Origin: Clostridia bacterium
GTDB taxonomy: Bacteria > Bacillota > Clostridia > Christensenellales > Aristaeellaceae
Direction of reading: 5' to 3'
DNA: 64,000 nt
Assembly (NCBI GenBank): GCA_017447185.1
Contig: JAFSOC010000011.1
Coordinates: 1 to 64,000 of the forward strand
The position numbers were made by a program, and so were the translations under genes. Positions 1 through 64,000 of this stretch are shown in pieces. The notes under the pieces are model-generated. The model did no database searches, had not been told where the DNA came from, and saw only the letters and a list, made by a program, of their open reading frames with translations. The first letter of the stretch is position 1; each line of letters starts with the position of its first letter.

Positions 1-53
1 AGAGCACATCGTTCACATCGATGGGGTCACTGGTTCGAGTCCAGTACAGACCA
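1..53 (+). tRNA. tRNA-Val(CAC), 3' part
   Basis: The 3' portion of a tRNA is cut by the left edge. The anticodon stem (7-11 with 19-23) encloses a seven-base loop with anticodon CAC at 14-16, which reads the valine codon GUG. A five-base variable loop and a T-arm with loop TTCGAGT (34-40) follow. The acceptor 3' strand is 46-52 and the discriminator base is A53. No CCA is encoded, because the bases after A53 are CAT. The 5' acceptor strand and most of the D-arm lie outside the window. Confidence 0.93.
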
Positions 54-55
54 CA

Positions 56-90
56 TAAGAAATACCACCCTTCACGGGTGGTATTTCTTA
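56..90. terminator. Perfect hairpin between tRNA-Val and the SDR gene
   Basis: A perfect 15-bp inverted repeat (56-70 with 76-90) has a five-base loop. It lies just after the tRNA and about 50 bases beyond the stop of the convergent SDR gene. Each arm begins with A or ends with T bases, so it could terminate transcription in both directions. No long U tract follows on the plus strand. Confidence 0.75.
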
Positions 91-142
91 TGTTATTTGT
101 CATGTGGATCCGTACCAGTGATCTATCAGCGATGTGAACACA

Positions 143-853
143 TCATGTTCTGTATTCCCATCCATGCTCCCCGTGATAAATCATAAGCCTTGTCATACCG
201 CCGTCAATGCAGATGTTCTCCCCTGTGATAAACCCCGCTTTTTCGGAACACAGGAACAGGACTGCTTCTGCGATATCCTCCGGCTTGCCGACCCGTCCCG
301 CAGGCTGCTGCAGCGCGTCCGCCCCGGAAATCTCACTTCCGGTTGTATCGATCCACCCGGGTGAAATACTGTTGACCCGCGCCTTCCCCGCCAGGCTGAC
401 CGCCATCGCGTGCGTCAGCGCGGCAATCCCGCCCTTCGCCGCAGTATAGCTTTCTGTCTGCGGCTGGCTCATCCGGTCCCGGGACGAGGAGATATTGATA
501 ACGGACGCTCCCGGAGCGAAATGCGGCTGCAGCAGTTTGGTCAGATAGAACGGCGCGGTGACACCGACCGCCAGGGCATAGGAGAATTCCTCCCAGGAGC
601 ACTCCTCCATTCCCTTCATCAGCGGCAGGGCATTGTTGATGAGGCAGTCAACAGAGCCGCTTTCCGCAATCACGGATTCCGCGAACCGTTCCAGGGATGC
701 TTTGTCGGAAACATCCCCGACAAACCAGTCGCCCGGCTGCCTGTCAATGATATGCACCCGGGCGCCCTCCCGCCGGAATGCGTCCGCCACGGCCGCTCCG
801 ATTCCACGGGCACCGCCGGTAATCACAGCAACTTTTCCCTCAAAAGCCTTCAT
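143..853 (-). CDS. SDR family NAD(P)-dependent oxidoreductase
   Basis: A classical short-chain dehydrogenase/reductase of 236 residues, the usual length. The cofactor motif TGGARGIG is at residues 12-19, and the catalytic set is the ISSS serine block (121-124), Tyr136 and Lys140. The structural motif after strand beta-4 reads NNAL rather than NNAG. The substrate cannot be read from sequence. I chose the internal ATG at 853 because GGGAGG sits just upstream of it; the frame stays open further 5' without a ribosome site. It is the last gene of a long same-strand run and ends near the hairpin at 56-90. Confidence 0.9.
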   Translation of the reverse strand: MKAFEGKVAVITGGARGIGAAVADAFRREGARVHIIDRQPGDWFVGDVSDKASLERFAESVIAESGSVDCLINNALPLMKGMEECSWEEFSYALAVGVTAPFYLTKLLQPHFAPGASVINISSSRDRMSQPQTESYTAAKGGIAALTHAMAVSLAGKARVNSISPGWIDTTGSEISGADALQQPAGRVGKPEDIAEAVLFLCSEKAGFITGENICIDGGMTRLMIYHGEHGWEYRT

Positions 854-885
854 TCCATACCTCCCGTTTTCCGGCCTTCCCGGCA

Positions 886-1326
886 TCACCGGATCAGGCC
901 GCCATGGAAAACACATTCATAAATCTGTTCTCCCCGGTAGCAGATGATTTCCCTGCCCTGGAACCATTCCGCTTCCCCTTTGACGGAACAGGCATAGGCG
1001 TAATCCCCGTTTTCATACTTTTCCGGCCCCCGGTACGGTATCTCTGCCGGGACATGCAGCAGCGCCTCCTTCAGGAAATCCCCGCTGAAAGGCCCTCCGG
1101 TAACCCGGCCGATATAATTCATGCTCCAGTACGGCACATCGGAAATCCACAATGCCTCTTCCCCGGCAAACAGTTCACCGCCGAGATAGGTATCATAGTA
1201 CATGAGATCCCCTTCCCGGTAAACCAGGTCGTGGGAACCGGTCCTGGATGCCTTTGTCTCCGCGCCTTTCCCGGCATAGGTCGCCTGCTTGGCCCGGATC
1301 AGGAACTCCACAATTCTTTTATTCAT
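886..1326 (-). CDS. DUF5680 domain-containing protein
   Basis: A 146-residue cytoplasmic protein recognised as DUF5680 by its order of segments: an N-terminal helix (FLIRAKQATYAGKG), then SRTGSHDLVYREGDLMYYD, then an aromatic-rich core with WISDVPYWSMNYIGRV. Function is unknown. The start is the ATG preceded by GGAGGAGAAATT. It overlaps the 3' end of the upstream YggS-family gene by 8 bases, so the two are probably translationally coupled. The name rests on family recall; the open frame and ribosome site are clear. Confidence 0.8.
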   Translation of the reverse strand: MNKRIVEFLIRAKQATYAGKGAETKASRTGSHDLVYREGDLMYYDTYLGGELFAGEEALWISDVPYWSMNYIGRVTGGPFSGDFLKEALLHVPAEIPYRGPEKYENGDYAYACSVKGEAEWFQGREIICYRGEQIYECVFHGGLIR

Positions 1327-2065
1327 AATTTCTCCTCCCAAAAATCGCCGTCCCCACACGGACCATCGTGGCGCCTTCTTCAACAGCCACCTCAAAGTCT
1401 CCCGTCATTCCCATGGAAAGAACCGGTCCGCGGAAATCCGGATCCGTTACCGAAAGCAGTTCCTTCGCGGCCAGTTCCTTTGCGAGGCTGTTCAGGCCGC
1501 GGAAGTAAACCCGGTTCGTTTCCGGTTCTTCGGTAAAGGGCGCGGACGTCATGAGGCCCAGCACCCGCACATGGGAAAACGAGGCGATCTCCTGCGCCGC
1601 CCGGATCACGCCGTCCGGATCGAAGCCCCATTTGCTTTCTTCCCCGGCGATATTGACCTCCAGGAGGATCCGCATCACCTGCTCCCGTTTGGCCGCTTCC
1701 TTCTCAATCTGCTCCGCCAGCGGCACCGAATCCACCGAGTGTATCAGCGCGGCCCTGCCGATCAGGTATTTCACCTTGTTTTTCTGCAGGTGCCCGATCA
1801 TATGCCACCGGATCGGCCTGCTTTCCACCAGGCTGTTGTTCTCTTCGATCTTCTGCGTCAGTTCCTGGACATAGTTTTCCCCGAAATCTTCCGCTCCGGC
1901 CGCGCCGGCCTCCAGGATGTCCGAAAAAGGCTTCAGCTTGCTGACGGCAATCAGGGTCACATCCTCCGGGCGGCGGCCGCTTCTTTCACAGGCAGTCTTT
2001 ATCCTGCCGCGGACAAACTGCAGATTGTCCGCAATGCTGAAACAATCTTCCCTTTCCTCGTTCAT
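1319..2065 (-). CDS. YggS family pyridoxal phosphate enzyme (PLP homeostasis protein)
   Basis: A 248-residue single-domain protein of the fold-type III PLP family (YggS/PROSC), which buffers free pyridoxal phosphate and has no established enzyme reaction. The PLP lysine is K43 in AVSKLKP. The family blocks FGENYVQE, WHMIGHLQKNKVK and the phosphate-binding end SMGMTGDFEVAVEEG are all present. AAGGAGTGAG precedes the ATG at 2065. In many Gram-positives this gene lies near division genes; here it sits between an Mbeg1-like gene and a DUF5680 gene. Confidence 0.93.
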   Translation of the reverse strand: MNEEREDCFSIADNLQFVRGRIKTACERSGRRPEDVTLIAVSKLKPFSDILEAGAAGAEDFGENYVQELTQKIEENNSLVESRPIRWHMIGHLQKNKVKYLIGRAALIHSVDSVPLAEQIEKEAAKREQVMRILLEVNIAGEESKWGFDPDGVIRAAQEIASFSHVRVLGLMTSAPFTEEPETNRVYFRGLNSLAKELAAKELLSVTDPDFRGPVLSMGMTGDFEVAVEEGATMVRVGTAIFGRRNYE

Positions 2066-2130
2066 CAGGCAAACTCACTCCTTATCGAAAATCCGCTGCC
2101 CGGCACTTTTCGCCGCCGCGGCAGCCGGCA

Positions 2131-3243
2131 TCAGTTTTTGAAAAACCTGGATGCAAGATACTCTGTCACCGTCTGCCCGCCGCTGGCACCCAGCTGCTGC
2201 AGGCAGGACAGGATCTCCATCTGCTTTTCCTTTGGCATCTTCCGGAGCGTGCCCAGCATGACTTCAGCGCTTTTCCATTTCTGCTGACTGATCTCGCTGA
2301 AACTGTCGGCCCCGGTGGATTCAAACAGGGAAAAAATAATCTCGGTAAAGGACTGCCGGTCCGCCTCGCTCATCTGGCCCAGCCAGTCACCCAGGGATTT
2401 CCGGACCAGCCGGCTGGTTTTCGTCAGTTCCGCCGGAACGAAGTGATTCCCCGATACATTCCAGCTGAACCCGTCATGCTGCAGGATGCCGGATTGGCTG
2501 CTTTTGACCACATGATGTTTCGCGGAAGAAGACAGCAGCAGACCGATGATGGATGTTTCCGGGATAATGCTGATCACCCGGGGAAGGATATGCTGGTACC
2601 CTTCGGCCTGGAGCGTTTCCTGCTGAAAACCGGGACCGTCATTGGAATACACCGCAAGAATGCGGTCCTGAACCTCCTGCCTGCAGAAGGCAGCCGCATA
2701 TATCGCCAGGTTCCCGCCCTTGGAGTGTCCTCCGACGCGCAGGCTGCCCGGAAAATCCCCGCCGACCTGATCCAGGTACCGGATCGCCCGGCGCTGCCCT
2801 TCTGTCTCCGGCATGAAGCTGAGATTGAAATCTTCCTTCCAGCCCACCAGGGTTCCGTCCGTCCCGCGGAATGCGATAAAAGCGGTCCGGTCCGGCAGCA
2901 GGATGGTAACCGCCGCGAACTGCATGTCCCGGTCGGTTTCGGTTTCATCCAGGTACCGGCACAGCCGGATGTCCCTGTAGCGGGCGCCGCAGAGCATTTT
3001 CTCCATCAGCAGCGGCGCTTTGGCCGTAAAGGATTTGTTCGCGAGAATCTCCTCATGCGTATGGCGGCGGAAGAAGGCCTGGCAGGCATCCTGCAGGGAG
3101 ACTTCTCCTCCGTCCATGGAAAGGATCCCGTCGAAATCCGTATAGGCAAGCTCAGAAAGAACCAGGTTGTCCACTTCATTGAAAGGATCGGCGTCAAAAG
3201 AGAGGTCGCACCGCCACTCCAGGTAGTCAAAGATATTTCCCAT
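2131..3243 (-). CDS. Mbeg1-like (DUF2974) alpha/beta-hydrolase family protein
   Basis: A 370-residue protein of the Mbeg1/DUF2974 family, an alpha/beta-hydrolase fold related to class 3 lipases. It has the N-terminal block LVLSELAYTDFDG, the strand AFRGTDGT (124-131), and the nucleophile elbow GHSKGG (172-177, Ser174). The C-terminal region is mostly helical, and no signal peptide is visible. Lipid or ester hydrolysis is likely from the fold, but the substrate is unknown. It lies 18 bases downstream of a GNAT gene on the same strand. Confidence 0.82.
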   Translation of the reverse strand: MGNIFDYLEWRCDLSFDADPFNEVDNLVLSELAYTDFDGILSMDGGEVSLQDACQAFFRRHTHEEILANKSFTAKAPLLMEKMLCGARYRDIRLCRYLDETETDRDMQFAAVTILLPDRTAFIAFRGTDGTLVGWKEDFNLSFMPETEGQRRAIRYLDQVGGDFPGSLRVGGHSKGGNLAIYAAAFCRQEVQDRILAVYSNDGPGFQQETLQAEGYQHILPRVISIIPETSIIGLLLSSSAKHHVVKSSQSGILQHDGFSWNVSGNHFVPAELTKTSRLVRKSLGDWLGQMSEADRQSFTEIIFSLFESTGADSFSEISQQKWKSAEVMLGTLRKMPKEKQMEILSCLQQLGASGGQTVTEYLASRFFKN

Positions 3244-3261
3244 AATGATTTCTTCCCTTCC

Positions 3262-3819
3262 TTATCCGGAAGTCCGTTCCGACCGCAGGATGGAGTACCA
3301 GCTTGCATCGCAGATGCCCGTGTTGTTCCGGTCCGCAGCCCGTCTTGTTCCCTCGTACTTCATTCCGCAGTGCTTCATGACCATTCCCGAATGGGGATTG
3401 TTGGGATCGTGATAGGAGCAGATACTGTTCGCCCGGACCTCATCAAAGAAAAAGTCAATCACCGCCTGCGCGGCTTCAGACATGATTCCCTGGTGCCACC
3501 AGGCCTTTCCGAGGCAGTACCCGATCTGCACCGATTCCAGATCGTCGTTCGCCAGGCCGTGAATGGTCCCGATCGGGTCATCCCCGCTTTCTTTCAGGGT
3601 AATGGCCCAGTGGTAATAATCCGGCTTTTCATAGAGGGGAAGCCAGGTTCCGATAATATGCCTCGTCACTTCCGGGTCTGTATGCACAGGCCAGGTCAGG
3701 AACCGGGTAACCTCCGGATCGGAGGCCCAGTTCCTGTACATGGTGTCCGCGTCGGACAGCATCAGCCGCCGCAGCACCAGTCTCCCGGTTTCCAGTTTCT
3801 GTGTTCCGCAATGATTCAT
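3262..3819 (-). CDS. GNAT family N-acetyltransferase (RimJ/RimL type)
   Basis: A 185-residue acetyltransferase. The start LETGRLVLRRL is the typical RimJ/RimL/SpeG-like opening that leads into beta-1. The acetyl-CoA loop is WWHQGIMSEA, a slightly divergent version of the Q/R-x-x-G-x-G/A motif. The acceptor substrate is unknown. GAGAGG lies eight bases before the ATG. It sits between the ADA-like gene and the Mbeg1-like gene in a same-strand run. Confidence 0.88.
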   Translation of the reverse strand: MNHCGTQKLETGRLVLRRLMLSDADTMYRNWASDPEVTRFLTWPVHTDPEVTRHIIGTWLPLYEKPDYYHWAITLKESGDDPIGTIHGLANDDLESVQIGYCLGKAWWHQGIMSEAAQAVIDFFFDEVRANSICSYHDPNNPHSGMVMKHCGMKYEGTRRAADRNNTGICDASWYSILRSERTSG

Positions 3820-3861
3820 AGTGCAGGCCTCTCTGTTCGTCTCATATCTGCGTCCGGATCC

Positions 3862-6303
3862 TTATCTGTTTTCCTCCGCCGCCAGAATTTCCTCCGCGCT
3901 TCCCATCTTCTGTACATAGCCGTCCAGCATCTTTGCCTTCTCCGTCAGTCCGCGGGACCGCGGGTTGATATAGATCCGGTGACGGTTGCTGCTGTTGCGT
4001 GCCTGCTGGATCAGGTTCAGCGCGGCGGAGTTTCCGTCAAACGCCAGCAGTACGGAAGGCCTGTTCCGGAAGACTTCGTAGGAAACGCTCTTATACAGGC
4101 CGAGCCCGGAGCTCTCGATGGAGATCAGGATCCCGACGCCTGCCGCGCGGAGCACCTCCGCCGCCGTCCGCGGCAGCCGGTTGGGCACCACGGCGCACAC
4201 CCTGAACCGCCCCGCCGCCTGCCGGACCAGGTATCCCTCCTGCCCCAGCAGCGTATGGCCGATCACAAAGAAGACCTTCTCCGGATCCGCCTTCACCAGC
4301 AGTTCGTCGATCAGCGCACGGTCTTCTTTCCGGATCGTCGTCCGACGGGCATTGCTGTTGAAGCTGCCGCCGCAGATCACGATGGGGAGCATACCCTCCG
4401 GCAGCACCGCCAGCCGGTCCTTCAGGGCTTCCTCCGCACTGACGGTCTTTCCGGACTGATGCAGGATAATACCCGGCTTGCCGGTCTTCTCCAGCACATG
4501 TTCATAGTACTGCTCGATATCGTTCCCGGCGCATGCCTGCCGGAAGCGGGCCTGTTTCCCTTCAAACGTCCTGATGCTGGCCTCCAGCAGTTCATCCTCT
4601 CCCTGCCGCATCCGCCGCAGTTCTTTCGTCCCGAGCCCCAGCAGTTTTTCCAGGCTCAGTTCCTCATCGATGGAGTTGGTTCCGTACAGCGCGCCGCCGT
4701 CCGTTCCCTGCACGCAGCGGACCCCCGCCTGCAGGTACTGCCGCAGGGGATATTTTTCCAGGGAGCTCAGGTTGTTCAGCCGCACATTTGAGGTGATCTG
4801 GAATTCAAGGGTCACATTGTTTTCCCGCATTTCCTCCAGCAGTTTTTTGCCCTTCGCGCTCTGCAGGTTGCAGGTATACAGTCCGTGGCCGATCCGCAGG
4901 GGCGGCATCTCCTGTCCCGGGGCCAGGGCTTCCTTCACGCAGTGGATACTGTTTGCCACGTTGTCCCGCAGGCTGTCGTTCTCCCCTGCGTGAATGCGGA
5001 TCACGAACCCGGGATGATCCCCGGCCAGCGCAGTCAGTTCCCGAATCACACCGCGGAGCTCCAGGATATCGTTGATCTCCTCGCCGATAATATCCGCGCC
5101 GGCCACATACGGATCATCCGCGACGGCCCGCAGACACCGCAGGTTTTCCGCCAGGTAATCCGCCGGGGTCATGCGGTCCTGCACAATGGTCAGGGGAACC
5201 CGGCGGATTCCCGCCAGGAAGCGGAGCAGTACGCCGGTCTCCCGGGTGACCTGCGGCATGATCTCATGGATCTCCCGCAGCCTGGCCGGGAAAAGTGCGC
5301 TGTTCAGCAGCGCCGTATCGGAAATCTCCGCGTATTCGATCCCGTACCGCCTGTAAGTCCGGGCAATCCACAGCAGCAGGTCCTGGAACAGCGTATTCCG
5401 GCAGTACCGGTCTACCTCCCGGTCCTGCTGCATTTTTTCCGCATAAGCCCGCACTTCCGGATCGGGAATCCCGGCGGGATTGATCCCGCTAAAATGGAAG
5501 TCGGAAGGCTTTCCGCGGGTGAATACATAGCGGTACAGGTACACCTTCTCCAGATCGGCAAAAACCGCCTGGCCATCTTTCGGAATGGTCAGGGAATTCC
5601 GGATGCGGCCGATGTTTTCCGCCGCATGCTTCGGATTGCCGAGGATCAGGTCCGCGAAATTAATAAACGTGAAATCGTCGATCCGGCGTTCCCTGTGGCG
5701 TCCGGTCAGAACGGTATCCCCCAGCTTCTCCTCCGCCGCCCTGCGGGCCTCTTCCAGCCTGGAAACCTGTTCCGCCGTGCATTTCAGCCCCAGCTTCTTG
5801 ATATAGTAATACGGATACCGGATCTGGTGGATCAGGCCCAGCGCGATCAGCACGTCCGGCGGCAGGTTGCCGTTCATATGTGTGTGCAGGTCCGTCCGGA
5901 ACTTGCAGTCGCTGCGGATATAGGTCTTCACGATCGTTTTTTCGACGCCCAGCCGGTAATCCTTCGTCTGGCTCATCAGCGTCTTGGAAATGGCAGGAAT
6001 GGATGCCTTCAGCTCCACCCGTCCGTCCGGGTAGATATTGGCAATCTTCGTATTGCCCAGGCGCAGGATATACATCCGCTCGTTGTTTCCGTCAAAGTAA
6101 CAGGGGATCTCGTCCCGGATGACCTTCAGGCCGTTTTCGTCCGTGCCGGTTTCCAGTCCGCACAGCACGGCCAGGTTCGTAATCAGGTTGCCGGTCCGGT
6201 GGTTCGGCGTATGGATCTCATAGAACAGGCGTTCTCCCTGCAGATACAGTTCCACGGCCAGGTCCTTTTCCCGGTCCAGGTAGAATTTACGGAAGAAGAT
6301 CAT
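3862..6303 (-). CDS. Adenosine deaminase-like amidohydrolase fused to a C-terminal Rossmann/SLOG-like domain
   Basis: An 813-residue protein, more than twice the length of a normal adenosine deaminase (about 330-350). Residues 1-130 are an unassigned beta-rich N-terminal region. Residues 135-600 carry every adenosine-deaminase metal and catalytic motif: H140-T-H142, HAGE at 438-441, the GHG histidine H473, TSN at 505-507 and Asp535 in GTDGG. In classical enzymes that last motif reads TDDP. Large helical insertions separate the motifs. Residues 636-805 look like a separate Rossmann or SLOG-like nucleotide-binding domain, with CGGS at its first turn and alternating hydrophobic strands. The start follows AAGGAAAAGGA, seven bases after the upstream ABC ATPase. 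The substrate is unknown; adenosine or a related nucleotide is a guess. Confidence 0.75.
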   Translation of the reverse strand: MIFFRKFYLDREKDLAVELYLQGERLFYEIHTPNHRTGNLITNLAVLCGLETGTDENGLKVIRDEIPCYFDGNNERMYILRLGNTKIANIYPDGRVELKASIPAISKTLMSQTKDYRLGVEKTIVKTYIRSDCKFRTDLHTHMNGNLPPDVLIALGLIHQIRYPYYYIKKLGLKCTAEQVSRLEEARRAAEEKLGDTVLTGRHRERRIDDFTFINFADLILGNPKHAAENIGRIRNSLTIPKDGQAVFADLEKVYLYRYVFTRGKPSDFHFSGINPAGIPDPEVRAYAEKMQQDREVDRYCRNTLFQDLLLWIARTYRRYGIEYAEISDTALLNSALFPARLREIHEIMPQVTRETGVLLRFLAGIRRVPLTIVQDRMTPADYLAENLRCLRAVADDPYVAGADIIGEEINDILELRGVIRELTALAGDHPGFVIRIHAGENDSLRDNVANSIHCVKEALAPGQEMPPLRIGHGLYTCNLQSAKGKKLLEEMRENNVTLEFQITSNVRLNNLSSLEKYPLRQYLQAGVRCVQGTDGGALYGTNSIDEELSLEKLLGLGTKELRRMRQGEDELLEASIRTFEGKQARFRQACAGNDIEQYYEHVLEKTGKPGIILHQSGKTVSAEEALKDRLAVLPEGMLPIVICGGSFNSNARRTTIRKEDRALIDELLVKADPEKVFFVIGHTLLGQEGYLVRQAAGRFRVCAVVPNRLPRTAAEVLRAAGVGILISIESSGLGLYKSVSYEVFRNRPSVLLAFDGNSAALNLIQQARNSSNRHRIYINPRSRGLTEKAKMLDGYVQKMGSAEEILAAEENR

Positions 6304-6309
6304 TCGTTC

Positions 6310-7407
6310 TCAGTCCTTTTCCTTGCGAATCCGAAGAATAATCCGGTTGGGGTATTCCCTGTCATCGGTGTAGAAATACTGCTGTTCCGTAAAAGTGCTG
6401 CTCAGCACTTCCAGCTCCAGGGCGCGGTCCTGCCCGAATACGTCGTATTCCGGACCGTTCCAGCGGACGTTCATCACTGCGCCTTCCTCTTCCGAATACT
6501 CAATAGCGGTATGAATCTGCGGCGCCTCCAGGATGGGAAGCAGCAGGTTATGCACCAGTTCCTCAAAGGCCAGGCGGATGCGGGCGCCTGTCTTCCAGGG
6601 AATCTGGTTCTTGCTGCAGTAGCGGTCGATTTCGCTGGCCGCACCCCGGAAATCATAATCCTTGCTTTCAATTTCAAGTTCGAGTACTTTCAGCCTGCGG
6701 ATAAACCGGCGGGTGTTTTCCCGCTGCGGGTTTTCAAAGATCTGCTCCGGCGACCCGTCCTCATAGATACCGCCTTCGTCCATGTAGAACACACGGTTAC
6801 TGATCGCCCGGGCGAAGCTCATTTCGTGGGTCACGATCATCATCGTCTTCCCGGTCTTTGCCAGGTCCCGGATAACGGATTGAACCTCCTCCACCATGGT
6901 CGGGTCCAGCGCACTTGTGGGCTCGTCAAACAGGATGATTTCCGGATCCATCGCCAACGCCCGGGCGATGGCAATCCGCTGCTTCTGCCCGCCGGACAGC
7001 TCATCCGGATAGTTCAGCGCCTTTTCCGCCAGGCCCACCATGCGCAGCAGACGCATCCCTTCGTCATAGGCTTTCTGCTTCTCCCAGCCCAACAGTTCCA
7101 TCGGTGCGAACATGATGTTTTCGATCACCGTCATATGGCCGAACAGGTTGAAGGACTGGAACACCATGCCCAGCTTCCGGCGCACTTTTCCCAGGTCGCA
7201 CTTCGGGTCCGTCACATCCACGCCGTTGACCCAGATATGCCCTGACGTTGGTTTCTCCAGCATATTGATGCAGCGCAGGAGTGTGCTCTTGCCCGTACCT
7301 GAGGGACCGATCACGGAGATGATATCGCCCTCGTCGATCTCCACGGATACGTCTTCCAGGGGCGTAACATTCGCATATGCCTTTTTCAGGTGTTCGATCT
7401 TAATCAT
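6310..7407 (-). CDS. Polar amino-acid ABC transporter ATPase with an RsbW-like C-terminal extension
   Basis: The first 240 residues are a GlnQ/HisP-type ATPase: Walker A GPSGTGKS (34-41), signature LSGGQ (137-141), Walker B IILFDE (157-162) and switch histidine H194. A normal subunit ends near residue 245, but this one continues to 365. The tail contains FEELVHN (281-287), resembling the N-box helix of GHKL/RsbW anti-sigma kinases, and ends in beta-strands. Its function is unknown. The gene overlaps the permease 3' end by 8 bases and is followed after 6 bases by the ADA-like gene, so all are probably co-transcribed. Confidence 0.88.
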   Translation of the reverse strand: MIKIEHLKKAYANVTPLEDVSVEIDEGDIISVIGPSGTGKSTLLRCINMLEKPTSGHIWVNGVDVTDPKCDLGKVRRKLGMVFQSFNLFGHMTVIENIMFAPMELLGWEKQKAYDEGMRLLRMVGLAEKALNYPDELSGGQKQRIAIARALAMDPEIILFDEPTSALDPTMVEEVQSVIRDLAKTGKTMMIVTHEMSFARAISNRVFYMDEGGIYEDGSPEQIFENPQRENTRRFIRRLKVLELEIESKDYDFRGAASEIDRYCSKNQIPWKTGARIRLAFEELVHNLLLPILEAPQIHTAIEYSEEEGAVMNVRWNGPEYDVFGQDRALELEVLSSTFTEQQYFYTDDREYPNRIILRIRKEKD

Positions 7408-7666
7408 GCCGGTTCACCCCCTTCAGAACGGTCTCTGATGTCCGCCGCCGCGGGTTCACCCGGATCTGGATCCTGCCCACGAAGAACGCCAGCAGGTCTT
7501 CCAGCAGGAAATAGATAACCGTAATCGCAATCAGGGGGAAGAAGGCCTCATAGGTACGGCTGCGCACGATATCGCCCATCTTCGTCAGGTCCTGCACCGC
7601 GATATAGCCGACAATGGACGTGGCCTTGATGAGGCTCACAATTTCACCCTGGTACGGCGGCAGCAC
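7400..7666 (-). pseudogene. C-terminal part of the amino-acid ABC permease, downstream of an in-frame amber codon
   Basis: This segment continues, in the same reading frame, the permease that stops at 7679-7681. It holds the end of the EAA-type loop and the last transmembrane segments (PPYQGEIVSLIKATSIVGY, then FFPLIAITVIYFLLEDLLA). It could initiate at a GTG at 7666, but alone it lacks most of the permease core and has no convincing ribosome site. It is therefore annotated as the 3' part of a disrupted gene. Readthrough would restore a 748-residue fusion. Confidence 0.75.
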
Positions 7667-7678
7667 ATGGGGCAGTGC

Positions 7679-9646
7679 CTAGGGCAGGATGATTTTGAAG
7701 AACGTCTTCTTCCTGGAACAGCCCAGTGCGTACGCCGCTTCGTACTGTCCCTTTTCAATCGTACCGACACCCAGCTTCAGCAGACTGTAAACTGAAGACC
7801 CGAAGGTCAGTGTGAAGCCGATCACCGCCACGACAACCCCGCTGATCGATACGTTCCCGAAGATGATGTAATACAGGATCATCAGCAGTACCACCGCAGG
7901 CATGCCCTGCACCAGCTTGATGCAGATCCGGGTTATAAAATTGGCCACAGCGTTCCCATTCCGGCACAACATGAACACCCCAAAGCCGAGCAGGGTTCCA
8001 AACAGGATCGCCAGCGCCGTAATGACCAGGGTCGTCACGACGCCGTCCGTGAACAGCTTCCAGCGTTCCTCCCGGATGAAAGTCTTCTCGAAGCTTTCCG
8101 CCAGTGTATCCCAGAAGGAGGGACCTCCTGCGGCCTCCTGCGGTCTGAGCACCGCCAGCACGGAAAGGCTTGTGAATGTGGGGTCGGAAAACAGTACGCT
8201 TTCCGCCCGCTCTGCCGTGTACGCGATTCCGCTGCTGGCAAAGTCAACCTTCCCGGTCAGCACAGAGGGAATGATTCCGGAGAAATCCATCTGTACCACC
8301 TGCAGGCCGTAACCGTATTCCTCGCAAAAGCGGTAAACCGTTTCAATATCGATCCCCGCCGGTTCCCCGTTGATCAGATAGACGAAGGGGACGATCGTCG
8401 CATCCGTTGCCATCCGCAGAGTGCCCTTCGTCGCTTCCAGGCTTTCCAGGTCGGGAGCCAGGCGCCTGGATTCATCCACACCAAACCAGGCGTTCTGGAT
8501 TTCTTCCTGTACACCGTTTTCCTTGATTTTACTGAGAAACGCATTGAATTCTGCGCACAGTTCACGGCCTTTGTCCGTCTTCGGGAACACCGCCCCGATA
8601 TCCATCGTCTCGCCGATCCCTTCCTCGAGGAACATCAGGTCCGGGTTTTCCGCCATCATATATTTCACATTCGCGATGGCGGAGGCATACGCGTCAATTT
8701 TACCCGCCCGCAGCGCGCTGAGCATATCTACGTCGGAATTGAAGTAGAACAGTTTCGCGTTCGGGAACAGTTTTTCGACCTGCATCACCTGGACGCTTCC
8801 GGTCATGACGCCGATGCGCTTGTCCTTAAGCTGCTCCTGCGTCAGGGCAGATAGTTCAGCATCCTTTTTCATCACAGCCATCAGGACATGGCCGGAATAG
8901 TATGGATCAGAGAACAGGATACTTTGCTTCCGCTCTTCGGTAATGGTAAACGAGGAAAGTGAAAAATCCGCTTTGCCCGTCTGGATCGCGGACAGGATCC
9001 CTTCAAAGTTCGCGGCTCCCACCGTCAGCCCGTATCCCTTCGCTTCACAGAACAGGGCAGCCAGCTCCACATCCATGCCGACTATTTCCTCGCCCCGGAA
9101 ATAGTTCATCGGAGCAAATGTTCCGGCTGTCAGCATAACGAGCGTACCCCTGGTCGCCGGGAAGGATTCATAGTCCGGAAGCGTTTTGTCCGCTTCTTTT
9201 CCCTCCGTCCATTTGACAGTGATCCGGTCCAGCTCGCCGCTCGCCTTCAGATTCGCGAGCCACCCGTTAAATTCATCCCGGAGCGTCTCACCCGCATCGG
9301 TTTTCGTAAATACGGCGCCGTACTCAACGGCCTCCAGTCCCGCATCCCGGGAAGCCAGCCTGCTGTTTTCCGTGAGCAGCAGCTTCATCGGAGGTTCGTC
9401 ACATGGGAAAGCATCAATCTTTCCGGTTTCCAGTGCGGCAACCATATCCGACATGCTGTTGAAGTAGCTGAGCTCCGCATCCGGAATCACTTCCAGCACA
9501 AGGTGGTCAAAGACCGAGCCCATCTGTATGCCGATCCGCTTGCCGCCCGGTCCGCCGGCCGCGCTGTTCCCGTCCGCAAAGGCAGAGCAGATCCCGCAAA
9601 ACAGGATCAGGCACAGCGCCAGGCATCCGATCCGTTTCCTGATCAT
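7679..9646 (-). CDS. Amino-acid ABC substrate-binding/permease fusion, 5' part ending at an in-frame TAG
   Basis: The 655-residue open part starts with a signal peptide (about residues 1-25). It continues with family-3 solute-binding lobes in the order lobe 2, lobe 1, lobe 2, lobe 1, and then about 130 residues of a His/Glu/Gln-type permease. The frame ends with FFKIILP followed by TAG. Homologous permeases have Gln here (LPQAL...LPPYxGE), and the frame continues seamlessly through 7400, so a CAG-to-TAG change is the simplest reading. If the protein terminates here, the last transmembrane helices are missing and the transporter is probably dead. The ATPase gene follows immediately. Confidence 0.82.
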   Translation of the reverse strand: MIRKRIGCLALCLILFCGICSAFADGNSAAGGPGGKRIGIQMGSVFDHLVLEVIPDAELSYFNSMSDMVAALETGKIDAFPCDEPPMKLLLTENSRLASRDAGLEAVEYGAVFTKTDAGETLRDEFNGWLANLKASGELDRITVKWTEGKEADKTLPDYESFPATRGTLVMLTAGTFAPMNYFRGEEIVGMDVELAALFCEAKGYGLTVGAANFEGILSAIQTGKADFSLSSFTITEERKQSILFSDPYYSGHVLMAVMKKDAELSALTQEQLKDKRIGVMTGSVQVMQVEKLFPNAKLFYFNSDVDMLSALRAGKIDAYASAIANVKYMMAENPDLMFLEEGIGETMDIGAVFPKTDKGRELCAEFNAFLSKIKENGVQEEIQNAWFGVDESRRLAPDLESLEATKGTLRMATDATIVPFVYLINGEPAGIDIETVYRFCEEYGYGLQVVQMDFSGIIPSVLTGKVDFASSGIAYTAERAESVLFSDPTFTSLSVLAVLRPQEAAGGPSFWDTLAESFEKTFIREERWKLFTDGVVTTLVITALAILFGTLLGFGVFMLCRNGNAVANFITRICIKLVQGMPAVVLLMILYYIIFGNVSISGVVVAVIGFTLTFGSSVYSLLKLGVGTIEKGQYEAAYALGCSRKKTFFKIILP

Positions 9647-9675
9647 GTTCCTCTCACTCCCGATACTGTCTCTGT

Positions 9676-10059
9676 TTATACCATCTTTCCGTCTTCAACC
9701 CGTACGGCAATCTGCCAGTCGTCCTCATAGACAATGGTCCCGACAGCATTGGTATAAACAATATCATAGGGATGGCTGTATTTGTCCAGGATCCGCACCG
9801 CCGATGCGATCTTTTCCTGCATCTCCCCGGTGGTTCCGGTTTTGAAGAAGGTGATCACCTTCTCATTGTTTTTACAGGGTTCCGGTTCCGGCAGGTTTTC
9901 TTTGAACCAGTCGTCAATCTCCCGGAATGACTTCTCATCCTCCGGCTGCATGATCCCGTCCTGGATCATCCGCCAGCAGATACTGAAAATCCCCTTGGGA
10001 TACCCGGTGATCCAGGAGTCCTCCCGGCCCTGGATTCTCATATACCTGCACCCGTTCAT
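9676..10059 (-). CDS. Hypothetical protein
   Basis: A 127-residue soluble protein that I do not recognise. It is rich in charged and aromatic residues (CRYMRIQGREDSWITGYPKG near the N-terminus) and has no membrane segment, signal peptide or metal motif. Its ATG overlaps the TGA of the upstream CDF transporter gene (ATGA), and AGAAGGA lies upstream, so translation is coupled to the transporter. This supports a real gene, but gives no function. Confidence 0.7.
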   Translation of the reverse strand: MNGCRYMRIQGREDSWITGYPKGIFSICWRMIQDGIMQPEDEKSFREIDDWFKENLPEPEPCKNNEKVITFFKTGTTGEMQEKIASAVRILDKYSHPYDIVYTNAVGTIVYEDDWQIAVRVEDGKMV

Positions 10060-11219
10060 TGTTTTCCTTCTTTCTCCGGCTCGTCTTCCTCGCTGAAATC
10101 CGTATCCATTGCAATCTGCAGGGTAAAGTCCGGATAGGCTTTCTGTACGTCTGCGCAGACTTCGCTGTACACCTGGTGGCGGTCCGGGGCACTGAAACTG
10201 ACGACGATGTCAAAACGGATCTTCTTTTCCGCCTGGTCATAATAGAAGCCGTGAATCTGGAGGATATGCGCATGGGACATGACGATCCCGGTCACCTTTT
10301 CCCTTGCCGCCACAGCCTCCGGATTCCTTGTGTTGACCGAATAAACACCGATGGCAGTGAGAAGGACATTGTGCTTCTTGTAAACATCCACCGTAATGGT
10401 CCGGATCAGCTTGTCCAGGTCGTCCGCGGAAAGTGTGTCCGGAACCTCGATATGGATGGATCCGTTGTAGGCATCCGGCCCGTAGTTGTGCAGCACCAGG
10501 TCATAGGCCCCGCTGACCTGCGGATAACTGACGACCGAGGCCTTGATCTCCCGCGCCAGTTCCGCGTCTGCCCTCTCTCCCAGGATCTGGGACAGGGTTT
10601 CCCTCAGCATCCCGACGCCCGATTTGATAATCACCAGCGCGATAATTGCGCCCAGCCAGGCTTCCAGTGAAACATGGAAGATCAGGTAAATAGCGGCTGC
10701 CACCAGTGTGGAAGCTGAGATGATGGAATCCAGCATGGCATCCTTGCCGGAATTCACCAGGGAGTCGGAGTTGACCTTTTCACCGACGCTCTTCACATAC
10801 CGGCCCAGGAAGATCTTCACCACCACCGCGACCCCTACAATGATCAGGGACACAACGGAGTAATCCGGCGTATCCGGATGGATGATTTTCTTCACGGACT
10901 CAACAAACGCGGTAACACCGGCATACAGCACCAGGATGGAAATCACCATCGCGCTCAGGTACTCGATCCTGCCGTATCCGAAGGGATGCTTCCTGTCCGG
11001 TTCCTTTCCGGCCAGCTTCGTTCCCACAATGGTGATCACGGAGCTTGCCGCGTCCGACACATTGTTGACCGCGTCCATCACGATGGCAATAGAGTTGGAG
11101 GCCAGGCCCACAACCGCCTTGAACGCCGCAAGGAACACATTCGCCAGAATCCCGATGATACTGGTCCGGATAATCACGGCATCCCGTTTTTTTGCTCCGT
11201 CCATCACATCATTCGCCAT
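10056..11219 (-). CDS. Cation diffusion facilitator family transporter
   Basis: A 387-residue metal/proton antiporter of the CDF family. Its six membrane helices span about residues 18-215, followed by a cytoplasmic dimerisation region. The metal-site helices carry DAVNNVSDA (helix 2) and DAMLD (helix 5), and HPFGYGRIEYL is the family block between helices 2 and 3. The C-terminal part is longer than usual and appears to contain two ferredoxin-like repeats around LHNYGPDAYNGSIHIEV and RFDIVVSFSAPDRH. Metal specificity (Zn, Mn or Fe) cannot be read. The downstream hypothetical gene overlaps its stop codon. Confidence 0.93.
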   Translation of the reverse strand: MANDVMDGAKKRDAVIIRTSIIGILANVFLAAFKAVVGLASNSIAIVMDAVNNVSDAASSVITIVGTKLAGKEPDRKHPFGYGRIEYLSAMVISILVLYAGVTAFVESVKKIIHPDTPDYSVVSLIIVGVAVVVKIFLGRYVKSVGEKVNSDSLVNSGKDAMLDSIISASTLVAAAIYLIFHVSLEAWLGAIIALVIIKSGVGMLRETLSQILGERADAELAREIKASVVSYPQVSGAYDLVLHNYGPDAYNGSIHIEVPDTLSADDLDKLIRTITVDVYKKHNVLLTAIGVYSVNTRNPEAVAAREKVTGIVMSHAHILQIHGFYYDQAEKKIRFDIVVSFSAPDRHQVYSEVCADVQKAYPDFTLQIAMDTDFSEEDEPEKEGKQ

Positions 11220-11727
11220 AAATACCCTCTCCTCTTTCCGTTTCCCGGATAATCCGGTCCGCCACCTGTTCGGCGGTCAGGCCGTCTGTACAGATAATAT
11301 TTTCCATGGCCGCAAACTGCGGCAGTGATTTCAGGCTGATCTCCAGCCATTCCTCCGTCCGCCATTCGCACTCCCGGTCGTTTTTCCACCGGTGGATCAG
11401 CTCCTCCCTGCCGCAGAGCAGGGTAAAGTTCCTTTCTTCCGCCTGCAGTGCGGAAATCCCCTCCGCGAATCTTCGGCGTACCCACGCATCGTCCATCAGC
11501 CATACCAGGACCACCCTGCGGCAGACGGAACATTTCCGGTAATTACCGATCATGTGCAGGATGTTGTCCACAGCCATCTCCCTGGTTTCCCGGCTGCCCA
11601 CAAAGGGATGGAGATCCATGCACCAGTCCCCGTCAATGAACGCCGTTCCCGGAAGCTTTTCGGCGATAAGTCTCCCGGCCGCGGTCTTTCCCACGCCCAT
11701 TGGCCCGTTGATGACAATCACCTTCAT
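11209..11727 (-). CDS. AAA/P-loop kinase-like nucleotide-binding protein
   Basis: A 172-residue P-loop protein of the small kinase type (shikimate or adenylate kinase-like). MKVIVINGPMGVGKT holds Walker A near the N-terminus, and FIDGDW is the acidic strand that usually positions substrate and Mg2+. The substrate is unknown. A GTG four codons upstream is an alternative start; I prefer the ATG, which has GGAGAG six bases before it. The 3' end overlaps the start of the CDF transporter gene by about 11 bases. Confidence 0.82.
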   Translation of the reverse strand: MKVIVINGPMGVGKTAAGRLIAEKLPGTAFIDGDWCMDLHPFVGSRETREMAVDNILHMIGNYRKCSVCRRVVLVWLMDDAWVRRRFAEGISALQAEERNFTLLCGREELIHRWKNDRECEWRTEEWLEISLKSLPQFAAMENIICTDGLTAEQVADRIIRETERGEGIYGE

Positions 11728-11759
11728 ACCGCTCTCCACCGGCTCCTCCCGTACGTGGT

Positions 11760-12383
11760 TTATTTGTTCCCGGGTTTCCAGGGCTTCGGGGTCAGGAGTG
11801 TCGTCCTGCCGATGTCCGGGAGCACATCATACACGGAGCATCCCATTTCCTTTTCAAAGGATTCCTTGATCGCAAAGGCAGTCTCCCATCCTTTGATATA
11901 GCCTTCCATGATACCGTATCTCCGGGTCACATCCACAAACCGCTTTTCCAGGATAACAAATCCGTAATCCACCGCCAGGGAATCGCACAGCTGGATCAGC
12001 CGGTCATAGTCATCCGCTTTGCAGTGCAGGATATATTCCCGGATCATTTTTTCCCGTTCGTTGTCCGGCTCGCTGTCGAATTCTTCCTGCATACGGAGAT
12101 AGGAGTGTGTCATACAGATCCGGGCCGCCTCATCCCATCCTTTTTCCATGCAGTACCGGTAGCCTTCACAGATGTGCGTCGGGATATCCACAATGCCGAC
12201 CCGCCTGCCGATATCATGTAGCAGGCCGACGATATATGCCTTCTCCGGATCCAGGGAGGAAATCTTTTCGGCGATCTTCCTCGCTGCGATCCCCACGTTT
12301 ACCGAATGCTTCACCCAGGGGCCGGGATTCAGTTCCCCCGCAAGCTCCAGCTCACGCATAGCCTCGTCTGCTGTCGGCAGCAT
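11760..12383 (-). CDS. HD domain-containing phosphohydrolase
   Basis: A 207-residue HD-superfamily protein. The first metal histidine lies in WVKHSVNVG and the diagnostic pair in LLHDIGRR, with further histidines in MTHSYL. Such proteins hydrolyse phosphate esters, often nucleotides; the substrate here is unknown. The start is the ATG after CCGGAGGATATAAAA; the longer open frame has no ribosome site. It is the first gene of the leftward run, and its promoter lies in the divergent gap at 12384-12550. Confidence 0.88.
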   Translation of the reverse strand: MLPTADEAMRELELAGELNPGPWVKHSVNVGIAARKIAEKISSLDPEKAYIVGLLHDIGRRVGIVDIPTHICEGYRYCMEKGWDEAARICMTHSYLRMQEEFDSEPDNEREKMIREYILHCKADDYDRLIQLCDSLAVDYGFVILEKRFVDVTRRYGIMEGYIKGWETAFAIKESFEKEMGCSVYDVLPDIGRTTLLTPKPWKPGNK

Positions 12384-12429
12384 TTTTATATCCTCCGGAT
12401 CAATATACAGAATCGCATGATAATAATAT

Positions 12430-12435
12430 ATTATA
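12430..12435 (-). promoter_or_regulatory. Probable -10 box for the HD-domain gene
   Basis: A perfect TATAAT on the minus strand, 47 bases upstream of the HD gene start, lies in an AT-rich patch. No convincing -35 hexamer is visible. Confidence 0.5.
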
Positions 12436-12499
12436 ACAGAAATCGGGTGTTTCGGGCAATTCTTTCTGCCGTTTGCTTTTCCCGCTCCCGGGTTTCTGA

Positions 12500-12505
12500 T
12501 ATAAT
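12500..12505 (+). promoter_or_regulatory. Probable -10 box for the flavodoxin/peroxiredoxin pair
   Basis: A perfect TATAAT lies 45 bases before the flavodoxin start, divergent from the HD-gene promoter. The -35 region is weak (TTGCTT at 20-base spacing). Confidence 0.5.
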
Positions 12506-12550
12506 GATATACAGAATCAAAGCAAATATCATTCGGTGAGGTGTTCAGCC

Positions 12551-12982
12551 ATGAAAATCGCGGTACGCTACTACACAAAGACAGGAAACACGAAGCGCCT
12601 TGCGGAAGCCGTCGCGAAGGCCGTCGGCGCGGAAGCCCTTCCTCTCAGCGAACCGGTGAACGAGCCGGTGGATCTCCTGTTCCTGGGCAATTCCTATTAT
12701 GCCTTCACCATTGATCCGGAGGTCCGGACTTTTATCCACTCCCTGGATAAGGAAAAGGTGGGCCGCATTGTGAATTTCGGTTCCGCCGCTATGATGAATT
12801 CCACCCGGAAAAAGGTGGAAGCCGAAGCAAAAAAAGTGGGTATCCCCACGGATGAGCGGGAATTTCACTGCAAAGGAGAATTCAAGGGAGTCCACAAAGG
12901 CCGGCCGAATGAAGAAGACCTGAAGGCCGCGGCTGCCTTCGCGCAGGAACTCCTCCGGAAGGAGGAAAAAGCCTCATGCTGA
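12551..12982 (+). CDS. Flavodoxin family protein
   Basis: A 143-residue flavodoxin-fold protein. The N-terminal strand and phosphate loop read YYTKTGNTKRLAEAV, equivalent to the FMN-binding T/S-x-T-G-N-T loop. The second strand (LLFLGNSYYAF) and a flavin-contact loop (FGSAAM) follow. It probably carries electrons at low potential. The start is the ATG after GGTGAGGTG. The stop overlaps the start of the peroxiredoxin gene by 7 bases, suggesting one redox operon. Confidence 0.9.
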   Translation: MKIAVRYYTKTGNTKRLAEAVAKAVGAEALPLSEPVNEPVDLLFLGNSYYAFTIDPEVRTFIHSLDKEKVGRIVNFGSAAMMNSTRKKVEAEAKKVGIPTDEREFHCKGEFKGVHKGRPNEEDLKAAAAFAQELLRKEEKASC

Positions 12983-13431
12983 ATCCCGGAACCAAAGCCC
13001 CGGACTTTTCCCTGGAGGACCAGAACGGGAACAGGCACAGCCTCTCCGAATTCAAAGGGCAGAAGGTGGTCCTGTATTTCTACTCGAAGGATATGACTTC
13101 CGGATGCTCCAGGCAGGCCTGCGGATTTGCGGAGCTTTATCCGCACTTCCGGGAAAAAGGCGCTGTGATCATCGGTATCAGCAGGGACAGCGCGGCCAGC
13201 CACAAAAAGTTTGAGGAAAAATACAGCCTGCCGTTCATCCTCCTGGCCGATCCGGAAAGAAGCGCGATTGAAGCTTACGATGTCTGGAAGGAAAAGATGA
13301 ACTACGGAAAGCCCACCATGGGCGTCGTCCGCACCACCTACCTGATCGATGAGAACGGAATCATTGCCAAAGCGTTCACAAAAGTAAAAGCCTCGGACAA
13401 TCCGCAGCAGATGCTGGACGAACTGACATAA
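12976..13431 (+). CDS. bcp: Thioredoxin-dependent peroxiredoxin, BCP type
   Basis: A 151-residue thiol peroxidase that reduces hydroperoxides. The peroxidatic cysteine is C44 and the nearby resolving cysteine is C49 (DMTSGCSRQAC). The family consensus is T-P-G-C-T, so Pro is Ser here, an unusual change next to the active site. The rest of the fold, including the IIGISRDS strand, is normal. It overlaps the flavodoxin gene, which may share its reductive pathway. The terminator at 13435-13473 follows. Confidence 0.93.
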   Translation: MLNPGTKAPDFSLEDQNGNRHSLSEFKGQKVVLYFYSKDMTSGCSRQACGFAELYPHFREKGAVIIGISRDSAASHKKFEEKYSLPFILLADPERSAIEAYDVWKEKMNYGKPTMGVVRTTYLIDENGIIAKAFTKVKASDNPQQMLDELT

Positions 13432-13434
13432 CAT

Positions 13435-13473
13435 GCAAAAATGCCCCGCTCCGCTGGAGCGAGGCATTTTTGC
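13435..13473. terminator. Bidirectional intrinsic terminator
   Basis: A long inverted repeat has outer arms GCAAAAATGCC and GGCATTTTTGC and an inner CGCTCC/GGAGCG stem. It lies between the convergent peroxiredoxin gene and the gene at 13488, and gives U-rich ends in both directions. Confidence 0.9.
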
Positions 13474-13487
13474 GGACCGGTCGCCGG

Positions 13488-13874
13488 TCAGGCGTACATG
13501 TACTTCTTGGAAGAATCGTACTTCGGATCGTCCTTCGGAAAAGCGATGGTCGGAACATCGACCATCATGGCCGCTGTCCGGGCATGCTGTTCCAGCTCCT
13601 TCAGCAGTTCATTTTCCTTCGGTGCTTCCGTCCGTACCGGTTCTGCCGCCACGGGTGCCGCCGTCACCGCGGTTTCCCGCGCCGGCTCAGCTGCGGCAGT
13701 GGGAACGGTTCCCCTCTTTGCGTCCCTCGCCGCGTGCCGGATGGTCCGGGCCGCATCCTTGATGATCTTCCGGACCGCCCTGGCGATCCCGCGGAGATCC
13801 TTCGCAACGCCCTGCGCGTTAAAGTTGTTGCGTATACAAAGTACCAGCAATACTCCCAGCAAAATCCAGAACAT
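13488..13874 (-). CDS. Hypothetical membrane-anchored protein with Ala-rich linker
   Basis: A 128-residue protein with one N-terminal hydrophobic helix (residues 2-14). A basic amphipathic stretch (about 25-55), an Ala/Pro/Glu-rich low-complexity linker (57-85) and a C-terminal tail ending in SSKKYMYA follow. No known domain is visible. It lies 38 bases downstream of a PspC-domain gene on the same strand, so a joint envelope role is possible. Confidence 0.65.
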   Translation of the reverse strand: MFWILLGVLLVLCIRNNFNAQGVAKDLRGIARAVRKIIKDAARTIRHAARDAKRGTVPTAAAEPARETAVTAAPVAAEPVRTEAPKENELLKELEQHARTAAMMVDVPTIAFPKDDPKYDSSKKYMYA

Positions 13875-13912
13875 TTCCTTCTCCTCCCATTCCTTTCAAA
13901 CCGTTCTTCACA

Positions 13913-14179
13913 TTACTCTTCCGGCAGCACCAGCGCGCACACGATGTAAGCGATCAGGCCGGTTCCCCAGCCGAACACCAGCAGTGCCCACACCAGACGG
14001 ACGATGACGGGATCAATACCCAGCCACTCCGCGATACCGCCGCAGACGCCCGCCACTTTCTTGTCCTTCGCGCTCTTATGGATGCGTCCGTTCAGGCTTC
14101 CCTTCTGGCTTCCCGCGATATACTGCCAGATAAAATATCCGAGGGCGAGTCCCGCAATGATTGTCATAGCTGTTTTCAT
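13913..14179 (-). CDS. PspC domain-containing membrane protein
   Basis: An 88-residue protein. After an N-terminal hydrophobic helix, the PspC signature runs from about residue 38 (KVAGVCGGIAEWLGIDPVIVRL) into a hydrophobic segment ending LIAYIVCALVLP. PspC domains occur in envelope-stress proteins that sense or stabilise the membrane. The first helix is an additional membrane segment, so this is a two-helix version. The start is the ATG after AGGAGGATAAGA. Confidence 0.88.
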   Translation of the reverse strand: MKTAMTIIAGLALGYFIWQYIAGSQKGSLNGRIHKSAKDKKVAGVCGGIAEWLGIDPVIVRLVWALLVFGWGTGLIAYIVCALVLPEE

Positions 14180-14287
14180 ATTCTTATCCTCCTGAAATAA
14201 ATCTTTCCTGTGTGGCCGCGGTTCGCAGCCGCTTCTCTGCCACACTCATCATTTAGACGAGCGAAACCGGAAAACGTTACAAAAAAA

Positions 14288-14797
14288 TTAAAAAAATTTT
14301 TTGGAGGCTTTTTCCAGTTCCAGCAGCGCCTGTTTCCGGTCCAGTCCCGCCGCATATCCGGTCAGGCTCCCGTCCTTTCCGATCACCCGGTGGCAGGGAA
14401 TGATCAGGGCCACCGGATTATGCCCCACAGCCCCACCAACCGCCTGCGCGGACATCCGGGGCACCTGCAGCTGCTCTGCGGCAAGCGCCGCGATCTCCCC
14501 GTAGGTTGTCGTCGTGCCATAGGGAACTGTGTACAGGATTGTCCATACCGCCTGCCGGAAAGCCGATCCCCGCAGGCTGATTTCCGGTGTGAATCCCGGA
14601 TCCTCTCCGCCGAAATACAGGTCCAGCCACCGCGCTGTCTCCGCAAAAACAGGCAGTTTTCCTGCCGCGGGAGCGTCCTGCCGGGCCCCGGGCCTTGCAA
14701 ACCGGAGACCAGTCAGTGCTTCCCCGTCGCTCTCCAGGATCATCCGGCCCAGCGGTGATGCGTAATACTGAAAAAACAATTCGATGTTTTGTTCCAT
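14288..14797 (-). CDS. ogt: Methylated-DNA--[protein]-cysteine S-methyltransferase
   Basis: A 169-residue suicide repair protein that removes alkyl groups from O6-alkylguanine. The acceptor cysteine is C135 in PCHRV. The DNA-binding helix block (RQAVWTILYTVPYGTTTTYG) and the following AVGGAVGHNP are standard. No AdaA-type regulatory domain is fused, so it is the Ogt form. It is divergent from the dehydrogenase gene at 14887. Confidence 0.95.
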   Translation of the reverse strand: MEQNIELFFQYYASPLGRMILESDGEALTGLRFARPGARQDAPAAGKLPVFAETARWLDLYFGGEDPGFTPEISLRGSAFRQAVWTILYTVPYGTTTTYGEIAALAAEQLQVPRMSAQAVGGAVGHNPVALIIPCHRVIGKDGSLTGYAAGLDRKQALLELEKASKKFF

Positions 14798-14850
14798 GGG
14801 ATTCCTTTCTGCCTGATGCTATTTCGCTTTTTTCATGCGCGGAAATCTGC

Positions 14851-14856
14851 TATAAT
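14851..14856 (+). promoter_or_regulatory. Probable -10 box for the 2-hydroxyacid dehydrogenase gene
   Basis: A perfect TATAAT, 30 bases before the ATG. The -35 region is only a T-run and weak. Confidence 0.5.
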
Positions 14857-14886
14857 AACCTTATCCATAACAGGGGGATATGCAAA

Positions 14887-15924
14887 ATGATTACAGTTGC
14901 TTTTTTTGATGCAAAAGATTATGACAAACCTTCTTTTGAGCAGTACGGCAGCCGGCACGGCATCCGTTTCCGCTACCTGGAAACCAAGCTGAATGAGGAT
15001 ACCGTCGATCTGGCCAAAGGCTGCGACGCGGTCTGCATCTTTGTCAACGACACTGTCAGCGCCGAAGTTATCGACAGGCTTTATGAGCTCGGAGTCCGCC
15101 TGGTTGCCCTGCGTTCGGCGGGCTATAACAACGTGGACCTGCAGGCAGCCTTCGGCAAGGTCCATGTGGTGCACGTACCGGCCTACTCTCCCTACGCGGT
15201 GGCGGAACACGCGATGGCCCTGCTGCTTACTTCTGTCCGGCGGATCCACAAGGCATATAACCGGACCCGGGAGTTTAATTTCTCTCTGAACGGCCTGACC
15301 GGATTCGATTTTCACGGAAAAACTGTCGGCGTCATCGGCACCGGCCGGATCGGAAGGATCTTCATCGATATCTGCCGCGGTTTCAGCATGAATGTCCTCG
15401 CCTATGACCTGTTCCCCGCGAAGGACAGCGGGATTGACTATGTTTCCCTGGATGAGCTGCTGGAGAAGAGCGATATCATCTCCCTCCACTGCCCGCTGAC
15501 AGAAGAAACGCGACACCTGATTGACAGCGCCGCGATTGAGAAAATGAAAAAAGGCGTCGTTATCATCAACACTTCCCGCGGCGGCCTGATCGATGCGGAC
15601 GCGCTGCTGGAGGGCATCAAGGCCCGGAAAGTCGGAGCCGCCTGCCTGGATGTGTACGAGGAAGAGGCCGATGTGTTCTTTGAGGACCGTTCCGGCCATA
15701 TCCTGAACGACGATCTCCTGTCCCGGCTGATTTCCATGCCCAATGTGATCGTCACTTCCCACCAGGCATTCCTGACGCACGAGGCGCTGAACAATATTGC
15801 GGAAACCACCGTGAACAATATCCTTTCCTGTTTCGAAAAGGACGGCGCCTGCGACAACGAACTGTGCTACCGCTGTGAAAACATGGAGCAGTGCAAAAAA
15901 GAGCGCAGGGGCAAGTGCTTCTGA
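14887..15924 (+). CDS. D-2-hydroxyacid (D-lactate type) dehydrogenase
   Basis: A 345-residue NAD-dependent enzyme that interconverts 2-oxoacids and D-2-hydroxyacids, most likely pyruvate and D-lactate. The Rossmann motif is VGVIGTGRIG. The catalytic blocks NTSRGGLIDADAL and SLHCPLTEETRHLI and the active-site histidine in TSHQAFLTHEAL are present. The start is the ATG after AGGGGGATATGCAAA. The C-terminus carries an unusual cysteine-rich tail (C-x2-C-x5-C-x7-C) that I do not associate with standard D-lactate dehydrogenases. Confidence 0.92.
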   Translation: MITVAFFDAKDYDKPSFEQYGSRHGIRFRYLETKLNEDTVDLAKGCDAVCIFVNDTVSAEVIDRLYELGVRLVALRSAGYNNVDLQAAFGKVHVVHVPAYSPYAVAEHAMALLLTSVRRIHKAYNRTREFNFSLNGLTGFDFHGKTVGVIGTGRIGRIFIDICRGFSMNVLAYDLFPAKDSGIDYVSLDELLEKSDIISLHCPLTEETRHLIDSAAIEKMKKGVVIINTSRGGLIDADALLEGIKARKVGAACLDVYEEEADVFFEDRSGHILNDDLLSRLISMPNVIVTSHQAFLTHEALNNIAETTVNNILSCFEKDGACDNELCYRCENMEQCKKERRGKCF

Positions 15925-15938
15925 TCCGCGTTCAGTCC

Positions 15939-16445
15939 TCAGGCCGGGGAGAACAGTTCCTGCAGGATCTTTGCGGCATTCTCCTCCGGGGATGTTTCCC
16001 CGGTATCCACCGTCAGCTCATATCCTTCCTTTGGATACAGGTAAGTGGCGGAAGCTTCTGCGGATCCGGGGCACCGGTCCCCCCGCTTCTCCTCCCTCTT
16101 CCGGAGGATCTCCGGCGCGCAGGTGACATGCACCGTCCGCAGGGGATAGGCCTTCACCGCCTCCGTCAGCTGCGTGAAAATCCGCTCACTGGTGATCACG
16201 TGGTCGATGATGACCCCGTTCCCGGTCCGCATGATCTCCAGTACTTTTTTACAAAGATCTTCCGAAATCTCAAATACGTCATCCTCATAGATGGTTTCCA
16301 TCGGTTCACATTTCATGAAATCGTCGATGGAAACCACTTCATATCTTTCCGCATATTGATCCGCAATCCGGGCCTGCAGCTCGGCTGCCAGGGTGGATTT
16401 TCCGCTGCTGGACGGACCGTTCAGCAGGATGATCTGTTTTTCCAT
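15939..16445 (-). CDS. Chloramphenicol phosphotransferase-like P-loop kinase
   Basis: A 168-residue P-loop kinase. Walker A is GPSSSGKS (10-17) and the acidic substrate strand is VVSIDDFMKCEP, followed by NGVIIDHVI. This arrangement matches the CPT family, which phosphorylates chloramphenicol in its producer and has broader, mostly uncharacterised relatives. Drug resistance should not be assumed. It is the downstream-most gene of a minus-strand group of modifying enzymes. Confidence 0.8.
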   Translation of the reverse strand: MEKQIILLNGPSSSGKSTLAAELQARIADQYAERYEVVSIDDFMKCEPMETIYEDDVFEISEDLCKKVLEIMRTGNGVIIDHVITSERIFTQLTEAVKAYPLRTVHVTCAPEILRKREEKRGDRCPGSAEASATYLYPKEGYELTVDTGETSPEENAAKILQELFSPA

Positions 16446-16446
16446 T

Positions 16447-17106
16447 TCAGGCCTCCTTCACGGCACACACCGTACAGGTGGTCCCCCATACCTGCAGGAT
16501 CCTGACATCGCTGAATCCGGCTTCCGCCAGGATTTCCATCTCATGCTCCATCGTCAGCGGCGTGTCATAGTGGTAAAACTGTCCGTCATCCAGCTGCTGT
16601 TCCCGCTTCAGCGCTTCCAGGTTCTCAAAGTATTCCTTCTCCAGCGCTTCCGATTCCGCAAAATAATCCGTCAGGATAAACTTCCTGCCTTTTTTCAGTG
16701 CGCCAAAAAGGCCGCGGTACAGTTCCCGTTTTTTCCCCGCTGTGAAATGGTGCAGGGATTCCACGGATACCGCCGCATCATAGGTGTCCGGGGATAGTTC
16801 CGCGTCAAAATAGGATTCGCACCGCAGATGCAGTTTCCTGTCCGGAAACTTCGCCGCCAGTGCGTCCAGCATCGGCTTGCACAGGTCGATGCCGGTCACA
16901 TCCGCCTCCGGATTCAGCCGGAAGTATTCCTCCAGCTCCAGTCCCGTTCCGCAGCCCAGGTCCAGCACTCTGGCTCCCGGCTGCGCCGGCAGCTGCGCTG
17001 CCGTATAGGCATAGAAATCCGATGCGCCTTCAATGGTGGTGCGCATATGTTCGTCATACCCGTCCAGCCGGTTTGTAAAGAATTCCGACATCTCTTCCAG
17101 TTTCAT
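16447..17106 (-). CDS. Class I SAM-dependent methyltransferase
   Basis: A 219-residue Rossmann-fold methyltransferase. Motif I is VLDLGCGTGLE, motif II includes TGIDLCKPML, and SVESLHHF stands at the motif IV position. The small size and lack of a recognition domain fit a small-molecule methyltransferase. The ATG overlaps the TGA of the upstream Nudix gene, and the next gene starts two bases after its stop, so the three are tightly coupled. Confidence 0.9.
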   Translation of the reverse strand: MKLEEMSEFFTNRLDGYDEHMRTTIEGASDFYAYTAAQLPAQPGARVLDLGCGTGLELEEYFRLNPEADVTGIDLCKPMLDALAAKFPDRKLHLRCESYFDAELSPDTYDAAVSVESLHHFTAGKKRELYRGLFGALKKGRKFILTDYFAESEALEKEYFENLEALKREQQLDDGQFYHYDTPLTMEHEMEILAEAGFSDVRILQVWGTTCTVCAVKEA

Positions 17107-17597
17107 AGGTTTGCTCCGTTTTCCTGCCTCTCCGCCGGCAGTCTCCTCCTCCGGATCCACTCCCGCATCACCGGGCGGATCGGCGGGGAGATTTCCTCCA
17201 TGTCAATCTCCTCTGCCGCGAAGAACCGAAGTTCTTCCATCTCCCCGTCATTCATCGCCGGTTCCCCGTGCCATTTCCGGCAGAGATAGACAATTTCAAA
17301 GTTGGATACTTCATCCCCGTTGGGATAGATATAATGGGTTTCCGGTCCGGAATTGACGCAGAAGAACTCCAGCTCCTCCGCAGTCACGCCCATCTCTTCG
17401 TGCAACTCGCGCCTGGCGCATTCCTCGGCGATTTCGTCAATCTCCGCAGCGCCGCCTGAATACCCCCATTTGTGGTTGTCGGACCGTTTTCCCAGCAGGG
17501 CCCGGCCGGATGCGTCCAGGCAGATCACGCTGGCCGCGCACTGCATGACCGTCCGGTGGCCCACATATTTCCTCATCTCCGCCATATACCCGGTCAT
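17103..17597 (-). CDS. NUDIX hydrolase
   Basis: A 164-residue pyrophosphohydrolase. The Nudix box G-x5-E-x7-REL-x-EE-x-G-V is complete at the segment starting GGAAEIDEIAEEC. Upstream, LLGKRSDNHKWGYSGGA is the usual substrate-loop approach. The nucleoside-diphosphate substrate is unknown. The ATG is preceded by AAGGAGGGGATACGGAG; a longer Arg-rich open frame upstream has no ribosome site. The gene is coupled to the methyltransferase gene through an ATGA overlap. Confidence 0.92.
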   Translation of the reverse strand: MTGYMAEMRKYVGHRTVMQCAASVICLDASGRALLGKRSDNHKWGYSGGAAEIDEIAEECARRELHEEMGVTAEELEFFCVNSGPETHYIYPNGDEVSNFEIVYLCRKWHGEPAMNDGEMEELRFFAAEEIDMEEISPPIRPVMREWIRRRRLPAERQENGANL

Positions 17598-17649
17598 CTC
17601 CGTATCCCCTCCTTCCGGATCCTGCCGCCTCTCCCGTTTCCCCGGTTTC

Positions 17650-18162
17650 TCAGGCCTTCTTCCAGATCCCCCGGAAGATCTCCCTCCGTTCGCCCTGGTA
17701 TTCGCCGGTGCCCTCGAAAACCGGTTCAAATCCGCATTTTATCAATACATGCTTCGAGGCCGCGTTGTCCCGCAGGCAGATGCCCAGCACCTCCCGGATT
17801 CCGATCCGCCCCGCCATCACCGGCAGGAACGCCTGCACTGCTTCCGTGGCATAGCCCTTCCCGGTATACTGCTTCGCGATATGGTAGCCGATTTCCCAGG
17901 CGCCGTCTCCCAGCGGAACCATCTGCACATAGCCGATGTTTTCCCCGCCGGCCTTCGTCAGCACCGGATAGGTCAGCGGCCCTTCCGTCCCGCTGTACCG
18001 CGATATCAGGAAGGCGATGGCTTCCCCCGCCTCCTCCTCGGTTTCAAACACTTCGTCCGGAACAAATCTCCGGTTGTCCTCATCCAGGGAATTCAGGTGT
18101 ACATCCTTCGCCATGTCCGGCGTAAATTCGGTAATCACCAGTCTTGCCGTTTCAATCTTCAT
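17650..18162 (-). CDS. GNAT family N-acetyltransferase
   Basis: A 170-residue RimJ/RimL-type acetyltransferase: opening MKIETARLVITEF, beta-4 WEIGYHIAK and acetyl-CoA loop QYTGKGYATEAV. The acceptor is unknown. It is one of three consecutive minus-strand genes for small transferases (with 18175 and 18666), separated from the next by 12 bases. Confidence 0.9.
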   Translation of the reverse strand: MKIETARLVITEFTPDMAKDVHLNSLDEDNRRFVPDEVFETEEEAGEAIAFLISRYSGTEGPLTYPVLTKAGGENIGYVQMVPLGDGAWEIGYHIAKQYTGKGYATEAVQAFLPVMAGRIGIREVLGICLRDNAASKHVLIKCGFEPVFEGTGEYQGERREIFRGIWKKA

Positions 18163-18174
18163 CGCTGTCCGTCC

Positions 18175-18642
18175 TCATTCGCCCTGCGGCACATTTTCAT
18201 GCAGGCTCTTGTTCCGGTAATTCAGGTTTGTCCGGACGGTGTACCCTTCCTTTTCCCAGAAGGCGTTCCCGCCTTCATTCTCCTTGAATACCAGCCCGAA
18301 AATCTTTGTGATTCCTTCCGCCCGCAGCGCTTCCTCCGCCTGCTGCACCAGCCGGTGTGCAATCCCCTGCCGGCGGCAGTCCGGACGCACGCACATATGA
18401 TGGATGATGGCGCGCCGCCCGTCGTGACCGGTCAGGATCACGCCGGCCACCCGTGTCTTTCCGCCGTTCTCCTGCTCCTCCGCGAGAAAGCAGGTAGTCG
18501 GATTGCGTTTCAGGTAGCGGGCAATGCCTTCCCGGCTGTCGTCCACCGGGTTCAGCGCCCGCCTGGACTGTTCCGTGCTGTTCCAGAGTTCAAAGATCGC
18601 GTCATAATCCTCAATGACCACCTGCCGGATCGTAATCTTCAT
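18175..18642 (-). CDS. GNAT family N-acetyltransferase
   Basis: A 155-residue single-domain GNAT. HHMCVRPDCRRQGIAHRLV contains the pyrophosphate-binding loop (R-R-Q-G-I-A). GGNAFWEKEGY is the conserved alpha-4 region before the last strand. The substrate is unknown. It sits 12 bases upstream of the GNAT gene at 17650 and 23 bases downstream of a methyltransferase gene, so the group is probably one transcript. Confidence 0.9.
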   Translation of the reverse strand: MKITIRQVVIEDYDAIFELWNSTEQSRRALNPVDDSREGIARYLKRNPTTCFLAEEQENGGKTRVAGVILTGHDGRRAIIHHMCVRPDCRRQGIAHRLVQQAEEALRAEGITKIFGLVFKENEGGNAFWEKEGYTVRTNLNYRNKSLHENVPQGE

Positions 18643-18665
18643 AAATCATCCTCTTGCTTTCACAG

Positions 18666-19460
18666 TTACTTTGCGATAAACATCCCGTATTCCTTGGGAA
18701 CCCGCAGGATTCCGCCGGACATATTCCGCTCCAGGACAGCGCGGATTTCATTCCGCGGCAGCTGCTTCAGTTCCGTCATGCCGGTCAGGGAACAGATGTA
18801 GTCCACCATATCCTCCACATCCGTGACTTCCAGCGCGTCCTCATACCGCAGGCATTCCACCTCATGAAACACGCTGAGCAGCTTGTCTTTCCCGTTCTGC
18901 AGGGTGAAATTGCGGTTCACCTCATTTTTCACCCCGCAGGCGCTGAACAGATCATAAATATACTCCATCATGCCCTTCTCGCCGAAGGTCGCGCAGTAGA
19001 AGGCGCCGCCTTTCTTCAGCACGCGCCGTACTTCCTTCAGGCCCCTGTACAGATCCGGAACATGGTACAGCATCATGTTGGCGATCACGGCATCGAAGGT
19101 CTGGTCCGGAAACGGAATGTCCTGGATATCAATCCCGCGGTAATCAATTCCGTCCGCGTCCCCCAGGGTTTCCCGGGCTTTTGCCAGCATGCCCCCGGAG
19201 AAATCGGACAGCACGAACTGTTTGCAGCCGCGGATCATCTCCTGTTTTCCCAGCCACATCTCCCCCGTTCCGCAGCCCAGCTCCAGCACCGCCATTCCCG
19301 GCCGGAGATCGTAGTGGGACACAATCCAGTTCCCGAACCCCTGCTGATTGATGGAATACTTGGTGTGGATCGAAATCCGGGTGCTCAGGTTCGCCGATGT
19401 GCTGTACTGCTGCCGCACCGCCCTGCTGTCGTTCAGTGTGCCATTCCCTTCCGGTGCCAT
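18666..19460 (-). CDS. Class I SAM-dependent methyltransferase
   Basis: A 264-residue methyltransferase of the UbiE/Methyltransf_11 type. Motif I is VLELGCGTGEM, then the strand QFVLSDFSGGML, then the post-motif segment FDAVIANMMLYHVPD. The N-terminal part (SINQQGFGNWIVSHYDL) resembles many small-molecule methyltransferases. I chose the ATG after a G-rich ribosome site; a start 13 codons earlier lacks one. It is divergent from the DUF3795-MBL gene at 19614. Confidence 0.88.
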   Translation of the reverse strand: MAPEGNGTLNDSRAVRQQYSTSANLSTRISIHTKYSINQQGFGNWIVSHYDLRPGMAVLELGCGTGEMWLGKQEMIRGCKQFVLSDFSGGMLAKARETLGDADGIDYRGIDIQDIPFPDQTFDAVIANMMLYHVPDLYRGLKEVRRVLKKGGAFYCATFGEKGMMEYIYDLFSACGVKNEVNRNFTLQNGKDKLLSVFHEVECLRYEDALEVTDVEDMVDYICSLTGMTELKQLPRNEIRAVLERNMSGGILRVPKEYGMFIAK

Positions 19461-19613
19461 GGCCAGCCCCCCTGTCTTTCCTCTCTTTCCATCCATCATA
19501 CCATGGAATCCGGAAAAGTTGAATCAAAAAACAGGGTTCAGGCCATGCGGGAAAGAATTACACAGAAGTGAAAAGAGTGTGTCCGCTATTCCTGTACCAC
19601 GGAGGAAAAACAG

Positions 19614-20720
19614 ATGGAAGCAAAACGAATCACCGCTGACATGATCGCCCCCTGCGGTCTGGACTGCAGCCTGTGCAAGCGCGCCCTGGCAGAAACGGAT
19701 CCCTGTCCCGGCTGCCACGGCCCGAATGAAAACAAGCCGGAATTCTGTGCCCTGAAATGCGGCATCATCCTCTGCAGGAAGCGGAAGGAGAACGGCTATA
19801 CCTACTGTGATGAATGCCCGGATTATCCCTGCGCGGACGTGCTGGAAAAGGAGACCCGCTACACCTCGAAATACCCGCTCTATGAATCGCCCGGGAAAAA
19901 CCTGCGGGACATCCGGGAATCCGGCATGGAAGCGTTCCTGGAAAACGAGCGGAAGGAGTGGACCTGTCCGGAGTGCGGCCATATCGTTTCCGTCCATACC
20001 GGCCTGTGCAGCGGCTGCGGCAGTCAGTACGGCGCGGTCCCCGTCCGGGTGGATGAGGACACCTGGCGAATTGAAAACCGCATGGTGCGTTTTTTCCTGC
20101 TGAAGGGAACGGAGAAAGCCCTGCTGATCGATACCGGCATGACGGTCCGCCATGCGAAGCAGATGGCGGAAGCGCTCACCGGCCTGCCGGTGGAGCTCCT
20201 GAACACCCATGCCGACGTGGACCATACCGGCTGCAACGAGCAGTTTGAGTCCTTCTATATGCATCCGGCGGATGAGGAACAGTACCGGAAATCCGGAAAG
20301 TCCGGCCGGGTGATTCCCGTGCGGGACGGGGATGAAATTGACCTGGGAAACCGGAAGCTGCGGATCATCCACCTGCCCGGCCATACCCCCGGCAGCATCG
20401 CAGTGCTGGATACCAGCCGCCGCGTGCTGATCAGCGGAGACCCGATCCAGGAGCACGGCCACATCTTTATGTTCGGCGAAAACCGGAACATGAAGAACTA
20501 TATTGCCAGCCTGGAAAAGCTGGAAAACATGACCGGTGATTTTGATGAAATCTGGCCTTCCCATTCCGATCTTCCGCTTGCGCCGGACTGCATCCGGCGG
20601 CTGCGGGAAGGTGCGGAAAAAGTCCTGAGGAAAGATATAAAGGGAAAGGAAACCGATTTCCACGGCCGGACGATCTTCGTCTATGACCTGGGCTTCTCTG
20701 CATTTCTCTGCGGGGAATAA
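19614..20720 (+). CDS. DUF3795 cysteine-rich domain fused to an MBL-fold metallohydrolase
   Basis: A 368-residue two-part protein. Residues 1-80 form a DUF3795-like module with about a dozen cysteines (CGLDCSLCKRA, CPGC, CDECPDYPC). Residues 118-135 are a zinc-ribbon-like CPEC...CSGC. From about 150 there is a metallo-beta-lactamase-fold domain with THADVDH (198-204) and HLPGHTPGS. The first motif is normally HxHxDH, so the second histidine is replaced by Asp; metal binding may differ. GGAGG precedes the ATG. Two DUF3795-type genes or MBL genes alone are common; the fusion is less so. Confidence 0.85.
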   Translation: MEAKRITADMIAPCGLDCSLCKRALAETDPCPGCHGPNENKPEFCALKCGIILCRKRKENGYTYCDECPDYPCADVLEKETRYTSKYPLYESPGKNLRDIRESGMEAFLENERKEWTCPECGHIVSVHTGLCSGCGSQYGAVPVRVDEDTWRIENRMVRFFLLKGTEKALLIDTGMTVRHAKQMAEALTGLPVELLNTHADVDHTGCNEQFESFYMHPADEEQYRKSGKSGRVIPVRDGDEIDLGNRKLRIIHLPGHTPGSIAVLDTSRRVLISGDPIQEHGHIFMFGENRNMKNYIASLEKLENMTGDFDEIWPSHSDLPLAPDCIRRLREGAEKVLRKDIKGKETDFHGRTIFVYDLGFSAFLCGE

Positions 20721-20740
20721 CATTTCATTTCATCCGGAAA

Positions 20741-20784
20741 CAGGCAGGAGCGCCCCGCGGCGCCCCTGTCTGCTTTTCTGTTTT
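20741..20784 (+). terminator. Intrinsic terminator of the DUF3795-MBL gene
   Basis: A GC-rich hairpin (arms 20741-20754 and 20759-20772, with two mismatched or wobble pairs) is followed by a T-rich stretch CTTTTCTGTTTT on the plus strand. Confidence 0.8.
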
Positions 20785-21296
20785 CAGGGTCCCGGATTCG
20801 GAATGCGGACATAGTATTTCTCAGTGTCCTCCGCCACGACCCTTCCGCCGTTTTTCAGCATCACCTGCAGGGAGGCCGGATTGTCCCGGTTCACCCGCAG
20901 GTAGAATTCCTCCTCCGGCACAATCTTCCTTGCCTCCTCCAGTGTCAGGCGCAGCCCCTCCGTTCCGTATCCCCTGCCCCGGTCGTTTTTCCCGATGCAG
21001 TAGCCGATATGCCCGGCCCCGGTCCGCAGGGATTCGCACAGGGTATGACGGATCCGGAACTGGCCCACAATCCGGTCATCATCCCACAGGAACAGGAAGG
21101 TTTCCGGCACATATCCCTCCGGCAGGTTTTTCCCTTCGTCATAGGCGATCATCTGCGGCAGTGCCTTCGTTTCAAAATCCTCCCGGGATACCTGGGGCCA
21201 TTCGTTGGTCAGGCCGTTTTCATCCGCGGGCATCTCCCGCACAAACTGCCATTCCTTCTCCAGGTCGGCGGCATTTGCCTTCTTCACATACAACAT
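20784..21296 (-). CDS. GNAT family N-acetyltransferase
   Basis: A 170-residue acetyltransferase. GHIGYCIGKNDRGRGYGTEGL holds the acetyl-CoA loop, and REFYL-type beta-5 is represented by EFYLRVNRDNPASLQVM. The acceptor is unknown. It is the last gene of a five-gene minus-strand operon (24115 to 20784) and follows the previous GNAT gene after 26 bases. Confidence 0.9.
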   Translation of the reverse strand: MLYVKKANAADLEKEWQFVREMPADENGLTNEWPQVSREDFETKALPQMIAYDEGKNLPEGYVPETFLFLWDDDRIVGQFRIRHTLCESLRTGAGHIGYCIGKNDRGRGYGTEGLRLTLEEARKIVPEEEFYLRVNRDNPASLQVMLKNGGRVVAEDTEKYYVRIPNPGP

Positions 21297-21322
21297 ATTA
21301 TGGCTCCTCCCCCGTCTTCAGG

Positions 21323-21790
21323 CTACCGGGTCTTTTCCATCCGGATCAGGTGTTCCTCATCCGGTTCGCTGATCCCGTTCTTGTAATGGTACCCCATCCG
21401 CAGATAGAAGGGCACGCCGGTAATGGATGCCGGAATTTCAATCCGCCTGGCACGCAGGAAGTATTCATCCGCCTCCAGGGTCTCCATGATTTTCCGGCCC
21501 ACACCCCTGCCCTGGTATTCCGGCAGCACGAAAATCGTGAACAGGCTGCTCTCATCCTCTTTGCCCCAGTAGGGTCCGATGGCACCGCAGCCGACGATCT
21601 TTTCCCCGTCCTGGATCACATACATATGGGTCCATGCAGCCCGGCCCAGGACATGCTCCGGCGTTTCGCTGCGGATCAGTTCGTCCATCAGCTCTCCCGG
21701 ATAGTCTTTCCTGTTTGAAATCTCAATGGTGGTGCGGATCAGCTGCGATACCGCTTCCGCATCCTTTTCCTCAAATTTTCTAACGATCAT
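21323..21790 (-). CDS. GNAT family N-acetyltransferase
   Basis: A 155-residue GNAT. FTIFVLPEYQGRGVGRKIM is a textbook acetyl-CoA motif (Q-G-R-G-V-G), and GVPFYLRMGYHYKNG is the C-terminal alpha-4/beta-6/beta-7 part. It resembles PhnO/YhbS-like small acetyltransferases, and its substrate is unknown. It is the fourth gene of the leader-controlled operon, 17 bases after the tandem-GNAT gene. Confidence 0.92.
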   Translation of the reverse strand: MIVRKFEEKDAEAVSQLIRTTIEISNRKDYPGELMDELIRSETPEHVLGRAAWTHMYVIQDGEKIVGCGAIGPYWGKEDESSLFTIFVLPEYQGRGVGRKIMETLEADEYFLRARRIEIPASITGVPFYLRMGYHYKNGISEPDEEHLIRMEKTR

Positions 21791-21807
21791 GGTGAATTTC
21801 TCCTTTT

Positions 21808-22740
21808 TTATTCAACCGGATACATGATGCGCAGCCGCTGCGCTTCATTCGCCGCAAAGCCGAATTTCGCGTAAAAAGGGATCTTGTCCGGCATGGCGCA
21901 GAGTTCCACAAAGATTCCTGTTCCCCGGACCCCGTTCTGCCGGATAAAAGCCAGCAGTTCATCAATCATCAGTTTTCCGATGCCCTGATGCTGGTATTCC
22001 GGCCGAACAATCACATCCTTGATGTAATAGCACAGGCCCAGGTCCCCGATCATACGGGCCATGGCAATAATCCGGTCCCCGTCAAACACAGAAACCCGGA
22101 AAACGGAATGGCTGAGCGCCAGCGCAGTCTGTTCCGGAGTCGGCGCTCCGTCCCACACGCTCTCCCAGAGTTCACGGAACTGTTCCGCGTTCAGCTCGTT
22201 ATGCTTTACAGTCCATTTGCCCTGTTCCTTCTTCCCGGCGCCTGTCCGGCGAATTTCCATCCTGCGGCGGTCCCAGGCTTCCTCTCCGAACCGGAAGGCG
22301 CCGGCATCCGTCCTGACCTCTGTAAAACCGATGCTTTCATAGCACCGGACCGCCGGTATGTTCACCGGAAAAACAGCCAGCTGGACCGCGTCCGCTTTCG
22401 TGATGTCAAAAGCATATTCCACCGCCAGCTTCAGCAGCATCTTTCCGGTTCCCTTTCCCCTCAGGGCGGGATCCACCACCACGAACTTCAGCATGCCCAC
22501 ATTGGTTTCCGGATGCAGGGAATAGCAGAAAAAGCCGATGACTTTTCCGTCGTCATCCGTCATCACAAACGGGCTTTCACCGTTCCGTCTTCCCATTTCA
22601 TGAAGTACCCGCGTGAAATCTTCCGCCTCCGGCGGATAGGTGAACCGGTTGCCGCACCACAGGGCATGCATTCGCTCATCCGTAATCCAGCTCCGGATTG
22701 TTTCAAAATCCGTATCCTGTATAAACGGTCTCAGTCTCAT
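21808..22740 (-). CDS. Tandem-GNAT acetyltransferase (two GNAT domains)
   Basis: A 310-residue protein made of two complete GNAT domains. The first (about 1-150) has PALRGKGTGKMLL. The second (about 170-310) has PEYQHQGIGKLMI and ends with FYAKFGFAANE. The linker (about 155-180) is basic. Two-domain GNATs include mycothiol synthase and some aminoglycoside acetyltransferases, but I cannot assign it to either. It is the third gene of the five-gene operon. Confidence 0.88.
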   Translation of the reverse strand: MRLRPFIQDTDFETIRSWITDERMHALWCGNRFTYPPEAEDFTRVLHEMGRRNGESPFVMTDDDGKVIGFFCYSLHPETNVGMLKFVVVDPALRGKGTGKMLLKLAVEYAFDITKADAVQLAVFPVNIPAVRCYESIGFTEVRTDAGAFRFGEEAWDRRRMEIRRTGAGKKEQGKWTVKHNELNAEQFRELWESVWDGAPTPEQTALALSHSVFRVSVFDGDRIIAMARMIGDLGLCYYIKDVIVRPEYQHQGIGKLMIDELLAFIRQNGVRGTGIFVELCAMPDKIPFYAKFGFAANEAQRLRIMYPVE

Positions 22741-22758
22741 TCCGCGTTCCTCCCCCTG

Positions 22759-23577
22759 TCAGTCCTCAGCTCTCTTCCGGGAAATAATCATCAAATGTTC
22801 GCTGTGGGTCAGGTAGTCTTCCTTCTCGCAGTACCGCAGCGCGTAATCGTAAAACGCCATCCGGATCTTCCGGGGGCTCTGGCTCAGCTGGCTTCTGTAA
22901 GGCGCCAGGATGCTTTCCTGCCCGAAGACCGTTTCCGTCCGCAGGTCTTTCACCGAGGCCAGCAGCGCCTTTGCGTCCCTCACCGTGGTCATCCAGGCAT
23001 AGGTGAAAGCGTTGAAGGCAACGCTTTCGTCCCGGGCGGCAATATCATAGAACACCTGTTCCTCCGGCCACAGGATCGTTTCCTGCGATTCCCTCAGGCC
23101 GTAGATCACGCCGCCGAACATCAGGATAAAGCTGCAGCACAGGCATCCGCCCGGTTTCAGCACCCGCTTTGCCTCTTCAATCGCCCGGATCCGGCTTTCT
23201 TCATTCATCAGGTGATACAGCGGCCCCATCAGGAAAACCGTATCGAACGTGTCGTCCGCGAAACGGGACAGGTCCAGCGCGTCCCCCTGCAGGGCAGTGA
23301 TCTTCACACCGTACTGCCGGGCCTTCTGCTTCGCGAACCGCACGTTGCCGCCGCTCAGGTCCAGCAATGTCACATCGTGCCCATGCTTCGCGTAGTGGAT
23401 CGAATAATGTCCGGGCCCGCCACCGATATCCAGGATCCGGTCCCCCGGCCTGATATACCGGTCCATCATATGGGTCGTAATATATTTCTCAAAAGGATGC
23501 CTCGTCTTCAGCCGGTCCCATTCCTTCTTCGGATCGGCGTCGTAGTGCGTCCGCACCGCTTCTTTCTCTTCCCGCAT
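22759..23577 (-). CDS. Class I SAM-dependent methyltransferase
   Basis: A 272-residue methyltransferase. Motif I is ILDIGGGPGHYSI, the acidic end of beta-2 is VTLLDLSGGNV, then GDALDLSRFADDTFD and VFLMGPLYHLM. The C-terminal half (about 160-272) includes a long insertion typical of larger small-molecule methyltransferases. The substrate is unknown. It is the second gene of the operon, 19 bases after the first GNAT gene and 18 before the tandem GNAT. Confidence 0.9.
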   Translation of the reverse strand: MREEKEAVRTHYDADPKKEWDRLKTRHPFEKYITTHMMDRYIRPGDRILDIGGGPGHYSIHYAKHGHDVTLLDLSGGNVRFAKQKARQYGVKITALQGDALDLSRFADDTFDTVFLMGPLYHLMNEESRIRAIEEAKRVLKPGGCLCCSFILMFGGVIYGLRESQETILWPEEQVFYDIAARDESVAFNAFTYAWMTTVRDAKALLASVKDLRTETVFGQESILAPYRSQLSQSPRKIRMAFYDYALRYCEKEDYLTHSEHLMIISRKRAED

Positions 23578-23596
23578 GGTTTTCCCCTTCCCCGGC

Positions 23597-24115
23597 TCAT
23601 CGGTACAGCCGTATGTACAGCTTTCCCGGATAGGTATCGCTCCCGTCCAGTTTGGAAAGCATCACATCTTCTATATAAGTCATGCCCAGTTTCTCCATCA
23701 CACGCCGGCTCCGGCTGTTCGCCGTGGCGAAAGTTCCCCGGATCCCCCGCACGTCCCGCCGTGACCGGACATATGCCAGCAGTCCCTCAATCATTTCCAG
23801 GGCATAGCCGTTTCCCCACTGGTCCTTCCGCAGGTTATACCCGATGGTCCAGAGGTCATCCTCCGGCCGGTAATACAGGCCGCCGCTTCCGATCAGCTCC
23901 CCGGTGGATTTCAGCACGATGCCTGCGTCGTACTCATCCGGATCCTCCGGATCCAGTGTCTCCAGCCAGGTTTTGACATCCTCCGCCCGGGTGTAGACCG
24001 GGTAAACCATGTACCGCGCCACATCCGGATCGCCGCACCACAGAAAAGCCGCCTGATAGTCCTCAGGGGTCAGGTTACGCAGGAGCAGCCGCTCCGTTTC
24101 CACATTGATTCTCAT
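23597..24115 (-). CDS. GNAT family N-acetyltransferase, first gene of an attenuated operon
   Basis: A 172-residue RimJ/RimL-type acetyltransferase: opening INVETERLLLRNL, beta-4 LWTIGYNLRK and acetyl-CoA loop DQWGNGYALEMI. Late segments FATANSRSRRVMEKLGM are typical. AGGAGGG lies before the ATG. Its mRNA leader contains a promoter, a 32-codon ORF and an intrinsic terminator (24146-24362), which suggests controlled readthrough into this and four following genes. The substrate is unknown. Confidence 0.9.
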   Translation of the reverse strand: MRINVETERLLLRNLTPEDYQAAFLWCGDPDVARYMVYPVYTRAEDVKTWLETLDPEDPDEYDAGIVLKSTGELIGSGGLYYRPEDDLWTIGYNLRKDQWGNGYALEMIEGLLAYVRSRRDVRGIRGTFATANSRSRRVMEKLGMTYIEDVMLSKLDGSDTYPGKLYIRLYR

Positions 24116-24145
24116 TCTTGAACCCTCCTTCTGTGATGATATATC

Positions 24146-24177
24146 AAAAAGCCGCTTACCTGTCAGAGATAAGCGGC
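24146..24177 (-). terminator. Intrinsic terminator in the GNAT operon leader (attenuator candidate)
   Basis: On the minus strand, an 8-bp perfect stem (arms 24170-24177 and 24151-24158) with an 11-base loop is followed directly by five U residues (24150-24146). It lies between the leader ORF and the GNAT ribosome site, only about 30 bases before the GNAT start. Confidence 0.88.
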
Positions 24178-24203
24178 TGCCTGATCTGTACGGAGACTCG
24201 GGG

Positions 24204-24302
24204 TTACGCTTCTCTGCTCATTGGAAAAACGGATACGACAAACATGCGAACATGATTGTCATTGTTCGCCGGCATCCAGTTACCAGACAGAATCCGTTTC
24301 AT
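24204..24302 (-). CDS. Small leader ORF (32 residues) upstream of the GNAT operon
   Basis: An ATG preceded by AAAGGAGCTCTGCCC opens a 32-codon frame ending in TAA, with the product starting MKRILSGNWMPANNDNH. It begins about 30 bases after a near-consensus promoter and ends about 27 bases before the terminator hairpin. The coding RNA contains nested inverted repeats: 24292-24299 with 24227-24234, and 24263-24269 with 24246-24252. This matches the layout of leader peptides of ribosome-mediated attenuators. No homologue is known to me. It could instead be an independent small protein. Confidence 0.6.
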   Translation of the reverse strand: MKRILSGNWMPANNDNHVRMFVVSVFPMSREA

Positions 24303-24333
24303 GGGCAGAGCTCCTTTCCCGAAGTTTGCGATG

Positions 24334-24362
24334 ACTATACACCAAATTCCGGAAGGCGTCAA
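24334..24362 (-). promoter_or_regulatory. Sigma-A promoter of the leader/GNAT operon
   Basis: On the minus strand, TTGACG (24362-24357) is followed after exactly 17 bases by TATAGT (24339-24334). It is the only strong promoter found upstream of the five-gene operon. Confidence 0.85.
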
Positions 24363-24402
24363 CCCATTTTTCCTATACCTTTCAGGACCGCCGGAATTCT
24401 GT

Positions 24403-24408
24403 TATAAT
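24403..24408 (+). promoter_or_regulatory. Probable -10 box for the small helical protein gene
   Basis: A perfect TATAAT, 42 bases before the ATG at 24451, divergent from the leader promoter. The -35 region (TTTCAG) is weak. Confidence 0.5.
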
Positions 24409-24450
24409 CCCGGAAGAAACCACATCGCCGGAGAAAGGACTTTTCAGCAG

Positions 24451-24747
24451 ATGACACCGAATCAGAGAATCTGGGCCCAGTCCAGAAACCGCCTGGCTGC
24501 CGCTGTAGCGGAACTGGGATATCCGGAGGAGTTCGCCGACCTGCTGGCGAAGCAGCTGAGAAGTCCCAAAGCCATCGACCGGATGGCCGCCTACCTGGAT
24601 CATGCGCATCCCGCCACAATGGAGCTGATCGTGGACGAGATGCTGGCTATCTGCGCGGAGATCGATGCCTGGCGGGGGAAAAAGGAAAGCCAGGAAGCCC
24701 AGGCGGGCTATACTTCCTGGCTGAACAGTGACGAACGGGATCTTTAA
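24451..24747 (+). CDS. Hypothetical small helical protein
   Basis: A 98-residue soluble, predicted all-helical protein (NRLAAAVAELGYPEEFADLL near the middle). The family is unknown to me. It has a good promoter position and GGAGAAAGGAC upstream of its ATG. It ends two bases before the convergent rubredoxin-fusion gene. Confidence 0.7.
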   Translation: MTPNQRIWAQSRNRLAAAVAELGYPEEFADLLAKQLRSPKAIDRMAAYLDHAHPATMELIVDEMLAICAEIDAWRGKKESQEAQAGYTSWLNSDERDL

Positions 24748-24748
24748 A

Positions 24749-25366
24749 TCATACCTTTTCAAAATCAGACGCCGGGTGCTTGCAGATCGGACAGATAAAG
24801 TCCTCCGGAAGCTCCTCGCCCACATACTCGTAGCCGCAGATCCTGCAGCGCCAGATCGTTTTGCCTTCCTGCGTTTTGCCCACTGCTTCCGGCTTGGGCT
24901 TGATCTGGTCCTGGTAATAACTGTAGGTGGCGGAAGGAATGTCACTGAGCACCTCCATGTCCGTTACGGAGGCGATGAACAGCATATGGCTGCCCAGGTC
25001 GATGCTCTGCTCCACTTTCGCGGAAATCCAGGCATTGGTGCCCTCCGTCACAATCAGGGTTCCATTCTCCGCCCGCTGGGTTTTATCGTAGCCTTCAAAC
25101 TTGTTCACATCCCGGCCGCTCTGGAACCCGAAGCGTTTGAACAGGTCAAACGTGGCGTTCTGCGCAATCACGGAGGCAGTGAAGCATCCGCTCTCCATAA
25201 TCATGCCGCAGGTGTAATTGTTCTTGTTCACCGCGACGGAGATGCGGTTGGGTTCGGAGGTGACCTGCGCCACCGTGTTGGTGATGCATCCGTTGTCCTT
25301 CTCCCCGGTCCGGGCTGTTACCACAAACAACCCATAGGAAATGGCGTACATGGCTTTCTTGTTCAT
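24749..25366 (-). CDS. High-molecular-weight rubredoxin (flavin reductase-like domain plus rubredoxin)
   Basis: A 205-residue fusion. Residues 1-150 form a flavin reductase-like split-barrel FMN domain (YAISYGLFVVTARTGEKDNG, then GCFTASVIAQNATFDLFKRFG). Residues 171-205 are a rubredoxin with C174-x2-C177 and C192-x2-C195 binding one iron. In Moorella, Hrb passes electrons to the flavodiiron NO/O2 reductase, so a role in oxygen or NO detoxification is likely. AAGGGAATCCT precedes the ATG. No flavodiiron gene is in the window. Confidence 0.93.
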   Translation of the reverse strand: MNKKAMYAISYGLFVVTARTGEKDNGCITNTVAQVTSEPNRISVAVNKNNYTCGMIMESGCFTASVIAQNATFDLFKRFGFQSGRDVNKFEGYDKTQRAENGTLIVTEGTNAWISAKVEQSIDLGSHMLFIASVTDMEVLSDIPSATYSYYQDQIKPKPEAVGKTQEGKTIWRCRICGYEYVGEELPEDFICPICKHPASDFEKV

Positions 25367-25413
25367 AGGATTCCCTTTCCCCGCCTCAGGCGGATGATAT
25401 ATTTAATTGTTTT

Positions 25414-26205
25414 TCACTCCCCGATCATTTCCATCGCCGCCACGCACCGCAGCAGTTCCCGGTCAATCTTCTCCCGGCCATAAACGTCGATGAACCGGTC
25501 CGTATACTTCGTCGTGTGCAGGTTGAACATCATTGTCCACAGTCCCCACAGCACATCGATATGCCGGTCGGCGATCCCGCCGGCACCTACATCAATGAAT
25601 CCTGTGAATTTCCAGTTGTCCAACATCACATTAGGCAGGCAGTAATCCCCGTGGATCAGCACCTCAGCCTTCAGTTCCGGCATCCCCTGTTCTGCCGCGG
25701 ACCATGCTGCCTCCGCCGTATCGAACTCCCAGAGTTCCCGGAAAAGATCCGGTTCATAGGCACCCTTTGCGTGCCCCCGGAGCACATTTTCCCTGTAGCT
25801 TTCCAGCCGGTCCTTCACCGGGCAGTCCTCCGCGCGGATATCGTGCAGTTCCCGTAGCTTTTCCGCCAGCAGGTCACAAAGTCTCTCAGGCTCCCTCCGG
25901 TACATTTCATGGGTACAGTCTTCCCCGGGTATCCGCCGTGTCAGCAGGTAGTCGTGCTGCCCGTCCTCCGCGAAGGCAAGCACCTCTGCCGAAAGCCCCA
26001 GTGAATGGAAATAGCCGGTCATCATCGCTTCCTGCTTCAGGGTTCCGGCCGCGTTTTTCTTCAGGAACAGTCCGCCCTCCCGATCGATATACCATACTCT
26101 GGCTTCTGGAGAACAGCTGCTGTCATAGATCGCGGCATCCCGCAGGAAGGGCCGCATTTCCTGCGGAAAATCCGCGGGATTCAGTTCGGTTTTTGTGCGG
26201 TTCAT
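25414..26205 (-). CDS. Aminoglycoside 3'-phosphotransferase-like kinase
   Basis: A 263-residue APH(3')-type kinase. The catalytic loop HGDYCLPNVMLD has H185 and Asp187, and GFIDVG supplies the Mg2+ aspartate D205, followed by ADRHIDVLW as in APH(3'). The ATP lysine is in the LFLKK strand near 48-50. It may phosphorylate aminoglycosides, but chromosomal relatives often have other or unknown substrates. GGAGGGACAGCC precedes the ATG, which overlaps the stop of the TIGR04076 gene. Confidence 0.87.
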   Translation of the reverse strand: MNRTKTELNPADFPQEMRPFLRDAAIYDSSCSPEARVWYIDREGGLFLKKNAAGTLKQEAMMTGYFHSLGLSAEVLAFAEDGQHDYLLTRRIPGEDCTHEMYRREPERLCDLLAEKLRELHDIRAEDCPVKDRLESYRENVLRGHAKGAYEPDLFRELWEFDTAEAAWSAAEQGMPELKAEVLIHGDYCLPNVMLDNWKFTGFIDVGAGGIADRHIDVLWGLWTMMFNLHTTKYTDRFIDVYGREKIDRELLRCVAAMEMIGE

Positions 26206-26522
26206 GGCTGTCCCTCCGCTTCCTCCACCGTCTCCAGCAGAAAACTCACCGGCCGGAAACCGTCATTGCAGGAAATCATCGCCGACTTCGGGTTCTTCAT
26301 CCAGCCGTCGTAGAAATTCTCCCCGCCGTGGGCCAGGGTCATCACAAAGGGAGACACGGTCTCCCAGGCGCTTTCACAGAATCCTTCCGGCCGCTCCCAT
26401 CCGTTGCAGACAAAGGTCTGTCCCATCCGCATCCCGCAGGCATGCCGGATGGGATTCTCATACTGCGCGATCAGGTCATCGTAGCGGGCGATTTTCTTTA
26501 CGGTAATCCGGACTTTTTTCAT
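26202..26522 (-). CDS. TIGR04076 family protein
   Basis: A 106-residue protein matching the TIGR04076 pattern: KVRITVKKI, HACGMRMGQTFVC, WERPEGFCESAW, then GGENFYDGW and a late cysteine (MISCNDG). Function is unknown; the conserved Cys residues hint at a metal or redox role. Its stop overlaps the start of the APH-like gene (ATGA), so they are translated together. Confidence 0.85.
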   Translation of the reverse strand: MKKVRITVKKIARYDDLIAQYENPIRHACGMRMGQTFVCNGWERPEGFCESAWETVSPFVMTLAHGGENFYDGWMKNPKSAMISCNDGFRPVSFLLETVEEAEGQP

Positions 26523-26595
26523 GTTTTCACCTGTTTTGCCTTTTTGATTATCTTATCATGTCTCTCCGCGTATTTCCAGTCCGGAACAGAACAAC

Positions 26596-26624
26596 TTGCA
26601 ATCTCCCGCCGGATCGGGGATAAT
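26596..26624 (+). promoter_or_regulatory. Promoter of the acyl-CoA thioesterase gene
   Basis: TTGCAA and GATAAT are separated by 17 bases; the -10 ends 32 bases before the chosen ATG. Confidence 0.65.
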
Positions 26625-26656
26625 AGCTTCATCCTGTCATAGGAGGTATGTGCCTC

Positions 26657-27088
26657 ATGTCCGCGGAAAGTTCTGTTTTCACCCATAAAGTGCAGTATTA
26701 TGAAACAGACATGATGGGCATCGCCCACCATGCCAATTATCTTCACTGGATGGAAGAAGCCAGGATCCTTTTCATGGATCGGATCGGTTTCCCCTACAAA
26801 CGGATGGAGGCGGAAGGTGTCCTTTCGCCGGTCCGCTCTGTCACCTGCAATTATGAGCATTCCTGCACCTTCGGGGATGAAATCAGCGTTGAGGTCACGG
26901 TGGAATCCTTCAACGGGGTCATCCTGGTGATCTCCTACCGCATGACAAATCAGCGTGGGGAGCAGGTCTGCACCGCCCGTTCCGAGCATGTATTCATCAA
27001 CCGGGAAGGGCGCTTCGTCCGCCTGAAGCGGGACCTGCCCGAATTCTTTGACGCGATTACCGCTGTTTCCGCATCCAGTCCCGGATAA
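26657..27088 (+). CDS. Acyl-CoA thioesterase (YbgC/4HBT hot-dog fold)
   Basis: A 143-residue hot-dog thioesterase. VQYYETDMMGIAHHANYLHWMEEAR is the 4HBT/YbgC signature with the catalytic Asp; the residues after it form the long helix. It hydrolyses acyl-CoA or acyl-ACP. I chose the ATG nine bases after GGAGGT; an ATG three codons earlier lies too close to it. The last 32 bases overlap the convergent alpha/beta-hydrolase gene. Confidence 0.92.
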   Translation: MSAESSVFTHKVQYYETDMMGIAHHANYLHWMEEARILFMDRIGFPYKRMEAEGVLSPVRSVTCNYEHSCTFGDEISVEVTVESFNGVILVISYRMTNQRGEQVCTARSEHVFINREGRFVRLKRDLPEFFDAITAVSASSPG

Positions 27089-27791
27089 GGGTTTCCATCT
27101 GCTCCGGATGGCGGTCAAAATGATGGGTTTCCCCGGCCATCACGGCCAGTTCGCAGTTTGCGAAATGCTTTGCCATCTCCTGTGAGACAGACAGCGGTAC
27201 TGTATCGTCTTCGTCCCCGTGCAGGATCAGCACCGGGTTCCTGAACCGCTCTGCCGCCTCCTCCACACAAACCGTCTGCGCCACGCGGACATAGTTGCCG
27301 TCCAGCTCCAGCCCCTTGATCACGGGAACGCTGTCCGGGATCTGTTTCGGATCGATGTGCGTCCCCAGCAGGTTTCCTTCCCGGCAGCACCGCGGAATCA
27401 TGAACGCGGGCGCCCGCAGGATCAGACCCCGGATCCGGTCCGCCTCCATGCCGCCGGCCACTGTGGCCACCAGCCCGCCCTGGGAATGCCCGGAAAGATA
27501 CAGGTCTGTATATCCCTCGCCCCGGGCCCAGTCAATCGCCGCCATCACATTGGAAATCCATTTGTGCAGCGTATGGTTCCGGAATTCCCCGTCGCTCTCC
27601 CCGTGGCCGTACAGATCCATGCGCAGGGTCGCAAAACCGGCTTCCCGCATGGCCGCGGCCGCCCGGACCGTGTGCGGCCGGTCCTTGGCGCTGGTAAAGC
27701 CGTGCAGCACGATCACCAGAGGGCATCCTTCCGCGTTTTCCGGTTTTTCCAGTACCGCGCTCAGCCGGATTTCATCGTCCTGAATGAACAT
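27057..27791 (-). CDS. Alpha/beta hydrolase, cinnamoyl/feruloyl-esterase-like
   Basis: A 244-residue serine hydrolase. The oxyanion strand is VIVLHGFTSAKDRPH, the nucleophile elbow GHSQGG (Ser103), the acid is in LILHGDEDDTVP and the base histidine in GETHHFDRH. The pattern DLYGHGESDGEF and GHSQGGLVAT resembles LJ0536/Est1E-type cinnamoyl esterases of gut bacteria, which release hydroxycinnamates from plant cell wall. No signal peptide, so it acts inside. The ATG has GAAAGG nine bases upstream; an earlier ATG is only three bases from it. Confidence 0.85.
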   Translation of the reverse strand: MFIQDDEIRLSAVLEKPENAEGCPLVIVLHGFTSAKDRPHTVRAAAAMREAGFATLRMDLYGHGESDGEFRNHTLHKWISNVMAAIDWARGEGYTDLYLSGHSQGGLVATVAGGMEADRIRGLILRAPAFMIPRCCREGNLLGTHIDPKQIPDSVPVIKGLELDGNYVRVAQTVCVEEAAERFRNPVLILHGDEDDTVPLSVSQEMAKHFANCELAVMAGETHHFDRHPEQMETLIRDWMRKQR

Positions 27792-27883
27792 GATCATTTT
27801 CCTTTCAGTTTTGTATTCTGTTTTTTCAATTCTACCAAATGAATCCCGGGCCGTCAAAGGAAACCGGCCCTTTGCTTTTTCCC

Positions 27884-27912
27884 TTGCATTCCCGGGCCGG
27901 ATCGTGGATAAT
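27884..27912 (+). promoter_or_regulatory. Promoter of the VOC/flavodoxin pair
   Basis: TTGCAT and GATAAT are separated by 17 bases, ending 24 bases before the VOC start. The spacer and -10 closely resemble the thioesterase promoter at 26596. Confidence 0.65.
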
Positions 27913-27936
27913 GTCCCCGGAGGAGGAGAGCGCGCC

Positions 27937-28320
27937 ATGATCACCGGCATTCACCATATTTCCCTGAAATGCGGCACCGCTGAAGAGTTTGCCCGGGCAA
28001 AGGATTTTTACCTGCGGATCCTCGGGTTTTCCGTCGTCCGGGAGTGGCCGGAAGGGATCATGATCGATTCCGGCTTCGGCCTGCTGGAGATTTTCTGCAA
28101 CGGCACCGGGATCCGGACCAAGGGCGCCCTCCGGCATATCGCATTTTCCACGGACGACGTGGACGGTATCACCGCGAAGGTGAAAGCCGAAGGATACGAA
28201 GTCTTCATCGAACCCAACGACATCACCATCCATTCCTCTCCCGCCTTCCATGCCAGGATGGCCTTCTGCCGCGGACCGCTGGACGAGGAAATTGAATTTT
28301 ACCAGGAGGAAACCCTATGA
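27937..28320 (+). CDS. VOC family protein (glyoxalase/bleomycin-resistance fold)
   Basis: A 127-residue vicinal-oxygen-chelate protein. ITGIHHISLKC carries the first metal histidine, LRHIAFSTDDVDGI the second, and EIEFYQ the C-terminal glutamate. Such proteins include glyoxalases, dioxygenases and drug-binding proteins; this one is unassigned. GGAGGAGAG precedes the ATG. Its stop overlaps the flavodoxin start (ATGA). Confidence 0.92.
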   Translation: MITGIHHISLKCGTAEEFARAKDFYLRILGFSVVREWPEGIMIDSGFGLLEIFCNGTGIRTKGALRHIAFSTDDVDGITAKVKAEGYEVFIEPNDITIHSSPAFHARMAFCRGPLDEEIEFYQEETL

Positions 28321-28754
28321 AAACAGCCATTGTCTATTACTCCCAGCATCACGGCAACACCCGGAAACTGCTGGACGCTATCGCCGCAGAGAACGAAGTG
28401 ACCCTGATCAATGTGACAAAGCAGCCGGAAACGGATCTGACCGGTTATGACCGGATCGGCTTTGCCTCCGGGATTTATTACAGCAGCTTTGCCAAACAGC
28501 TTCTGTCCTTCGCCCAGGCATACCTGCCGGAAGGAAAAGAAGTTTTTTATCTTTACACCCACGGCGCGCCGAAGGGAGAATTCCTGGCGGCCATCCGTGA
28601 AATTGCCGCGGAAAAGCACTGCAGCGAGATCGGTTCCTACCACTGCCGCGGGTTCGATACCTTCGGTCCCTTCAAGCTCGTTGGCGGCATCGCCAAGGAT
28701 CATCCGACGGCGGAAGAGCTCCGCGGCGCCGCGGATTTTTACCGGAACCTGTGA
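28317..28754 (+). CDS. Flavodoxin family protein
   Basis: A 145-residue flavodoxin-like protein. YYSQHHGNTRKLLDAI is the FMN phosphate loop and IGFASGIYYSSFA the second contact loop. It is about the size of a short-chain flavodoxin. Its ATG overlaps the VOC gene stop, suggesting that the two cooperate or are simply co-expressed. Confidence 0.9.
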   Translation: MKTAIVYYSQHHGNTRKLLDAIAAENEVTLINVTKQPETDLTGYDRIGFASGIYYSSFAKQLLSFAQAYLPEGKEVFYLYTHGAPKGEFLAAIREIAAEKHCSEIGSYHCRGFDTFGPFKLVGGIAKDHPTAEELRGAADFYRNL

Positions 28755-28806
28755 CCCGGGACCGGTGCAGCTGAAGAAGTGCGAACAAAAAGTAACAGGT
28801 GGACCA

Positions 28807-28848
28807 TCAAAAAATGGGAAGCCTGTTTCTTTGTTCTTCCGGTAAAAT
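28807..28848 (+). promoter_or_regulatory. Shared upstream motif and promoter of the xylanase gene
   Basis: TCAAAAAATGGGAAG (28807-28821) is followed after 21 bases by a -10-like TAAAAT (28843-28848), and the xylanase ATG is 36 bases further. The same 15-mer stands 20 bases before a -10 at 32877. Its position near -35 to -50 fits an activator or repressor site. The AraC regulator at 31883 is a candidate. Confidence 0.65.
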
Positions 28849-28883
28849 GCAGCTGAAAATACTGGAACCGGAGGAAAAACCAT

Positions 28884-30107
28884 ATGAATCAGAATGCACT
28901 TGCACACCGTCAGTCCGAAACCCGCCTGCGCGTCCTGAATCCGGACGGAAGGCCCGCCATCCGCCAGAAGGTCGATGTGAACCAGGTTTCCCACCGGTTC
29001 CTTTTCGGCTGCGGCGCCTTTGATTCCGTCGCCATCATGAAAACCGAGGATCCCGCGCAGAAAGCCTTCCTGCAGGAGCGGATGGAAAAATGGTTTGCCC
29101 TGTTCAATTACGGCACCCTGCCCTTCTACTGGGGCCGGTATGAGCCCGTGGAAGGCCAGACCGCCTATACCGAAACCATGGCCGCCGCGAAATGGCTGCG
29201 GGAAAAAGGCGTCCAGGTCAAGGGGCATCCCCTCTGCTGGCATACCGCCTGTGCGCCCTGGCTGCTCCAGTTCTCCAACGAGGAAATCCTCCGCCGCCAG
29301 ATCGAACGGATTCACCGGGATGTGAATGCTTTCCGCGGCGTCATCAACCTGTGGGATGTCATCAATGAAGTCGTGATCATGCCCGTGTTTGACCGGTATG
29401 ACAACGCCATCACCCGGATCTGCAAGGAAAAGGGCCGTGTCGGCCTCGTGAAGGAAGTCTTCGCCGCCGCGAAGGAGTGCGACCCGGATGCCACCCTGCT
29501 CATCAACGATTTCAACACCAGTGAACACTACGCCGAGCTGATCCAGGCCCTGCTGGAAGCGGATGTCCCGATCAGCGCCATTGGCATCCAGAGTCATCAG
29601 CACCAGGGATACTGGGGACTGGAAAAGCTGAACCAGGTGCTGGAGCGGTTCTCCCGTTTCGGCCTGCCGATTCATTTCACAGAAAATACGCTGATTTCCG
29701 GTGAAATCATGCCTGCCCACATCGTCGACCTCAATGACTGGCAGGTGGATGAGTGGCCCAGCACCCCCGAAGGCGAAGAACGCCAGGCCCGTGAAATTTC
29801 GGAAATGTATTCCGTCCTGTTCGCCCATCCCCTCGTGGAAGCCATCACCACCTGGGATTTCAATGACGGCTGTTGGCTGAAGGCCCCCTCCGGCTTCGTC
29901 CATGCGGACAACACCGAAAAGCCGTCCTGGTATGCCCTGAAGAAACTGATTCATGAAGACTGGGAAACCCATGTTTCCCTGGTCACCGATGAGGAAGGAT
30001 ATATCTCCTTCACCGGTTTCCGGGGCGGTTATGAACTGAAGGCTGCCGCCGGCAGCGCTTCCTTCACCCTGGAAAAAGACCTGAAGGATACGCTCCGTCT
30101 CTCCTGA
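28884..30107 (+). CDS. Endo-1,4-beta-xylanase, glycoside hydrolase family 10 (intracellular)
   Basis: A 407-residue GH10 enzyme that cleaves beta-1,4-xylosidic bonds with retention. The acid/base is E162 in WDVINE and the nucleophile is E267 in HFTENT; substrate residues HPLCWH (115-120) and ITTWDF are present. There is no signal peptide and no binding module, so it probably degrades short xylo-oligosaccharides inside the cell. A beta-rich 45-residue N-terminal extension and a C-terminal beta segment (365-405) flank the barrel. GGAGGAAAAACC lies before the ATG. An ABC exporter gene follows after 40 bases. Confidence 0.94.
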   Translation: MNQNALAHRQSETRLRVLNPDGRPAIRQKVDVNQVSHRFLFGCGAFDSVAIMKTEDPAQKAFLQERMEKWFALFNYGTLPFYWGRYEPVEGQTAYTETMAAAKWLREKGVQVKGHPLCWHTACAPWLLQFSNEEILRRQIERIHRDVNAFRGVINLWDVINEVVIMPVFDRYDNAITRICKEKGRVGLVKEVFAAAKECDPDATLLINDFNTSEHYAELIQALLEADVPISAIGIQSHQHQGYWGLEKLNQVLERFSRFGLPIHFTENTLISGEIMPAHIVDLNDWQVDEWPSTPEGEERQAREISEMYSVLFAHPLVEAITTWDFNDGCWLKAPSGFVHADNTEKPSWYALKKLIHEDWETHVSLVTDEEGYISFTGFRGGYELKAAAGSASFTLEKDLKDTLRLS

Positions 30108-30147
30108 CGGCATCCGGTTTCCTGAATAAGGCAGCGGGAGGAGTACG

Positions 30148-31881
30148 ATGATCAAGACGCTCTGGTGGCTCAGCCGCGAAGCGGTCCGCTATAAAAAACT
30201 GTATCTGACAGCCATCCTGTCCACCCTGGCGCTGACAGCAATCAACCTGGCAGCGCCAAAGTTGCTTTCTTCCATGACCGGTATTGTGGAAGCCGGAGTG
30301 GATGAGACGGGACTGAGAAGCATCGCCTGGCTCACCGCGGGGCTCGTGGGGCTCTATCTCCTGCGCATCCTGTTCCGCTTTCTGAGCAACTACCTGGCAC
30401 ACAAAGCCGCCTGGTACCTGGTGGGCGACCTGCGGACCCGGACCTACGACAAGCTGGAGCATATGCACCTGGGCTATTTTCACAACAAGCAGACCGGCGA
30501 CCTGATGAGCCGTATCGTGAACGATACCCGGGATTTTGAACTGCTCTATGCCCATATGATTCCGGAGAGCATCACCAACCTGGTGACCTTCACCGGCGTA
30601 CTGGTTGTCCTGTTGACCATTAATTGGAAACTGGCGCTGATTACCTGTGCGCCGATTCCCCTGATCTTTTTCTCCGGCTATATCTTCTCCAAAAAAGTCC
30701 GCCCCTTCTTCCGGATTTCCCAGAAGAAAATGGGCGAACTGAACGGAAAGCTGCAGGACAACCTTTCCGGCATCCATGAAATTCAGTCCTTCGGCCGGGA
30801 AGAATATGAAACCGGGCAGGTGGACATGCAGAATTTTTCCCACATCCGGGCCATGCTCCAGGCGCTGAAAATCAGTGCTGTATTTCATCCCTCCGTCGAA
30901 TTCATTTCCTCCCTCGGCACCATTCTCGTCGTGGGCTTCGGCGGTTTCCTTGCCTACCGTGAAGGTCTGAGCGTAGCGGATATCGTCGCCTTCCTGCTGT
31001 ACCTGGGACTGTTCTACGGGCCGGTCACCGGTCTGGCCAACCTGCTGGAGAGCATGCAGCAGTCCATGGCCGGAGCGGAACGCGTGCTGGATGTGCTGGA
31101 CGCGCCTTCCGAAATCCAGGACCGTCCCGGTGCGAAATCCCTGGGCACCGTGAAGGGTGAGATCACCTTTGACAATGTTTCCTTTGCCTATGAAGGCAAC
31201 GCTCCGGTGCTGAAGGATGTTTCCTTCGTCTGCAGGCCCGGGGAAATGCTGGCTCTGGTTGGTCCCACCGGCGTGGGAAAAACAACCCTGACCCAGCTGA
31301 TCTCCCGGTTCTATGAGCCCACCTCCGGCCAGATCCGGATCGACGGGCAGGATATCAGCGATGTAACCATCGAAAGCCTCCGCCGCAATATCTCCCCCGT
31401 CCTGCAGGACACCTTCCTCTTCAACGGGACCATCGCGGAAAACATCGGCTACGCCGTGCCGGAAGCGACCATGGAGGAAATCGAAGAGGCCGCGAAGGCT
31501 GCCAATATCCATGAGGATATCATGCTCATGCCCGACGGCTACCGGACCCAGGTCGGCGAGCGCGGACTGCGCCTTTCCGGCGGCCAGAAGCAGCGCGTCG
31601 CCATTGCCCGGGCTATCCTGCGGAAATCACCGATCATCATCCTCGATGAAGCAACCGCATCCGTAGACGTGGAAACGGAGCAGCAAATACAAAAAGCGAT
31701 CGCGGGTGTGGCCGGAAGCCGTACCATTGTCGCGATCGCGCACCGTCTTTCCACCATCCGCAACGCCGATCAGATCCTGGTGATTGAGGATGGCCGCATC
31801 ACCGAGCGCGGCACCCATACGCAGCTGGTGGCCATGGGCGGAAGTTATGCAAGAATGAACAATATCCAGAGCGTCGGGTAA
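30148..31881 (+). CDS. ABC exporter, fused membrane and ATPase domains
   Basis: A 577-residue half-transporter of the MsbA/LmrA type. The six-helix membrane domain covers about residues 15-310. The ATPase has Walker A GPTGVGKT, signature LSGGQKQR, Walker B IIILDEAT and the switch histidine in IAHRLST. It would form a homodimer and export an unknown compound. GGGAGGAG precedes the ATG. It lies between the GH10 xylanase and the convergent AraC gene, but a link to xylan use is only positional. Confidence 0.93.
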   Translation: MIKTLWWLSREAVRYKKLYLTAILSTLALTAINLAAPKLLSSMTGIVEAGVDETGLRSIAWLTAGLVGLYLLRILFRFLSNYLAHKAAWYLVGDLRTRTYDKLEHMHLGYFHNKQTGDLMSRIVNDTRDFELLYAHMIPESITNLVTFTGVLVVLLTINWKLALITCAPIPLIFFSGYIFSKKVRPFFRISQKKMGELNGKLQDNLSGIHEIQSFGREEYETGQVDMQNFSHIRAMLQALKISAVFHPSVEFISSLGTILVVGFGGFLAYREGLSVADIVAFLLYLGLFYGPVTGLANLLESMQQSMAGAERVLDVLDAPSEIQDRPGAKSLGTVKGEITFDNVSFAYEGNAPVLKDVSFVCRPGEMLALVGPTGVGKTTLTQLISRFYEPTSGQIRIDGQDISDVTIESLRRNISPVLQDTFLFNGTIAENIGYAVPEATMEEIEEAAKAANIHEDIMLMPDGYRTQVGERGLRLSGGQKQRVAIARAILRKSPIIILDEATASVDVETEQQIQKAIAGVAGSRTIVAIAHRLSTIRNADQILVIEDGRITERGTHTQLVAMGGSYARMNNIQSVG

Positions 31882-31882
31882 A

Positions 31883-32755
31883 TCATTCCGGATACGAAGG
31901 CATCAGCAGCGCCCGGTACTCGCCGGGCGACATTCCTTTCTCCGCGTGGAACACGCGGTTAAAACTGGAGATACTCTGGAAACCGGAATGCATCGCAATT
32001 TCCGTCAGCGTCATATTTTTATCCGCCAGCAGTTCCGTCGCCTTTTCCAGCCGGATCATGTTCAGCCATTTGCTGTAATTAGTCCCGGTAATATTACGGA
32101 AAATCCGGGAAAAATAGTCCTTGCTGATCCCCGCCATCTCCGCCATGGCGCCCTGGGACAGATCGTCCGCTGTCAGGTTGTTCTTGATGTAGTCCGTTAC
32201 GGAAATGATCCTGCGGAGCACTGTGTCGGTATAACTGTAGGATTCGCCTCCGTGAATTTCCGGTGCGAATTCCTCCCGGTGCTCGTCCAGCGTCAGCATA
32301 AACTGCATCAGCAGAATGCAGCAGCGGAGTTCCCGGTCCGGACCTGCAGCAAAAAAGATCTCCTTCATTTTGTCCGCGATCGCCCGCAGCTTCGCTACCA
32401 GTTCCGGATGGGAATTGATACAGAGCACATGCAGGTTCCGGTAAAAATGCATAATCCGCTGCAGGTCAAACAGCGAGTTCATAAACGCGTTGCTGAACTG
32501 GATCACCAACGATTCCTTCCGGTCCGCATCGATGATTGCGTGCATTTCCATCGGCCAGATCAGCAGGAAGTCGCCTTCCACCAGTTCATAGGTGTTCTGG
32601 TTGACCATATAGATATTGGTTTTCCCGGGACCCACCAGCAGGATCTCCCCGTAGGAATGCCAGTGCGCCTGGTAGCTGCGCTCCTCATATCCCGTGGACA
32701 TGTTGAACGCGCTGATGCGGTCAAACCCGTATGTTTCGTACTGACTGTAATCCAT
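31883..32755 (-). CDS. AraC family transcriptional regulator
   Basis: A 290-residue regulator. Residues 1-150 form a cupin-like ligand domain (SYQAHWHSYGEILLVGPGKT opens it) and about 190-290 two helix-turn-helix motifs (MAEMAGISKDYFSRIFR and IAMHSGFQSISSFNRVF). AraC proteins of this layout usually sense sugars. It is divergent from the MATE gene, whose promoter carries the same 15-base motif found before the xylanase gene, so both are candidate targets. GGAGAAG precedes the ATG. Confidence 0.92.
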   Translation of the reverse strand: MDYSQYETYGFDRISAFNMSTGYEERSYQAHWHSYGEILLVGPGKTNIYMVNQNTYELVEGDFLLIWPMEMHAIIDADRKESLVIQFSNAFMNSLFDLQRIMHFYRNLHVLCINSHPELVAKLRAIADKMKEIFFAAGPDRELRCCILLMQFMLTLDEHREEFAPEIHGGESYSYTDTVLRRIISVTDYIKNNLTADDLSQGAMAEMAGISKDYFSRIFRNITGTNYSKWLNMIRLEKATELLADKNMTLTEIAMHSGFQSISSFNRVFHAEKGMSPGEYRALLMPSYPE

Positions 32756-32876
32756 ATCGTTTCTTCTCCGGTATTTCGGCCGGCAAGGCCGGACTGTCTG
32801 CTCACTGCTTCTATTAAAGCGAATCAGGAGCCTGAAGTCAAGCATCCTGAAAAGTAAAAAAATAGGCACCGTCCCG

Positions 32877-32917
32877 TCAAAAAATGGGAAGTATTTCCGT
32901 CTTTCCGGCACTAGAAT
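32877..32917 (+). promoter_or_regulatory. Shared upstream motif and promoter of the MATE gene
   Basis: A second exact copy of TCAAAAAATGGGAAG (32877-32891) is followed after 20 bases by TAGAAT (32912-32917), and the MATE start is 32 bases further. It lies in the gap shared with the divergent AraC gene. Confidence 0.65.
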
Positions 32918-32949
32918 AGGCTGAAATCCTGAGACTGAGGGAATGCTGT

Positions 32950-34410
32950 ATGAGTCAGAGCGCTGCCCGGATGAACGAAACCGCGAGCCTTTTCCGGATC
33001 CGCGGGCGGAAAGAGCGTGTCCCCGGAATGAGGAACAGGCCTGTGCGCAAGCATAACACCACCATGAACATGACGGAAGGCAAGCCCCTGAAGCTGCTTT
33101 CTGTTTTTGCCCTTCCCCTGCTGATCGGCAATCTGTTCCAGCAGGCATACAATCTGGCGGATTCCATGATCGTGGGCCAGATGCTCGGTGCCAACGCGCT
33201 GGCCGCCGTCGGCGCCACGGCTTCCATTTCCTTTCTCTTCTTCTCCATTTTCAATGGCATCAGCGGCGGCTGCGGCATTGTGACCGCCCAGTTCTTCGGC
33301 GCAAAAAAGGATGACCTGGTTTACAAGGCCATCGCCAATTCCGCCTATATCACGCTGGCCTTCTCGCTGTTCACCGGCACCCTGGCCTTCCTGATGGTGC
33401 CCACGGTGCTTACCTGGATGGTCACGCCGGCGGAAATCCTGCCGGACGCCATCACTTACATGCGTATGACCTCCGCCTCCGTGCCGCTGATTGCGATTTA
33501 CAATTACGCTTCTTCCATGCAGCGCGCCCTGGGCGATTCCCGGACCCCGCTGTATTTCCTGGTGGTTTCCTGCATCCTGAATGTGGGATTGGACCTGCTG
33601 TTCATCGGTGCCTTCCATATGGGCGTATTCGGAGCGGCCCTGGCCACCATGCTGTCCCAGTTGCTGGCCGGTGCGGGCTCCCTGCTCTATGCCTTCCGCC
33701 GCAATCCCTACTTCCGCCTGAACAAATCTTCCCTGGCCTTTGACAAGCCCATCGCAAAGCGGGCCATCCGCCTTGGCCTCCCGCTGGCGCTGCAGTGGAG
33801 CCTGATTGCCATTTCCACCACCGCGCTGCAGTCGGTGGTCAATACCTTCGGTCCCTCCGCCATCGCCGCCTATACGGCCACCAACCGCCTGGAACAGCTG
33901 GTGCAGCAGCCTTTCGGCTCCATGAGCATGGCGCTCTCCACCTATTCCGGCCAGAATATGGGCGCCGGCAGGACAGACCGGATCCGTCACGGTTTCCGCG
34001 ACAGTCTCCTGGCAATGATGGCTGTGGCCGGAGTGATGACCCTGCTGATGCAGCTTTTCGGCGGCTCCCTGGTCAGCCTCTTCGTTCATGAGAAGGAGGT
34101 TATCGACCTGGGTGAGAAGGCCCTGCGGATCACCAGCATTTTCTACGTTTTCCTCGGCGTTATCTATGTCTGTCGCGGCGTGCTCAACGGTGTGGGCGAC
34201 GCGTTCTTCTCCTTCATCAACGGCGTCGTGGAGATCGCCGGCCGGATCGGCCTGCCTCTCCTGCTGCTGCACTTCACAACCGCCGGTGTCTGGTCCATCT
34301 GGATTACCGCCGGTGTCACCTGGTTCCTGGCAGGTGTCTCCTGCGTCCTGCGCTATATCTCCTGGCGGAAAAAATCCCGGATGCCGATTCCTGAAGCAAA
34401 TAATGCTTGA
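32950..34410 (+). CDS. MATE family efflux transporter
   Basis: A 486-residue multidrug/oligosaccharide-type exporter with about 12 membrane helices from residue 48. LPLLIGNLFQQAYNLADSM and the later LEQLVQQPFGSMSMALSTYSGQN are MATE landmarks. Transport is driven by Na+ or H+; the substrate is unknown. GAGGGA seven bases before the first ATG supports this start, giving a polar 42-residue N-terminal extension that most MATE proteins lack; a start at residue 40 is possible. Its promoter carries the shared 15-base motif. Confidence 0.9.
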   Translation: MSQSAARMNETASLFRIRGRKERVPGMRNRPVRKHNTTMNMTEGKPLKLLSVFALPLLIGNLFQQAYNLADSMIVGQMLGANALAAVGATASISFLFFSIFNGISGGCGIVTAQFFGAKKDDLVYKAIANSAYITLAFSLFTGTLAFLMVPTVLTWMVTPAEILPDAITYMRMTSASVPLIAIYNYASSMQRALGDSRTPLYFLVVSCILNVGLDLLFIGAFHMGVFGAALATMLSQLLAGAGSLLYAFRRNPYFRLNKSSLAFDKPIAKRAIRLGLPLALQWSLIAISTTALQSVVNTFGPSAIAAYTATNRLEQLVQQPFGSMSMALSTYSGQNMGAGRTDRIRHGFRDSLLAMMAVAGVMTLLMQLFGGSLVSLFVHEKEVIDLGEKALRITSIFYVFLGVIYVCRGVLNGVGDAFFSFINGVVEIAGRIGLPLLLLHFTTAGVWSIWITAGVTWFLAGVSCVLRYISWRKKSRMPIPEANNA

Positions 34411-34435
34411 TTGCCCATTTACCCTGCAGTATAAT
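34407..34435 (+). promoter_or_regulatory. Promoter of the Rrf2 regulator gene
   Basis: TTGATT and TATAAT are separated by exactly 17 bases. The -35 overlaps the MATE stop codon, and the -10 is 30 bases before the regulator start. Confidence 0.8.
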
Positions 34436-34465
34436 AGGTAAAACCGGACGCAGGGGGGCTGCTGT

Positions 34466-34870
34466 ATGATTTCGACCAAAGGGCGTTACGCCATCCGTGT
34501 CATGATTGACCTGGCTGAACACGATACCGGGAAATATATACCGCTGAAGGATATTGCCGCCCGGCAGGAAATTTCCAAGAAATACCTTGAAATTATCGTA
34601 AAGGAAATGGTGGCCGGCGGCCTTGTCGTTGGTTCCAGCGGCAAAGGCGGCGGCTATAAGCTCTGCCGCAGGCCGGACGAATACACTCTGGATGAAATCC
34701 TGGAACTGATGGAGGGTACCCTCTCCCCGGTGGCTTGCCTGGCCGCCGCGGAAAACACCTGTCCCCGGAAGGGCGAGTGCCAGACCCTCTCTGTCTGGTC
34801 TGAGTTTGATCAGCTGGTGCATAACTTCTTCCATGAGAAAAAGCTGAGTGACCTGCTCCGGAATCCCTGA
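34466..34870 (+). CDS. Rrf2 family transcriptional regulator with Fe-S type cysteines
   Basis: A 134-residue winged-helix regulator of the Rrf2/IscR family. The start MISTKGRYAIRVMIDLA is diagnostic and GSSGKGGGYKL is the wing. Three cysteines (C91, C99, C105; C-x7-C-x5-C) stand where IscR binds its 2Fe-2S cluster, with slightly different spacing, so cluster sensing is likely. Targets are unknown; no isc or suf genes are nearby. AGGGGGG precedes the ATG. Confidence 0.92.
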   Translation: MISTKGRYAIRVMIDLAEHDTGKYIPLKDIAARQEISKKYLEIIVKEMVAGGLVVGSSGKGGGYKLCRRPDEYTLDEILELMEGTLSPVACLAAAENTCPRKGECQTLSVWSEFDQLVHNFFHEKKLSDLLRNP

Positions 34871-34890
34871 TGCGGATTCCGGAGTTTTGT
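34858..34890 (+). terminator. Hairpin at the end of the Rrf2 gene
   Basis: CCGGAATCC and GGATTCCGG form a 9-bp stem around the Rrf2 stop codon, followed by GAGTTTTG. A weak-tailed intrinsic terminator is likely. Confidence 0.65.
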
Positions 34891-34892
34891 GA

Positions 34893-34898
34893 TATAAT
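34893..34898 (+). promoter_or_regulatory. Probable -10 box for the sensor gene
   Basis: A perfect TATAAT lies 35 bases before the ATG at 34933, directly after the Rrf2 terminator. No clear -35. Confidence 0.5.
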
Positions 34899-34932
34899 TT
34901 TATTTTGCAAAAACCTGTTCGAGGTGATTGGA

Positions 34933-36552
34933 ATGATCAGACGGACCGCAGCACTGCTGCTGTGCCTGCTGCTTGGTATGCTATGCCTCCTCCCGGCGGT
35001 CGGATCGGCGGACAGTGATCCCAAAGTCATCCGCGTCGGCTGGTATGAAACCCCTTTCAATTACAAGGATTCAGTTGGCCGCCGCACCGGCTACGCCTAT
35101 GAATATCAGCGGAAAATCGCGGCCTACACCGGCTGGAAATATGAATATGTCGAAGGCACCTGGTCCGAGCTCCTGCAGATGCTGAAGGACGGGCGGATAG
35201 ACCTGATGAGCGACGTTTCCTGGGCGGAGGATCGCACGGAGTATATGCTTTTCTCCAGCCTCCCCATGGGAGCGGAGCTGTATTACCTGTATGTGACCCC
35301 GGGAAACAATTCCGTTTTCATTACGGACTACAGTTCCCTGAACGGGAAAAAAGTGGGCGTCACCCGCGGCAGCATCCAGAAAGGTCTCTTCCTGCAGTGG
35401 GAGACAGAACACAGCATTCAGGCCGAGCTCATCGAACTGGACTGTTTGGAGGAGGAATCCCTGCGTAAAATGAAGGTCGGGGAGCTGGATGCCTTCATCA
35501 CCCTGGATACCTACGGAGATCCGGATCTGGCCATCCCCCTGTGGAAGATCGGATCCTCAGATTTCTATTTTGCCGTTCGCAAAGACCGGCCGGATCTGCT
35601 GGCGGAGCTGGATGCGGCCCTGAACCGCATCCAGGAGGAAAACAAGTATTACAGCGAACAGCTGAACGCGAAATACCTCCACGATTCCGGCACCAACCGC
35701 TACCTGACAGAGGAAGAAAAAGCCTGGCTGGAAGCCCACGGTCCGATCCGCGTCGGCTACCAGAACAATTACCTGGCCTTCTGCGCGGCCGATCCGAAAA
35801 CAGGAGAGCTTACAGGCGCGCTGAAGGATTACCTGGCCTCCGCCTCCGCCGCGCTGGAAAATGCCAGCCCGGTCTTTGAAGCGGTCTGCTACCCCACCGC
35901 GGCCGCTGCCATGGAAGCCCTGAAAAACGGCAAGATCGATTGTATGTTCCCCGCCAACCTGACGGATTACGACGGGGAAATCGCCGGCGTTGTGCTCACC
36001 TCTCCCCTGATGCGCACGGAAATGGATGCCGTGGTCCGGGAGGAGGACAAACAGACCTTCCTGCGCAGTAACCAGGTACGTGTAGGTGTCAACCGGGGCA
36101 ACCCGAACTATGAATTCTTCCTGATGGATCATTTCCCTGACTGGACCCCCGTATATTATTCCAGTACGCCGGAATGCCTGGACGCGGTTGCCGCGCGGAA
36201 CGCGGACTGCATCATCATCAGCAATTACCGCTTCAGCGATATCGCCCGCCAGTGCAGCCGCCTGAACCTGACCACCGTCTATACCGGCGTGGAGATGGAC
36301 TACTGCCTGGCTGTAAAGGAAGGCAATACGCTGCTCTATTCCATCCTGTCAAGGATCATCCGTCAGATGCCCGAATCCACCGTCAACGCGGCGCTCAACT
36401 ATTATTCCGCGGTGCCGGAAACCTTTGGCTTCTTTGAATATCTTGCGGAGCATCCGGTTGTCCTTGTGCTGGGTGTGATCTGTATCATCCTGCTGGTCGT
36501 CCTGCTGGTGTTCATCCGCCGGGTGCACACACTGAAAAAGCCCGCGGAGTAA
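34933..36552 (+). CDS. Membrane-anchored tandem solute-binding protein (sensor without output domain)
   Basis: A 539-residue protein: signal peptide (about 1-25), two family-3 solute-binding domains (about 30-250 and 270-495), and one C-terminal membrane helix (about 507-530). It ends 10 residues later in RRVHTLKKPAE. It is clearly paralogous to the first 550 residues of the protein encoded at 38223-41189, which continues into GGDEF and EAL domains, so this copy lacks the signalling output. Binding of an amino acid or related ligand is likely. GAGGTGATTGGA precedes the ATG. It converges on the GGDEF gene at 36584. Confidence 0.88.
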   Translation: MIRRTAALLLCLLLGMLCLLPAVGSADSDPKVIRVGWYETPFNYKDSVGRRTGYAYEYQRKIAAYTGWKYEYVEGTWSELLQMLKDGRIDLMSDVSWAEDRTEYMLFSSLPMGAELYYLYVTPGNNSVFITDYSSLNGKKVGVTRGSIQKGLFLQWETEHSIQAELIELDCLEEESLRKMKVGELDAFITLDTYGDPDLAIPLWKIGSSDFYFAVRKDRPDLLAELDAALNRIQEENKYYSEQLNAKYLHDSGTNRYLTEEEKAWLEAHGPIRVGYQNNYLAFCAADPKTGELTGALKDYLASASAALENASPVFEAVCYPTAAAAMEALKNGKIDCMFPANLTDYDGEIAGVVLTSPLMRTEMDAVVREEDKQTFLRSNQVRVGVNRGNPNYEFFLMDHFPDWTPVYYSSTPECLDAVAARNADCIIISNYRFSDIARQCSRLNLTTVYTGVEMDYCLAVKEGNTLLYSILSRIIRQMPESTVNAALNYYSAVPETFGFFEYLAEHPVVLVLGVICIILLVVLLVFIRRVHTLKKPAE

Positions 36553-36567
36553 ATCCTCCGGGGCTTT
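36537..36567. terminator. Bidirectional terminator between convergent signalling genes
   Basis: AAAGCCC-GCGGAG and CTCCGGGGCTTT form a stem with one bulged base, spanning the sensor stop codon. The arms give AAA/TTT ends on both strands. Confidence 0.75.
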
Positions 36568-36583
36568 GGAACGGAACAGCCGC

Positions 36584-38218
36584 TTATTCAGACTGATCCG
36601 CAGTCTTTTCCTTGTGTCCGCGTTTGTTGGTATACATGAATTTATCCGCCCGGCGTACGGTATCGAGCACTGTGCTGTCCGTATCCGGATTGAAGGCGGC
36701 AACACCGATCGCCACGTGCACCTGTTCCCAGCGGTTCTCCGTTGAGGCGCAGATCTCTGCCGTGGCTTTTTCAAATTCGTCAATCAGTTCCTTCCGGTTA
36801 CGGTAATCGTCGTTCCGCAGGATCACGGAAAACTCGTCCCCGCCGATCCGGAACACCGGACTGTGCTGGAACACCTTGCAGATCAGGCGGCTTGCCGTCT
36901 GCAGGTAGATATCACCCTTGTCGTGCCCGTACAGGTCGTTCACCTGCTTCAGGTCGTCGCAGTCAAACACACCCACGGCAAACTCCGTATCCATCTCGCC
37001 CGCGTCGATCTTCTGCTGCATGTCTTCAATATAGCTTGCATAGGCGCCCTTGTTCCGCACGGAAGTCAGCGCGTCCACAAACACCTTCTTGTTCAGGTCC
37101 CGGATATGTTCCTTCATATGGGCCGCCATATGTTTGAAGGTGTTTGTCAGTGTGCCCACCTCGTCCCTGCCGTTGTAGTCCAGGGTGAAATCATAATTGC
37201 CCTGGTCCGCCAGTTTCGCGGCTTCGGTCAGCTGTTTCAGCGGCCGGGTCAGGCGCACGGCAAAGAACCGGCTTACCGCAATGGTCAGCAGGATCGCCAC
37301 TGCCCCAAGAATCAGCACGTCCCGGATCAGCCGTTCCCAGTCGCCGTCCGCTTCGCTCTCCGGCACGGAAACATACAGCCGCATCCCGTTGCTCAGCCGC
37401 AGCCATGCAGCTTCCTTCTTCACGCCTTTATAGGAGTAGGAGGTGAAAGTACTTTCACTCATCACGCCTTCCGGCAACGCCCGCCGCTCTTCCTCCGAAA
37501 GGTTTGCCAGATCCTCCCGCGGGTGGACGATCAGGGTTCCCTCCGCGTCCGTCAGGAAAGCGTAGCCTCCGTTGTACAGCTTGATGCTTTCCACCTGGTC
37601 CTTGATCATTGAATAGTCGATCTCAATACCGATCACGCCGACGAATGTTCCCCGGTGATAGATCGGCATATTGTAGGAGACCACCTTCACGTTCAGGTTT
37701 TCCGTTTCGTACGGCGGCTGCCAGATCGGATTCCCCGTCTTCCGCGGCACTGTGAACCACACCAGCTTTGTCGTGTCATCCATGTCGTACTGGGAAATAT
37801 CCGTCACTTCGTGCTCGGTAAACTCATTCCCGGTCAGGTTCGTATACCAGAAACCTTTTTCCTTTTTCGATATCGTCGGATCGATCCGCCAGTAGTAGGT
37901 CAGCACGCCGTTGGTCTTGGAGGCCACCTCGTCAAAATACGTCCGGATCAGCTTCGAGTGTTCCTCCAGTTCCGCGTCGTCCAGGCTGTCCAGCTCCTTC
38001 TCTGCATAGGAAGCGACCTTCCGCACGGATTTCTCCACGCTCTTGAAGTAGTAGTCGAGGTTCCTCTCCCCTGTCTCACACAGCAGCAGGAGCAGCTGCT
38101 GGGATTTCTGGCTTTCCGTGTTCCGGATGAAAATAACGCTCAGCAGCGTCATCGCGGCCACGGCGATCACGGTAATCCATACCGTCAGCATCGTAATCTT
38201 GCTTCTCAGGGAAAACAT
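36584..38218 (-). CDS. Diguanylate cyclase with dCache sensor and HAMP domain
   Basis: A 544-residue membrane signalling protein: helix 1 (about 8-28), extracellular dCache region (about 35-275, with NMPIYHRGTFVGVIGIEIDY and GYAFLTDAEGTLIVHP), helix 2, HAMP (about 310-360) and a GGDEF domain with an intact IGGDEF active site. It should make c-di-GMP from two GTP in response to an outside ligand. The ATG is preceded by GAGGTGAGGAT. It starts 4 bases after the stop of the EAL gene upstream, so cyclase and phosphodiesterase are co-transcribed. Confidence 0.93.
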   Translation of the reverse strand: MFSLRSKITMLTVWITVIAVAAMTLLSVIFIRNTESQKSQQLLLLLCETGERNLDYYFKSVEKSVRKVASYAEKELDSLDDAELEEHSKLIRTYFDEVASKTNGVLTYYWRIDPTISKKEKGFWYTNLTGNEFTEHEVTDISQYDMDDTTKLVWFTVPRKTGNPIWQPPYETENLNVKVVSYNMPIYHRGTFVGVIGIEIDYSMIKDQVESIKLYNGGYAFLTDAEGTLIVHPREDLANLSEEERRALPEGVMSESTFTSYSYKGVKKEAAWLRLSNGMRLYVSVPESEADGDWERLIRDVLILGAVAILLTIAVSRFFAVRLTRPLKQLTEAAKLADQGNYDFTLDYNGRDEVGTLTNTFKHMAAHMKEHIRDLNKKVFVDALTSVRNKGAYASYIEDMQQKIDAGEMDTEFAVGVFDCDDLKQVNDLYGHDKGDIYLQTASRLICKVFQHSPVFRIGGDEFSVILRNDDYRNRKELIDEFEKATAEICASTENRWEQVHVAIGVAAFNPDTDSTVLDTVRRADKFMYTNKRGHKEKTADQSE

Positions 38219-38222
38219 ATCC

Positions 38223-41189
38223 TCACCTCGCTTCCTTTCCGTCTTCCTGCATTTTTCGGATGACTTTTTCTTCAAACTCGTCCGCCGGCAGCGGGCGTGA
38301 GAAATAGAATCCCTGCACCAGCGGACATCCCCATTTCTTCAGCAGCTGCAGCTGTTCCTCCGTCTCCACGCCCTCGGCCACCACCGGGATCTTCAGGCTC
38401 TTCGCGATTCCGAGGATCAGCGCCACCAGGTGGGAATCCTTTTCGCTCTCTCCGATCTTCCGGATAAACGCCCGGTCCATCTTCAGCACATCCACCGGCA
38501 TGGCGCTCAGCATGTTCAGGCTGGAATAGCCGCTTCCGAAGTCGTCCATTTCCACGACATAACCCTTCCGCCGCAGATCCTCCACCACGTGAATTACCTG
38601 GTCTGCGTTGCTGGTATAGGCGGATTCGGTCACTTCCAGCTTCAGCGCACCTTCGCCCAGCCCGTTGTAGGCCAGCAGCCGGTCCAGTGCGCTTTCCAGC
38701 GCCGGGTCAAACACGTCCACCCGGCTCAGATTCACGGAGACCGGAATCGTCACGCCGTATACATCCCGCCACCGGGCGATCTGCCTGGCCGCTTCACTCC
38801 ATACGTAGCGGTCCACTTCGCCGATCTTTCCGTGGCGTTCAAACAGTTCGATGAAATCCCCCGGCGGAATCATGCCCAGCTCCGGATGATTCCACCGTAC
38901 CAGCGCTTCCGCGCTCACCAGTTTCGGCGGCGTGCACTGGATATCGTACTGCGGTTGGTAATGCACCTCGAACTCATAGGAGTTCAGCGCCCGGTGCAGG
39001 TCGTTCAGCAGGCGCTGTTCATAGTTTTCCCGCTCCTGCATTTTTTCGTCAAATACCACCAGGTGCTCCCGGTAATTGTCCCGGGCCATGGAACATGCAA
39101 TCCTGGCCCGGTCGAACATCTGGACAACCTCCAGCCCGTTCTGGTGCATCATCACACCCATTCGCAGCCGCAGGCCGACAGCGGGTGCCAGTGCTTCCAG
39201 CTTCTCCTGCAGCCGTTTGCAGACCGGTCCGTAATCTTCCTGATGGCGACACCACAGGTCAAAGCGGTCCGCTTCAAACCGGCCAGCGATTCCGCCGGTT
39301 TCATTCGCCACCGCCCGGATCTCCCCTCCCAGCGTCTTCAGCACTTCATCCCCGAAGTCCCGTCCGTTCATTGCGTTCACCGCGTGGAACCGGTCAATAT
39401 TCAGCACCGCCGCGTCCATGGGAATCTCCGGATGCTCCCGGTGCATGCGTCCGGCGTACTGCAGGAAATAATCCCGGTTATACAGGCCGGTCAGTGTGTC
39501 CGTTTCCGTCAGGGAAATCAGCTGTTCCGCCCTTTTCTCCGCCCGTCTGCTCCGGATCATCAGAATCAGGATCACCACCAGCACCGCGGCTGTCACCAGG
39601 ATCAGGATCCACGCGTGTTCCTGGATGAAATCCCCCAGCGTCAGCTTCGCATCCTCTGCCACGTAGCGGCTCAGTGCCGTGTTCACCGTGGATTCCGGCA
39701 CCAGGTCAGCAATCTTTGCCAGAATGGAATACATCTGCGGTTCCCCGGCCGCCACAGCGAAGCAGTAATCCAGCTCCACGCCGGTGGCCGCTGTGGTCAG
39801 CCGCAGCTGCTCACACAGGCGCGCGATATTGTTGTAGCGGTAGCTGCTGATCAGCACACAGTCCGCCACGCCCCAGGATACCGCCTTCAGGCAGTCTTCC
39901 GTAGTGGGATAGTAGACGACCCGCCAGGTCGGGAAATTGTCCTTCAGGCAGCTTTCATAGTTCGGGTTGCCTTCGTTCACCGCCACGATCACGTGCTCTT
40001 TTCCGGCAAAAATCTGCCGGTCGCTCTGGCGGATCACCGCGAAAACATCCGTGCGCATCAGCGGCGGCGTCATATACAGGCCCTGGTTTTCCCCGTCCCC
40101 GGCGCTCAGGTTGGCCGGGAATACGCAGTCCACTTCGCCCTTTTTCAGCGCTTCCATGGCAGCCGCCGCGGTGGGATACCCATTCGCTTCAAAGCTGATT
40201 TTCGCGTTCTGCACACAGGTTGCCGCGTGCTCCAGGTAATCTTTCAGCGCGCCGGTCAGTTTTCCCGTCTCCGGATCTGTTGCGCAGAAGGCCAGGTAAT
40301 TATCCTGGTATCCGACCCGGATCGTTCCGTGGTTGTCCAGCCAGTCCTGCTCCTCTGTCGAGAAAAATGCGTTGGCGCCGGTGGTCACCAGGTGTTTTTT
40401 GAACATCTGCTGATTATAGTACCGGTTCTCTTCCTGGATCCGGCTCAGGGCCGACTCCAGTTCCGCCAGCAGGTCCTCCCGGCCGCTGCATACCGCAAAA
40501 TAGAAATCGGAGCTTCCGATCTTGGAAACCGGTACCGGCCGGCCGTGTTCAGCCAGGGCGTTCTCCGAGAAGGAGTCCACCGTCACATAGGCGTCCAGTT
40601 CCCCGTCGCTGAGCATCAGGAGGCTCTCCTCCTCGGAGCCCGTCACCTCCACCAGATTGCTCTCCACCCCGTGGCGTTCCGCCCAGTCCCGGTAGAAATC
40701 CGCCTGGATACTGCCCTTGTTTACGCCGACCTTTTTCCCGTTCAGCGAAGAAAAATCGGAGCCGGAAATCTCCCGGTTCTCCGGGTTGATAAACAGGTAA
40801 TAATCTTCCGATCCCATGGGTAGCGCGGGGAAGAGCATTTTCTCCGCCCGTTCCACCGTATATGAGACGTCGCTCATCAGGTCGATCTCGCCGTCCGTCA
40901 GCATCTGCAGCAACTCGGACCAGCTGCCGCTTACATATTCATATTTCCACCCGGTGTAGGCGGCGATTTTCATCTGGTATTCATACGCGTATCCGGACCT
41001 GCGTCCGTCATCGTCCGTCCGGTTGAAGGAGGATTCATACCAGCCCACCCGCACAGTTTTGGGTTCACCGTCCGCTGGTGCAGCTGCCGGAAGCAGGGCC
41101 GTCAGCACAAAAAAACATACAAAAAAAGACACTGCCTGCAGGACACGCGTGCGCAGGGTCTTTTTTGCGGTCATGAAACAGGTCTTCAT
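38223..41189 (-). CDS. Tandem solute-binding sensor with degenerate GGDEF and EAL phosphodiesterase
   Basis: A 988-residue protein: signal peptide/anchor (1-40), two family-3 solute-binding domains (about 45-265 and 285-515), membrane helix (about 525-548), GGDEF-like domain (about 560-715) and EAL domain (about 735-980). The GGDEF active site reads FEADRF, so cyclase activity is very unlikely. The EAL part keeps SAEALVRW, DDFGSGYSSL and EGVET and should hydrolyse c-di-GMP. Ligand binding outside probably regulates it through the helix. It is co-transcribed with the cyclase gene at 36584. Confidence 0.93.
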   Translation of the reverse strand: MKTCFMTAKKTLRTRVLQAVSFFVCFFVLTALLPAAAPADGEPKTVRVGWYESSFNRTDDDGRRSGYAYEYQMKIAAYTGWKYEYVSGSWSELLQMLTDGEIDLMSDVSYTVERAEKMLFPALPMGSEDYYLFINPENREISGSDFSSLNGKKVGVNKGSIQADFYRDWAERHGVESNLVEVTGSEEESLLMLSDGELDAYVTVDSFSENALAEHGRPVPVSKIGSSDFYFAVCSGREDLLAELESALSRIQEENRYYNQQMFKKHLVTTGANAFFSTEEQDWLDNHGTIRVGYQDNYLAFCATDPETGKLTGALKDYLEHAATCVQNAKISFEANGYPTAAAAMEALKKGEVDCVFPANLSAGDGENQGLYMTPPLMRTDVFAVIRQSDRQIFAGKEHVIVAVNEGNPNYESCLKDNFPTWRVVYYPTTEDCLKAVSWGVADCVLISSYRYNNIARLCEQLRLTTAATGVELDYCFAVAAGEPQMYSILAKIADLVPESTVNTALSRYVAEDAKLTLGDFIQEHAWILILVTAAVLVVILILMIRSRRAEKRAEQLISLTETDTLTGLYNRDYFLQYAGRMHREHPEIPMDAAVLNIDRFHAVNAMNGRDFGDEVLKTLGGEIRAVANETGGIAGRFEADRFDLWCRHQEDYGPVCKRLQEKLEALAPAVGLRLRMGVMMHQNGLEVVQMFDRARIACSMARDNYREHLVVFDEKMQERENYEQRLLNDLHRALNSYEFEVHYQPQYDIQCTPPKLVSAEALVRWNHPELGMIPPGDFIELFERHGKIGEVDRYVWSEAARQIARWRDVYGVTIPVSVNLSRVDVFDPALESALDRLLAYNGLGEGALKLEVTESAYTSNADQVIHVVEDLRRKGYVVEMDDFGSGYSSLNMLSAMPVDVLKMDRAFIRKIGESEKDSHLVALILGIAKSLKIPVVAEGVETEEQLQLLKKWGCPLVQGFYFSRPLPADEFEEKVIRKMQEDGKEAR

Positions 41190-41247
41190 GGTCTTCTCTA
41201 ACGCTCCTTGAGGGTATGCGGTTTTTCTGGTTTTCCAGAACCTGGTT

Positions 41248-41253
41248 ATTATA
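41248..41253 (-). promoter_or_regulatory. Probable -10 box for the EAL/GGDEF operon
   Basis: A perfect TATAAT on the minus strand, 59 bases upstream of the EAL gene start and just inside the end of the glycosidase gene region. The -35 is weak. Confidence 0.45.
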
Positions 41254-41260
41254 CCACGGA

Positions 41261-42271
41261 TTACGGATTTTCGCCAGTCTCCGGTGGCTCATATCCTTCC
41301 ACCAGCGTGGAGGTGCCGATGGCGAAGAATTCCGGTTCCGCGCGGCCCTTCCGGTTCTTGTTTTCATCCGGATTGTTGTAATCGCCGATTGTGTTCAGCT
41401 GTTTGCCCATAAACACGATGCAGGAGGTCCTGCCGCCGTCCATGTTGAACGCCGTTTTGCATCCCAGGGCTTGCAGCTTCTCCGTCATATAGTGCAGGGT
41501 GATGCCGGTACTCCGCTTGTGCCGTCCTTCCGCCACAAAAGCGATGTAATGTCCGGGCTCGATCATTCCGATGGCGGTCCGCGGCTCGCACCAGACCCTG
41601 AATTTCGGCAGGTTCGGGTTGACTTCCCCGTCCCGGATCAGCCACGGCCCGAAAGCCAGCACATCGATCGCGCCTTTTTGCTGGTATTCCTCCGCAGTCA
41701 GTTCCTTGCTGTCGTGAACCTCCAGGGTACCGTCCGCGTAGGTGGACAGAGTATCCAGGTTCGGAAAGGACGTGTTCCCGCTTTCCTTGGTGTGCGTGCA
41801 GAAGATTTCACCGTCCCGCAGCAGGATTCCCACATTCTTCTGGTTTTTCTTGTTGTTCCGGTACCGCCAGCGGTTGCTGGCGTAATCCCCGTTGATCGCC
41901 AGCACCGCGCCGTTCTTGCCGCACACCCGGTAGGGATAGTTCCCTTTGGTGAAATGGTTTCCGGGCAGCCAGGTCACAAACCCGAAGATTTCCTTCCGGC
42001 TCCAGACCTCCGCCTCGAACCATACCAGCTTTGCCGGATCCGTTTCGCTCTTCCGACGGATCTCAATCTTCAGCGTCTGGCTGCAGTAACGCCACAGGTC
42101 GTTCTCCGGACCTTCGTACACGAATTCTCCTTCATCCAGAAATCCTTCCGCGTTCAGTTCCGGCCAGGCGCCCGGCTCCTCCTGCGGCGTTTCCGGTTCT
42201 TCCGCAGCCGCGCAGGTGAAAAGCGTTACCGCCGCCAGCAGTAGTGCCAGCCATCTTTTTCCGTATTTCAT
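41261..42271 (-). CDS. Secreted phosphodiester glycosidase family protein (NAGPA domain)
   Basis: A 336-residue exported protein with a signal peptide (MKYGKRWLALLLAAVTLFT...). The NAGPA domain has VLAINGDYASN, FGPWLIRDGEV, RTAIGMIEPGHYI and AFNMDGGRTSCIVFMG. The family includes the enzyme that uncovers mannose-6-phosphate and bacterial enzymes acting on exopolysaccharide or wall phosphodiesters. AGAGGGGTACGAC precedes the ATG. It is 15 bases downstream of the CotH gene in a secreted-protein cluster. Confidence 0.92.
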   Translation of the reverse strand: MKYGKRWLALLLAAVTLFTCAAAEEPETPQEEPGAWPELNAEGFLDEGEFVYEGPENDLWRYCSQTLKIEIRRKSETDPAKLVWFEAEVWSRKEIFGFVTWLPGNHFTKGNYPYRVCGKNGAVLAINGDYASNRWRYRNNKKNQKNVGILLRDGEIFCTHTKESGNTSFPNLDTLSTYADGTLEVHDSKELTAEEYQQKGAIDVLAFGPWLIRDGEVNPNLPKFRVWCEPRTAIGMIEPGHYIAFVAEGRHKRSTGITLHYMTEKLQALGCKTAFNMDGGRTSCIVFMGKQLNTIGDYNNPDENKNRKGRAEPEFFAIGTSTLVEGYEPPETGENP

Positions 42272-42286
42272 GTCGTACCCCTCTGC

Positions 42287-43984
42287 TTATTTCTTTCCGC
42301 CCTGTCCCGGCTGCCAGTTTTCCGTCAGTGCATCCGTCCGGGTGGCGATCCAGTCCTTCAGGTAAGCCACGGATTCTTCAAAATTACTTCCGCTTTCCTC
42401 AGCCACGCCCCGTATTTTGTTTCCTTTCCAGCGCAGCTCATTCATCCCCGCGGATGCGGCGATCTCCGCCCGGTAGGCGTCGATGGATTTCATCGTGCTG
42501 CCTTCCGGCGCTTCCCGCCGTCCCAGCAGGATTTCTGCCGCCGGCAGGATCTGTTCGTCATATACCTGCCGCGTCAGCTTCTGCATATCCTCATGCCGCA
42601 GCAGCCAGTGCCACAGGTACCGTGTATGCCCCAGCCGGGTATAGACATAGTCCACCTTGTCCGCCTTTCGCAGACCGTTGGACTTGTTTCCGTAGGTCAG
42701 GTCGTAATCCCAGCCGGGCCCGGCATACAGCAGCGGATCCACGCTGTCCGAATCCTTGTACATGAAACGGCTCGCCGCCCATACGTCCAGGTTGCTGCAG
42801 AATTCCTCCACACAGATCACCCGCGCGAAGGAAAGCATATCGATGTAATCCGCGTAATATTTTCCGGTCTGTTTGCTGATGCCGTCTTTTTCCATCGCCG
42901 CGTTATGAAAATCGTCCACCAGAGCGGAAATGTATTCAACCCCCTGCTTCCCCGTATGGTTCGGTTCCTTGATTGTGACGCACATCAGGCCGTCCGTCAC
43001 AAACCCGGAATATTCCTCGTCGTCCTGGAAATAGATGGGTTTCTCAATCTCCAGCAGGTAACCGCCGGTAATGTCCTCCGGTTCCTCTTTCACCCCGTAC
43101 CATTTTGTCACCAGTACCGCTTTGCCCCGTCCGTGCCGGAACGGCGCCTTGTCGTAGGCTTCCTTTCCGTTCACTTCTTCGTAGGCTTCCTCCAGGTCGC
43201 GGATCTCCAGCCGGTTTTTCTTCAGCTGGATTTTCTCCGACAGCAGGTACAGGCCGTTGTAGTTTCCGTTCAGATATACGTCTGCCGGATGGCAGTCCGG
43301 TGTGGACGTAAGTCCGATCTCCCGGCAGAGATCCATGGTGATCTGGTTGCGCAGCAGGGAAATGTCATACCAGTTTGCCAGCAGGATCCAGGTCTTGTTC
43401 TTCCCCATGCCCTCCAGGTTCACCTTGTTCTCTGTCTTGAAGACAAAGGGCTTTTTCGGCGCGTTGGAGGAGGAATTCCCGCGGGCCTTGAAGGTGGTCA
43501 GCTTCTCTGCTGCCTCCAGGCTGCCGTCCCTCCGGATCATGATCATGTCCGCCGGCTGTTTGATATCCGTTTTCGGCATCTTCAGGTCGCTGTCCGCCAC
43601 GTTGAAAAACAGCACGGGAATCTCCGATCCCTGCATCACCGTCACGGTTTCCGTCGTCTTCGCTCCGCTCAGGGAGAAGGTCACGCTCTTCCCCACATAG
43701 GCGGAAACGGGCAGCGTCGCTCCGTTTTCGTACGTGGTTCCATCCCAGATCAGCGGCGTTTCCTTATCGGTCCGGATCACCGGATCCTGTCCCTTGAAGG
43801 CGCCGGGCAGGTACAGTACATACTGGTGCTTCCCCTTGTCCTCCGGTTGAACAAAAACCTCCCGGCCGTCCGCTGTCCAGAAGAACTGTACTTTCGGCGC
43901 CGATGCCGCCGTCGCGCTTCCGGCCAGGACCAGCAGCAGTCCCAGGAAGATTCCGGCCGCAATCAATCGTATCCTGCTTTTCAT
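42287..43984 (-). CDS. Secreted CotH kinase family protein
   Basis: A 565-residue protein with a signal peptide (about 1-27), a beta-rich N-terminal domain (30-115) and a CotH kinase domain (about 125-500). ARGNSS, the KPFVFKTENKVNLEG strand, LLRNQITMDL and the catalytic GPGWDYDLTYGN are present. CotH is an atypical protein kinase of spore coats; other bacteria use relatives in cellulosomes or on the surface. AAAGGAACCTGTGGA precedes the ATG. It lies between the LRR and NAGPA genes on the same strand. Confidence 0.93.
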   Translation of the reverse strand: MKSRIRLIAAGIFLGLLLVLAGSATAASAPKVQFFWTADGREVFVQPEDKGKHQYVLYLPGAFKGQDPVIRTDKETPLIWDGTTYENGATLPVSAYVGKSVTFSLSGAKTTETVTVMQGSEIPVLFFNVADSDLKMPKTDIKQPADMIMIRRDGSLEAAEKLTTFKARGNSSSNAPKKPFVFKTENKVNLEGMGKNKTWILLANWYDISLLRNQITMDLCREIGLTSTPDCHPADVYLNGNYNGLYLLSEKIQLKKNRLEIRDLEEAYEEVNGKEAYDKAPFRHGRGKAVLVTKWYGVKEEPEDITGGYLLEIEKPIYFQDDEEYSGFVTDGLMCVTIKEPNHTGKQGVEYISALVDDFHNAAMEKDGISKQTGKYYADYIDMLSFARVICVEEFCSNLDVWAASRFMYKDSDSVDPLLYAGPGWDYDLTYGNKSNGLRKADKVDYVYTRLGHTRYLWHWLLRHEDMQKLTRQVYDEQILPAAEILLGRREAPEGSTMKSIDAYRAEIAASAGMNELRWKGNKIRGVAEESGSNFEESVAYLKDWIATRTDALTENWQPGQGGKK

Positions 43985-44020
43985 TCCACAGGTTCCTTTC
44001 CTTCTTTTCCGCCCGCCGCC

Positions 44021-44902
44021 TTATTCGGAGAACGGCACATAGACCCCCGTCCGGAAAAATTCGTGCAGCTCCTTGTAATGGCTGTGTTTCCGCCATCCGC
44101 CTTCCGTCGGGTTGTCCACCGTCACAAACTTGCAGTTCGGATGCAGCTGCTTCATGGTCCGTTTCTGCTCCGCCTTGATCCGGTTCATCAGCCCCCACCA
44201 GACCCTCTCCAGGTTCGGCAGCTCATAGATCGGGGAAAGATCCCGCACTTCCGTGCACCGGGTCAGATTCAGGTCCCGCAGTTTCGTCAGTCCGCTCAGG
44301 GGCGTCAGGTCCGTGATCCTGGAGCTGAACAGCTCCAGGTAAACCAGGTTCGGACAGTTGGCAATGGGGCTGATGTCCAGCAGCCGCCCGTAGTTGGGAC
44401 TCAGGATCAGCACCTCCAGCTCCGGCATCCAGTTCAGGAAATCGATGTTTTCGATATAGTTATGTCCCAGGTCCAGCGCCTTCAGCTTTGTGCACATCCG
44501 GATGGGCTCCAGGTCTTCTGTATTATGCCGTTCATCATCCTTCATCTTCCCGGCCAGGTGCAGGGTGGAAAACGCCGTCCGGTCCGTCCGGATAATATGC
44601 GGCCCGATCTGCAGTGTAAATCCGAAGAAAATATCCGGGTAGTACCTGTCAAACAGCCATTCCATGTCCGCCGTCTCCAGCGGGGAGTCGTACAGGAGGA
44701 CTTCCTTCAGGCCCGGCAGCTGATCCACCGCTTCTGCCAGTGCCTTCACATCTGTCACCCGGATCCCTGCGGCATCCAGGTCAAGAATCTCCGTTCCCGG
44801 GGAAATGGAAAGCGTTTCATATGTGATTTCCTGCTCTGCAATCCCTGCGGAAAAGCCCGCCAGCAATACCAGGATTGTCAGCATCAGCAGCAAGCGCTTC
44901 AT
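44021..44902 (-). CDS. Secreted leucine-rich repeat protein
   Basis: A 293-residue exported protein with a signal peptide (MKRLLLMLTILVLLAGFSAG). From about 130 there are four or five LRR units (LKALDLGHNYIENIDFL, LEVLILSPN, LVYLELFSSRITDL, LRDLNLTRC, LERVWWG). It probably binds a protein or glycan outside the cell. The ATG after GGAGGTTGACG is used; a TTG two codons earlier overlaps the ribosome site. It is first in the LRR-CotH-NAGPA run. Confidence 0.88.
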   Translation of the reverse strand: MKRLLLMLTILVLLAGFSAGIAEQEITYETLSISPGTEILDLDAAGIRVTDVKALAEAVDQLPGLKEVLLYDSPLETADMEWLFDRYYPDIFFGFTLQIGPHIIRTDRTAFSTLHLAGKMKDDERHNTEDLEPIRMCTKLKALDLGHNYIENIDFLNWMPELEVLILSPNYGRLLDISPIANCPNLVYLELFSSRITDLTPLSGLTKLRDLNLTRCTEVRDLSPIYELPNLERVWWGLMNRIKAEQKRTMKQLHPNCKFVTVDNPTEGGWRKHSHYKELHEFFRTGVYVPFSE

Positions 44903-44943
44903 CGTCAACCTCCGTATGGTTTATATGAGTTTTCTAATATTTT

Positions 44944-44973
44944 ATTATACAAAACACACCGGCTCCTGTGCAA
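44944..44973 (-). promoter_or_regulatory. Promoter of the LRR-CotH-NAGPA cluster
   Basis: TTGCAC (44973-44968) and TATAAT (44949-44944) on the minus strand are separated by 18 bases, 42 bases before the LRR start. Confidence 0.75.
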
Positions 44974-44994
44974 GTATCTGTGGGTTTTTCATAC

Positions 44995-45024
44995 TTGCGC
45001 CGGAGATGCCGCAGCGGGTATAAT
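44995..45024 (+). promoter_or_regulatory. Promoter of the polysaccharide deacetylase gene
   Basis: TTGCGC and TATAAT are separated by 18 bases, divergent from the LRR-cluster promoter and 32 bases before the deacetylase start. Confidence 0.75.
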
Positions 45025-45055
45025 ACTCTGCGGGAAAAGCAGGGAGGGATCTCGC

Positions 45056-45820
45056 ATGAAACACTCTGTCCGGGCGGCACTGAAAAGTCTGGCACTGTTG
45101 CTGTGCCTGGCGCTTTTCCTGTCCTCCGCCGTGGCGGAGCAGCCGGAGGAGGATCTTCTTTCCACCTTCATTGTCCGGCACGGCAGCCGCACCTCCCCGA
45201 AAATCGCCATCACCATGGACGATATCTATGAACATGAATACGCCTGGAAGGCCGTGGAGCTCTGCCGGCAGTACGGTATCACCATGACCTTCTTCCCCAT
45301 CGGCATCAATATCAAGGAAGAGGATGGAGACCGCTGGCGGGACCTGGTCGATTCCGGCTGTGAAATCGGAAGTCATTCCTTTAACCACGGGTATTTCTAC
45401 GGCATTTCCGAGCATGCGGCCCTGGCCCGCCTCGGTCGCTTCCAGCAGTTCCTGGACAAAGCCCTGGGATATCATTACCAGGTCCGCTGGTTCCGTCCCC
45501 CCTACGGCCGGATCAAGAGCAAGCAGGATAACGGCTCCGCCATGGCCCGGGTCATTCGTTCCTTCGGCTTCAGCAACCTCCTCCTGTGGGACGTCAGCGA
45601 AACGGATGCGAAGAAAGCGTTTAAAAACGTTCAGAATGGCAGCATTCTTCTCTTCCATGCCCGCCAGCGGGATTATGAATGCCTGGAGACACTGATTCCC
45701 CAGCTCCTGGAGGCCGGCTTTGAACCGGTCACCGTCAGCGCGCTTTTCGGCTTTGAACCGCCGGAAACGTCAGACGAACTGTATGTCTTTGACGCAGGTA
45801 ATTTCAGCAAACCGGAATAA
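45056..45820 (+). CDS. Polysaccharide deacetylase family protein (NodB/CE4)
   Basis: A 254-residue exported enzyme with a signal peptide (about 1-28). NodB motifs are IAITMDD (motif 1), HSFNH (motif 2, the two metal histidines) and RPPYG (motif 3), followed by LLWDVSETD and LLFHAR. It removes acetyl groups from peptidoglycan or another surface polysaccharide. GGGAGGGATCTCGC precedes the ATG. It is divergent from the LRR-CotH-NAGPA run and likely part of the same envelope theme. Confidence 0.93.
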   Translation: MKHSVRAALKSLALLLCLALFLSSAVAEQPEEDLLSTFIVRHGSRTSPKIAITMDDIYEHEYAWKAVELCRQYGITMTFFPIGINIKEEDGDRWRDLVDSGCEIGSHSFNHGYFYGISEHAALARLGRFQQFLDKALGYHYQVRWFRPPYGRIKSKQDNGSAMARVIRSFGFSNLLLWDVSETDAKKAFKNVQNGSILLFHARQRDYECLETLIPQLLEAGFEPVTVSALFGFEPPETSDELYVFDAGNFSKPE

Positions 45821-45841
45821 ACCGGAAAGCAGGATGCGCAT

Positions 45842-46330
45842 ATGAAAAACGACGAGAAAACGAATGTAATGCGGCTGCTAGAATCGAAAAAGATTCCCTA
45901 TACCGCCCATACCTATTCCCCGGATCCTTCCCTCTCCGGAGAAGAAATCGCCCGGATCCTGGGCGAGAATCCCTCCTTTGTATTCAAGACGCTGGTCACC
46001 TGCGGCAAAACCGGCCGGTACTATGTCTTTGTCATTCCGGTTGCCGCGGAACTGGACCTGAAAAAAGCTGCCAAAGCCGCCGGGGAAAAGGCTGTCGCCA
46101 TGATCCCGCAGAAGGAACTGCTTCCCCTCACCGGCTATGTCCATGGCGGCTGCTCCCCCGTAGGGATGAAAAAGCCCTTCCCCACCTTCCTGGATGCTTC
46201 CGCCGAAAAAGTGGAGCGGATCTTTGTCTCCGCCGGCCGGGTCGGGTTCCAGATGGAGGTTGCCCCAAAGGATTTGTTTTTTCTTGTTTCTTTCCGATAC
46301 GCGGATCTGGTCACCGATACCCCGGAATGA
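45842..46330 (+). CDS. ybaK: Cys-tRNA(Pro)/Cys-tRNA(Cys) deacylase YbaK
   Basis: A 162-residue editing domain protein. NPSFVFKTLVT contains the conserved catalytic lysine, and GYVHGGCSPVGMKK is the YbaK signature. It hydrolyses Cys-tRNA(Pro) made in error by prolyl-tRNA synthetase. GAAAGCAGGA precedes the ATG, 21 bases after the deacetylase stop. Confidence 0.94.
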   Translation: MKNDEKTNVMRLLESKKIPYTAHTYSPDPSLSGEEIARILGENPSFVFKTLVTCGKTGRYYVFVIPVAAELDLKKAAKAAGEKAVAMIPQKELLPLTGYVHGGCSPVGMKKPFPTFLDASAEKVERIFVSAGRVGFQMEVAPKDLFFLVSFRYADLVTDTPE

Positions 46331-46336
46331 TATAAT
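46331..46336 (+). promoter_or_regulatory. Probable -10 box for the YczE-like gene
   Basis: A perfect TATAAT directly after the ybaK stop, 39 bases before the TTG start. A weak TGGTCA stands 17 bases upstream. Confidence 0.5.
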
Positions 46337-46375
46337 ACGGGAAATTTTAACGTTCCGGAGAGGGGTGCAGGATCC

Positions 46376-47029
46376 TTGAGCAGGGGAAAGGTTGTCCGCC
46401 AGTGGCTGCAGATCGCTGCCGGCCTGCTGGTGTTCGCCCTCGGTGTGCACCTGACCATCTTCGCGAATATCGGCCTTGCGCCTTGGGACTGCCTCGGCAT
46501 GGGCATCGCGAAGCATACACCCCTGAACTACGGCGTCGCCATGACCCTCATAGCAGTCATCATCCTGGGAATCGACCTTTTGCTGAAGGAGCGGATCGGT
46601 TTCGGCACAGTGATCGACGCACTGCTCACCGGCAATTTTGTCCAGCTGTATAACGACCTGAATCCCCTTCCCCTGAATACGAACCTCTGGCTCGGCATCC
46701 TCATCATGCTTGCCGGGTTTGCCTTTATGGCCCTGGGGATGATGATCTACATGAAGGGAGAGCAGTGCTGCGGTCCCCGGGACTCTCTGCTGGTGGGCCT
46801 TGGCAAGCGGCTGCCCCGCTGGCCCATCGGCCTGGTGGAGATCCTGCTCTGGGCCGTCGTGCTGCTGGCCGGATGGCTCCTGGGCGGCCCGGTCGGCATC
46901 GGCACGCTGATCAGCACCTTCGGTGCCGGCCTGGTGATGCAGCTCGTATACAGTGCGCTGCATTTTGAACCCCGGAGCCTCCGGCACCGGGATATCGTGG
47001 AAATATGGAAAGTGCTGCGGGGCCGTTAA
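46376..47029 (+). CDS. YczE/YitT-like integral membrane protein
   Basis: A 217-residue membrane protein with about five hydrophobic helices. GVHLTIFANIGLAPWDCLGMGIA and GPRDSLLVGLGKRL match the YczE/YyaS/YitT group (DUF6198). Function is unknown; in Bacillus the yczE gene influences surfactant or peptide production. The likely start is TTG at 46376 after GGAGAGGGG, because no ATG is available in the right place. The terminator at 47011 follows. Confidence 0.87.
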   Translation: MSRGKVVRQWLQIAAGLLVFALGVHLTIFANIGLAPWDCLGMGIAKHTPLNYGVAMTLIAVIILGIDLLLKERIGFGTVIDALLTGNFVQLYNDLNPLPLNTNLWLGILIMLAGFAFMALGMMIYMKGEQCCGPRDSLLVGLGKRLPRWPIGLVEILLWAVVLLAGWLLGGPVGIGTLISTFGAGLVMQLVYSALHFEPRSLRHRDIVEIWKVLRGR

Positions 47030-47044
47030 CCCGCAGCACTTTTT
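47011..47044. terminator. Bidirectional intrinsic terminator
   Basis: A perfect 11-bp stem (47011-47021 with 47030-47040) is followed by TTTT on the plus strand and AAA-flanked on the other. It spans the stop of the YczE-like gene and abuts the stop of the convergent GNAT gene. Confidence 0.9.
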
Positions 47045-47511
47045 CACAGGATCTTTTCCATCCCGATCTTATAGGGCACAAGCCCCAGTTTTTCATAGAA
47101 CGCCATCACCCCGGGATTGCAGCTCCACACGTTCAGCGTCACGTTGTAGCATCCCTTTTCCCGGGCATAGTCCAGAATCCGCTCATACAGTGCCCGTCCG
47201 GCTCCCAGCCCGCGGGCGTTTTCATCCACGCAGATATCATCGATATACAGCGTATCGTGCTCTTCCATCAGCTGCCCGCCGGAATGCTGCAGGATGCAGA
47301 ATCCGTGGCCCAGCACCCGGCCGTTGCCATCCGTGCAGACGAAAACGGGCGTGGCCTCATCGGCGAGGATTCCCCGCAGTTCTTCGGCGTTATATTTGGT
47401 TGCCGGCCCTTTGAACAGGTCCGGCCGCCCCCGGTGGTGCACCATATCCACCTGGACCAGCAGGTCCAGGATCGCGGGGATATCCCCTGCTTCCGCACGC
47501 CGTACGTTCAT
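47044..47511 (-). CDS. GNAT family N-acetyltransferase
   Basis: A 155-residue GNAT. YIDDICVDENARGLGAGRALY is the acetyl-CoA region, and NPGVMAFYEKLGLVPY the C-terminal helix-strand part. Its substrate is unknown. It is 9 bases downstream of the stop of a secreted-protein gene on the same strand, but a shared function is not implied. Confidence 0.92.
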   Translation of the reverse strand: MNVRRAEAGDIPAILDLLVQVDMVHHRGRPDLFKGPATKYNAEELRGILADEATPVFVCTDGNGRVLGHGFCILQHSGGQLMEEHDTLYIDDICVDENARGLGAGRALYERILDYAREKGCYNVTLNVWSCNPGVMAFYEKLGLVPYKIGMEKIL

Positions 47512-47520
47512 CTTCCTGTC

Positions 47521-48330
47521 TCAGCCGTTGGCGGATTCGAACACGAGTCCGTTGCCCGCGTCTTCTTCCGTCAGATCCCGCCAGTACACACACTGGTCAT
47601 GCAGCGTAAAGATCGCGGATCCGTTGTCGTACGCGTTCTCCACCGGGGCATTCTCTTCCGTCTGGTAGGATTTGCAGCCGACAACGTTCAGGCTTTCGGT
47701 TTCCGGATCATACTGGCCCGCGTAATCCCAGTAGAGGATCACACCGTCCGTGCCGTACTTCACGATATTGACCTTATATCCGGTGTAAATATCCAGGCCG
47801 CTTTCACTTTCCACATTCTCCACGTCCCAGATAAAGCTGGCCTGGTACTGGGTTCCGTCTTCCTGGATATATTCCCAGTCGCCGGCAAACCAACCGATCT
47901 TTTCATAGATCCGGCCGGCACCCGCATCCTCTTCCAGGTCCTTCCAGACCAGGTATCCGTCATCATTCAGGCTGAAAACCGCCTGGATGTTTTCTTTTTC
48001 CAGGTTGCGGCTGATTTCGGCGCCTTCCTCATCCAGTACCCGGGAGTATTTTTCACCGAATCCTCCCTCCTGGGTCGCCAGTACCTTCTTTTCCGCGTCC
48101 CACACGCAGCTGTACTGCCACTGAATGGTCTCGTCGTCATTCCAGATCTGGACGCTGGCTTCTTCGCCGATGGGGAAAATCATAATATGGGACATGCCGC
48201 TTGCCCAGTCGCTGGAGAACATGGCGGTCATTTCAGGATTGTCTTCCACGTCCGCGTAGTCCTCCGCCAGCGCCGCTGTCAGGCTCAGCATCATTACCAG
48301 GGCAATCAGCATCGCAATCATTTTTTTCAT
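47521..48330 (-). CDS. Secreted hypothetical protein with internal repeats
   Basis: A 269-residue protein with a signal peptide (MKKMIAMLIALVMMLSLTAALA). The mature part is acidic and aromatic. Similar segments recur: DDGYLVWKDLEEDAGAG (about residue 123) and DQCVYWRDLTEEDAGNG (about 247), with DWEYIQEDGTQY and IQWQYSCVWDAEK also alike. This suggests two or three repeats of about 120 residues of a beta-rich fold. Function unknown. GGAGGCGTAC precedes the ATG. Confidence 0.75.
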   Translation of the reverse strand: MKKMIAMLIALVMMLSLTAALAEDYADVEDNPEMTAMFSSDWASGMSHIMIFPIGEEASVQIWNDDETIQWQYSCVWDAEKKVLATQEGGFGEKYSRVLDEEGAEISRNLEKENIQAVFSLNDDGYLVWKDLEEDAGAGRIYEKIGWFAGDWEYIQEDGTQYQASFIWDVENVESESGLDIYTGYKVNIVKYGTDGVILYWDYAGQYDPETESLNVVGCKSYQTEENAPVENAYDNGSAIFTLHDQCVYWRDLTEEDAGNGLVFESANG

Positions 48331-48358
48331 CGTTTGTACGCCTCCTTACATGCCTTGT

Positions 48359-48389
48359 ATTGTACACCCCGTTCCCGGGTCTCTGTCAA
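48359..48389 (-). promoter_or_regulatory. Promoter of the secreted repeat protein gene
   Basis: On the minus strand, perfect TTGACA (48389-48384) and TACAAT (48364-48359) with a longish 19-base spacer, 28 bases before the ATG. Confidence 0.65.
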
Positions 48390-48419
48390 GTTAACGCGCC
48401 GGCGTCCCGTTTTCTTCCC

Positions 48420-48448
48420 TTGACGGTTCCCGGTCTTTCTTTTATAAT
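48420..48448 (+). promoter_or_regulatory. Promoter of the esterase gene
   Basis: TTGACG and TATAAT are separated by exactly 17 bases, 49 bases before the ATG at 48497; divergent from the promoter at 48389. Confidence 0.85.
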
Positions 48449-48496
48449 TTGTACGGACAAAAACACCAATTTGATAAAATCAGCAGGGAGGGTCTT

Positions 48497-49576
48497 ATGA
48501 TGAATGATCGGCAGCCGCTGGATGTTTCCGTTTCCTTTGATCCCTACGCCGGGGAGCCGAATCGCGACGGAGAGCAGTTTGCCCGGGTGACACCGGAGGG
48601 CAAAGTGCATTTCAGGATCATCGCGAAGGATGCCCGTGAGGTGGTTGTGGACCGTTTCGATACGCTCTTCCCCCTTGAATCCGTGGGAGACGGTGCCTGG
48701 GAGGGCACCTTCGACATGGGCACCGGTTTCCTTTATTTCTTCCTGAAGGTGGACGGCGCGGATGTCCTCTGCCCCTATCTGCCCATTGGCTACGGCTGCT
48801 GCCGGCCCATGAACTTTGTGGATGTCCCCGTGCCGGATATGGCCGGCTGGGACAATCTGGAAGGCATTCCCCACGGTGCGGTGGCCCGTCACTATTATCC
48901 CTCCTCTGTCACCGGCAAGCATGAAATCTGCCTGGTCTGGACCCCGCCGGCCTGGGATCCCGCCAAAGCGTATCCCGTGCTCTATCTGCAGCATGGCTAT
49001 GGCGAAAACGAAACCGGCTGGATCTATCAGGGCCACGCAGGCCGCATTGCTGACCGTCTCCTGGCGGACGGCGCCATGAAGGAAATGATCATCGTCATGG
49101 GCAACGGCATGGTGCGGAAAACCGGCGATCCCTCCGACCGCATGCTCTTCCCCCGCATTGTTGTGGAGGACCTGATTCCCTACATTGAATCCCGTTACAA
49201 CGTCCTGAAGGATAAATGGAACCGGGCAATGGCCGGCCTTTCCATGGGCAGCTTCCAGACCAGCATCACCACGCTTACCCATCCGGATCTCTTCGGTTAT
49301 GCCGGTCTCTTCAGCGGCTTCATGCGCGCCCCCTGGCCCTCCGACGATGCCCAGGCCCATATGGCCCTTGCCGAGAAGAAGGATGCATTCAACCAGGCCT
49401 TCAAAGTCTTCTACCGCGCCATGGGCACGGAAGACCAGTATTTCAATGCCTTTGAGGCGGACGACGCCTGGCTGGAAGGGCGCGGCCTGAACATTACACG
49501 CGAAACCTTCCCCGGCGGCCACGACTGGACCGTCTGGCGCCGCTGCATCCGCTCCTTCCTCCCCCGTCTTTTCTGA
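48497..49576 (+). CDS. Esterase family alpha/beta hydrolase (feruloyl esterase/CE1-like)
   Basis: A 359-residue enzyme. Residues 1-110 form an N-terminal beta-sandwich like those in CE1/Fes-type esterases, and 130-359 an esterase-D type hydrolase. VLYLQHGYGENETGW is the oxyanion strand, AGLSMGS the nucleophile elbow and FPGGHDWTVWR the base histidine. Such two-domain enzymes often release ferulate or acetate from xylan. No signal peptide, so it acts inside, like the GH10 xylanase. GGGAGGGTCTT precedes the ATG. Confidence 0.88.
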   Translation: MMNDRQPLDVSVSFDPYAGEPNRDGEQFARVTPEGKVHFRIIAKDAREVVVDRFDTLFPLESVGDGAWEGTFDMGTGFLYFFLKVDGADVLCPYLPIGYGCCRPMNFVDVPVPDMAGWDNLEGIPHGAVARHYYPSSVTGKHEICLVWTPPAWDPAKAYPVLYLQHGYGENETGWIYQGHAGRIADRLLADGAMKEMIIVMGNGMVRKTGDPSDRMLFPRIVVEDLIPYIESRYNVLKDKWNRAMAGLSMGSFQTSITTLTHPDLFGYAGLFSGFMRAPWPSDDAQAHMALAEKKDAFNQAFKVFYRAMGTEDQYFNAFEADDAWLEGRGLNITRETFPGGHDWTVWRRCIRSFLPRLF

Positions 49577-49587
49577 CCGGATTCCAC

Positions 49588-49615
49588 AAATGGGCAGCCG
49601 TCGCTGCCCATTTTT
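49588..49615. terminator. Intrinsic terminator after the esterase gene
   Basis: A perfect 11-bp stem (49588-49598 with 49603-49613) and a four-base loop, with a run of five T on the plus strand. Confidence 0.9.
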
Positions 49616-49711
49616 CGTTGCCTTTTTTCCGATCCTGCTGGACACATGGAAACACGGAGTGATATGATGGAACCGGAAACCGATGCAGAATACCGGAAGG
49701 AATCGGAATAA

Positions 49712-50428
49712 ATGGATATCTATCCCGCGCTGTTGCTCTTTACCTTTATCATCATCGTCTATTGGATCATCGTTGAGCTGTTTACCTTTTTCTTTCACCT
49801 CACAGGGCTGACTGCCGACCGGTCGCGCTTCCAGGTCATCTCCCTGCTGACCGGCACCGGCTTTACCACCCGGGAAAGCGAGCTCGTCCTATCCACCCGC
49901 CGCCGCCGGCGGCTCGCAAGGGTGACCATGCTCTTCGGATACGTGTTCAACATCACCATTGTGTCCGCGTTCATCAACGTATTCCTGTCCATAAAGAGCT
50001 CCCAGGTCAGCCATCAGTTCCTCGGTTTCCTGATTCCGCTGAGCGCCGTCGCCCTGATTTTCATTGTCATGCGCGTACCGAAAATCCGCGCCCGGATCGA
50101 CAATTTCCTTCACCGCCTGGCGGACCGGTTCTTTGACCGGACAGAATCCTTCAACGCAGTCCTGCTGGTGGACAATATCGGCACCGAATCCATTGCCCAG
50201 GTGAAACTCCGCCATATTCCGGATGAATATAAAGGCCGCACCCTGGCCGAAACCGGCCTCCGCGCGGAGACCGGGATCCTGGTGATGCTGGTGGAGCGCA
50301 AGGGCCAAAAGCCGGCAGCCCCTCACGCAAGTACCGTATTCGAAGTCGGCGACAATCTGACCGTCTTCGGGAATTATAAAACGATCTGCAAATCCTTCCA
50401 CGCACGGGAGTATATCACGGATGACTGA
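49712..50428 (+). CDS. Membrane protein with a TrkA C-terminal (RCK_C) domain
   Basis: A 238-residue protein. Two membrane segments (about 5-28 and 72-115) flank a polar loop with LLTGTGFTTRESELVLSTRRRRR. The C-terminal 80 residues form a TrkA-C/RCK_C domain (GRTLAETGLRAETGILVMLVER). RCK_C domains bind nucleotides such as c-di-AMP in potassium transport, so ion homeostasis is plausible. There is no pore loop of its own. AAGGAATCGGAATAA precedes the ATG. Confidence 0.85.
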   Translation: MDIYPALLLFTFIIIVYWIIVELFTFFFHLTGLTADRSRFQVISLLTGTGFTTRESELVLSTRRRRRLARVTMLFGYVFNITIVSAFINVFLSIKSSQVSHQFLGFLIPLSAVALIFIVMRVPKIRARIDNFLHRLADRFFDRTESFNAVLLVDNIGTESIAQVKLRHIPDEYKGRTLAETGLRAETGILVMLVERKGQKPAAPHASTVFEVGDNLTVFGNYKTICKSFHAREYITDD

Positions 50429-50442
50429 TCCGGTTTCCCGGA

Positions 50443-51333
50443 TCACTCTGTCCCGGATCCTCCCGCGGTAAATGTTTTGAGTTTCCGCCGCAGCAGTTCA
50501 TATCGCGCGCGTTTCTCATCCTTCCGGAAGTGCTCGTAACGGAGCTGTTCCGGATTTTTTTCGTATAGGAGCACCCGGTTCCCGAACTGCTCGCTGGTCA
50601 GGTCAAACGTCCGATCCCCCGCCACGTTGTAGCAGTGGAAGCCGCCCTCCTCCAGGGGAATGCCGTACACCTTCCCGCCGAAGATATCCTGAACCAGGAA
50701 AGCGGTAATGGAACACTGGCCGAGGGTCCGGTTCTCTTCGCTCCAGTCTTCCCGCATCCGCGGTGCGCAGGTCTCCGCGCACCAGACATGCCACAGCGCG
50801 TTGTACAGGTCCTTCGGGGTCCGGATTCCCGGGTATTCCGCGGTTTTCGCCGGTACGTCCGCCTGTTCCCATCCGGCAAACCCGTAGGTGTGCAGGCAGA
50901 AAATATCGCTGTCCTCCCCGCTTAAGTCCTTCATGACATCGACTTTCTCCGCGCCGTATTTTTCATACAACCCTTCCTCCCGGGTGGCGATCCAGATCGT
51001 GTCGTACCCGTCCTCCCGGGCCATTTCCCGGGCCTTGCCGATCAGTTTTCCCATCAGCCGCCGCCCCCGGTAAGCCGGATAAGTGTAGACGAATCCGATC
51101 CACGGCGTCCGGTCCGTGTCCGGGATATCATCCTTCGCCGCGTAGGTGCAGAAAGCAGCCAGGTTCGTTCCGTCTGTCAGCAGCAGCACCTCGGCATTTT
51201 CCCCGAAGGTTTTCCGGAACCGGTTTTCCGACAACAGCCGGTACAGGTATTGCCCCGCGGTCCAGTCGCACTGGCTGATCTTCTTCAGCCACCAATCCGG
51301 ATTCTTCGTCTGATGCCAGGTATGGATTTCCAT
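50443..51333 (-). CDS. GNAT acetyltransferase fused to a YunG-like domain
   Basis: A 296-residue protein. Residues 1-150 are a GNAT domain (IGFVYTYPAYRGRRLMGKLIG). Residues about 178-270 match the YunG family: WSEENRTLGQCSITAFLVQDIFGG then GFHCYNVAGDRTFDLTSEQF, a papain-like-looking Cys...His...Asp arrangement. The fusion joins an acetyltransferase to a second module of unknown role. The ATG lacks an obvious strong ribosome site. Confidence 0.82.
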   Translation of the reverse strand: MEIHTWHQTKNPDWWLKKISQCDWTAGQYLYRLLSENRFRKTFGENAEVLLLTDGTNLAAFCTYAAKDDIPDTDRTPWIGFVYTYPAYRGRRLMGKLIGKAREMAREDGYDTIWIATREEGLYEKYGAEKVDVMKDLSGEDSDIFCLHTYGFAGWEQADVPAKTAEYPGIRTPKDLYNALWHVWCAETCAPRMREDWSEENRTLGQCSITAFLVQDIFGGKVYGIPLEEGGFHCYNVAGDRTFDLTSEQFGNRVLLYEKNPEQLRYEHFRKDEKRARYELLRRKLKTFTAGGSGTE

Positions 51334-51386
51334 TCTCCGGTTTTCTCCTTTTCCCTTTTTTCCCCTTCAGTATACATGATCCCGCC

Positions 51387-51415
51387 TTGACTGTACAATC
51401 CTCTTCTGCTATAGT
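51387..51415 (+). promoter_or_regulatory. Promoter of the MATE gene at 51469
   Basis: TTGACT and TATAGT with a 17-base spacer. Transcription would begin near 51422, which argues against the GTG start at 51424. Confidence 0.85.
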
Positions 51416-51468
51416 TACACGGCGTGTTTCGCGCGCGCATGTATTTAAGAAAGGATTTTCCCCGCGCC

Positions 51469-52866
51469 ATGCAGAAATCAGACCGTTCCGCCATGCTGGG
51501 CACCATGGAGATGTCCCGGCTGGTTCCCAAAGTCAGCCTTCCGATTATGGCTTCCATGATGATCCAGGCCCTTTACAACATCGTGGACAGCATTTTCGTT
51601 TCACAGTACAATCCCAACGGCCTCACCGCCGTTTCCCTGGCCTTCCCCTTCCAGATGCTTATGATCGCCCTGTCCACCGGCATGGGTACCGGTATGAACA
51701 GCCTGGTCAGCCGCCGCCTGGGTGAGCGTAAAACCACCGAGGCACGAATCGCCGCCTGGAACGGACTGCTGGTGGAAAGCTGCGGCACCCTGCTGTTCCT
51801 CATTTTCGGCCTGTTCCTGGCCGGCCCGGTCATGCGGCTGGTGGTTTCTGAAAACCTGACAGATGCTGCCTCCATCCTGGAGATGGGTACCAGCTATCTT
51901 TCCACGGTCACCCTTTTCTCCCTCGGCATTTTCATGGCAATCCATTTCGAGCGTATGCTGCAGGCCACGGGCAATACCGTCCTGTCCATGATCACCCAGA
52001 TGGTCGGCGCGATTACGAATATCATCCTTGACCCGATCCTGATCTTCGGCTGGCTGGGAATCAAACCCATGGGCGTCCTGGGCGCCGCCGTCGCCACCGT
52101 TGCGGGCCAGTGGCTGTCCGCCCTGCTTGGCTTTATCTTCAACCAGAAGAAGAATCCGGAGCTCCGCCTGTCCCTGAAGGACTGCATCATCAACCGGAAG
52201 GACCTGAATGGCATCCTGGCCGTCGGTTTCCCCAGCACGGTCATGCAGGCCATCGGCTCAGTCATGAACGTGGGCATGAACTCCATCCTTTCCGGGTTTG
52301 AGCAGTCCAACGCCGCCCTGAACGTCATGTCCGTCTATTTCAAGCTCCAGTCCTTCATCTTCATGCCGGTCTTCGGCCTGTCCACCGGCATCATCGCAAT
52401 CCTCGCCTATAACTTCGGTGCCCGGCTGAAGGAGCGGATTTACAAGTGCATCAAGGTGGCCCTGATCTGGGCCTGTGCCATTATGGCAGTCGGTACACTG
52501 GTCTTTATGATCTTCCCCGGGCAGATGATGTCCATCTTTGAATCCGACCAGGCGCCGGAGCTTACCGCCCAGATGACATCCATTGGCGTGGTCGCCATGC
52601 GGATCATTTCCTCCAGCTTCCTCCTCGCCGCCGTCGGCATTATCCTGTCCACGGTCTTCCAGGCCGTCGGAAAAGGCGTTTACAGCATGCTCATGAGCAT
52701 CGCCCGCCAGCTCCTGGTGCTGCTGCCGGCTGCCTGGCTGCTGGCCCGCCTCACCGGCGATGTCTACGCCGTCTGGTGGTGCTTCCCCATCGCAGAATTA
52801 GCGGCCCTGGCTATCTGCCTGTATTATTACCGCAAGTGTGACCGAACGATGATTTCAACCCTGTAA
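51469..52866 (+). CDS. MATE family efflux transporter
   Basis: A 465-residue exporter with about 12 helices. RLVPKVSLPIMASMMIQALYN opens helix 1, and EMGTSYLSTVTLFSLGIFMAIH and LGIKPMGVLGAAVATVAGQW are typical NorM/DinF segments. The ATG at 51469 fits the promoter and AAGAAAGG better than two earlier starts. A MarR repressor gene follows after 116 bases, and such pairs often form a drug-inducible efflux unit, although the MarR operator lies after the MATE gene. Confidence 0.92.
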   Translation: MQKSDRSAMLGTMEMSRLVPKVSLPIMASMMIQALYNIVDSIFVSQYNPNGLTAVSLAFPFQMLMIALSTGMGTGMNSLVSRRLGERKTTEARIAAWNGLLVESCGTLLFLIFGLFLAGPVMRLVVSENLTDAASILEMGTSYLSTVTLFSLGIFMAIHFERMLQATGNTVLSMITQMVGAITNIILDPILIFGWLGIKPMGVLGAAVATVAGQWLSALLGFIFNQKKNPELRLSLKDCIINRKDLNGILAVGFPSTVMQAIGSVMNVGMNSILSGFEQSNAALNVMSVYFKLQSFIFMPVFGLSTGIIAILAYNFGARLKERIYKCIKVALIWACAIMAVGTLVFMIFPGQMMSIFESDQAPELTAQMTSIGVVAMRIISSSFLLAAVGIILSTVFQAVGKGVYSMLMSIARQLLVLLPAAWLLARLTGDVYAVWWCFPIAELAALAICLYYYRKCDRTMISTL

Positions 52867-52884
52867 TTTCCCCTGAAAAAGGTC

Positions 52885-52934
52885 TTGACATTATTACGGT
52901 ACCGAACTATAATGCAATTGTTCGGTACCGTAAT
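52885..52934 (+). promoter_or_regulatory. Consensus promoter embedded in a MarR operator
   Basis: TTGACA (52885-52890) and TATAAT (52908-52913) with 17-base spacing form a perfect consensus promoter. It is overlaid by an exact 15-bp inverted repeat (arms 52893-52907 and 52920-52934). The -10 box is in the loop, and each arm contains the palindrome CGGTACCG. A repressor bound here would block RNA polymerase completely; the MarR protein encoded next is the obvious candidate. Confidence 0.88.
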
Positions 52935-52982
52935 TTTATGTTGAACGTGTTTTTAAAAAATCATTTTGAGGAGTGTATTCTG

Positions 52983-53573
52983 ATGAGTAAAGATACAGAA
53001 GTCATCCTGGCCATGCTGAAGCTGTCCCGTGCCCTGCGGCGCTGTCCGCCGCCTCCGCCGCTCGCCGTCGGTATTCCCGGTCCGGAAGGCCCGGATCATC
53101 CGGAACATCGCCGGCCGATGCCCTTCCCGCCTGCCCTGGGCCGCCTGCTCAGCTGCGTGGCGGAGAATCCGGGAGTTTCCTCCCGCGATCTGTGCGAATT
53201 CCTGGATGTGCGTCCCTCCTCCCTCAGCGAGATCCTGGCCCGGGCGGAAAACGAAGGCTGGATCATCCGCACCGTCAGCGAGGAGGACCGCCGGATGCAG
53301 CGTGTAAACCTGTCCGATAAGGGAAAATCCTTCATCGCGGAAATGCAGGAAGCCAGGGAAAAGGATGCCGCCCGCAAAACCTCCTGCCTTACAGACGAAG
53401 AAAAGGCGCAGTTCTGCGCCTTATGCAACAAATTGAGTGAGCATATGGAATCCCTGGATTTCCCGGACTTTCCCCCGCGTCCGGACTTTCCGGACGGACC
53501 GGACTTTGAAGGACGGCCTCCTCGGAAACCGCGCCGGCCCCTCATCCCGGAAGGCGGCCGCATTCGCTGTTGA
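52983..53573 (+). CDS. MarR family transcriptional regulator with proline-rich segments
   Basis: A 196-residue regulator. The winged helix spans about 50-125: LRLLSCVAENPGVSSRDLCEFL, VRPSSLSEILARAENEG is the recognition helix, and SEEDRRMQRVNLSDKG the wing. Two unusual low-complexity segments flank it: residues 21-50 (CPPPPPL...PGPEGPDHPEH) and 159-185 (DFPDFPPRPDFPDGPDF). Typical MarR proteins have dimerisation helices in these places. It is probably autoregulated through the operator at 52893-52934 and may control the MATE gene upstream. GAGGAGTG precedes the ATG. Confidence 0.88.
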   Translation: MSKDTEVILAMLKLSRALRRCPPPPPLAVGIPGPEGPDHPEHRRPMPFPPALGRLLSCVAENPGVSSRDLCEFLDVRPSSLSEILARAENEGWIIRTVSEEDRRMQRVNLSDKGKSFIAEMQEAREKDAARKTSCLTDEEKAQFCALCNKLSEHMESLDFPDFPPRPDFPDGPDFEGRPPRKPRRPLIPEGGRIRC

Positions 53574-55259
53574 TCAGCCCTGCCGCATACTTTCCGCTTC
53601 GGACGCCGCCCGCTGGATCACTTCCGCCAGGGAGGCATCCGTTTCCGGATTGTAAACCGCCATACCCGTTATCATGGAGAGGTAGCCTTCGGCTACCGTC
53701 TCCTTTTCTTTTTTGCCCTCAACCTTCTCCCGGAGCGCCGCCATCAGCAGGTCCCGGTTCTTGTAGTCTTCCGTCTCCAATACGACCAGGAACCCGTCCC
53801 CGCAGGTCCGGTAGATCGGACTGTGGGCAAACACGTCAGCAATCAGTCCGTATCCGTTCTTCAGGAACTGGTCTCCCGCTTCCAGGCCGAACTGTTCGTT
53901 CATCTGCCGTGTATTGTCCATGTTGCAGACCACCACCGCGTATTCCGGCGGTACGCTGCCGGCCATGCGGCCGGTAAGTTCCGCAACCTGATCCGCAAAA
54001 GCGATCATATTCCGGGCGTGGGTCAGCACATCCATCCGGGCGTTCCGTGCGGTTTCCTCCAGCTGTTTCCGGCTGACCGCGATTTCCTCTTTTTTCCGCA
54101 GGGCGGCCAGGATCTTGGAAAACTCGCTCACCAGCAGCGGCTTGCCCATGCAGTCGTCCGCGCCGGCTTTCAGGCATTCATCCACCTGCACATCGGATCC
54201 TTCCGCCGTCAGGGAGATAATGGTCACCGGCGTCCGGCTGCCCGCTTCGATCCGGCGGATTTCCTGTGTGGCGGTAATACCGTCCATCCCGGGCATCACG
54301 ATATCCATCAGGATCACATCCGGTTTGTCTCCGGCAGCAATCCGGTCGATGGCAGCCTGACCGGAGGCGGCTTCCGTTACGGATGCACCTTCCCGCTCCA
54401 GCACTTCCCGGTTGATTTCCCGTGTCAGGTCGTTATCGTCCACCAGCAGCACCCGCAGGCCATGCAGCTTCTCCGTACCGTATACGGAGGTGGAAACCAC
54501 CACATCCGCCCGTTCCGGATGCTCCGCCAGCTCTTCAAAAATCTCCCGGCAGCCCCGGAAGCAGTTCATCAGTTTTTCGCTGAAGGCGCCGCATTCCCCG
54601 CCGAGAATCATGTTGAACGCTTTTTCCACGCTGAATGCCGGCTTGTACACCCGCTCCGTCGTCAGCGCATCAAAGCAGTCCGCCACGGAAACGATCTGGG
54701 CGGAAATCGGTATTTCATCGCCTTTCAGTCCGTCCGGATATCCGCGGCCGTCCCACTTTTCATGATGATGGCGCACGATTTCCAGCCCGATATTCAGATA
54801 CCGGGCACTCCAGCTTTTCGGTGCCCGTTTCAGTACCAGGCATCCTTTTTCACTGTGGGATTTCATGATCGCGAATTCTTCATCTGTCAGCCGCCCGGGC
54901 TTCAGCAGAATCGCGTCGGGAATCATAATCTTGCCTACATCGTGCAGCGCGCTGGCAGAAGTGATCAGCTCCACGTCGTCGTCCGTCAGTCCGTACTCCG
55001 GTAGCCTCTCCTTCACCATCTTGGCCAGCACCCGGGTGAATGCCTTAACACGCTGGATATGCATGCCGCTTTCCTCGTTGCGCAGCTCCACCACGTCGCC
55101 CAGCATCTCGATGATTTCATCATTGGTGCGGGCCAGCTCCCGGTTGCGTTCGCGCAATTCAGATGTCACGCGAATAATCTTTCGTTCCGCGGCTTCACTT
55201 TTTTCAATTGCCCGTTCAAGTTCCGTTTCCCGGCTTGTGTCTTCCGTCTGCGCGCTCAT
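53574..55259 (-). CDS. HD-GYP phosphodiesterase with receiver and degenerate GGDEF domains
   Basis: A 561-residue protein: coiled coil (about 10-60), HD-GYP domain (HD at 106-107, HHHEKWDGRGYP at 164-175), receiver domain (D274/D275, phospho-acceptor D319, K373) and a C-terminal GGDEF-like domain whose active site is CGDGF (486-490). HD-GYP hydrolyses c-di-GMP; the receiver is in the middle, not at the N-terminus as usual. The GGDEF part is probably a sensor rather than a cyclase. No histidine kinase gene is adjacent. It abuts the convergent MarR gene with no gap. Confidence 0.92.
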   Translation of the reverse strand: MSAQTEDTSRETELERAIEKSEAAERKIIRVTSELRERNRELARTNDEIIEMLGDVVELRNEESGMHIQRVKAFTRVLAKMVKERLPEYGLTDDDVELITSASALHDVGKIMIPDAILLKPGRLTDEEFAIMKSHSEKGCLVLKRAPKSWSARYLNIGLEIVRHHHEKWDGRGYPDGLKGDEIPISAQIVSVADCFDALTTERVYKPAFSVEKAFNMILGGECGAFSEKLMNCFRGCREIFEELAEHPERADVVVSTSVYGTEKLHGLRVLLVDDNDLTREINREVLEREGASVTEAASGQAAIDRIAAGDKPDVILMDIVMPGMDGITATQEIRRIEAGSRTPVTIISLTAEGSDVQVDECLKAGADDCMGKPLLVSEFSKILAALRKKEEIAVSRKQLEETARNARMDVLTHARNMIAFADQVAELTGRMAGSVPPEYAVVVCNMDNTRQMNEQFGLEAGDQFLKNGYGLIADVFAHSPIYRTCGDGFLVVLETEDYKNRDLLMAALREKVEGKKEKETVAEGYLSMITGMAVYNPETDASLAEVIQRAASEAESMRQG

Positions 55260-55311
55260 CCCAACACCCTCCGTTTCACGTATCAGTTCGTTCCCGGGTC
55301 TGTCCGGATCC

Positions 55312-56595
55312 TCAGGTTTCCTCTTCCTGCGCTTCTTCCGGTTTTGCTTCCTCTTCCGGAACAGGTGTGATCTGCACCCGTGTCACCCGGAATCCGTCCA
55401 TTTCCATCACGGTGAACTGGTGCTTTTCCAGGATAAAACTGTCGCCCACTTCCGGCACCTTTTCCAGCATTTCGCCGGCCCAGCCGCCCACCGTGTCTGT
55501 GCCGTATTCGTTTTCCAGTCCGTATTTGTCCAGCAGCTCCTGCAGCTGCATGCTGCCGTCCACAATCACAGTACCGTCTTCCTGCTCCACGACTTCCTCG
55601 TTCACTTCGTCGTGTTCGTCGTAGATTTCACCCACCAGCTCTTCCAGCACGTCTTCCATGGTGACGATGCCTTCCGTTCCGCCGTACTCATCCAGCAGGA
55701 TCACCAGATGGGACTGGCTGGAGCGGAACTGCTTCAGCAGGCTGCTGATGGACAGGCTCGCCGGAGCAAAGAACGGCTCCTTCATGATGTCTGTAATCTT
55801 GTCGCACCCGTCGTGGGTCATCTTGTAGAAATCCTTTTCGTTCAGGATGCCGACGATGTGGTCCAGATCCTCGTGGTATACAGGAATCCGGGAATACCAG
55901 GTTTTCCGGAACAGCTCGGCCGCTTCTTCCAGCGTTGCTGTATCCTCAATGGCTGTCACGTCCACCCGGGGCGTCATGATGTCCGCCGCGATCTGGTCGT
56001 TGAACTCGATGGCTGAACGGATCAGTTCACCCTCATCCTCTTCGATATCGCCCTCTGTCTGGGCTTCGTCAATGATGGTGATCAGTTCCTCTTCAATCTG
56101 GGATTCTTCTTCTTCCGGCTTGATCAGTTTTGACAGCAGTTTCCGGTATCCGGAAAACAGCAGGTCCAGCGGCTTGAGCAGGAACACCAGCACCCGCATC
56201 ACCGGGCTTACCGCCATGGCAAACTTCTCCGGCTGCTGTTTCGCCAGCGTCTTCGGCCCCACCTCACCCAGAAACAGCACCAGCACAGTCATCACGATGG
56301 AAGGCACCGTTGCGCCGGCACTTTCGCTTGCCGTTCTCATAATCCGGGTGGTAAAAAGCACCGTGGCAATAGCGGTGCCCGCAATATTCACAACATTGTT
56401 ACCGATCAGTACGGTCGTCAGCAGGGAATCATATTTTTCCAGCAGATCCAGCGCCATCTGCGCCCTTTCCTTTTTCTTCCTCGGGCCTTCAATCGTTTTC
56501 AGCCGCACCTTGTTGCTGGCGGAGAAAGCCGTTTCCGTTGCTGAAAAGAAAGCTGAAAGTGCTATACAGAGAATCAGGGCAAGCCATAAGCCCAT
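55312..56595 (-). CDS. Hemolysin C/CorC family transporter (CNNM-CBS-CorC)
   Basis: A 427-residue membrane protein. The CNNM/DUF21 membrane domain (about 1-175) includes SAFFSATETAFSA and IGNNVVNIAGTAIAT. Two CBS repeats (about 205-325, DIMTPRVDVTAIE and ILLDEYGGTEGIVTMEDVLEELVGEI) precede a CorC_HlyC domain (about 345-420). Magnesium or cobalt export is the family role; hemolysin is a historical name. ATG at 56595 is preceded by AAAGGA at 12 bases; a TTG four codons upstream is an alternative start. Confidence 0.92.
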   Translation of the reverse strand: MGLWLALILCIALSAFFSATETAFSASNKVRLKTIEGPRKKKERAQMALDLLEKYDSLLTTVLIGNNVVNIAGTAIATVLFTTRIMRTASESAGATVPSIVMTVLVLFLGEVGPKTLAKQQPEKFAMAVSPVMRVLVFLLKPLDLLFSGYRKLLSKLIKPEEEESQIEEELITIIDEAQTEGDIEEDEGELIRSAIEFNDQIAADIMTPRVDVTAIEDTATLEEAAELFRKTWYSRIPVYHEDLDHIVGILNEKDFYKMTHDGCDKITDIMKEPFFAPASLSISSLLKQFRSSQSHLVILLDEYGGTEGIVTMEDVLEELVGEIYDEHDEVNEEVVEQEDGTVIVDGSMQLQELLDKYGLENEYGTDTVGGWAGEMLEKVPEVGDSFILEKHQFTVMEMDGFRVTRVQITPVPEEEAKPEEAQEEET

Positions 56596-56715
56596 GAACG
56601 CATTCAATCCTTTCGGTTACAGTCCGTAAAAACAAAACTCTGTTCCGGCATCCGGAACAGGGAGATTATAGCATGATGACCCTTGCTTTGCAACAATTCC
56701 CGGCCTCTGCGTCTG

Positions 56716-56744
56716 TTGTGATCCTGCCCCGTCTGTGCTACAAT
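56716..56744 (+). promoter_or_regulatory. Promoter of the ImmA/IrrE peptidase gene
   Basis: TTGTGA and TACAAT with a 17-base spacer, 57 bases before the ATG at 56802. Confidence 0.7.
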
Positions 56745-56801
56745 ATATATTGATTGAAACGATAATACTGGTCATTAATCATTAACATAGGAGGTTCCGC
56801 C

Positions 56802-57479
56802 ATGAACGTACAGCCTGAAGCCGGCCGCGCTGTCCGCTATGCCTGTGCTGTACTGGCGGACTGCCGCCCGGCCTCCCTCCCCATGGATCCCTGCGATCTG
56901 GCAGCCCGGGCCGGGATCCTGCTGGTGCCCCTCTCCCGGGTGGACAACTACCCTCTCTGGGTTCCTTATGATATCTTCGATTCCCTGCGGACAGCCTGTG
57001 CCGTCACCGTTTCCTACCCTGCTTTCTGCATCGTCTTCCGCGATGACGCGGATCCGGAGCGTCTCCGCTTTGCCCTCTTCCATGAACTGGGCCACATTTT
57101 CATGAATCATTACCGGGATTTCCCGGACATCATGGACCCTTCCCGGCCGGACGATCCCGCCCTGGAGGCGGAGGCGGACACCTTTGCCCTGAATATGGCG
57201 GCCCCCGTCCCGGTAGTGGACGTCATCCGCTATAATCGTCCCGGGCAGGCAAAGTCTGCCCTCTTCGGCCTGAACCGCACCGCCTGGATGCGCCGCCTGG
57301 CCTCCATCGACCGCGACCGTTCCTTTGTGGATGAGGATGCCGCCAACGTTGTCCTCTATGCTTTTCGTGATTATCTCCTCGGCCGCCGATGCCCTGCCTG
57401 CGGCAAAACCTTTGCCGACGAGGAGCAGACCAACCGCTGCCCCTTCTGCGGTGCCGAAAACCCCGACTGGATATTATAA
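56802..57479 (+). CDS. ImmA/IrrE family metallopeptidase with a C-terminal zinc ribbon
   Basis: A 225-residue zinc peptidase. HELGHIFMNH (H94, E95, H98) is the metal site, and EAEADTFALNM supplies the third ligand. At the C-terminus CPACGKTF...CPFCGAENPDW is a zinc ribbon. ImmA-type peptidases usually cut a repressor encoded next to them, but no XRE-type HTH gene is adjacent here. AGGAGGTTCCGCC precedes the ATG. A bidirectional terminator follows. Confidence 0.9.
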   Translation: MNVQPEAGRAVRYACAVLADCRPASLPMDPCDLAARAGILLVPLSRVDNYPLWVPYDIFDSLRTACAVTVSYPAFCIVFRDDADPERLRFALFHELGHIFMNHYRDFPDIMDPSRPDDPALEAEADTFALNMAAPVPVVDVIRYNRPGQAKSALFGLNRTAWMRRLASIDRDRSFVDEDAANVVLYAFRDYLLGRRCPACGKTFADEEQTNRCPFCGAENPDWIL

Positions 57480-57507
57480 AAGGAACGTGATCCCTCACGT
57501 TCCTTTT
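57478..57507. terminator. Bidirectional terminator between the peptidase gene and trxB
   Basis: A perfect 13-bp stem (57478-57490 with 57495-57507) and a four-base loop, with A-rich and T-rich ends. It overlaps the peptidase stop and abuts the convergent trxB stop. Confidence 0.92.
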
Positions 57508-57510
57508 GTT

Positions 57511-58425
57511 TCACATCGCATCGATATACCTGCACGCTGCCAGCGCTGCAGTGGCGCCGTCCCCGGCAGCCGTTGTCAGCTGCCGCACGTTCTTGCTCCT
57601 GCAGTCCCCGGCCACAAACACGCCGGGGGTTTTTGTCGTGCACTGTTCGTCGCTGTCGAAGTATCCGAACTTGTCCAAGTCCGCCAGCCCTTCGAAAGCA
57701 CCGTTCTCCGGAATCAGCCCAATGGCCACAAACAGGCCATCGCAAACAACCGTTTCCGCCGCGCCGCCCGCCTGAGGTTCCACGGTCACGCTGCGAAGCT
57801 CACCGCCTTCCGTGTTCAGCGCGGTAATCTTCACGCCGGTATGCTTCTCCACGTTCTCCCGGGCAAACAGGATCTCCTGCAGTTTCTTCTCCCCGGTGAA
57901 TTCCGGCAGGTCCTGCAGCATGATGACCTTTGCGCACTTGCCGGAAAGCAGGATCGCTTCCTGCAGGGCGGAGTTGCCGCCGCCGGCGACGCACACGGTC
58001 TTTCCGGTATAGAAATCCCCGTCGCATACCGCGCAGAAGCTGATGCCCTCGCCCACCAGCTCGTTTTCCCCGGGCAGGCCCAGCATCCGGTGTTTCACGC
58101 CTGTGGCGATGATCAGCGTCTTTGCCTCATGTTCCTTCCCGTCATCAGTGAAAACGGCCTTCACATTCCCCCGGTCTTCCACCCGGAGCACTTTCGCCAG
58201 GTCCACCTCCGCGCCCTGGGCCATCACCTGATCCAGCAGGGCATCAGCAAACGCGTTGCCGCTCATCTGGGCCGTTCCCGGCCAGTTTTCCACCTTCGGA
58301 CTGTAAGTAATCTGGCCGCCGAATCCGTGCTTCTCCAGGATCAGCACCGATTTCCCGTTCCGCAGGCAATAAAGCGCTGCGGTCATTCCTGCCGGTCCCC
58401 CGCCGACAACAATCACATCAACCAT
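57511..58425 (-). CDS. trxB: Thioredoxin-disulfide reductase
   Basis: A 304-residue flavoenzyme. FAD motif VGGGPAGMTAALY, redox-active CAVC (131-134) within SFCAVCDGDFY, NADPH motif VAGGGNSALQEA and the C-terminal FAD block GVFVAGDCRSKNVRQL. It reduces thioredoxin or the fused Trx-like domain of the neighbouring NrdD, which would make this a coupled system. GGGAGGAAGAGT precedes the ATG. It lies 72 bases downstream of nrdD. Confidence 0.95.
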   Translation of the reverse strand: MVDVIVVGGGPAGMTAALYCLRNGKSVLILEKHGFGGQITYSPKVENWPGTAQMSGNAFADALLDQVMAQGAEVDLAKVLRVEDRGNVKAVFTDDGKEHEAKTLIIATGVKHRMLGLPGENELVGEGISFCAVCDGDFYTGKTVCVAGGGNSALQEAILLSGKCAKVIMLQDLPEFTGEKKLQEILFARENVEKHTGVKITALNTEGGELRSVTVEPQAGGAAETVVCDGLFVAIGLIPENGAFEGLADLDKFGYFDSDEQCTTKTPGVFVAGDCRSKNVRQLTTAAGDGATAALAACRYIDAM

Positions 58426-58442
58426 ACTCTTCCTCCCATAAA

Positions 58443-58465
58443 ACAGGGACGCTATGCGTCCCTGT
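58443..58465 (-). terminator. Hairpin between nrdD and trxB
   Basis: A perfect 10-bp stem (58443-58452 with 58456-58465) and a three-base loop, followed on the minus strand by TTT. It may partly end nrdD transcription before trxB. Confidence 0.75.
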
Positions 58466-58470
58466 CTGAA

Positions 58471-58498
58471 AACTAATAACTAAAAACTAATAACTAGT
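58471..58498. repeat. Heptamer tandem repeat (4 copies) at the nrdD stop
   Basis: Four 7-base units, AACTAAT, AACTAAA, AACTAAT and AACTAGT, stand head to tail. The last one overlaps the nrdD stop codon. See also 61844-61878. Confidence 0.8.
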
Positions 58499-60909
58499 TA
58501 GCCCGCCGCGCGTGCCGTCAGCATACCCTTGATCTCGGACACACCCTTGAACTTCGTGAAATCATCTCCGGCGCCCAGCACCACCAGCGTCGGGGCCTGT
58601 TTCACGCCGTACTTGTTGGTCAGTTCAATGTTCTCCGTCGCAACGACCTTCTTGAAAAGGAATCCTTCCTTCTCCAGCAGGCTGATGGCCAGCTTGCAGT
58701 TCGGGCAGGTCTGGCTCACAAACAGCAGTGCACGGGAATTGCAGGCGCTCTCCGGCTTCTTCTCCTCCACGGGTGCTGCCACGGGAGCGGGCGCTTCCGC
58801 TGCGGGTACCGCCGTCACCGGGCCCTGGTGAGTCAGGTGGGAGTGTCCCACATCGTAAACCTTCCGGTCTTTGAATTCCTGGGCCTTGCCGTCGTTCCAG
58901 TTCTGCACGGGACGGTAGTATCCAGTAATCCGGCTGTACACTTCGGTCTTCGCGCCGCAGTGCGGGCAGGTATACTGCTCACCGTTCAGGTAGCCGTGAT
59001 CCTTGCAGACGGAGTAGGTGGGGCTCATGGTGTAGTAGGGCAGCTTATAGTTTTCCGCGATCTTGCGGACCAGGTTGGCCGCCGCTTTCCAGTCCGGCAG
59101 CTTCTCGCCCAGGAAGGCGTGGAACACGGTGCCGGAGGTGTAAAGGGTCTGCAGCTCATCCTGCACGTCCAGCGCGGAGAAGATATCCTCGCTGTAGCCC
59201 ACAGGCAGGTGGCTGGAGTTGGTGTAGTAGGGGGTGCCGTTCATATTGGCGGTGACGATATCCGGATACTGCTCCTTGTCATGCTTCGCGAAACGGTAGG
59301 AGGTGGACTCGGCCGGCGTGGCTTCCAGGTTGTACAGGTCGCCGTACTGTTCCTGGTAGTCGCTCAGGCGTTCCCGCATGTGATTCAGCACGTCCTGGGC
59401 AAACTTCTGCGCTTCAGGCTGGGTCAGGTCCTTCTTCAGCCAGCGGGCGTTCAGTGCCGCTTCGTTCATGCCCACCAGGCCGATGGTGCTGAAGTGATTG
59501 GCGAAGGTGCCCAGGTACCGCTTGGTGTAGGGATACAGGCCGCCGTCCAGCAGCTTGGTGATAACGGTGCGCTTGGTCTTCAGGCTGCGGGCTGCAATGT
59601 CCATCAGCCGGTCCAGCTGCCGGTAGAAGTCCTTTTCGCTGGAGGATTCGTAGGCCAGCCGCGGCAGGTTGATCGTCACCACGCCGACAGAACCGGTGGA
59701 TTCACCGCTGCCGAAGAAACCGCCGCTCTTCTTGCGCAGTTCCCGCAGGTCCAGCCGCAGGCGGCAGCACATGCTGCGCACGTCGCTGGGCTCCATGTCG
59801 GAGTTGATATAGTTGCTGAAGTAGGGAGTGCCGTATTTCGCGGTCATCTCGAACAGCAGCTTGTTGTTCTCGGTTTCGCTCCAGTCAAAGTCCCGGGTGA
59901 TGGAATAGGTGGGGATCGGATACTGGAATCCGCGGCCGTTGGCGTCGCCTTCGATCATGATCTCAATGAAGGCCTTGTTCACCATGTCCATTTCCTTCTG
60001 GCACTCGCCGTAGGTGAAATCCACTTCCTTGCCGCCGATGATGGCCGGCAGGTTCTGCAGGTCCTTCGGGCAGGTCCAGTCCAGGGTGATGTTGGAGAAA
60101 GGCGCCTGGGTGCCCCAGCGGCTGGGCGTGTTCACGCCGTAGATGAAGCTCTGAATGCACTGCTTGACTTCCTTCTGCGTCAGGTTGTCGATCCGCACGA
60201 AGGGCGCCAGGTAGGTATCAAAGCTGGAGAACGCCTGGGCGCCGGCCCATTCATTCTGCATGATACCCAGGAAATTGACCATCTGGTTGCACAGGGTGGA
60301 CAGATGGCCCGCCGGGGAGCTGGTGATCTTCCCGGGCACGCCGCCCAGGCCTTCCTTGATCAGCTGCTTCAGGCTCCAGCCCGCGCAGTAGCCGGTCAGC
60401 ATGGACAGGTCGTGAATATGGATCGCGGCGCTGCGATGCGCTTCCGCGATTTCGTTGTCGTAGATTTCGCTCAGCCAGTAGTTGGCCGTGATGGCGCCGG
60501 AATTGGACAGGATCAGTCCGCCCACGGAATAGGTTACCGTGGAGTTTTCCTTTACGCGCCAGTCGTTGATGCGCAGATAGTTGTCCACCAGGTCTTTATA
60601 GTTCAGGAGGGCGGAATTGACGTTACGGACTTTCTCGCGCTGTTTCCGGTACAGGATATAGGCTTTGGCCACATCGGCATATCCCGCTTCGGAAAGCACT
60701 TTTTCCACACAGTCCTGGATGCTTTCAACGGTAATTTTGCCGTCGGAGATCAGCGGCTCGTATTCCGCTGTGACCCGCAGGGCCAGCATGTCGATGACGC
60801 TGGGATGATACTGCTTGTCCAGTGCCTCGAATGCTTTGGTAATTGCTTTTGAGATTTTGCTGATTTCAAATTCCGTGACTTTCCCGTCACGTTTTACCAC
60901 CTGATACAT
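58498..60909 (-). CDS. nrdD: Anaerobic ribonucleoside-triphosphate reductase with a fused thioredoxin-like domain
   Basis: An 803-residue class III ribonucleotide reductase that makes dNTPs without oxygen. Residues 1-90 form the ATP-cone (VVKRDGKVTEFEISKISKAI). The barrel carries CNQMVNFLGIMQNEWAGAQAFSS-like segments and conserved cysteines. A zinc site (CPHC) and the glycyl-radical loop (ITGYYRPVQNWNDGK) lie near 650-690. A Pro/Ala-rich linker (about 700-726) leads to a Trx/glutaredoxin-like domain (727-803, CPNC at 735-738), which probably reduces the active site. The ATG after AAAAAGGT is used. NrdR boxes lie upstream. Confidence 0.95.
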   Translation of the reverse strand: MYQVVKRDGKVTEFEISKISKAITKAFEALDKQYHPSVIDMLALRVTAEYEPLISDGKITVESIQDCVEKVLSEAGYADVAKAYILYRKQREKVRNVNSALLNYKDLVDNYLRINDWRVKENSTVTYSVGGLILSNSGAITANYWLSEIYDNEIAEAHRSAAIHIHDLSMLTGYCAGWSLKQLIKEGLGGVPGKITSSPAGHLSTLCNQMVNFLGIMQNEWAGAQAFSSFDTYLAPFVRIDNLTQKEVKQCIQSFIYGVNTPSRWGTQAPFSNITLDWTCPKDLQNLPAIIGGKEVDFTYGECQKEMDMVNKAFIEIMIEGDANGRGFQYPIPTYSITRDFDWSETENNKLLFEMTAKYGTPYFSNYINSDMEPSDVRSMCCRLRLDLRELRKKSGGFFGSGESTGSVGVVTINLPRLAYESSSEKDFYRQLDRLMDIAARSLKTKRTVITKLLDGGLYPYTKRYLGTFANHFSTIGLVGMNEAALNARWLKKDLTQPEAQKFAQDVLNHMRERLSDYQEQYGDLYNLEATPAESTSYRFAKHDKEQYPDIVTANMNGTPYYTNSSHLPVGYSEDIFSALDVQDELQTLYTSGTVFHAFLGEKLPDWKAAANLVRKIAENYKLPYYTMSPTYSVCKDHGYLNGEQYTCPHCGAKTEVYSRITGYYRPVQNWNDGKAQEFKDRKVYDVGHSHLTHQGPVTAVPAAEAPAPVAAPVEEKKPESACNSRALLFVSQTCPNCKLAISLLEKEGFLFKKVVATENIELTNKYGVKQAPTLVVLGAGDDFTKFKGVSEIKGMLTARAAG

Positions 60910-60984
60910 ACCTTTTTCCGCTCCCCATTTTTCTGTTTTTTTGTGTCCCGGAGAGCGCACTTTGCCCTCTCCGCGTGCCTGTCT

Positions 60985-61014
60985 ACTATAGCACGCAGAG
61001 AGGGCGAAAGTCAA
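60985..61014 (-). promoter_or_regulatory. nrdD promoter
   Basis: On the minus strand TTGACT (61014-61009) and TATAGT (60990-60985) have an 18-base spacer, 75 bases before the nrdD ATG. The -35 lies inside a degenerate NrdR box. Confidence 0.82.
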
Positions 61015-61024
61015 TATGTTGTAA
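61009..61024. promoter_or_regulatory. Second, degenerate NrdR box
   Basis: AGTCAATATGTTGTAA matches the NrdR consensus at 11 of 16 positions and is centred 33 bases from the strong box, three helical turns, the usual spacing of tandem NrdR boxes. It overlaps the nrdD -35. Confidence 0.5.
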
Positions 61025-61041
61025 AAGGAAAAACAAATTTA

Positions 61042-61057
61042 ACACTATATCTTGTGT
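61042..61057. promoter_or_regulatory. NrdR box upstream of nrdD
   Basis: ACACTATATCTTGTGT matches the NrdR operator ACACWATATATWGTGT with one mismatch. It lies between nrdG and nrdD and touches the nrdG stop codon. NrdR, with ATP/dATP bound, represses reductase genes. Confidence 0.85.
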
Positions 61058-61746
61058 TATCCCCGGATTTCGGCCTCCGGCACGTATTCCCGTGCAATCG
61101 CAAGGTATTGGGCCATTTCCCCGTCTGCCGGAGCGTGGAATCCTTCAAAGGGAACCGTGTCCCGGTCAGTGAATTTCTGCAGGTAATACCGCTTCGCTCC
61201 CCGGATCCATTCCCCGATTTTCCGGAAGGAATCCGCATCGTGCAGCTCGGCCATGGTGGTGGTCCGGAATTCGTAATCCGTCCGTCCCTCCATCAGCAGG
61301 GATACGCTTTCCCGCACGGGCGCCAGGTCCATCTGCGAAAGGCCGCAGGTCTCCGCGTACTTCTCCGGACTGTTCTTGATATCCATCGCAACGTAGGATA
61401 CCAGACCCCCGTCGATGATTTTCCGCAGCCGCTCCGGATGGGTGCCGTTGGTGTCCAGCTTCAGCGGATATCCCAGCTCCCGGATCTTCTCCGCCAGCCG
61501 GAGCAGGTCGTCTCCCCGCAGCAGCGGCTCCCCGCCCGTCAACGCAACACCCTCCAGCAGTCCCTGCCGTTTTTTCAGGAAAGCCAGCAGCTCCTCTTCC
61601 TCCATCACCGCCGGCGCAGCCCCGTCAATCAGCTCCGCGTTGTGGCAGAAGGGACACCGCAGGTCGCATCCGCCCAGGAAAACCGTGCAGGCAACTTTCC
61701 CCGGAAAGTCCAGCAGCGTCATTTTCTGCAGTCCGTGTATCTTCAT
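61057..61746 (-). CDS. nrdG: Anaerobic ribonucleotide reductase activating protein (radical SAM)
   Basis: A 229-residue radical SAM enzyme that generates the glycyl radical in NrdD. The cluster motif is CDLRCPFC (C27, C31, C34), followed by GGEPLL and DIKNSPEKY. Its stop lies 148 bases from the nrdD start on the same strand, an order activator-then-reductase that is less common than nrdDG. The nrdD promoter and NrdR box lie between them. Confidence 0.94.
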   Translation of the reverse strand: MKIHGLQKMTLLDFPGKVACTVFLGGCDLRCPFCHNAELIDGAAPAVMEEEELLAFLKKRQGLLEGVALTGGEPLLRGDDLLRLAEKIRELGYPLKLDTNGTHPERLRKIIDGGLVSYVAMDIKNSPEKYAETCGLSQMDLAPVRESVSLLMEGRTDYEFRTTTMAELHDADSFRKIGEWIRGAKRYYLQKFTDRDTVPFEGFHAPADGEMAQYLAIAREYVPEAEIRG

Positions 61747-61794
61747 CTTATATATCCTCCGTGAATCTTCTTCCCCATTTTAGTTTTCTGCCTC

Positions 61795-61823
61795 TTGCCC
61801 GTCAACCCCGTATCCTGTATACT
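61795..61823 (+). promoter_or_regulatory. Promoter of the AEC transporter gene
   Basis: TTGCCC and TATACT with a 17-base spacer. The predicted transcript starts just before a heptamer repeat. Confidence 0.7.
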
Positions 61824-61843
61824 TCACTCGTATTCCAACCATC

Positions 61844-61878
61844 CACTGATCACCGACCACTGACCACTGATCACTGAA
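61844..61878 (+). repeat. Heptamer tandem repeat (5 copies) in the AEC 5' leader
   Basis: Five 7-base units, CACTGAT, CACCGAC, CACTGAC, CACTGAT and CACTGAA, lie head to tail between the promoter and the ribosome site of the AEC gene. Confidence 0.85.
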
Positions 61879-61891
61879 CATGGAGGTGCCT

Positions 61892-62824
61892 ATGGCCAGT
61901 TTCAACATCACTTTCAGCAACGTCCTTTTGACCCTGCTGTATCTCGTGCCCGGCTTTCTCCTTTGCAAATTCCGCAAAGTCAAGGCCGAGCACCTGAGCA
62001 CCGCCAGCGTCATCCTGCTGTACGTCTGCGGCCCGGGCCTGTTCCTGAATGCCCTGGTTTCCTTGGACGAATCCCCGGAGATGACAGGCCGGATGGGCCT
62101 GTTCCTGGTGTTCGCCCTTGCCGGCGAATTGCTGCTGATGTTGATCATCCTGCTCCTGCTGGGGAAAAAGCGCCGGGAAAACTTCAGCCTGCGCATGCTG
62201 TCCGTTGCCTCCGTCATGGGCAATGTGGGCTTCTTCGGCATGCCGGTTGTCCGGGCGGTATTTCCCTCCGCGCCGGAAGTCGCCGTCTATTCCTGTGTTT
62301 TCAATGTGGCCCTGAACCTGATCTCCTGGACCATCGCTGTTTTCACCCTTACCGGTGAGAAAAAGTATATTTCCCTGCGGGCCGCCCTGATCAACCCTTC
62401 CGTAATCGCGGCCGCCGTCGGTTTCGTTCTTTATCTCCTGCACGCGAAGAACTGGCTGCCCACCCTCCTGCAGGACGGGTTCCGCTCCCTGGGCAATATG
62501 TCCACCCCGCTGTGCATGGTGATCCTCGGTATCCGCCTGGCGACCATGGATTTCAAATCCCTTTTTACCACGCCGCTGGTCTGGCTTATCTCCGCAGGAA
62601 AGCTCCTGGTCTTTCCCCTTTTCTGCTACCTGCTGGTGCTGCCCTTCCCTCTTGATCCGGTTTTCAAGGGCGCCATCCTGATCCTGGCCGCAACTCCCTG
62701 CGCCAGCATTCTCCTGGGCCTGGCGGAAATCCACCACAGCGGCCAGGAACTGGCCGCCAATTGCGCGCTGCTCTCCACCCTGCTCAGTGTCCTGACCATC
62801 CCGCTGCTGAGTTTGCTGATATAG
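61892..62824 (+). CDS. AEC family transporter
   Basis: A 310-residue membrane protein with about ten helices of the auxin efflux carrier family (YfdV/MleP). GNVGFFGMPVVRAVF and LGNMSTPLCMVILGIRLA are family landmarks, and CASILLGLAEIHH lies near the end. Bacterial members often move malate or other organic acids; the substrate here is unknown. GGAGGTGCCT precedes the ATG. It stops with TAG, showing that TAG works as a normal stop in this genome. Confidence 0.92.
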   Translation: MASFNITFSNVLLTLLYLVPGFLLCKFRKVKAEHLSTASVILLYVCGPGLFLNALVSLDESPEMTGRMGLFLVFALAGELLLMLIILLLLGKKRRENFSLRMLSVASVMGNVGFFGMPVVRAVFPSAPEVAVYSCVFNVALNLISWTIAVFTLTGEKKYISLRAALINPSVIAAAVGFVLYLLHAKNWLPTLLQDGFRSLGNMSTPLCMVILGIRLATMDFKSLFTTPLVWLISAGKLLVFPLFCYLLVLPFPLDPVFKGAILILAATPCASILLGLAEIHHSGQELAANCALLSTLLSVLTIPLLSLLI

Positions 62825-62834
62825 AACCACATAA

Positions 62835-62863
62835 AAAATCCGGGCAGTTTGCCCGGATTTTTC
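62835..62863. terminator. Bidirectional intrinsic terminator
   Basis: A perfect 12-bp stem (62835-62846 with 62850-62861), a three-base loop and T/A-rich ends between the convergent AEC and AraC genes. Confidence 0.9.
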
Positions 62864-62873
62864 AGTTTCAGCA

Positions 62874-63779
62874 TCAGTATGTTCCGTAAATCGCCCGGTA
62901 CTGGGTGGGCGTGCAGCCCTTCTTTTCCCGGAATACCCGGTTGAAGGTCGCGACGGAACCAAATCCGCTTTCGATCGCGATTTCCCGCATGGGCGTATTG
63001 CTCCGGATCAGCAGGTCCATGGCCACCTGCAGCCGCTTCTGGCACAGGTAATCCTTGAATGAATATCCAGTCTGCTTCTTGAAGGACCGGGAGAAATAGT
63101 ACCGGCTGAACCCGGAGAATTCCGCCACGTCATCCAGTGAAAGCTCTTCCCGGAAATGGCTGTTGATATATCCCATGGCCGCGGTGATGACTTCTGAATC
63201 CACGGTGTTGACAGGATCCCGCGGGCGAACCCGGGGATTCAGCAGGTAATGCTGGCCCAGCACCGCATAAGCCCGCATGATGTAGCCGTAGCAGGCCGTG
63301 TTCCACATGACCTCGCCCCGGTCGTACACCGCCTGGGCTTTCAGCAGCGTTTCCCGGATCCGGATATGCGCATCCGATCCGTCATGCAGGTAGAAGGTCC
63401 GGTTAAACTGCTGCAGCATGGACTTTACATCCCGCATGCCGTACAGCGTTTCCGGCTCAAACAGGAACAGGTAGCGGCTGCTTCCCTCCCCCATGGTCAG
63501 GGAGTGCGGAACGTCCGGCGGAAGGATCAGCACTTCACCCTTGCGCACATGATAGATGGAATCCTGTACCATATAATCAACCACGCCGTCCAGCGTCAGG
63601 CAGATTTCAATCGCTGAATGATCGTGATTCTCGTAGCGCCACGGTACGTCGGAAAACCAGATCCGGAAAGATGAATTGTCCGGATAGGTCACATATTCCC
63701 GCCGTCCCTGCATCACCCGGAAACCGTCTTCATAGCGTCGTTCCCGGATTTCCGCGTTGATCCTGCGCTGCTCCGACAT
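62874..63779 (-). CDS. AraC family transcriptional regulator
   Basis: A 301-residue regulator. Residues 20-160 are a cupin-type sensing domain (GEVLILPPDVPHSLTMGEG) and about 200-300 carry two helix-turn-helix motifs (VAEFSGFSRYYFSRSFKKQTG and IAIESGFGSVATFNRVF). It is not a close copy of the AraC gene at 31883. The target is unknown; the AEC transporter is convergent and thus not an obvious one. A membrane protein gene lies upstream on the same strand. Confidence 0.92.
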   Translation of the reverse strand: MSEQRRINAEIRERRYEDGFRVMQGRREYVTYPDNSSFRIWFSDVPWRYENHDHSAIEICLTLDGVVDYMVQDSIYHVRKGEVLILPPDVPHSLTMGEGSSRYLFLFEPETLYGMRDVKSMLQQFNRTFYLHDGSDAHIRIRETLLKAQAVYDRGEVMWNTACYGYIMRAYAVLGQHYLLNPRVRPRDPVNTVDSEVITAAMGYINSHFREELSLDDVAEFSGFSRYYFSRSFKKQTGYSFKDYLCQKRLQVAMDLLIRSNTPMREIAIESGFGSVATFNRVFREKKGCTPTQYRAIYGTY

Positions 63780-63843
63780 CTTCTGTTCCTTTCCGGCTCC
63801 CTTTATGAAAACCTTTTATTGTGGTTCTGCTCTTTGTATCACG

Positions 63844-64000
63844 TCAGTCCAGATCGCTCTTGACAGTGCTGGAGGATACGATGGCCAGTGCAAGGCCCAG
63901 GCCCAGGAAACCGAAGATCAGCATCACGGAGCGCCACGTAATGGTGAACAGGCAGATCTTTTCCCAGGTGGACAGATGCGTTACATCACTGTAAATGCCA
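63844..64000 (-). CDS. C-terminal end of a membrane protein, cut by the window edge
   Basis: Fifty-one codons read leftward to a TGA at 63846-63844. The encoded end has one clear hydrophobic helix (VMLIFGFLGLGLALAIV) and a short polar tail (SSSTVKSDLD). The start is beyond the right edge. Frame and hydrophobic pattern support a real gene, but I cannot identify it. Confidence 0.55.
   Translation of the reverse strand, partial: GIYSDVTHLSTWEKICLFTITWRSVMLIFGFLGLGLALAIVSSSTVKSDLD

Follow-up and report, generated by a model that had tools for sequence, protein, structure and literature searches.

The window, a stretch of 64,000 nucleotides from a Clostridia bacterium, encodes a protein in which an adenosine deaminase (ADA)-type barrel and a nucleotide-binding-type domain are joined in one chain (Table 1), an arrangement that hints at control of a deaminase by a small molecule. 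Its residues set the enzyme apart from ordinary adenosine deaminases, and we see about an even chance that it acts as a resident, ligand-regulated deaminase of purine nucleotides. The frame is intact from its ATG start; the plus strand carries two long ORFs antisense to it (2443-4791 and 4885-7245). The adenosine-deaminase family is the sole Pfam match in the protein (PF00962, 57.5 bits against a cut-off of 27), and the AlphaFold2 model of all 813 residues has a pLDDT of 85.6 and a pTM of 0.79. The sequence-only reading had proposed an ADA-like protein of this length; the intact ORF, the PF00962 score and the abundance of full-length relatives, which have their parts in the same order, bear it out.

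Table 1. Features of the locus discussed in the text (window positions)
Feature	Position	Strand	Basis
Whole gene, three-part ADA-like/SLOG protein, 813 aa	3862..6303	minus	open frame, PF00962, AlphaFold2 model
N-terminal part, residues 1-120, strand-rich	5944..6303	minus	AlphaFold2 model
ADA-type barrel, residues about 126-583	4555..5928	minus	metal and catalytic residues
SLOG-type domain, residues about 620-800	3904..4446	minus	fold; loops GGSF 645-648, G682, YK 737-738, DGN 756-758
ABC ATPase with 126-aa tail, not part of a conserved unit	6310..7407	minus	PF00005 E 2.4e-37
Substrate-binding/permease ORF, not part of a conserved unit	7679..9646	minus	SBP_bac_3 and BPD_transp_1

We counted residues over 113 rows, i.e. 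the window protein and 112 distinct ORF sequences from 147 loci, including refetched copies of the window's own gene. The metal ligands H140, H142, H438 and D535 and the catalytic E441 and H473 are invariant in 113/113 rows. The metal and catalytic residues of the HxH, HAGE, GHG and TD motifs are all present, the PF00962 cut-off is passed and the barrel fold is there. Such invariance makes it probable that the barrel is enzymatically active. It had been claimed that all the classical ADA motifs are kept; this holds for the metal and catalytic residues, but the positions that correspond to D19 and D296 of mouse ADA have changed, every one of the 113 rows having N144 and G536 there. We take N144 to be the Asp19 position of the HxHxD motif, and G536 is the Asp296 equivalent because, in an alignment with a Plasmodium enzyme, D535-G536 falls on its Ser-Asp-Asp motif. 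In mouse numbering, Asp19 and Asp296 are the residues of ADA that contact adenosine (PMC12669630). The loss of both hints, without proving it, that the substrate is not adenosine. The NCBIfam adenosine deaminase models score far under their equivalog cut-offs (best 48.2 bits against 459), and the best matches of the protein, by sequence and by structure, are deaminases of adenosine, adenine or (N6-methyl-)AMP.

The C-terminal part had been described as a Rossmann or SLOG-like domain, and it is indeed a separate Rossmann-like domain of SLOG-type fold, which does not fold into the ADA domain. None of the Pfam SLOG families matched 13 members at E 5, where Toprim_2 weakly matched three (best E 0.072), and hhalign of the domain with six LOG proteins was not significant. 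Since the sequence-profile comparisons gave no significant SLOG match, the assignment is one of fold only, and as such it is clear. Ten residues of the domain (G645, G646, S647, F648, G682, E689, Y737, K738, E743 and G757) are invariant in 113/113 rows, and E730, D756 and N758 are kept in 112. The catalytic motifs of LOG phosphoribohydrolases are RK and PGGxGTxxE. By eye, and in a register that comes without a significant alignment, DGNxAAxNL stands where LOG has the latter, and no LOG-type PGGxGT loop is recognisable. The fold resembles that of other SLOG proteins (TRPM MHR1/2, DprA, LOG, the Moco carrier protein and ThsA), none of the listed SLOG matches being named as carrying an ADA barrel. 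ThsA, whose SLOG domains bind cyclic ADP-ribose isomers (PMC11204291), is not among the best 50 matches listed for the domain, an absence that is no evidence against the likeness.

The N-terminal part contains strands over residues 2-98 of the model. No Pfam family covers residues 1-120 of the window protein, and the comparison with PDB sequences gave no match better than E 0.22. Its profile finds the ADA-SLOG family in 7/291 genomes of the class, the window's own included, at E 1.6e-50 or better, with three further weak matches (E 0.003-0.006), one of which is presumably a VanW-like protein. In these 291 genomes both the N-terminal and the C-terminal domain occur only inside the full-length ADA-SLOG protein. 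We would guess that the strand-rich part may serve assembly.

An ADA joined to a nucleotide-sensing Rossmann-like domain is already known as a kind from Cad1. The active-site residues of Cad1 (H448/E451/H472/D533; PMC11645235) have a spacing near that of the window protein (H438/E441/H473/D535). TaqCad1 has G264 and N549 at the D19 and D296 positions, so that the same two substrate positions are replaced as in the window protein (N144 and G536), and it is reported to act scarcely on adenosine and to convert ATP to ITP (PMC12669630). Restoring the canonical residues at both positions raised its adenosine activity without restoring it (PMC12669630), so the two positions alone do not set specificity. 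The same source reports that a ligand on the CARF domain of Cad1 remodels the barrel. The sensor is what differs: Cad1 has an N-terminal CARF domain, whereas the window protein has none and carries instead the C-terminal SLOG domain and a strand-rich N-terminal part of 120 residues. It exceeds the Cad1 chains among the listed matches by about 200 residues. Cad1 belongs to type III CRISPR; of the genes next to ADA-SLOG, none of any kind is conserved in 95 loci. The profile CARF_ADA is the sole PADLOC match in the window protein and covers the ADA part only (residues 340-541; profile positions 365-546 of 605); with a threshold of E 0.01 it recognises 34 of 46 members, and none of the PADLOC matches in the 46 is named RdrB.

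Other large or nucleotide-directed deaminases resemble the protein in part. RdrB is likewise large and of ADA type, is extended at its N terminus and has its HxH and HAGE motifs far apart in the sequence; we know of no SLOG domain in it. It is not among the best 50 matches listed, which is no evidence against the likeness. RADAR has an adjacent ATPase gene, RdrA, very divergent in sequence; no gene adjacent to ours is conserved across the 95 loci when clustered at E 1e-10. To our knowledge, the AMP deaminase of Helix pomatia and the ADGF/ADA2 enzymes also have no SLOG domain. Unlike the bacterial ADA-SLOG protein, these are secreted animal enzymes (PMC10358891). The RdrB active site comprises H152/H154, H498/E501 and H530 (PMC9994260). 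Our literature searches, with most subscription journals outside their coverage, found no ADA-SLOG protein.

Relatives were found in 37/150 genomes sampled from the window's family (its own included, and a few of the 37 being pieces at contig ends). They occur in most good genomes of two genera: the window's own, with 34/45 genomes and 11/13 good ones (completeness 90% or more, contamination 5% or less), and a genus of another family, with 45/61 and 31/35, respectively; these counts include the own or centre genome. Class-wide the gene was found in 7/291 genomes (counted by the C-terminal domain, own genome included) and phylum-wide in 2/398 (own or centre genome included). It is absent from 6/48 good genomes of the two genera and so may be dispensable, unless assembly gaps explain the absence. 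There is usually one full-length copy per genome; double matches are pieces on separate contigs, except in one genome (G902) that has a second, partial match containing a stop. The genome_contigs collection gave at least 595 pattern matches, at least 563 of them confirmed by tblastn as encoding a relative. By title, the 80 relatives kept come from uncultured or metagenome-assembled Clostridia, Oscillospiraceae/Ruminococcaceae, Lachnospiraceae, Blautia, Eubacterium and Solobacterium, and many titles name the gut of goat, sheep, deer, buffalo or yak. The plasmid and phage collections searched held no relative, nor was any of 43 pattern matches in viral contigs one. This spread speaks for a resident role, because most good genomes of two genera have the gene, in one copy, and it was not found in the mobile-element collections searched. 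The gene is under purifying selection, with dN/dS of about 0.07-0.31 across the three parts in all four relatives compared with the window. In a tree of 46 rows, the window protein pairs with the relative at L032 (support 100/99).

The gene starts 6 nt past the end of the ABC ATPase ORF, on the same strand, and thus sits behind transporter genes in the window genome. This much of the proposed amino-acid ABC operon stands; the coupling does not. We compared the flanks of 80 loci, 55 of them with 3 kb on both sides, and then of 95/96 loci (82 with 2.5 kb upstream and 83 downstream; clustering at E 1e-10), leaving out one relative (L155) because its motif reads HTHAN in place of HTHMN. Matches to the substrate-binding/permease ORF lie in the flanks of 4/80 loci, at 24-34% identity and 3.9-7.8 kb away. 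ATPase-like matches lie in the flanks of 26/80 (24-49% identity), the nearest, at 29%, being about 0.3 kb off in L106. Such matches are as expected of common ABC proteins. The unusual ATPase tail that had been pointed out is real: its 126 aa (6313-6690, minus strand) match no Pfam family and recur in 17/100 genomes of the family, own included, with three copies in the window genome. It occurs on ABC ATPases about 365 aa long, and weaker matches to it lie in ORFs of 1139-1180 aa. In all six other genomes with both (G011, G016, G026, G044, G074 and G076), the gene and the tailed ATPase are on different contigs. On these grounds, i.e. few, distant and weak flank matches and separate contigs, we rejected a link to the transporter.

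No neighbour is conserved among the 95 loci compared, some of which have incomplete flanks. The commonest neighbour cluster is ABC-type (17 of 95 loci) and the second, which we take to be MATE-like, occurs in 13, both at varying positions. Tightly placed neighbours amount to a downstream gene run in up to 11 loci, which looks like one lineage. In 28/82 loci, an ORF of 150 aa or more is found on the same strand no farther than 60 bp upstream, a count that long spurious ORFs may inflate. Control by a riboswitch was dismissed, as 20 short loci had no Rfam element and the window matched Rfam only in a cut tRNA.

In the reading we prefer, a resident, ligand-regulated deaminase, the glycine-rich loops of the SLOG domain would bind a nucleotide-type ligand, as suggested by the fold and the invariant residues. 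If Cad1 with its CARF gate and ThsA with its SLOG gate are a guide, binding would change the activity of the barrel, which would deaminate an adenine compound through the usual metal, Glu and His chemistry. Given the loss of the two aspartates, the substrate would most likely be a 5'-phosphorylated adenine nucleotide, e.g. ATP, dATP or AMP. A role in nucleotide signalling is plausible; it speaks against a regulated deaminase that no signal-making partner gene is conserved nearby in the 95 loci, and against a known kind of ligand pocket that the PGGxGT loop of LOG cannot be recognised. We more tentatively suggest, as a rather doubtful extension, that a second messenger or stress nucleotide (e.g. 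of ADP-ribose type) on the SLOG domain sets off a reaction that turns ATP, or another adenine nucleotide, into the corresponding inosine compound. Gut Clostridia would then carry a resident and widespread switch for growth control that is comparable to Cad1 but independent of CRISPR. The protein could also be a plain metabolic deaminase of nucleotides or like compounds, without signalling, its SLOG domain being a second catalytic or product-handling site. We hold this possible, if somewhat doubtful, as no LOG-type phosphoribohydrolase loop is recognisable by eye and the six good genomes without the gene may mean, assembly gaps aside, that it is dispensable. Quite unlikely, in our view, is a barrel acting on another aminopurine or a pterin-like compound next to an allosteric or structural SLOG domain, since the best matches of the protein are the adenine-directed deaminases named above.

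A defence role had been proposed from the sequence. In such a role, the protein would be an anti-phage effector, a CRISPR-independent counterpart of Cad1 or RdrB, with a signal made on infection reaching the SLOG domain and the barrel turning ATP to ITP. The enzyme class and the two replaced positions are as in Cad1, and TIR_2 genes are commoner in genomes carrying the gene (21/37 versus 24/113 non-carriers, Fisher p 0.00013; 9/9 carrier genera versus 16/41, p 0.0016), an excess that would suit a TIR-made signal. However, this association is not specific because LOG genes (PF03641) show a like excess (17/37 versus 18/113, p 0.0005; 6/9 genera versus 7/41, p 0.006), and both may stem from common ancestry, from genome size or from sampling. 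A TIR-WD40-like gene adjoins the relative in L032, but this is the one TIR neighbour among 97 sequences (80 genome_contigs loci, 16 regions and the window) searched with one TIR query at E 1e-3. The proposal is not borne out by the spread either: most good genomes of the two genera carry the gene, dN/dS is low in all four pairs, the plasmid, phage and viral-contig searches found no relative and there is no conserved partner. We therefore regard the anti-phage reading as unlikely. That the gene replaces LOG was likewise rejected; 0/12 carriers had PF03641, but the wider count given above reversed this.

Sensor-gated deamination of ATP is known from CRISPR, in Cad1, and ATP deamination from RADAR. 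In the present case an enzyme of this type, altered at both of the substrate positions that are also changed in Cad1, comes with another sensor fold, and the majority of good genomes in two genera encode it. The gene is found in many gut Clostridia, and the literature searched describes neither a SLOG form of such a protein, with the extra N-terminal part, nor a resident spread of this kind. If the preferred reading is true, deaminating the adenine pool would serve as a resident means of control as well as a response to phage, and the name "adenosine deaminase" suggested by the Pfam match would mislead.

Some further observations concern the loci themselves. The gene beside the relative in L032 (6845-9823, minus strand) is divergent to it and encodes 993 aa; we take it to be TIR-WD40-like from its domains, judged by eye, and a second, weaker TIR match adjoins. 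The other ADA-like ORF of the genome (L126, 1456-1935, minus strand) has 159 aa, lacks the HxH half and is perhaps a remnant. The substrate-binding/permease ORF of the window holds three substrate-binding-domain stretches and a partial permease in a single frame. It stops mid-domain at an in-frame TAG, a nonsense change or an assembly error, the permease frame staying open to about 7405 (minus strand). An Mbeg1-like gene (PF11187; 2131-3243, minus strand) lies downstream of a GNAT acetyltransferase, on the same strand as the ADA-SLOG gene.
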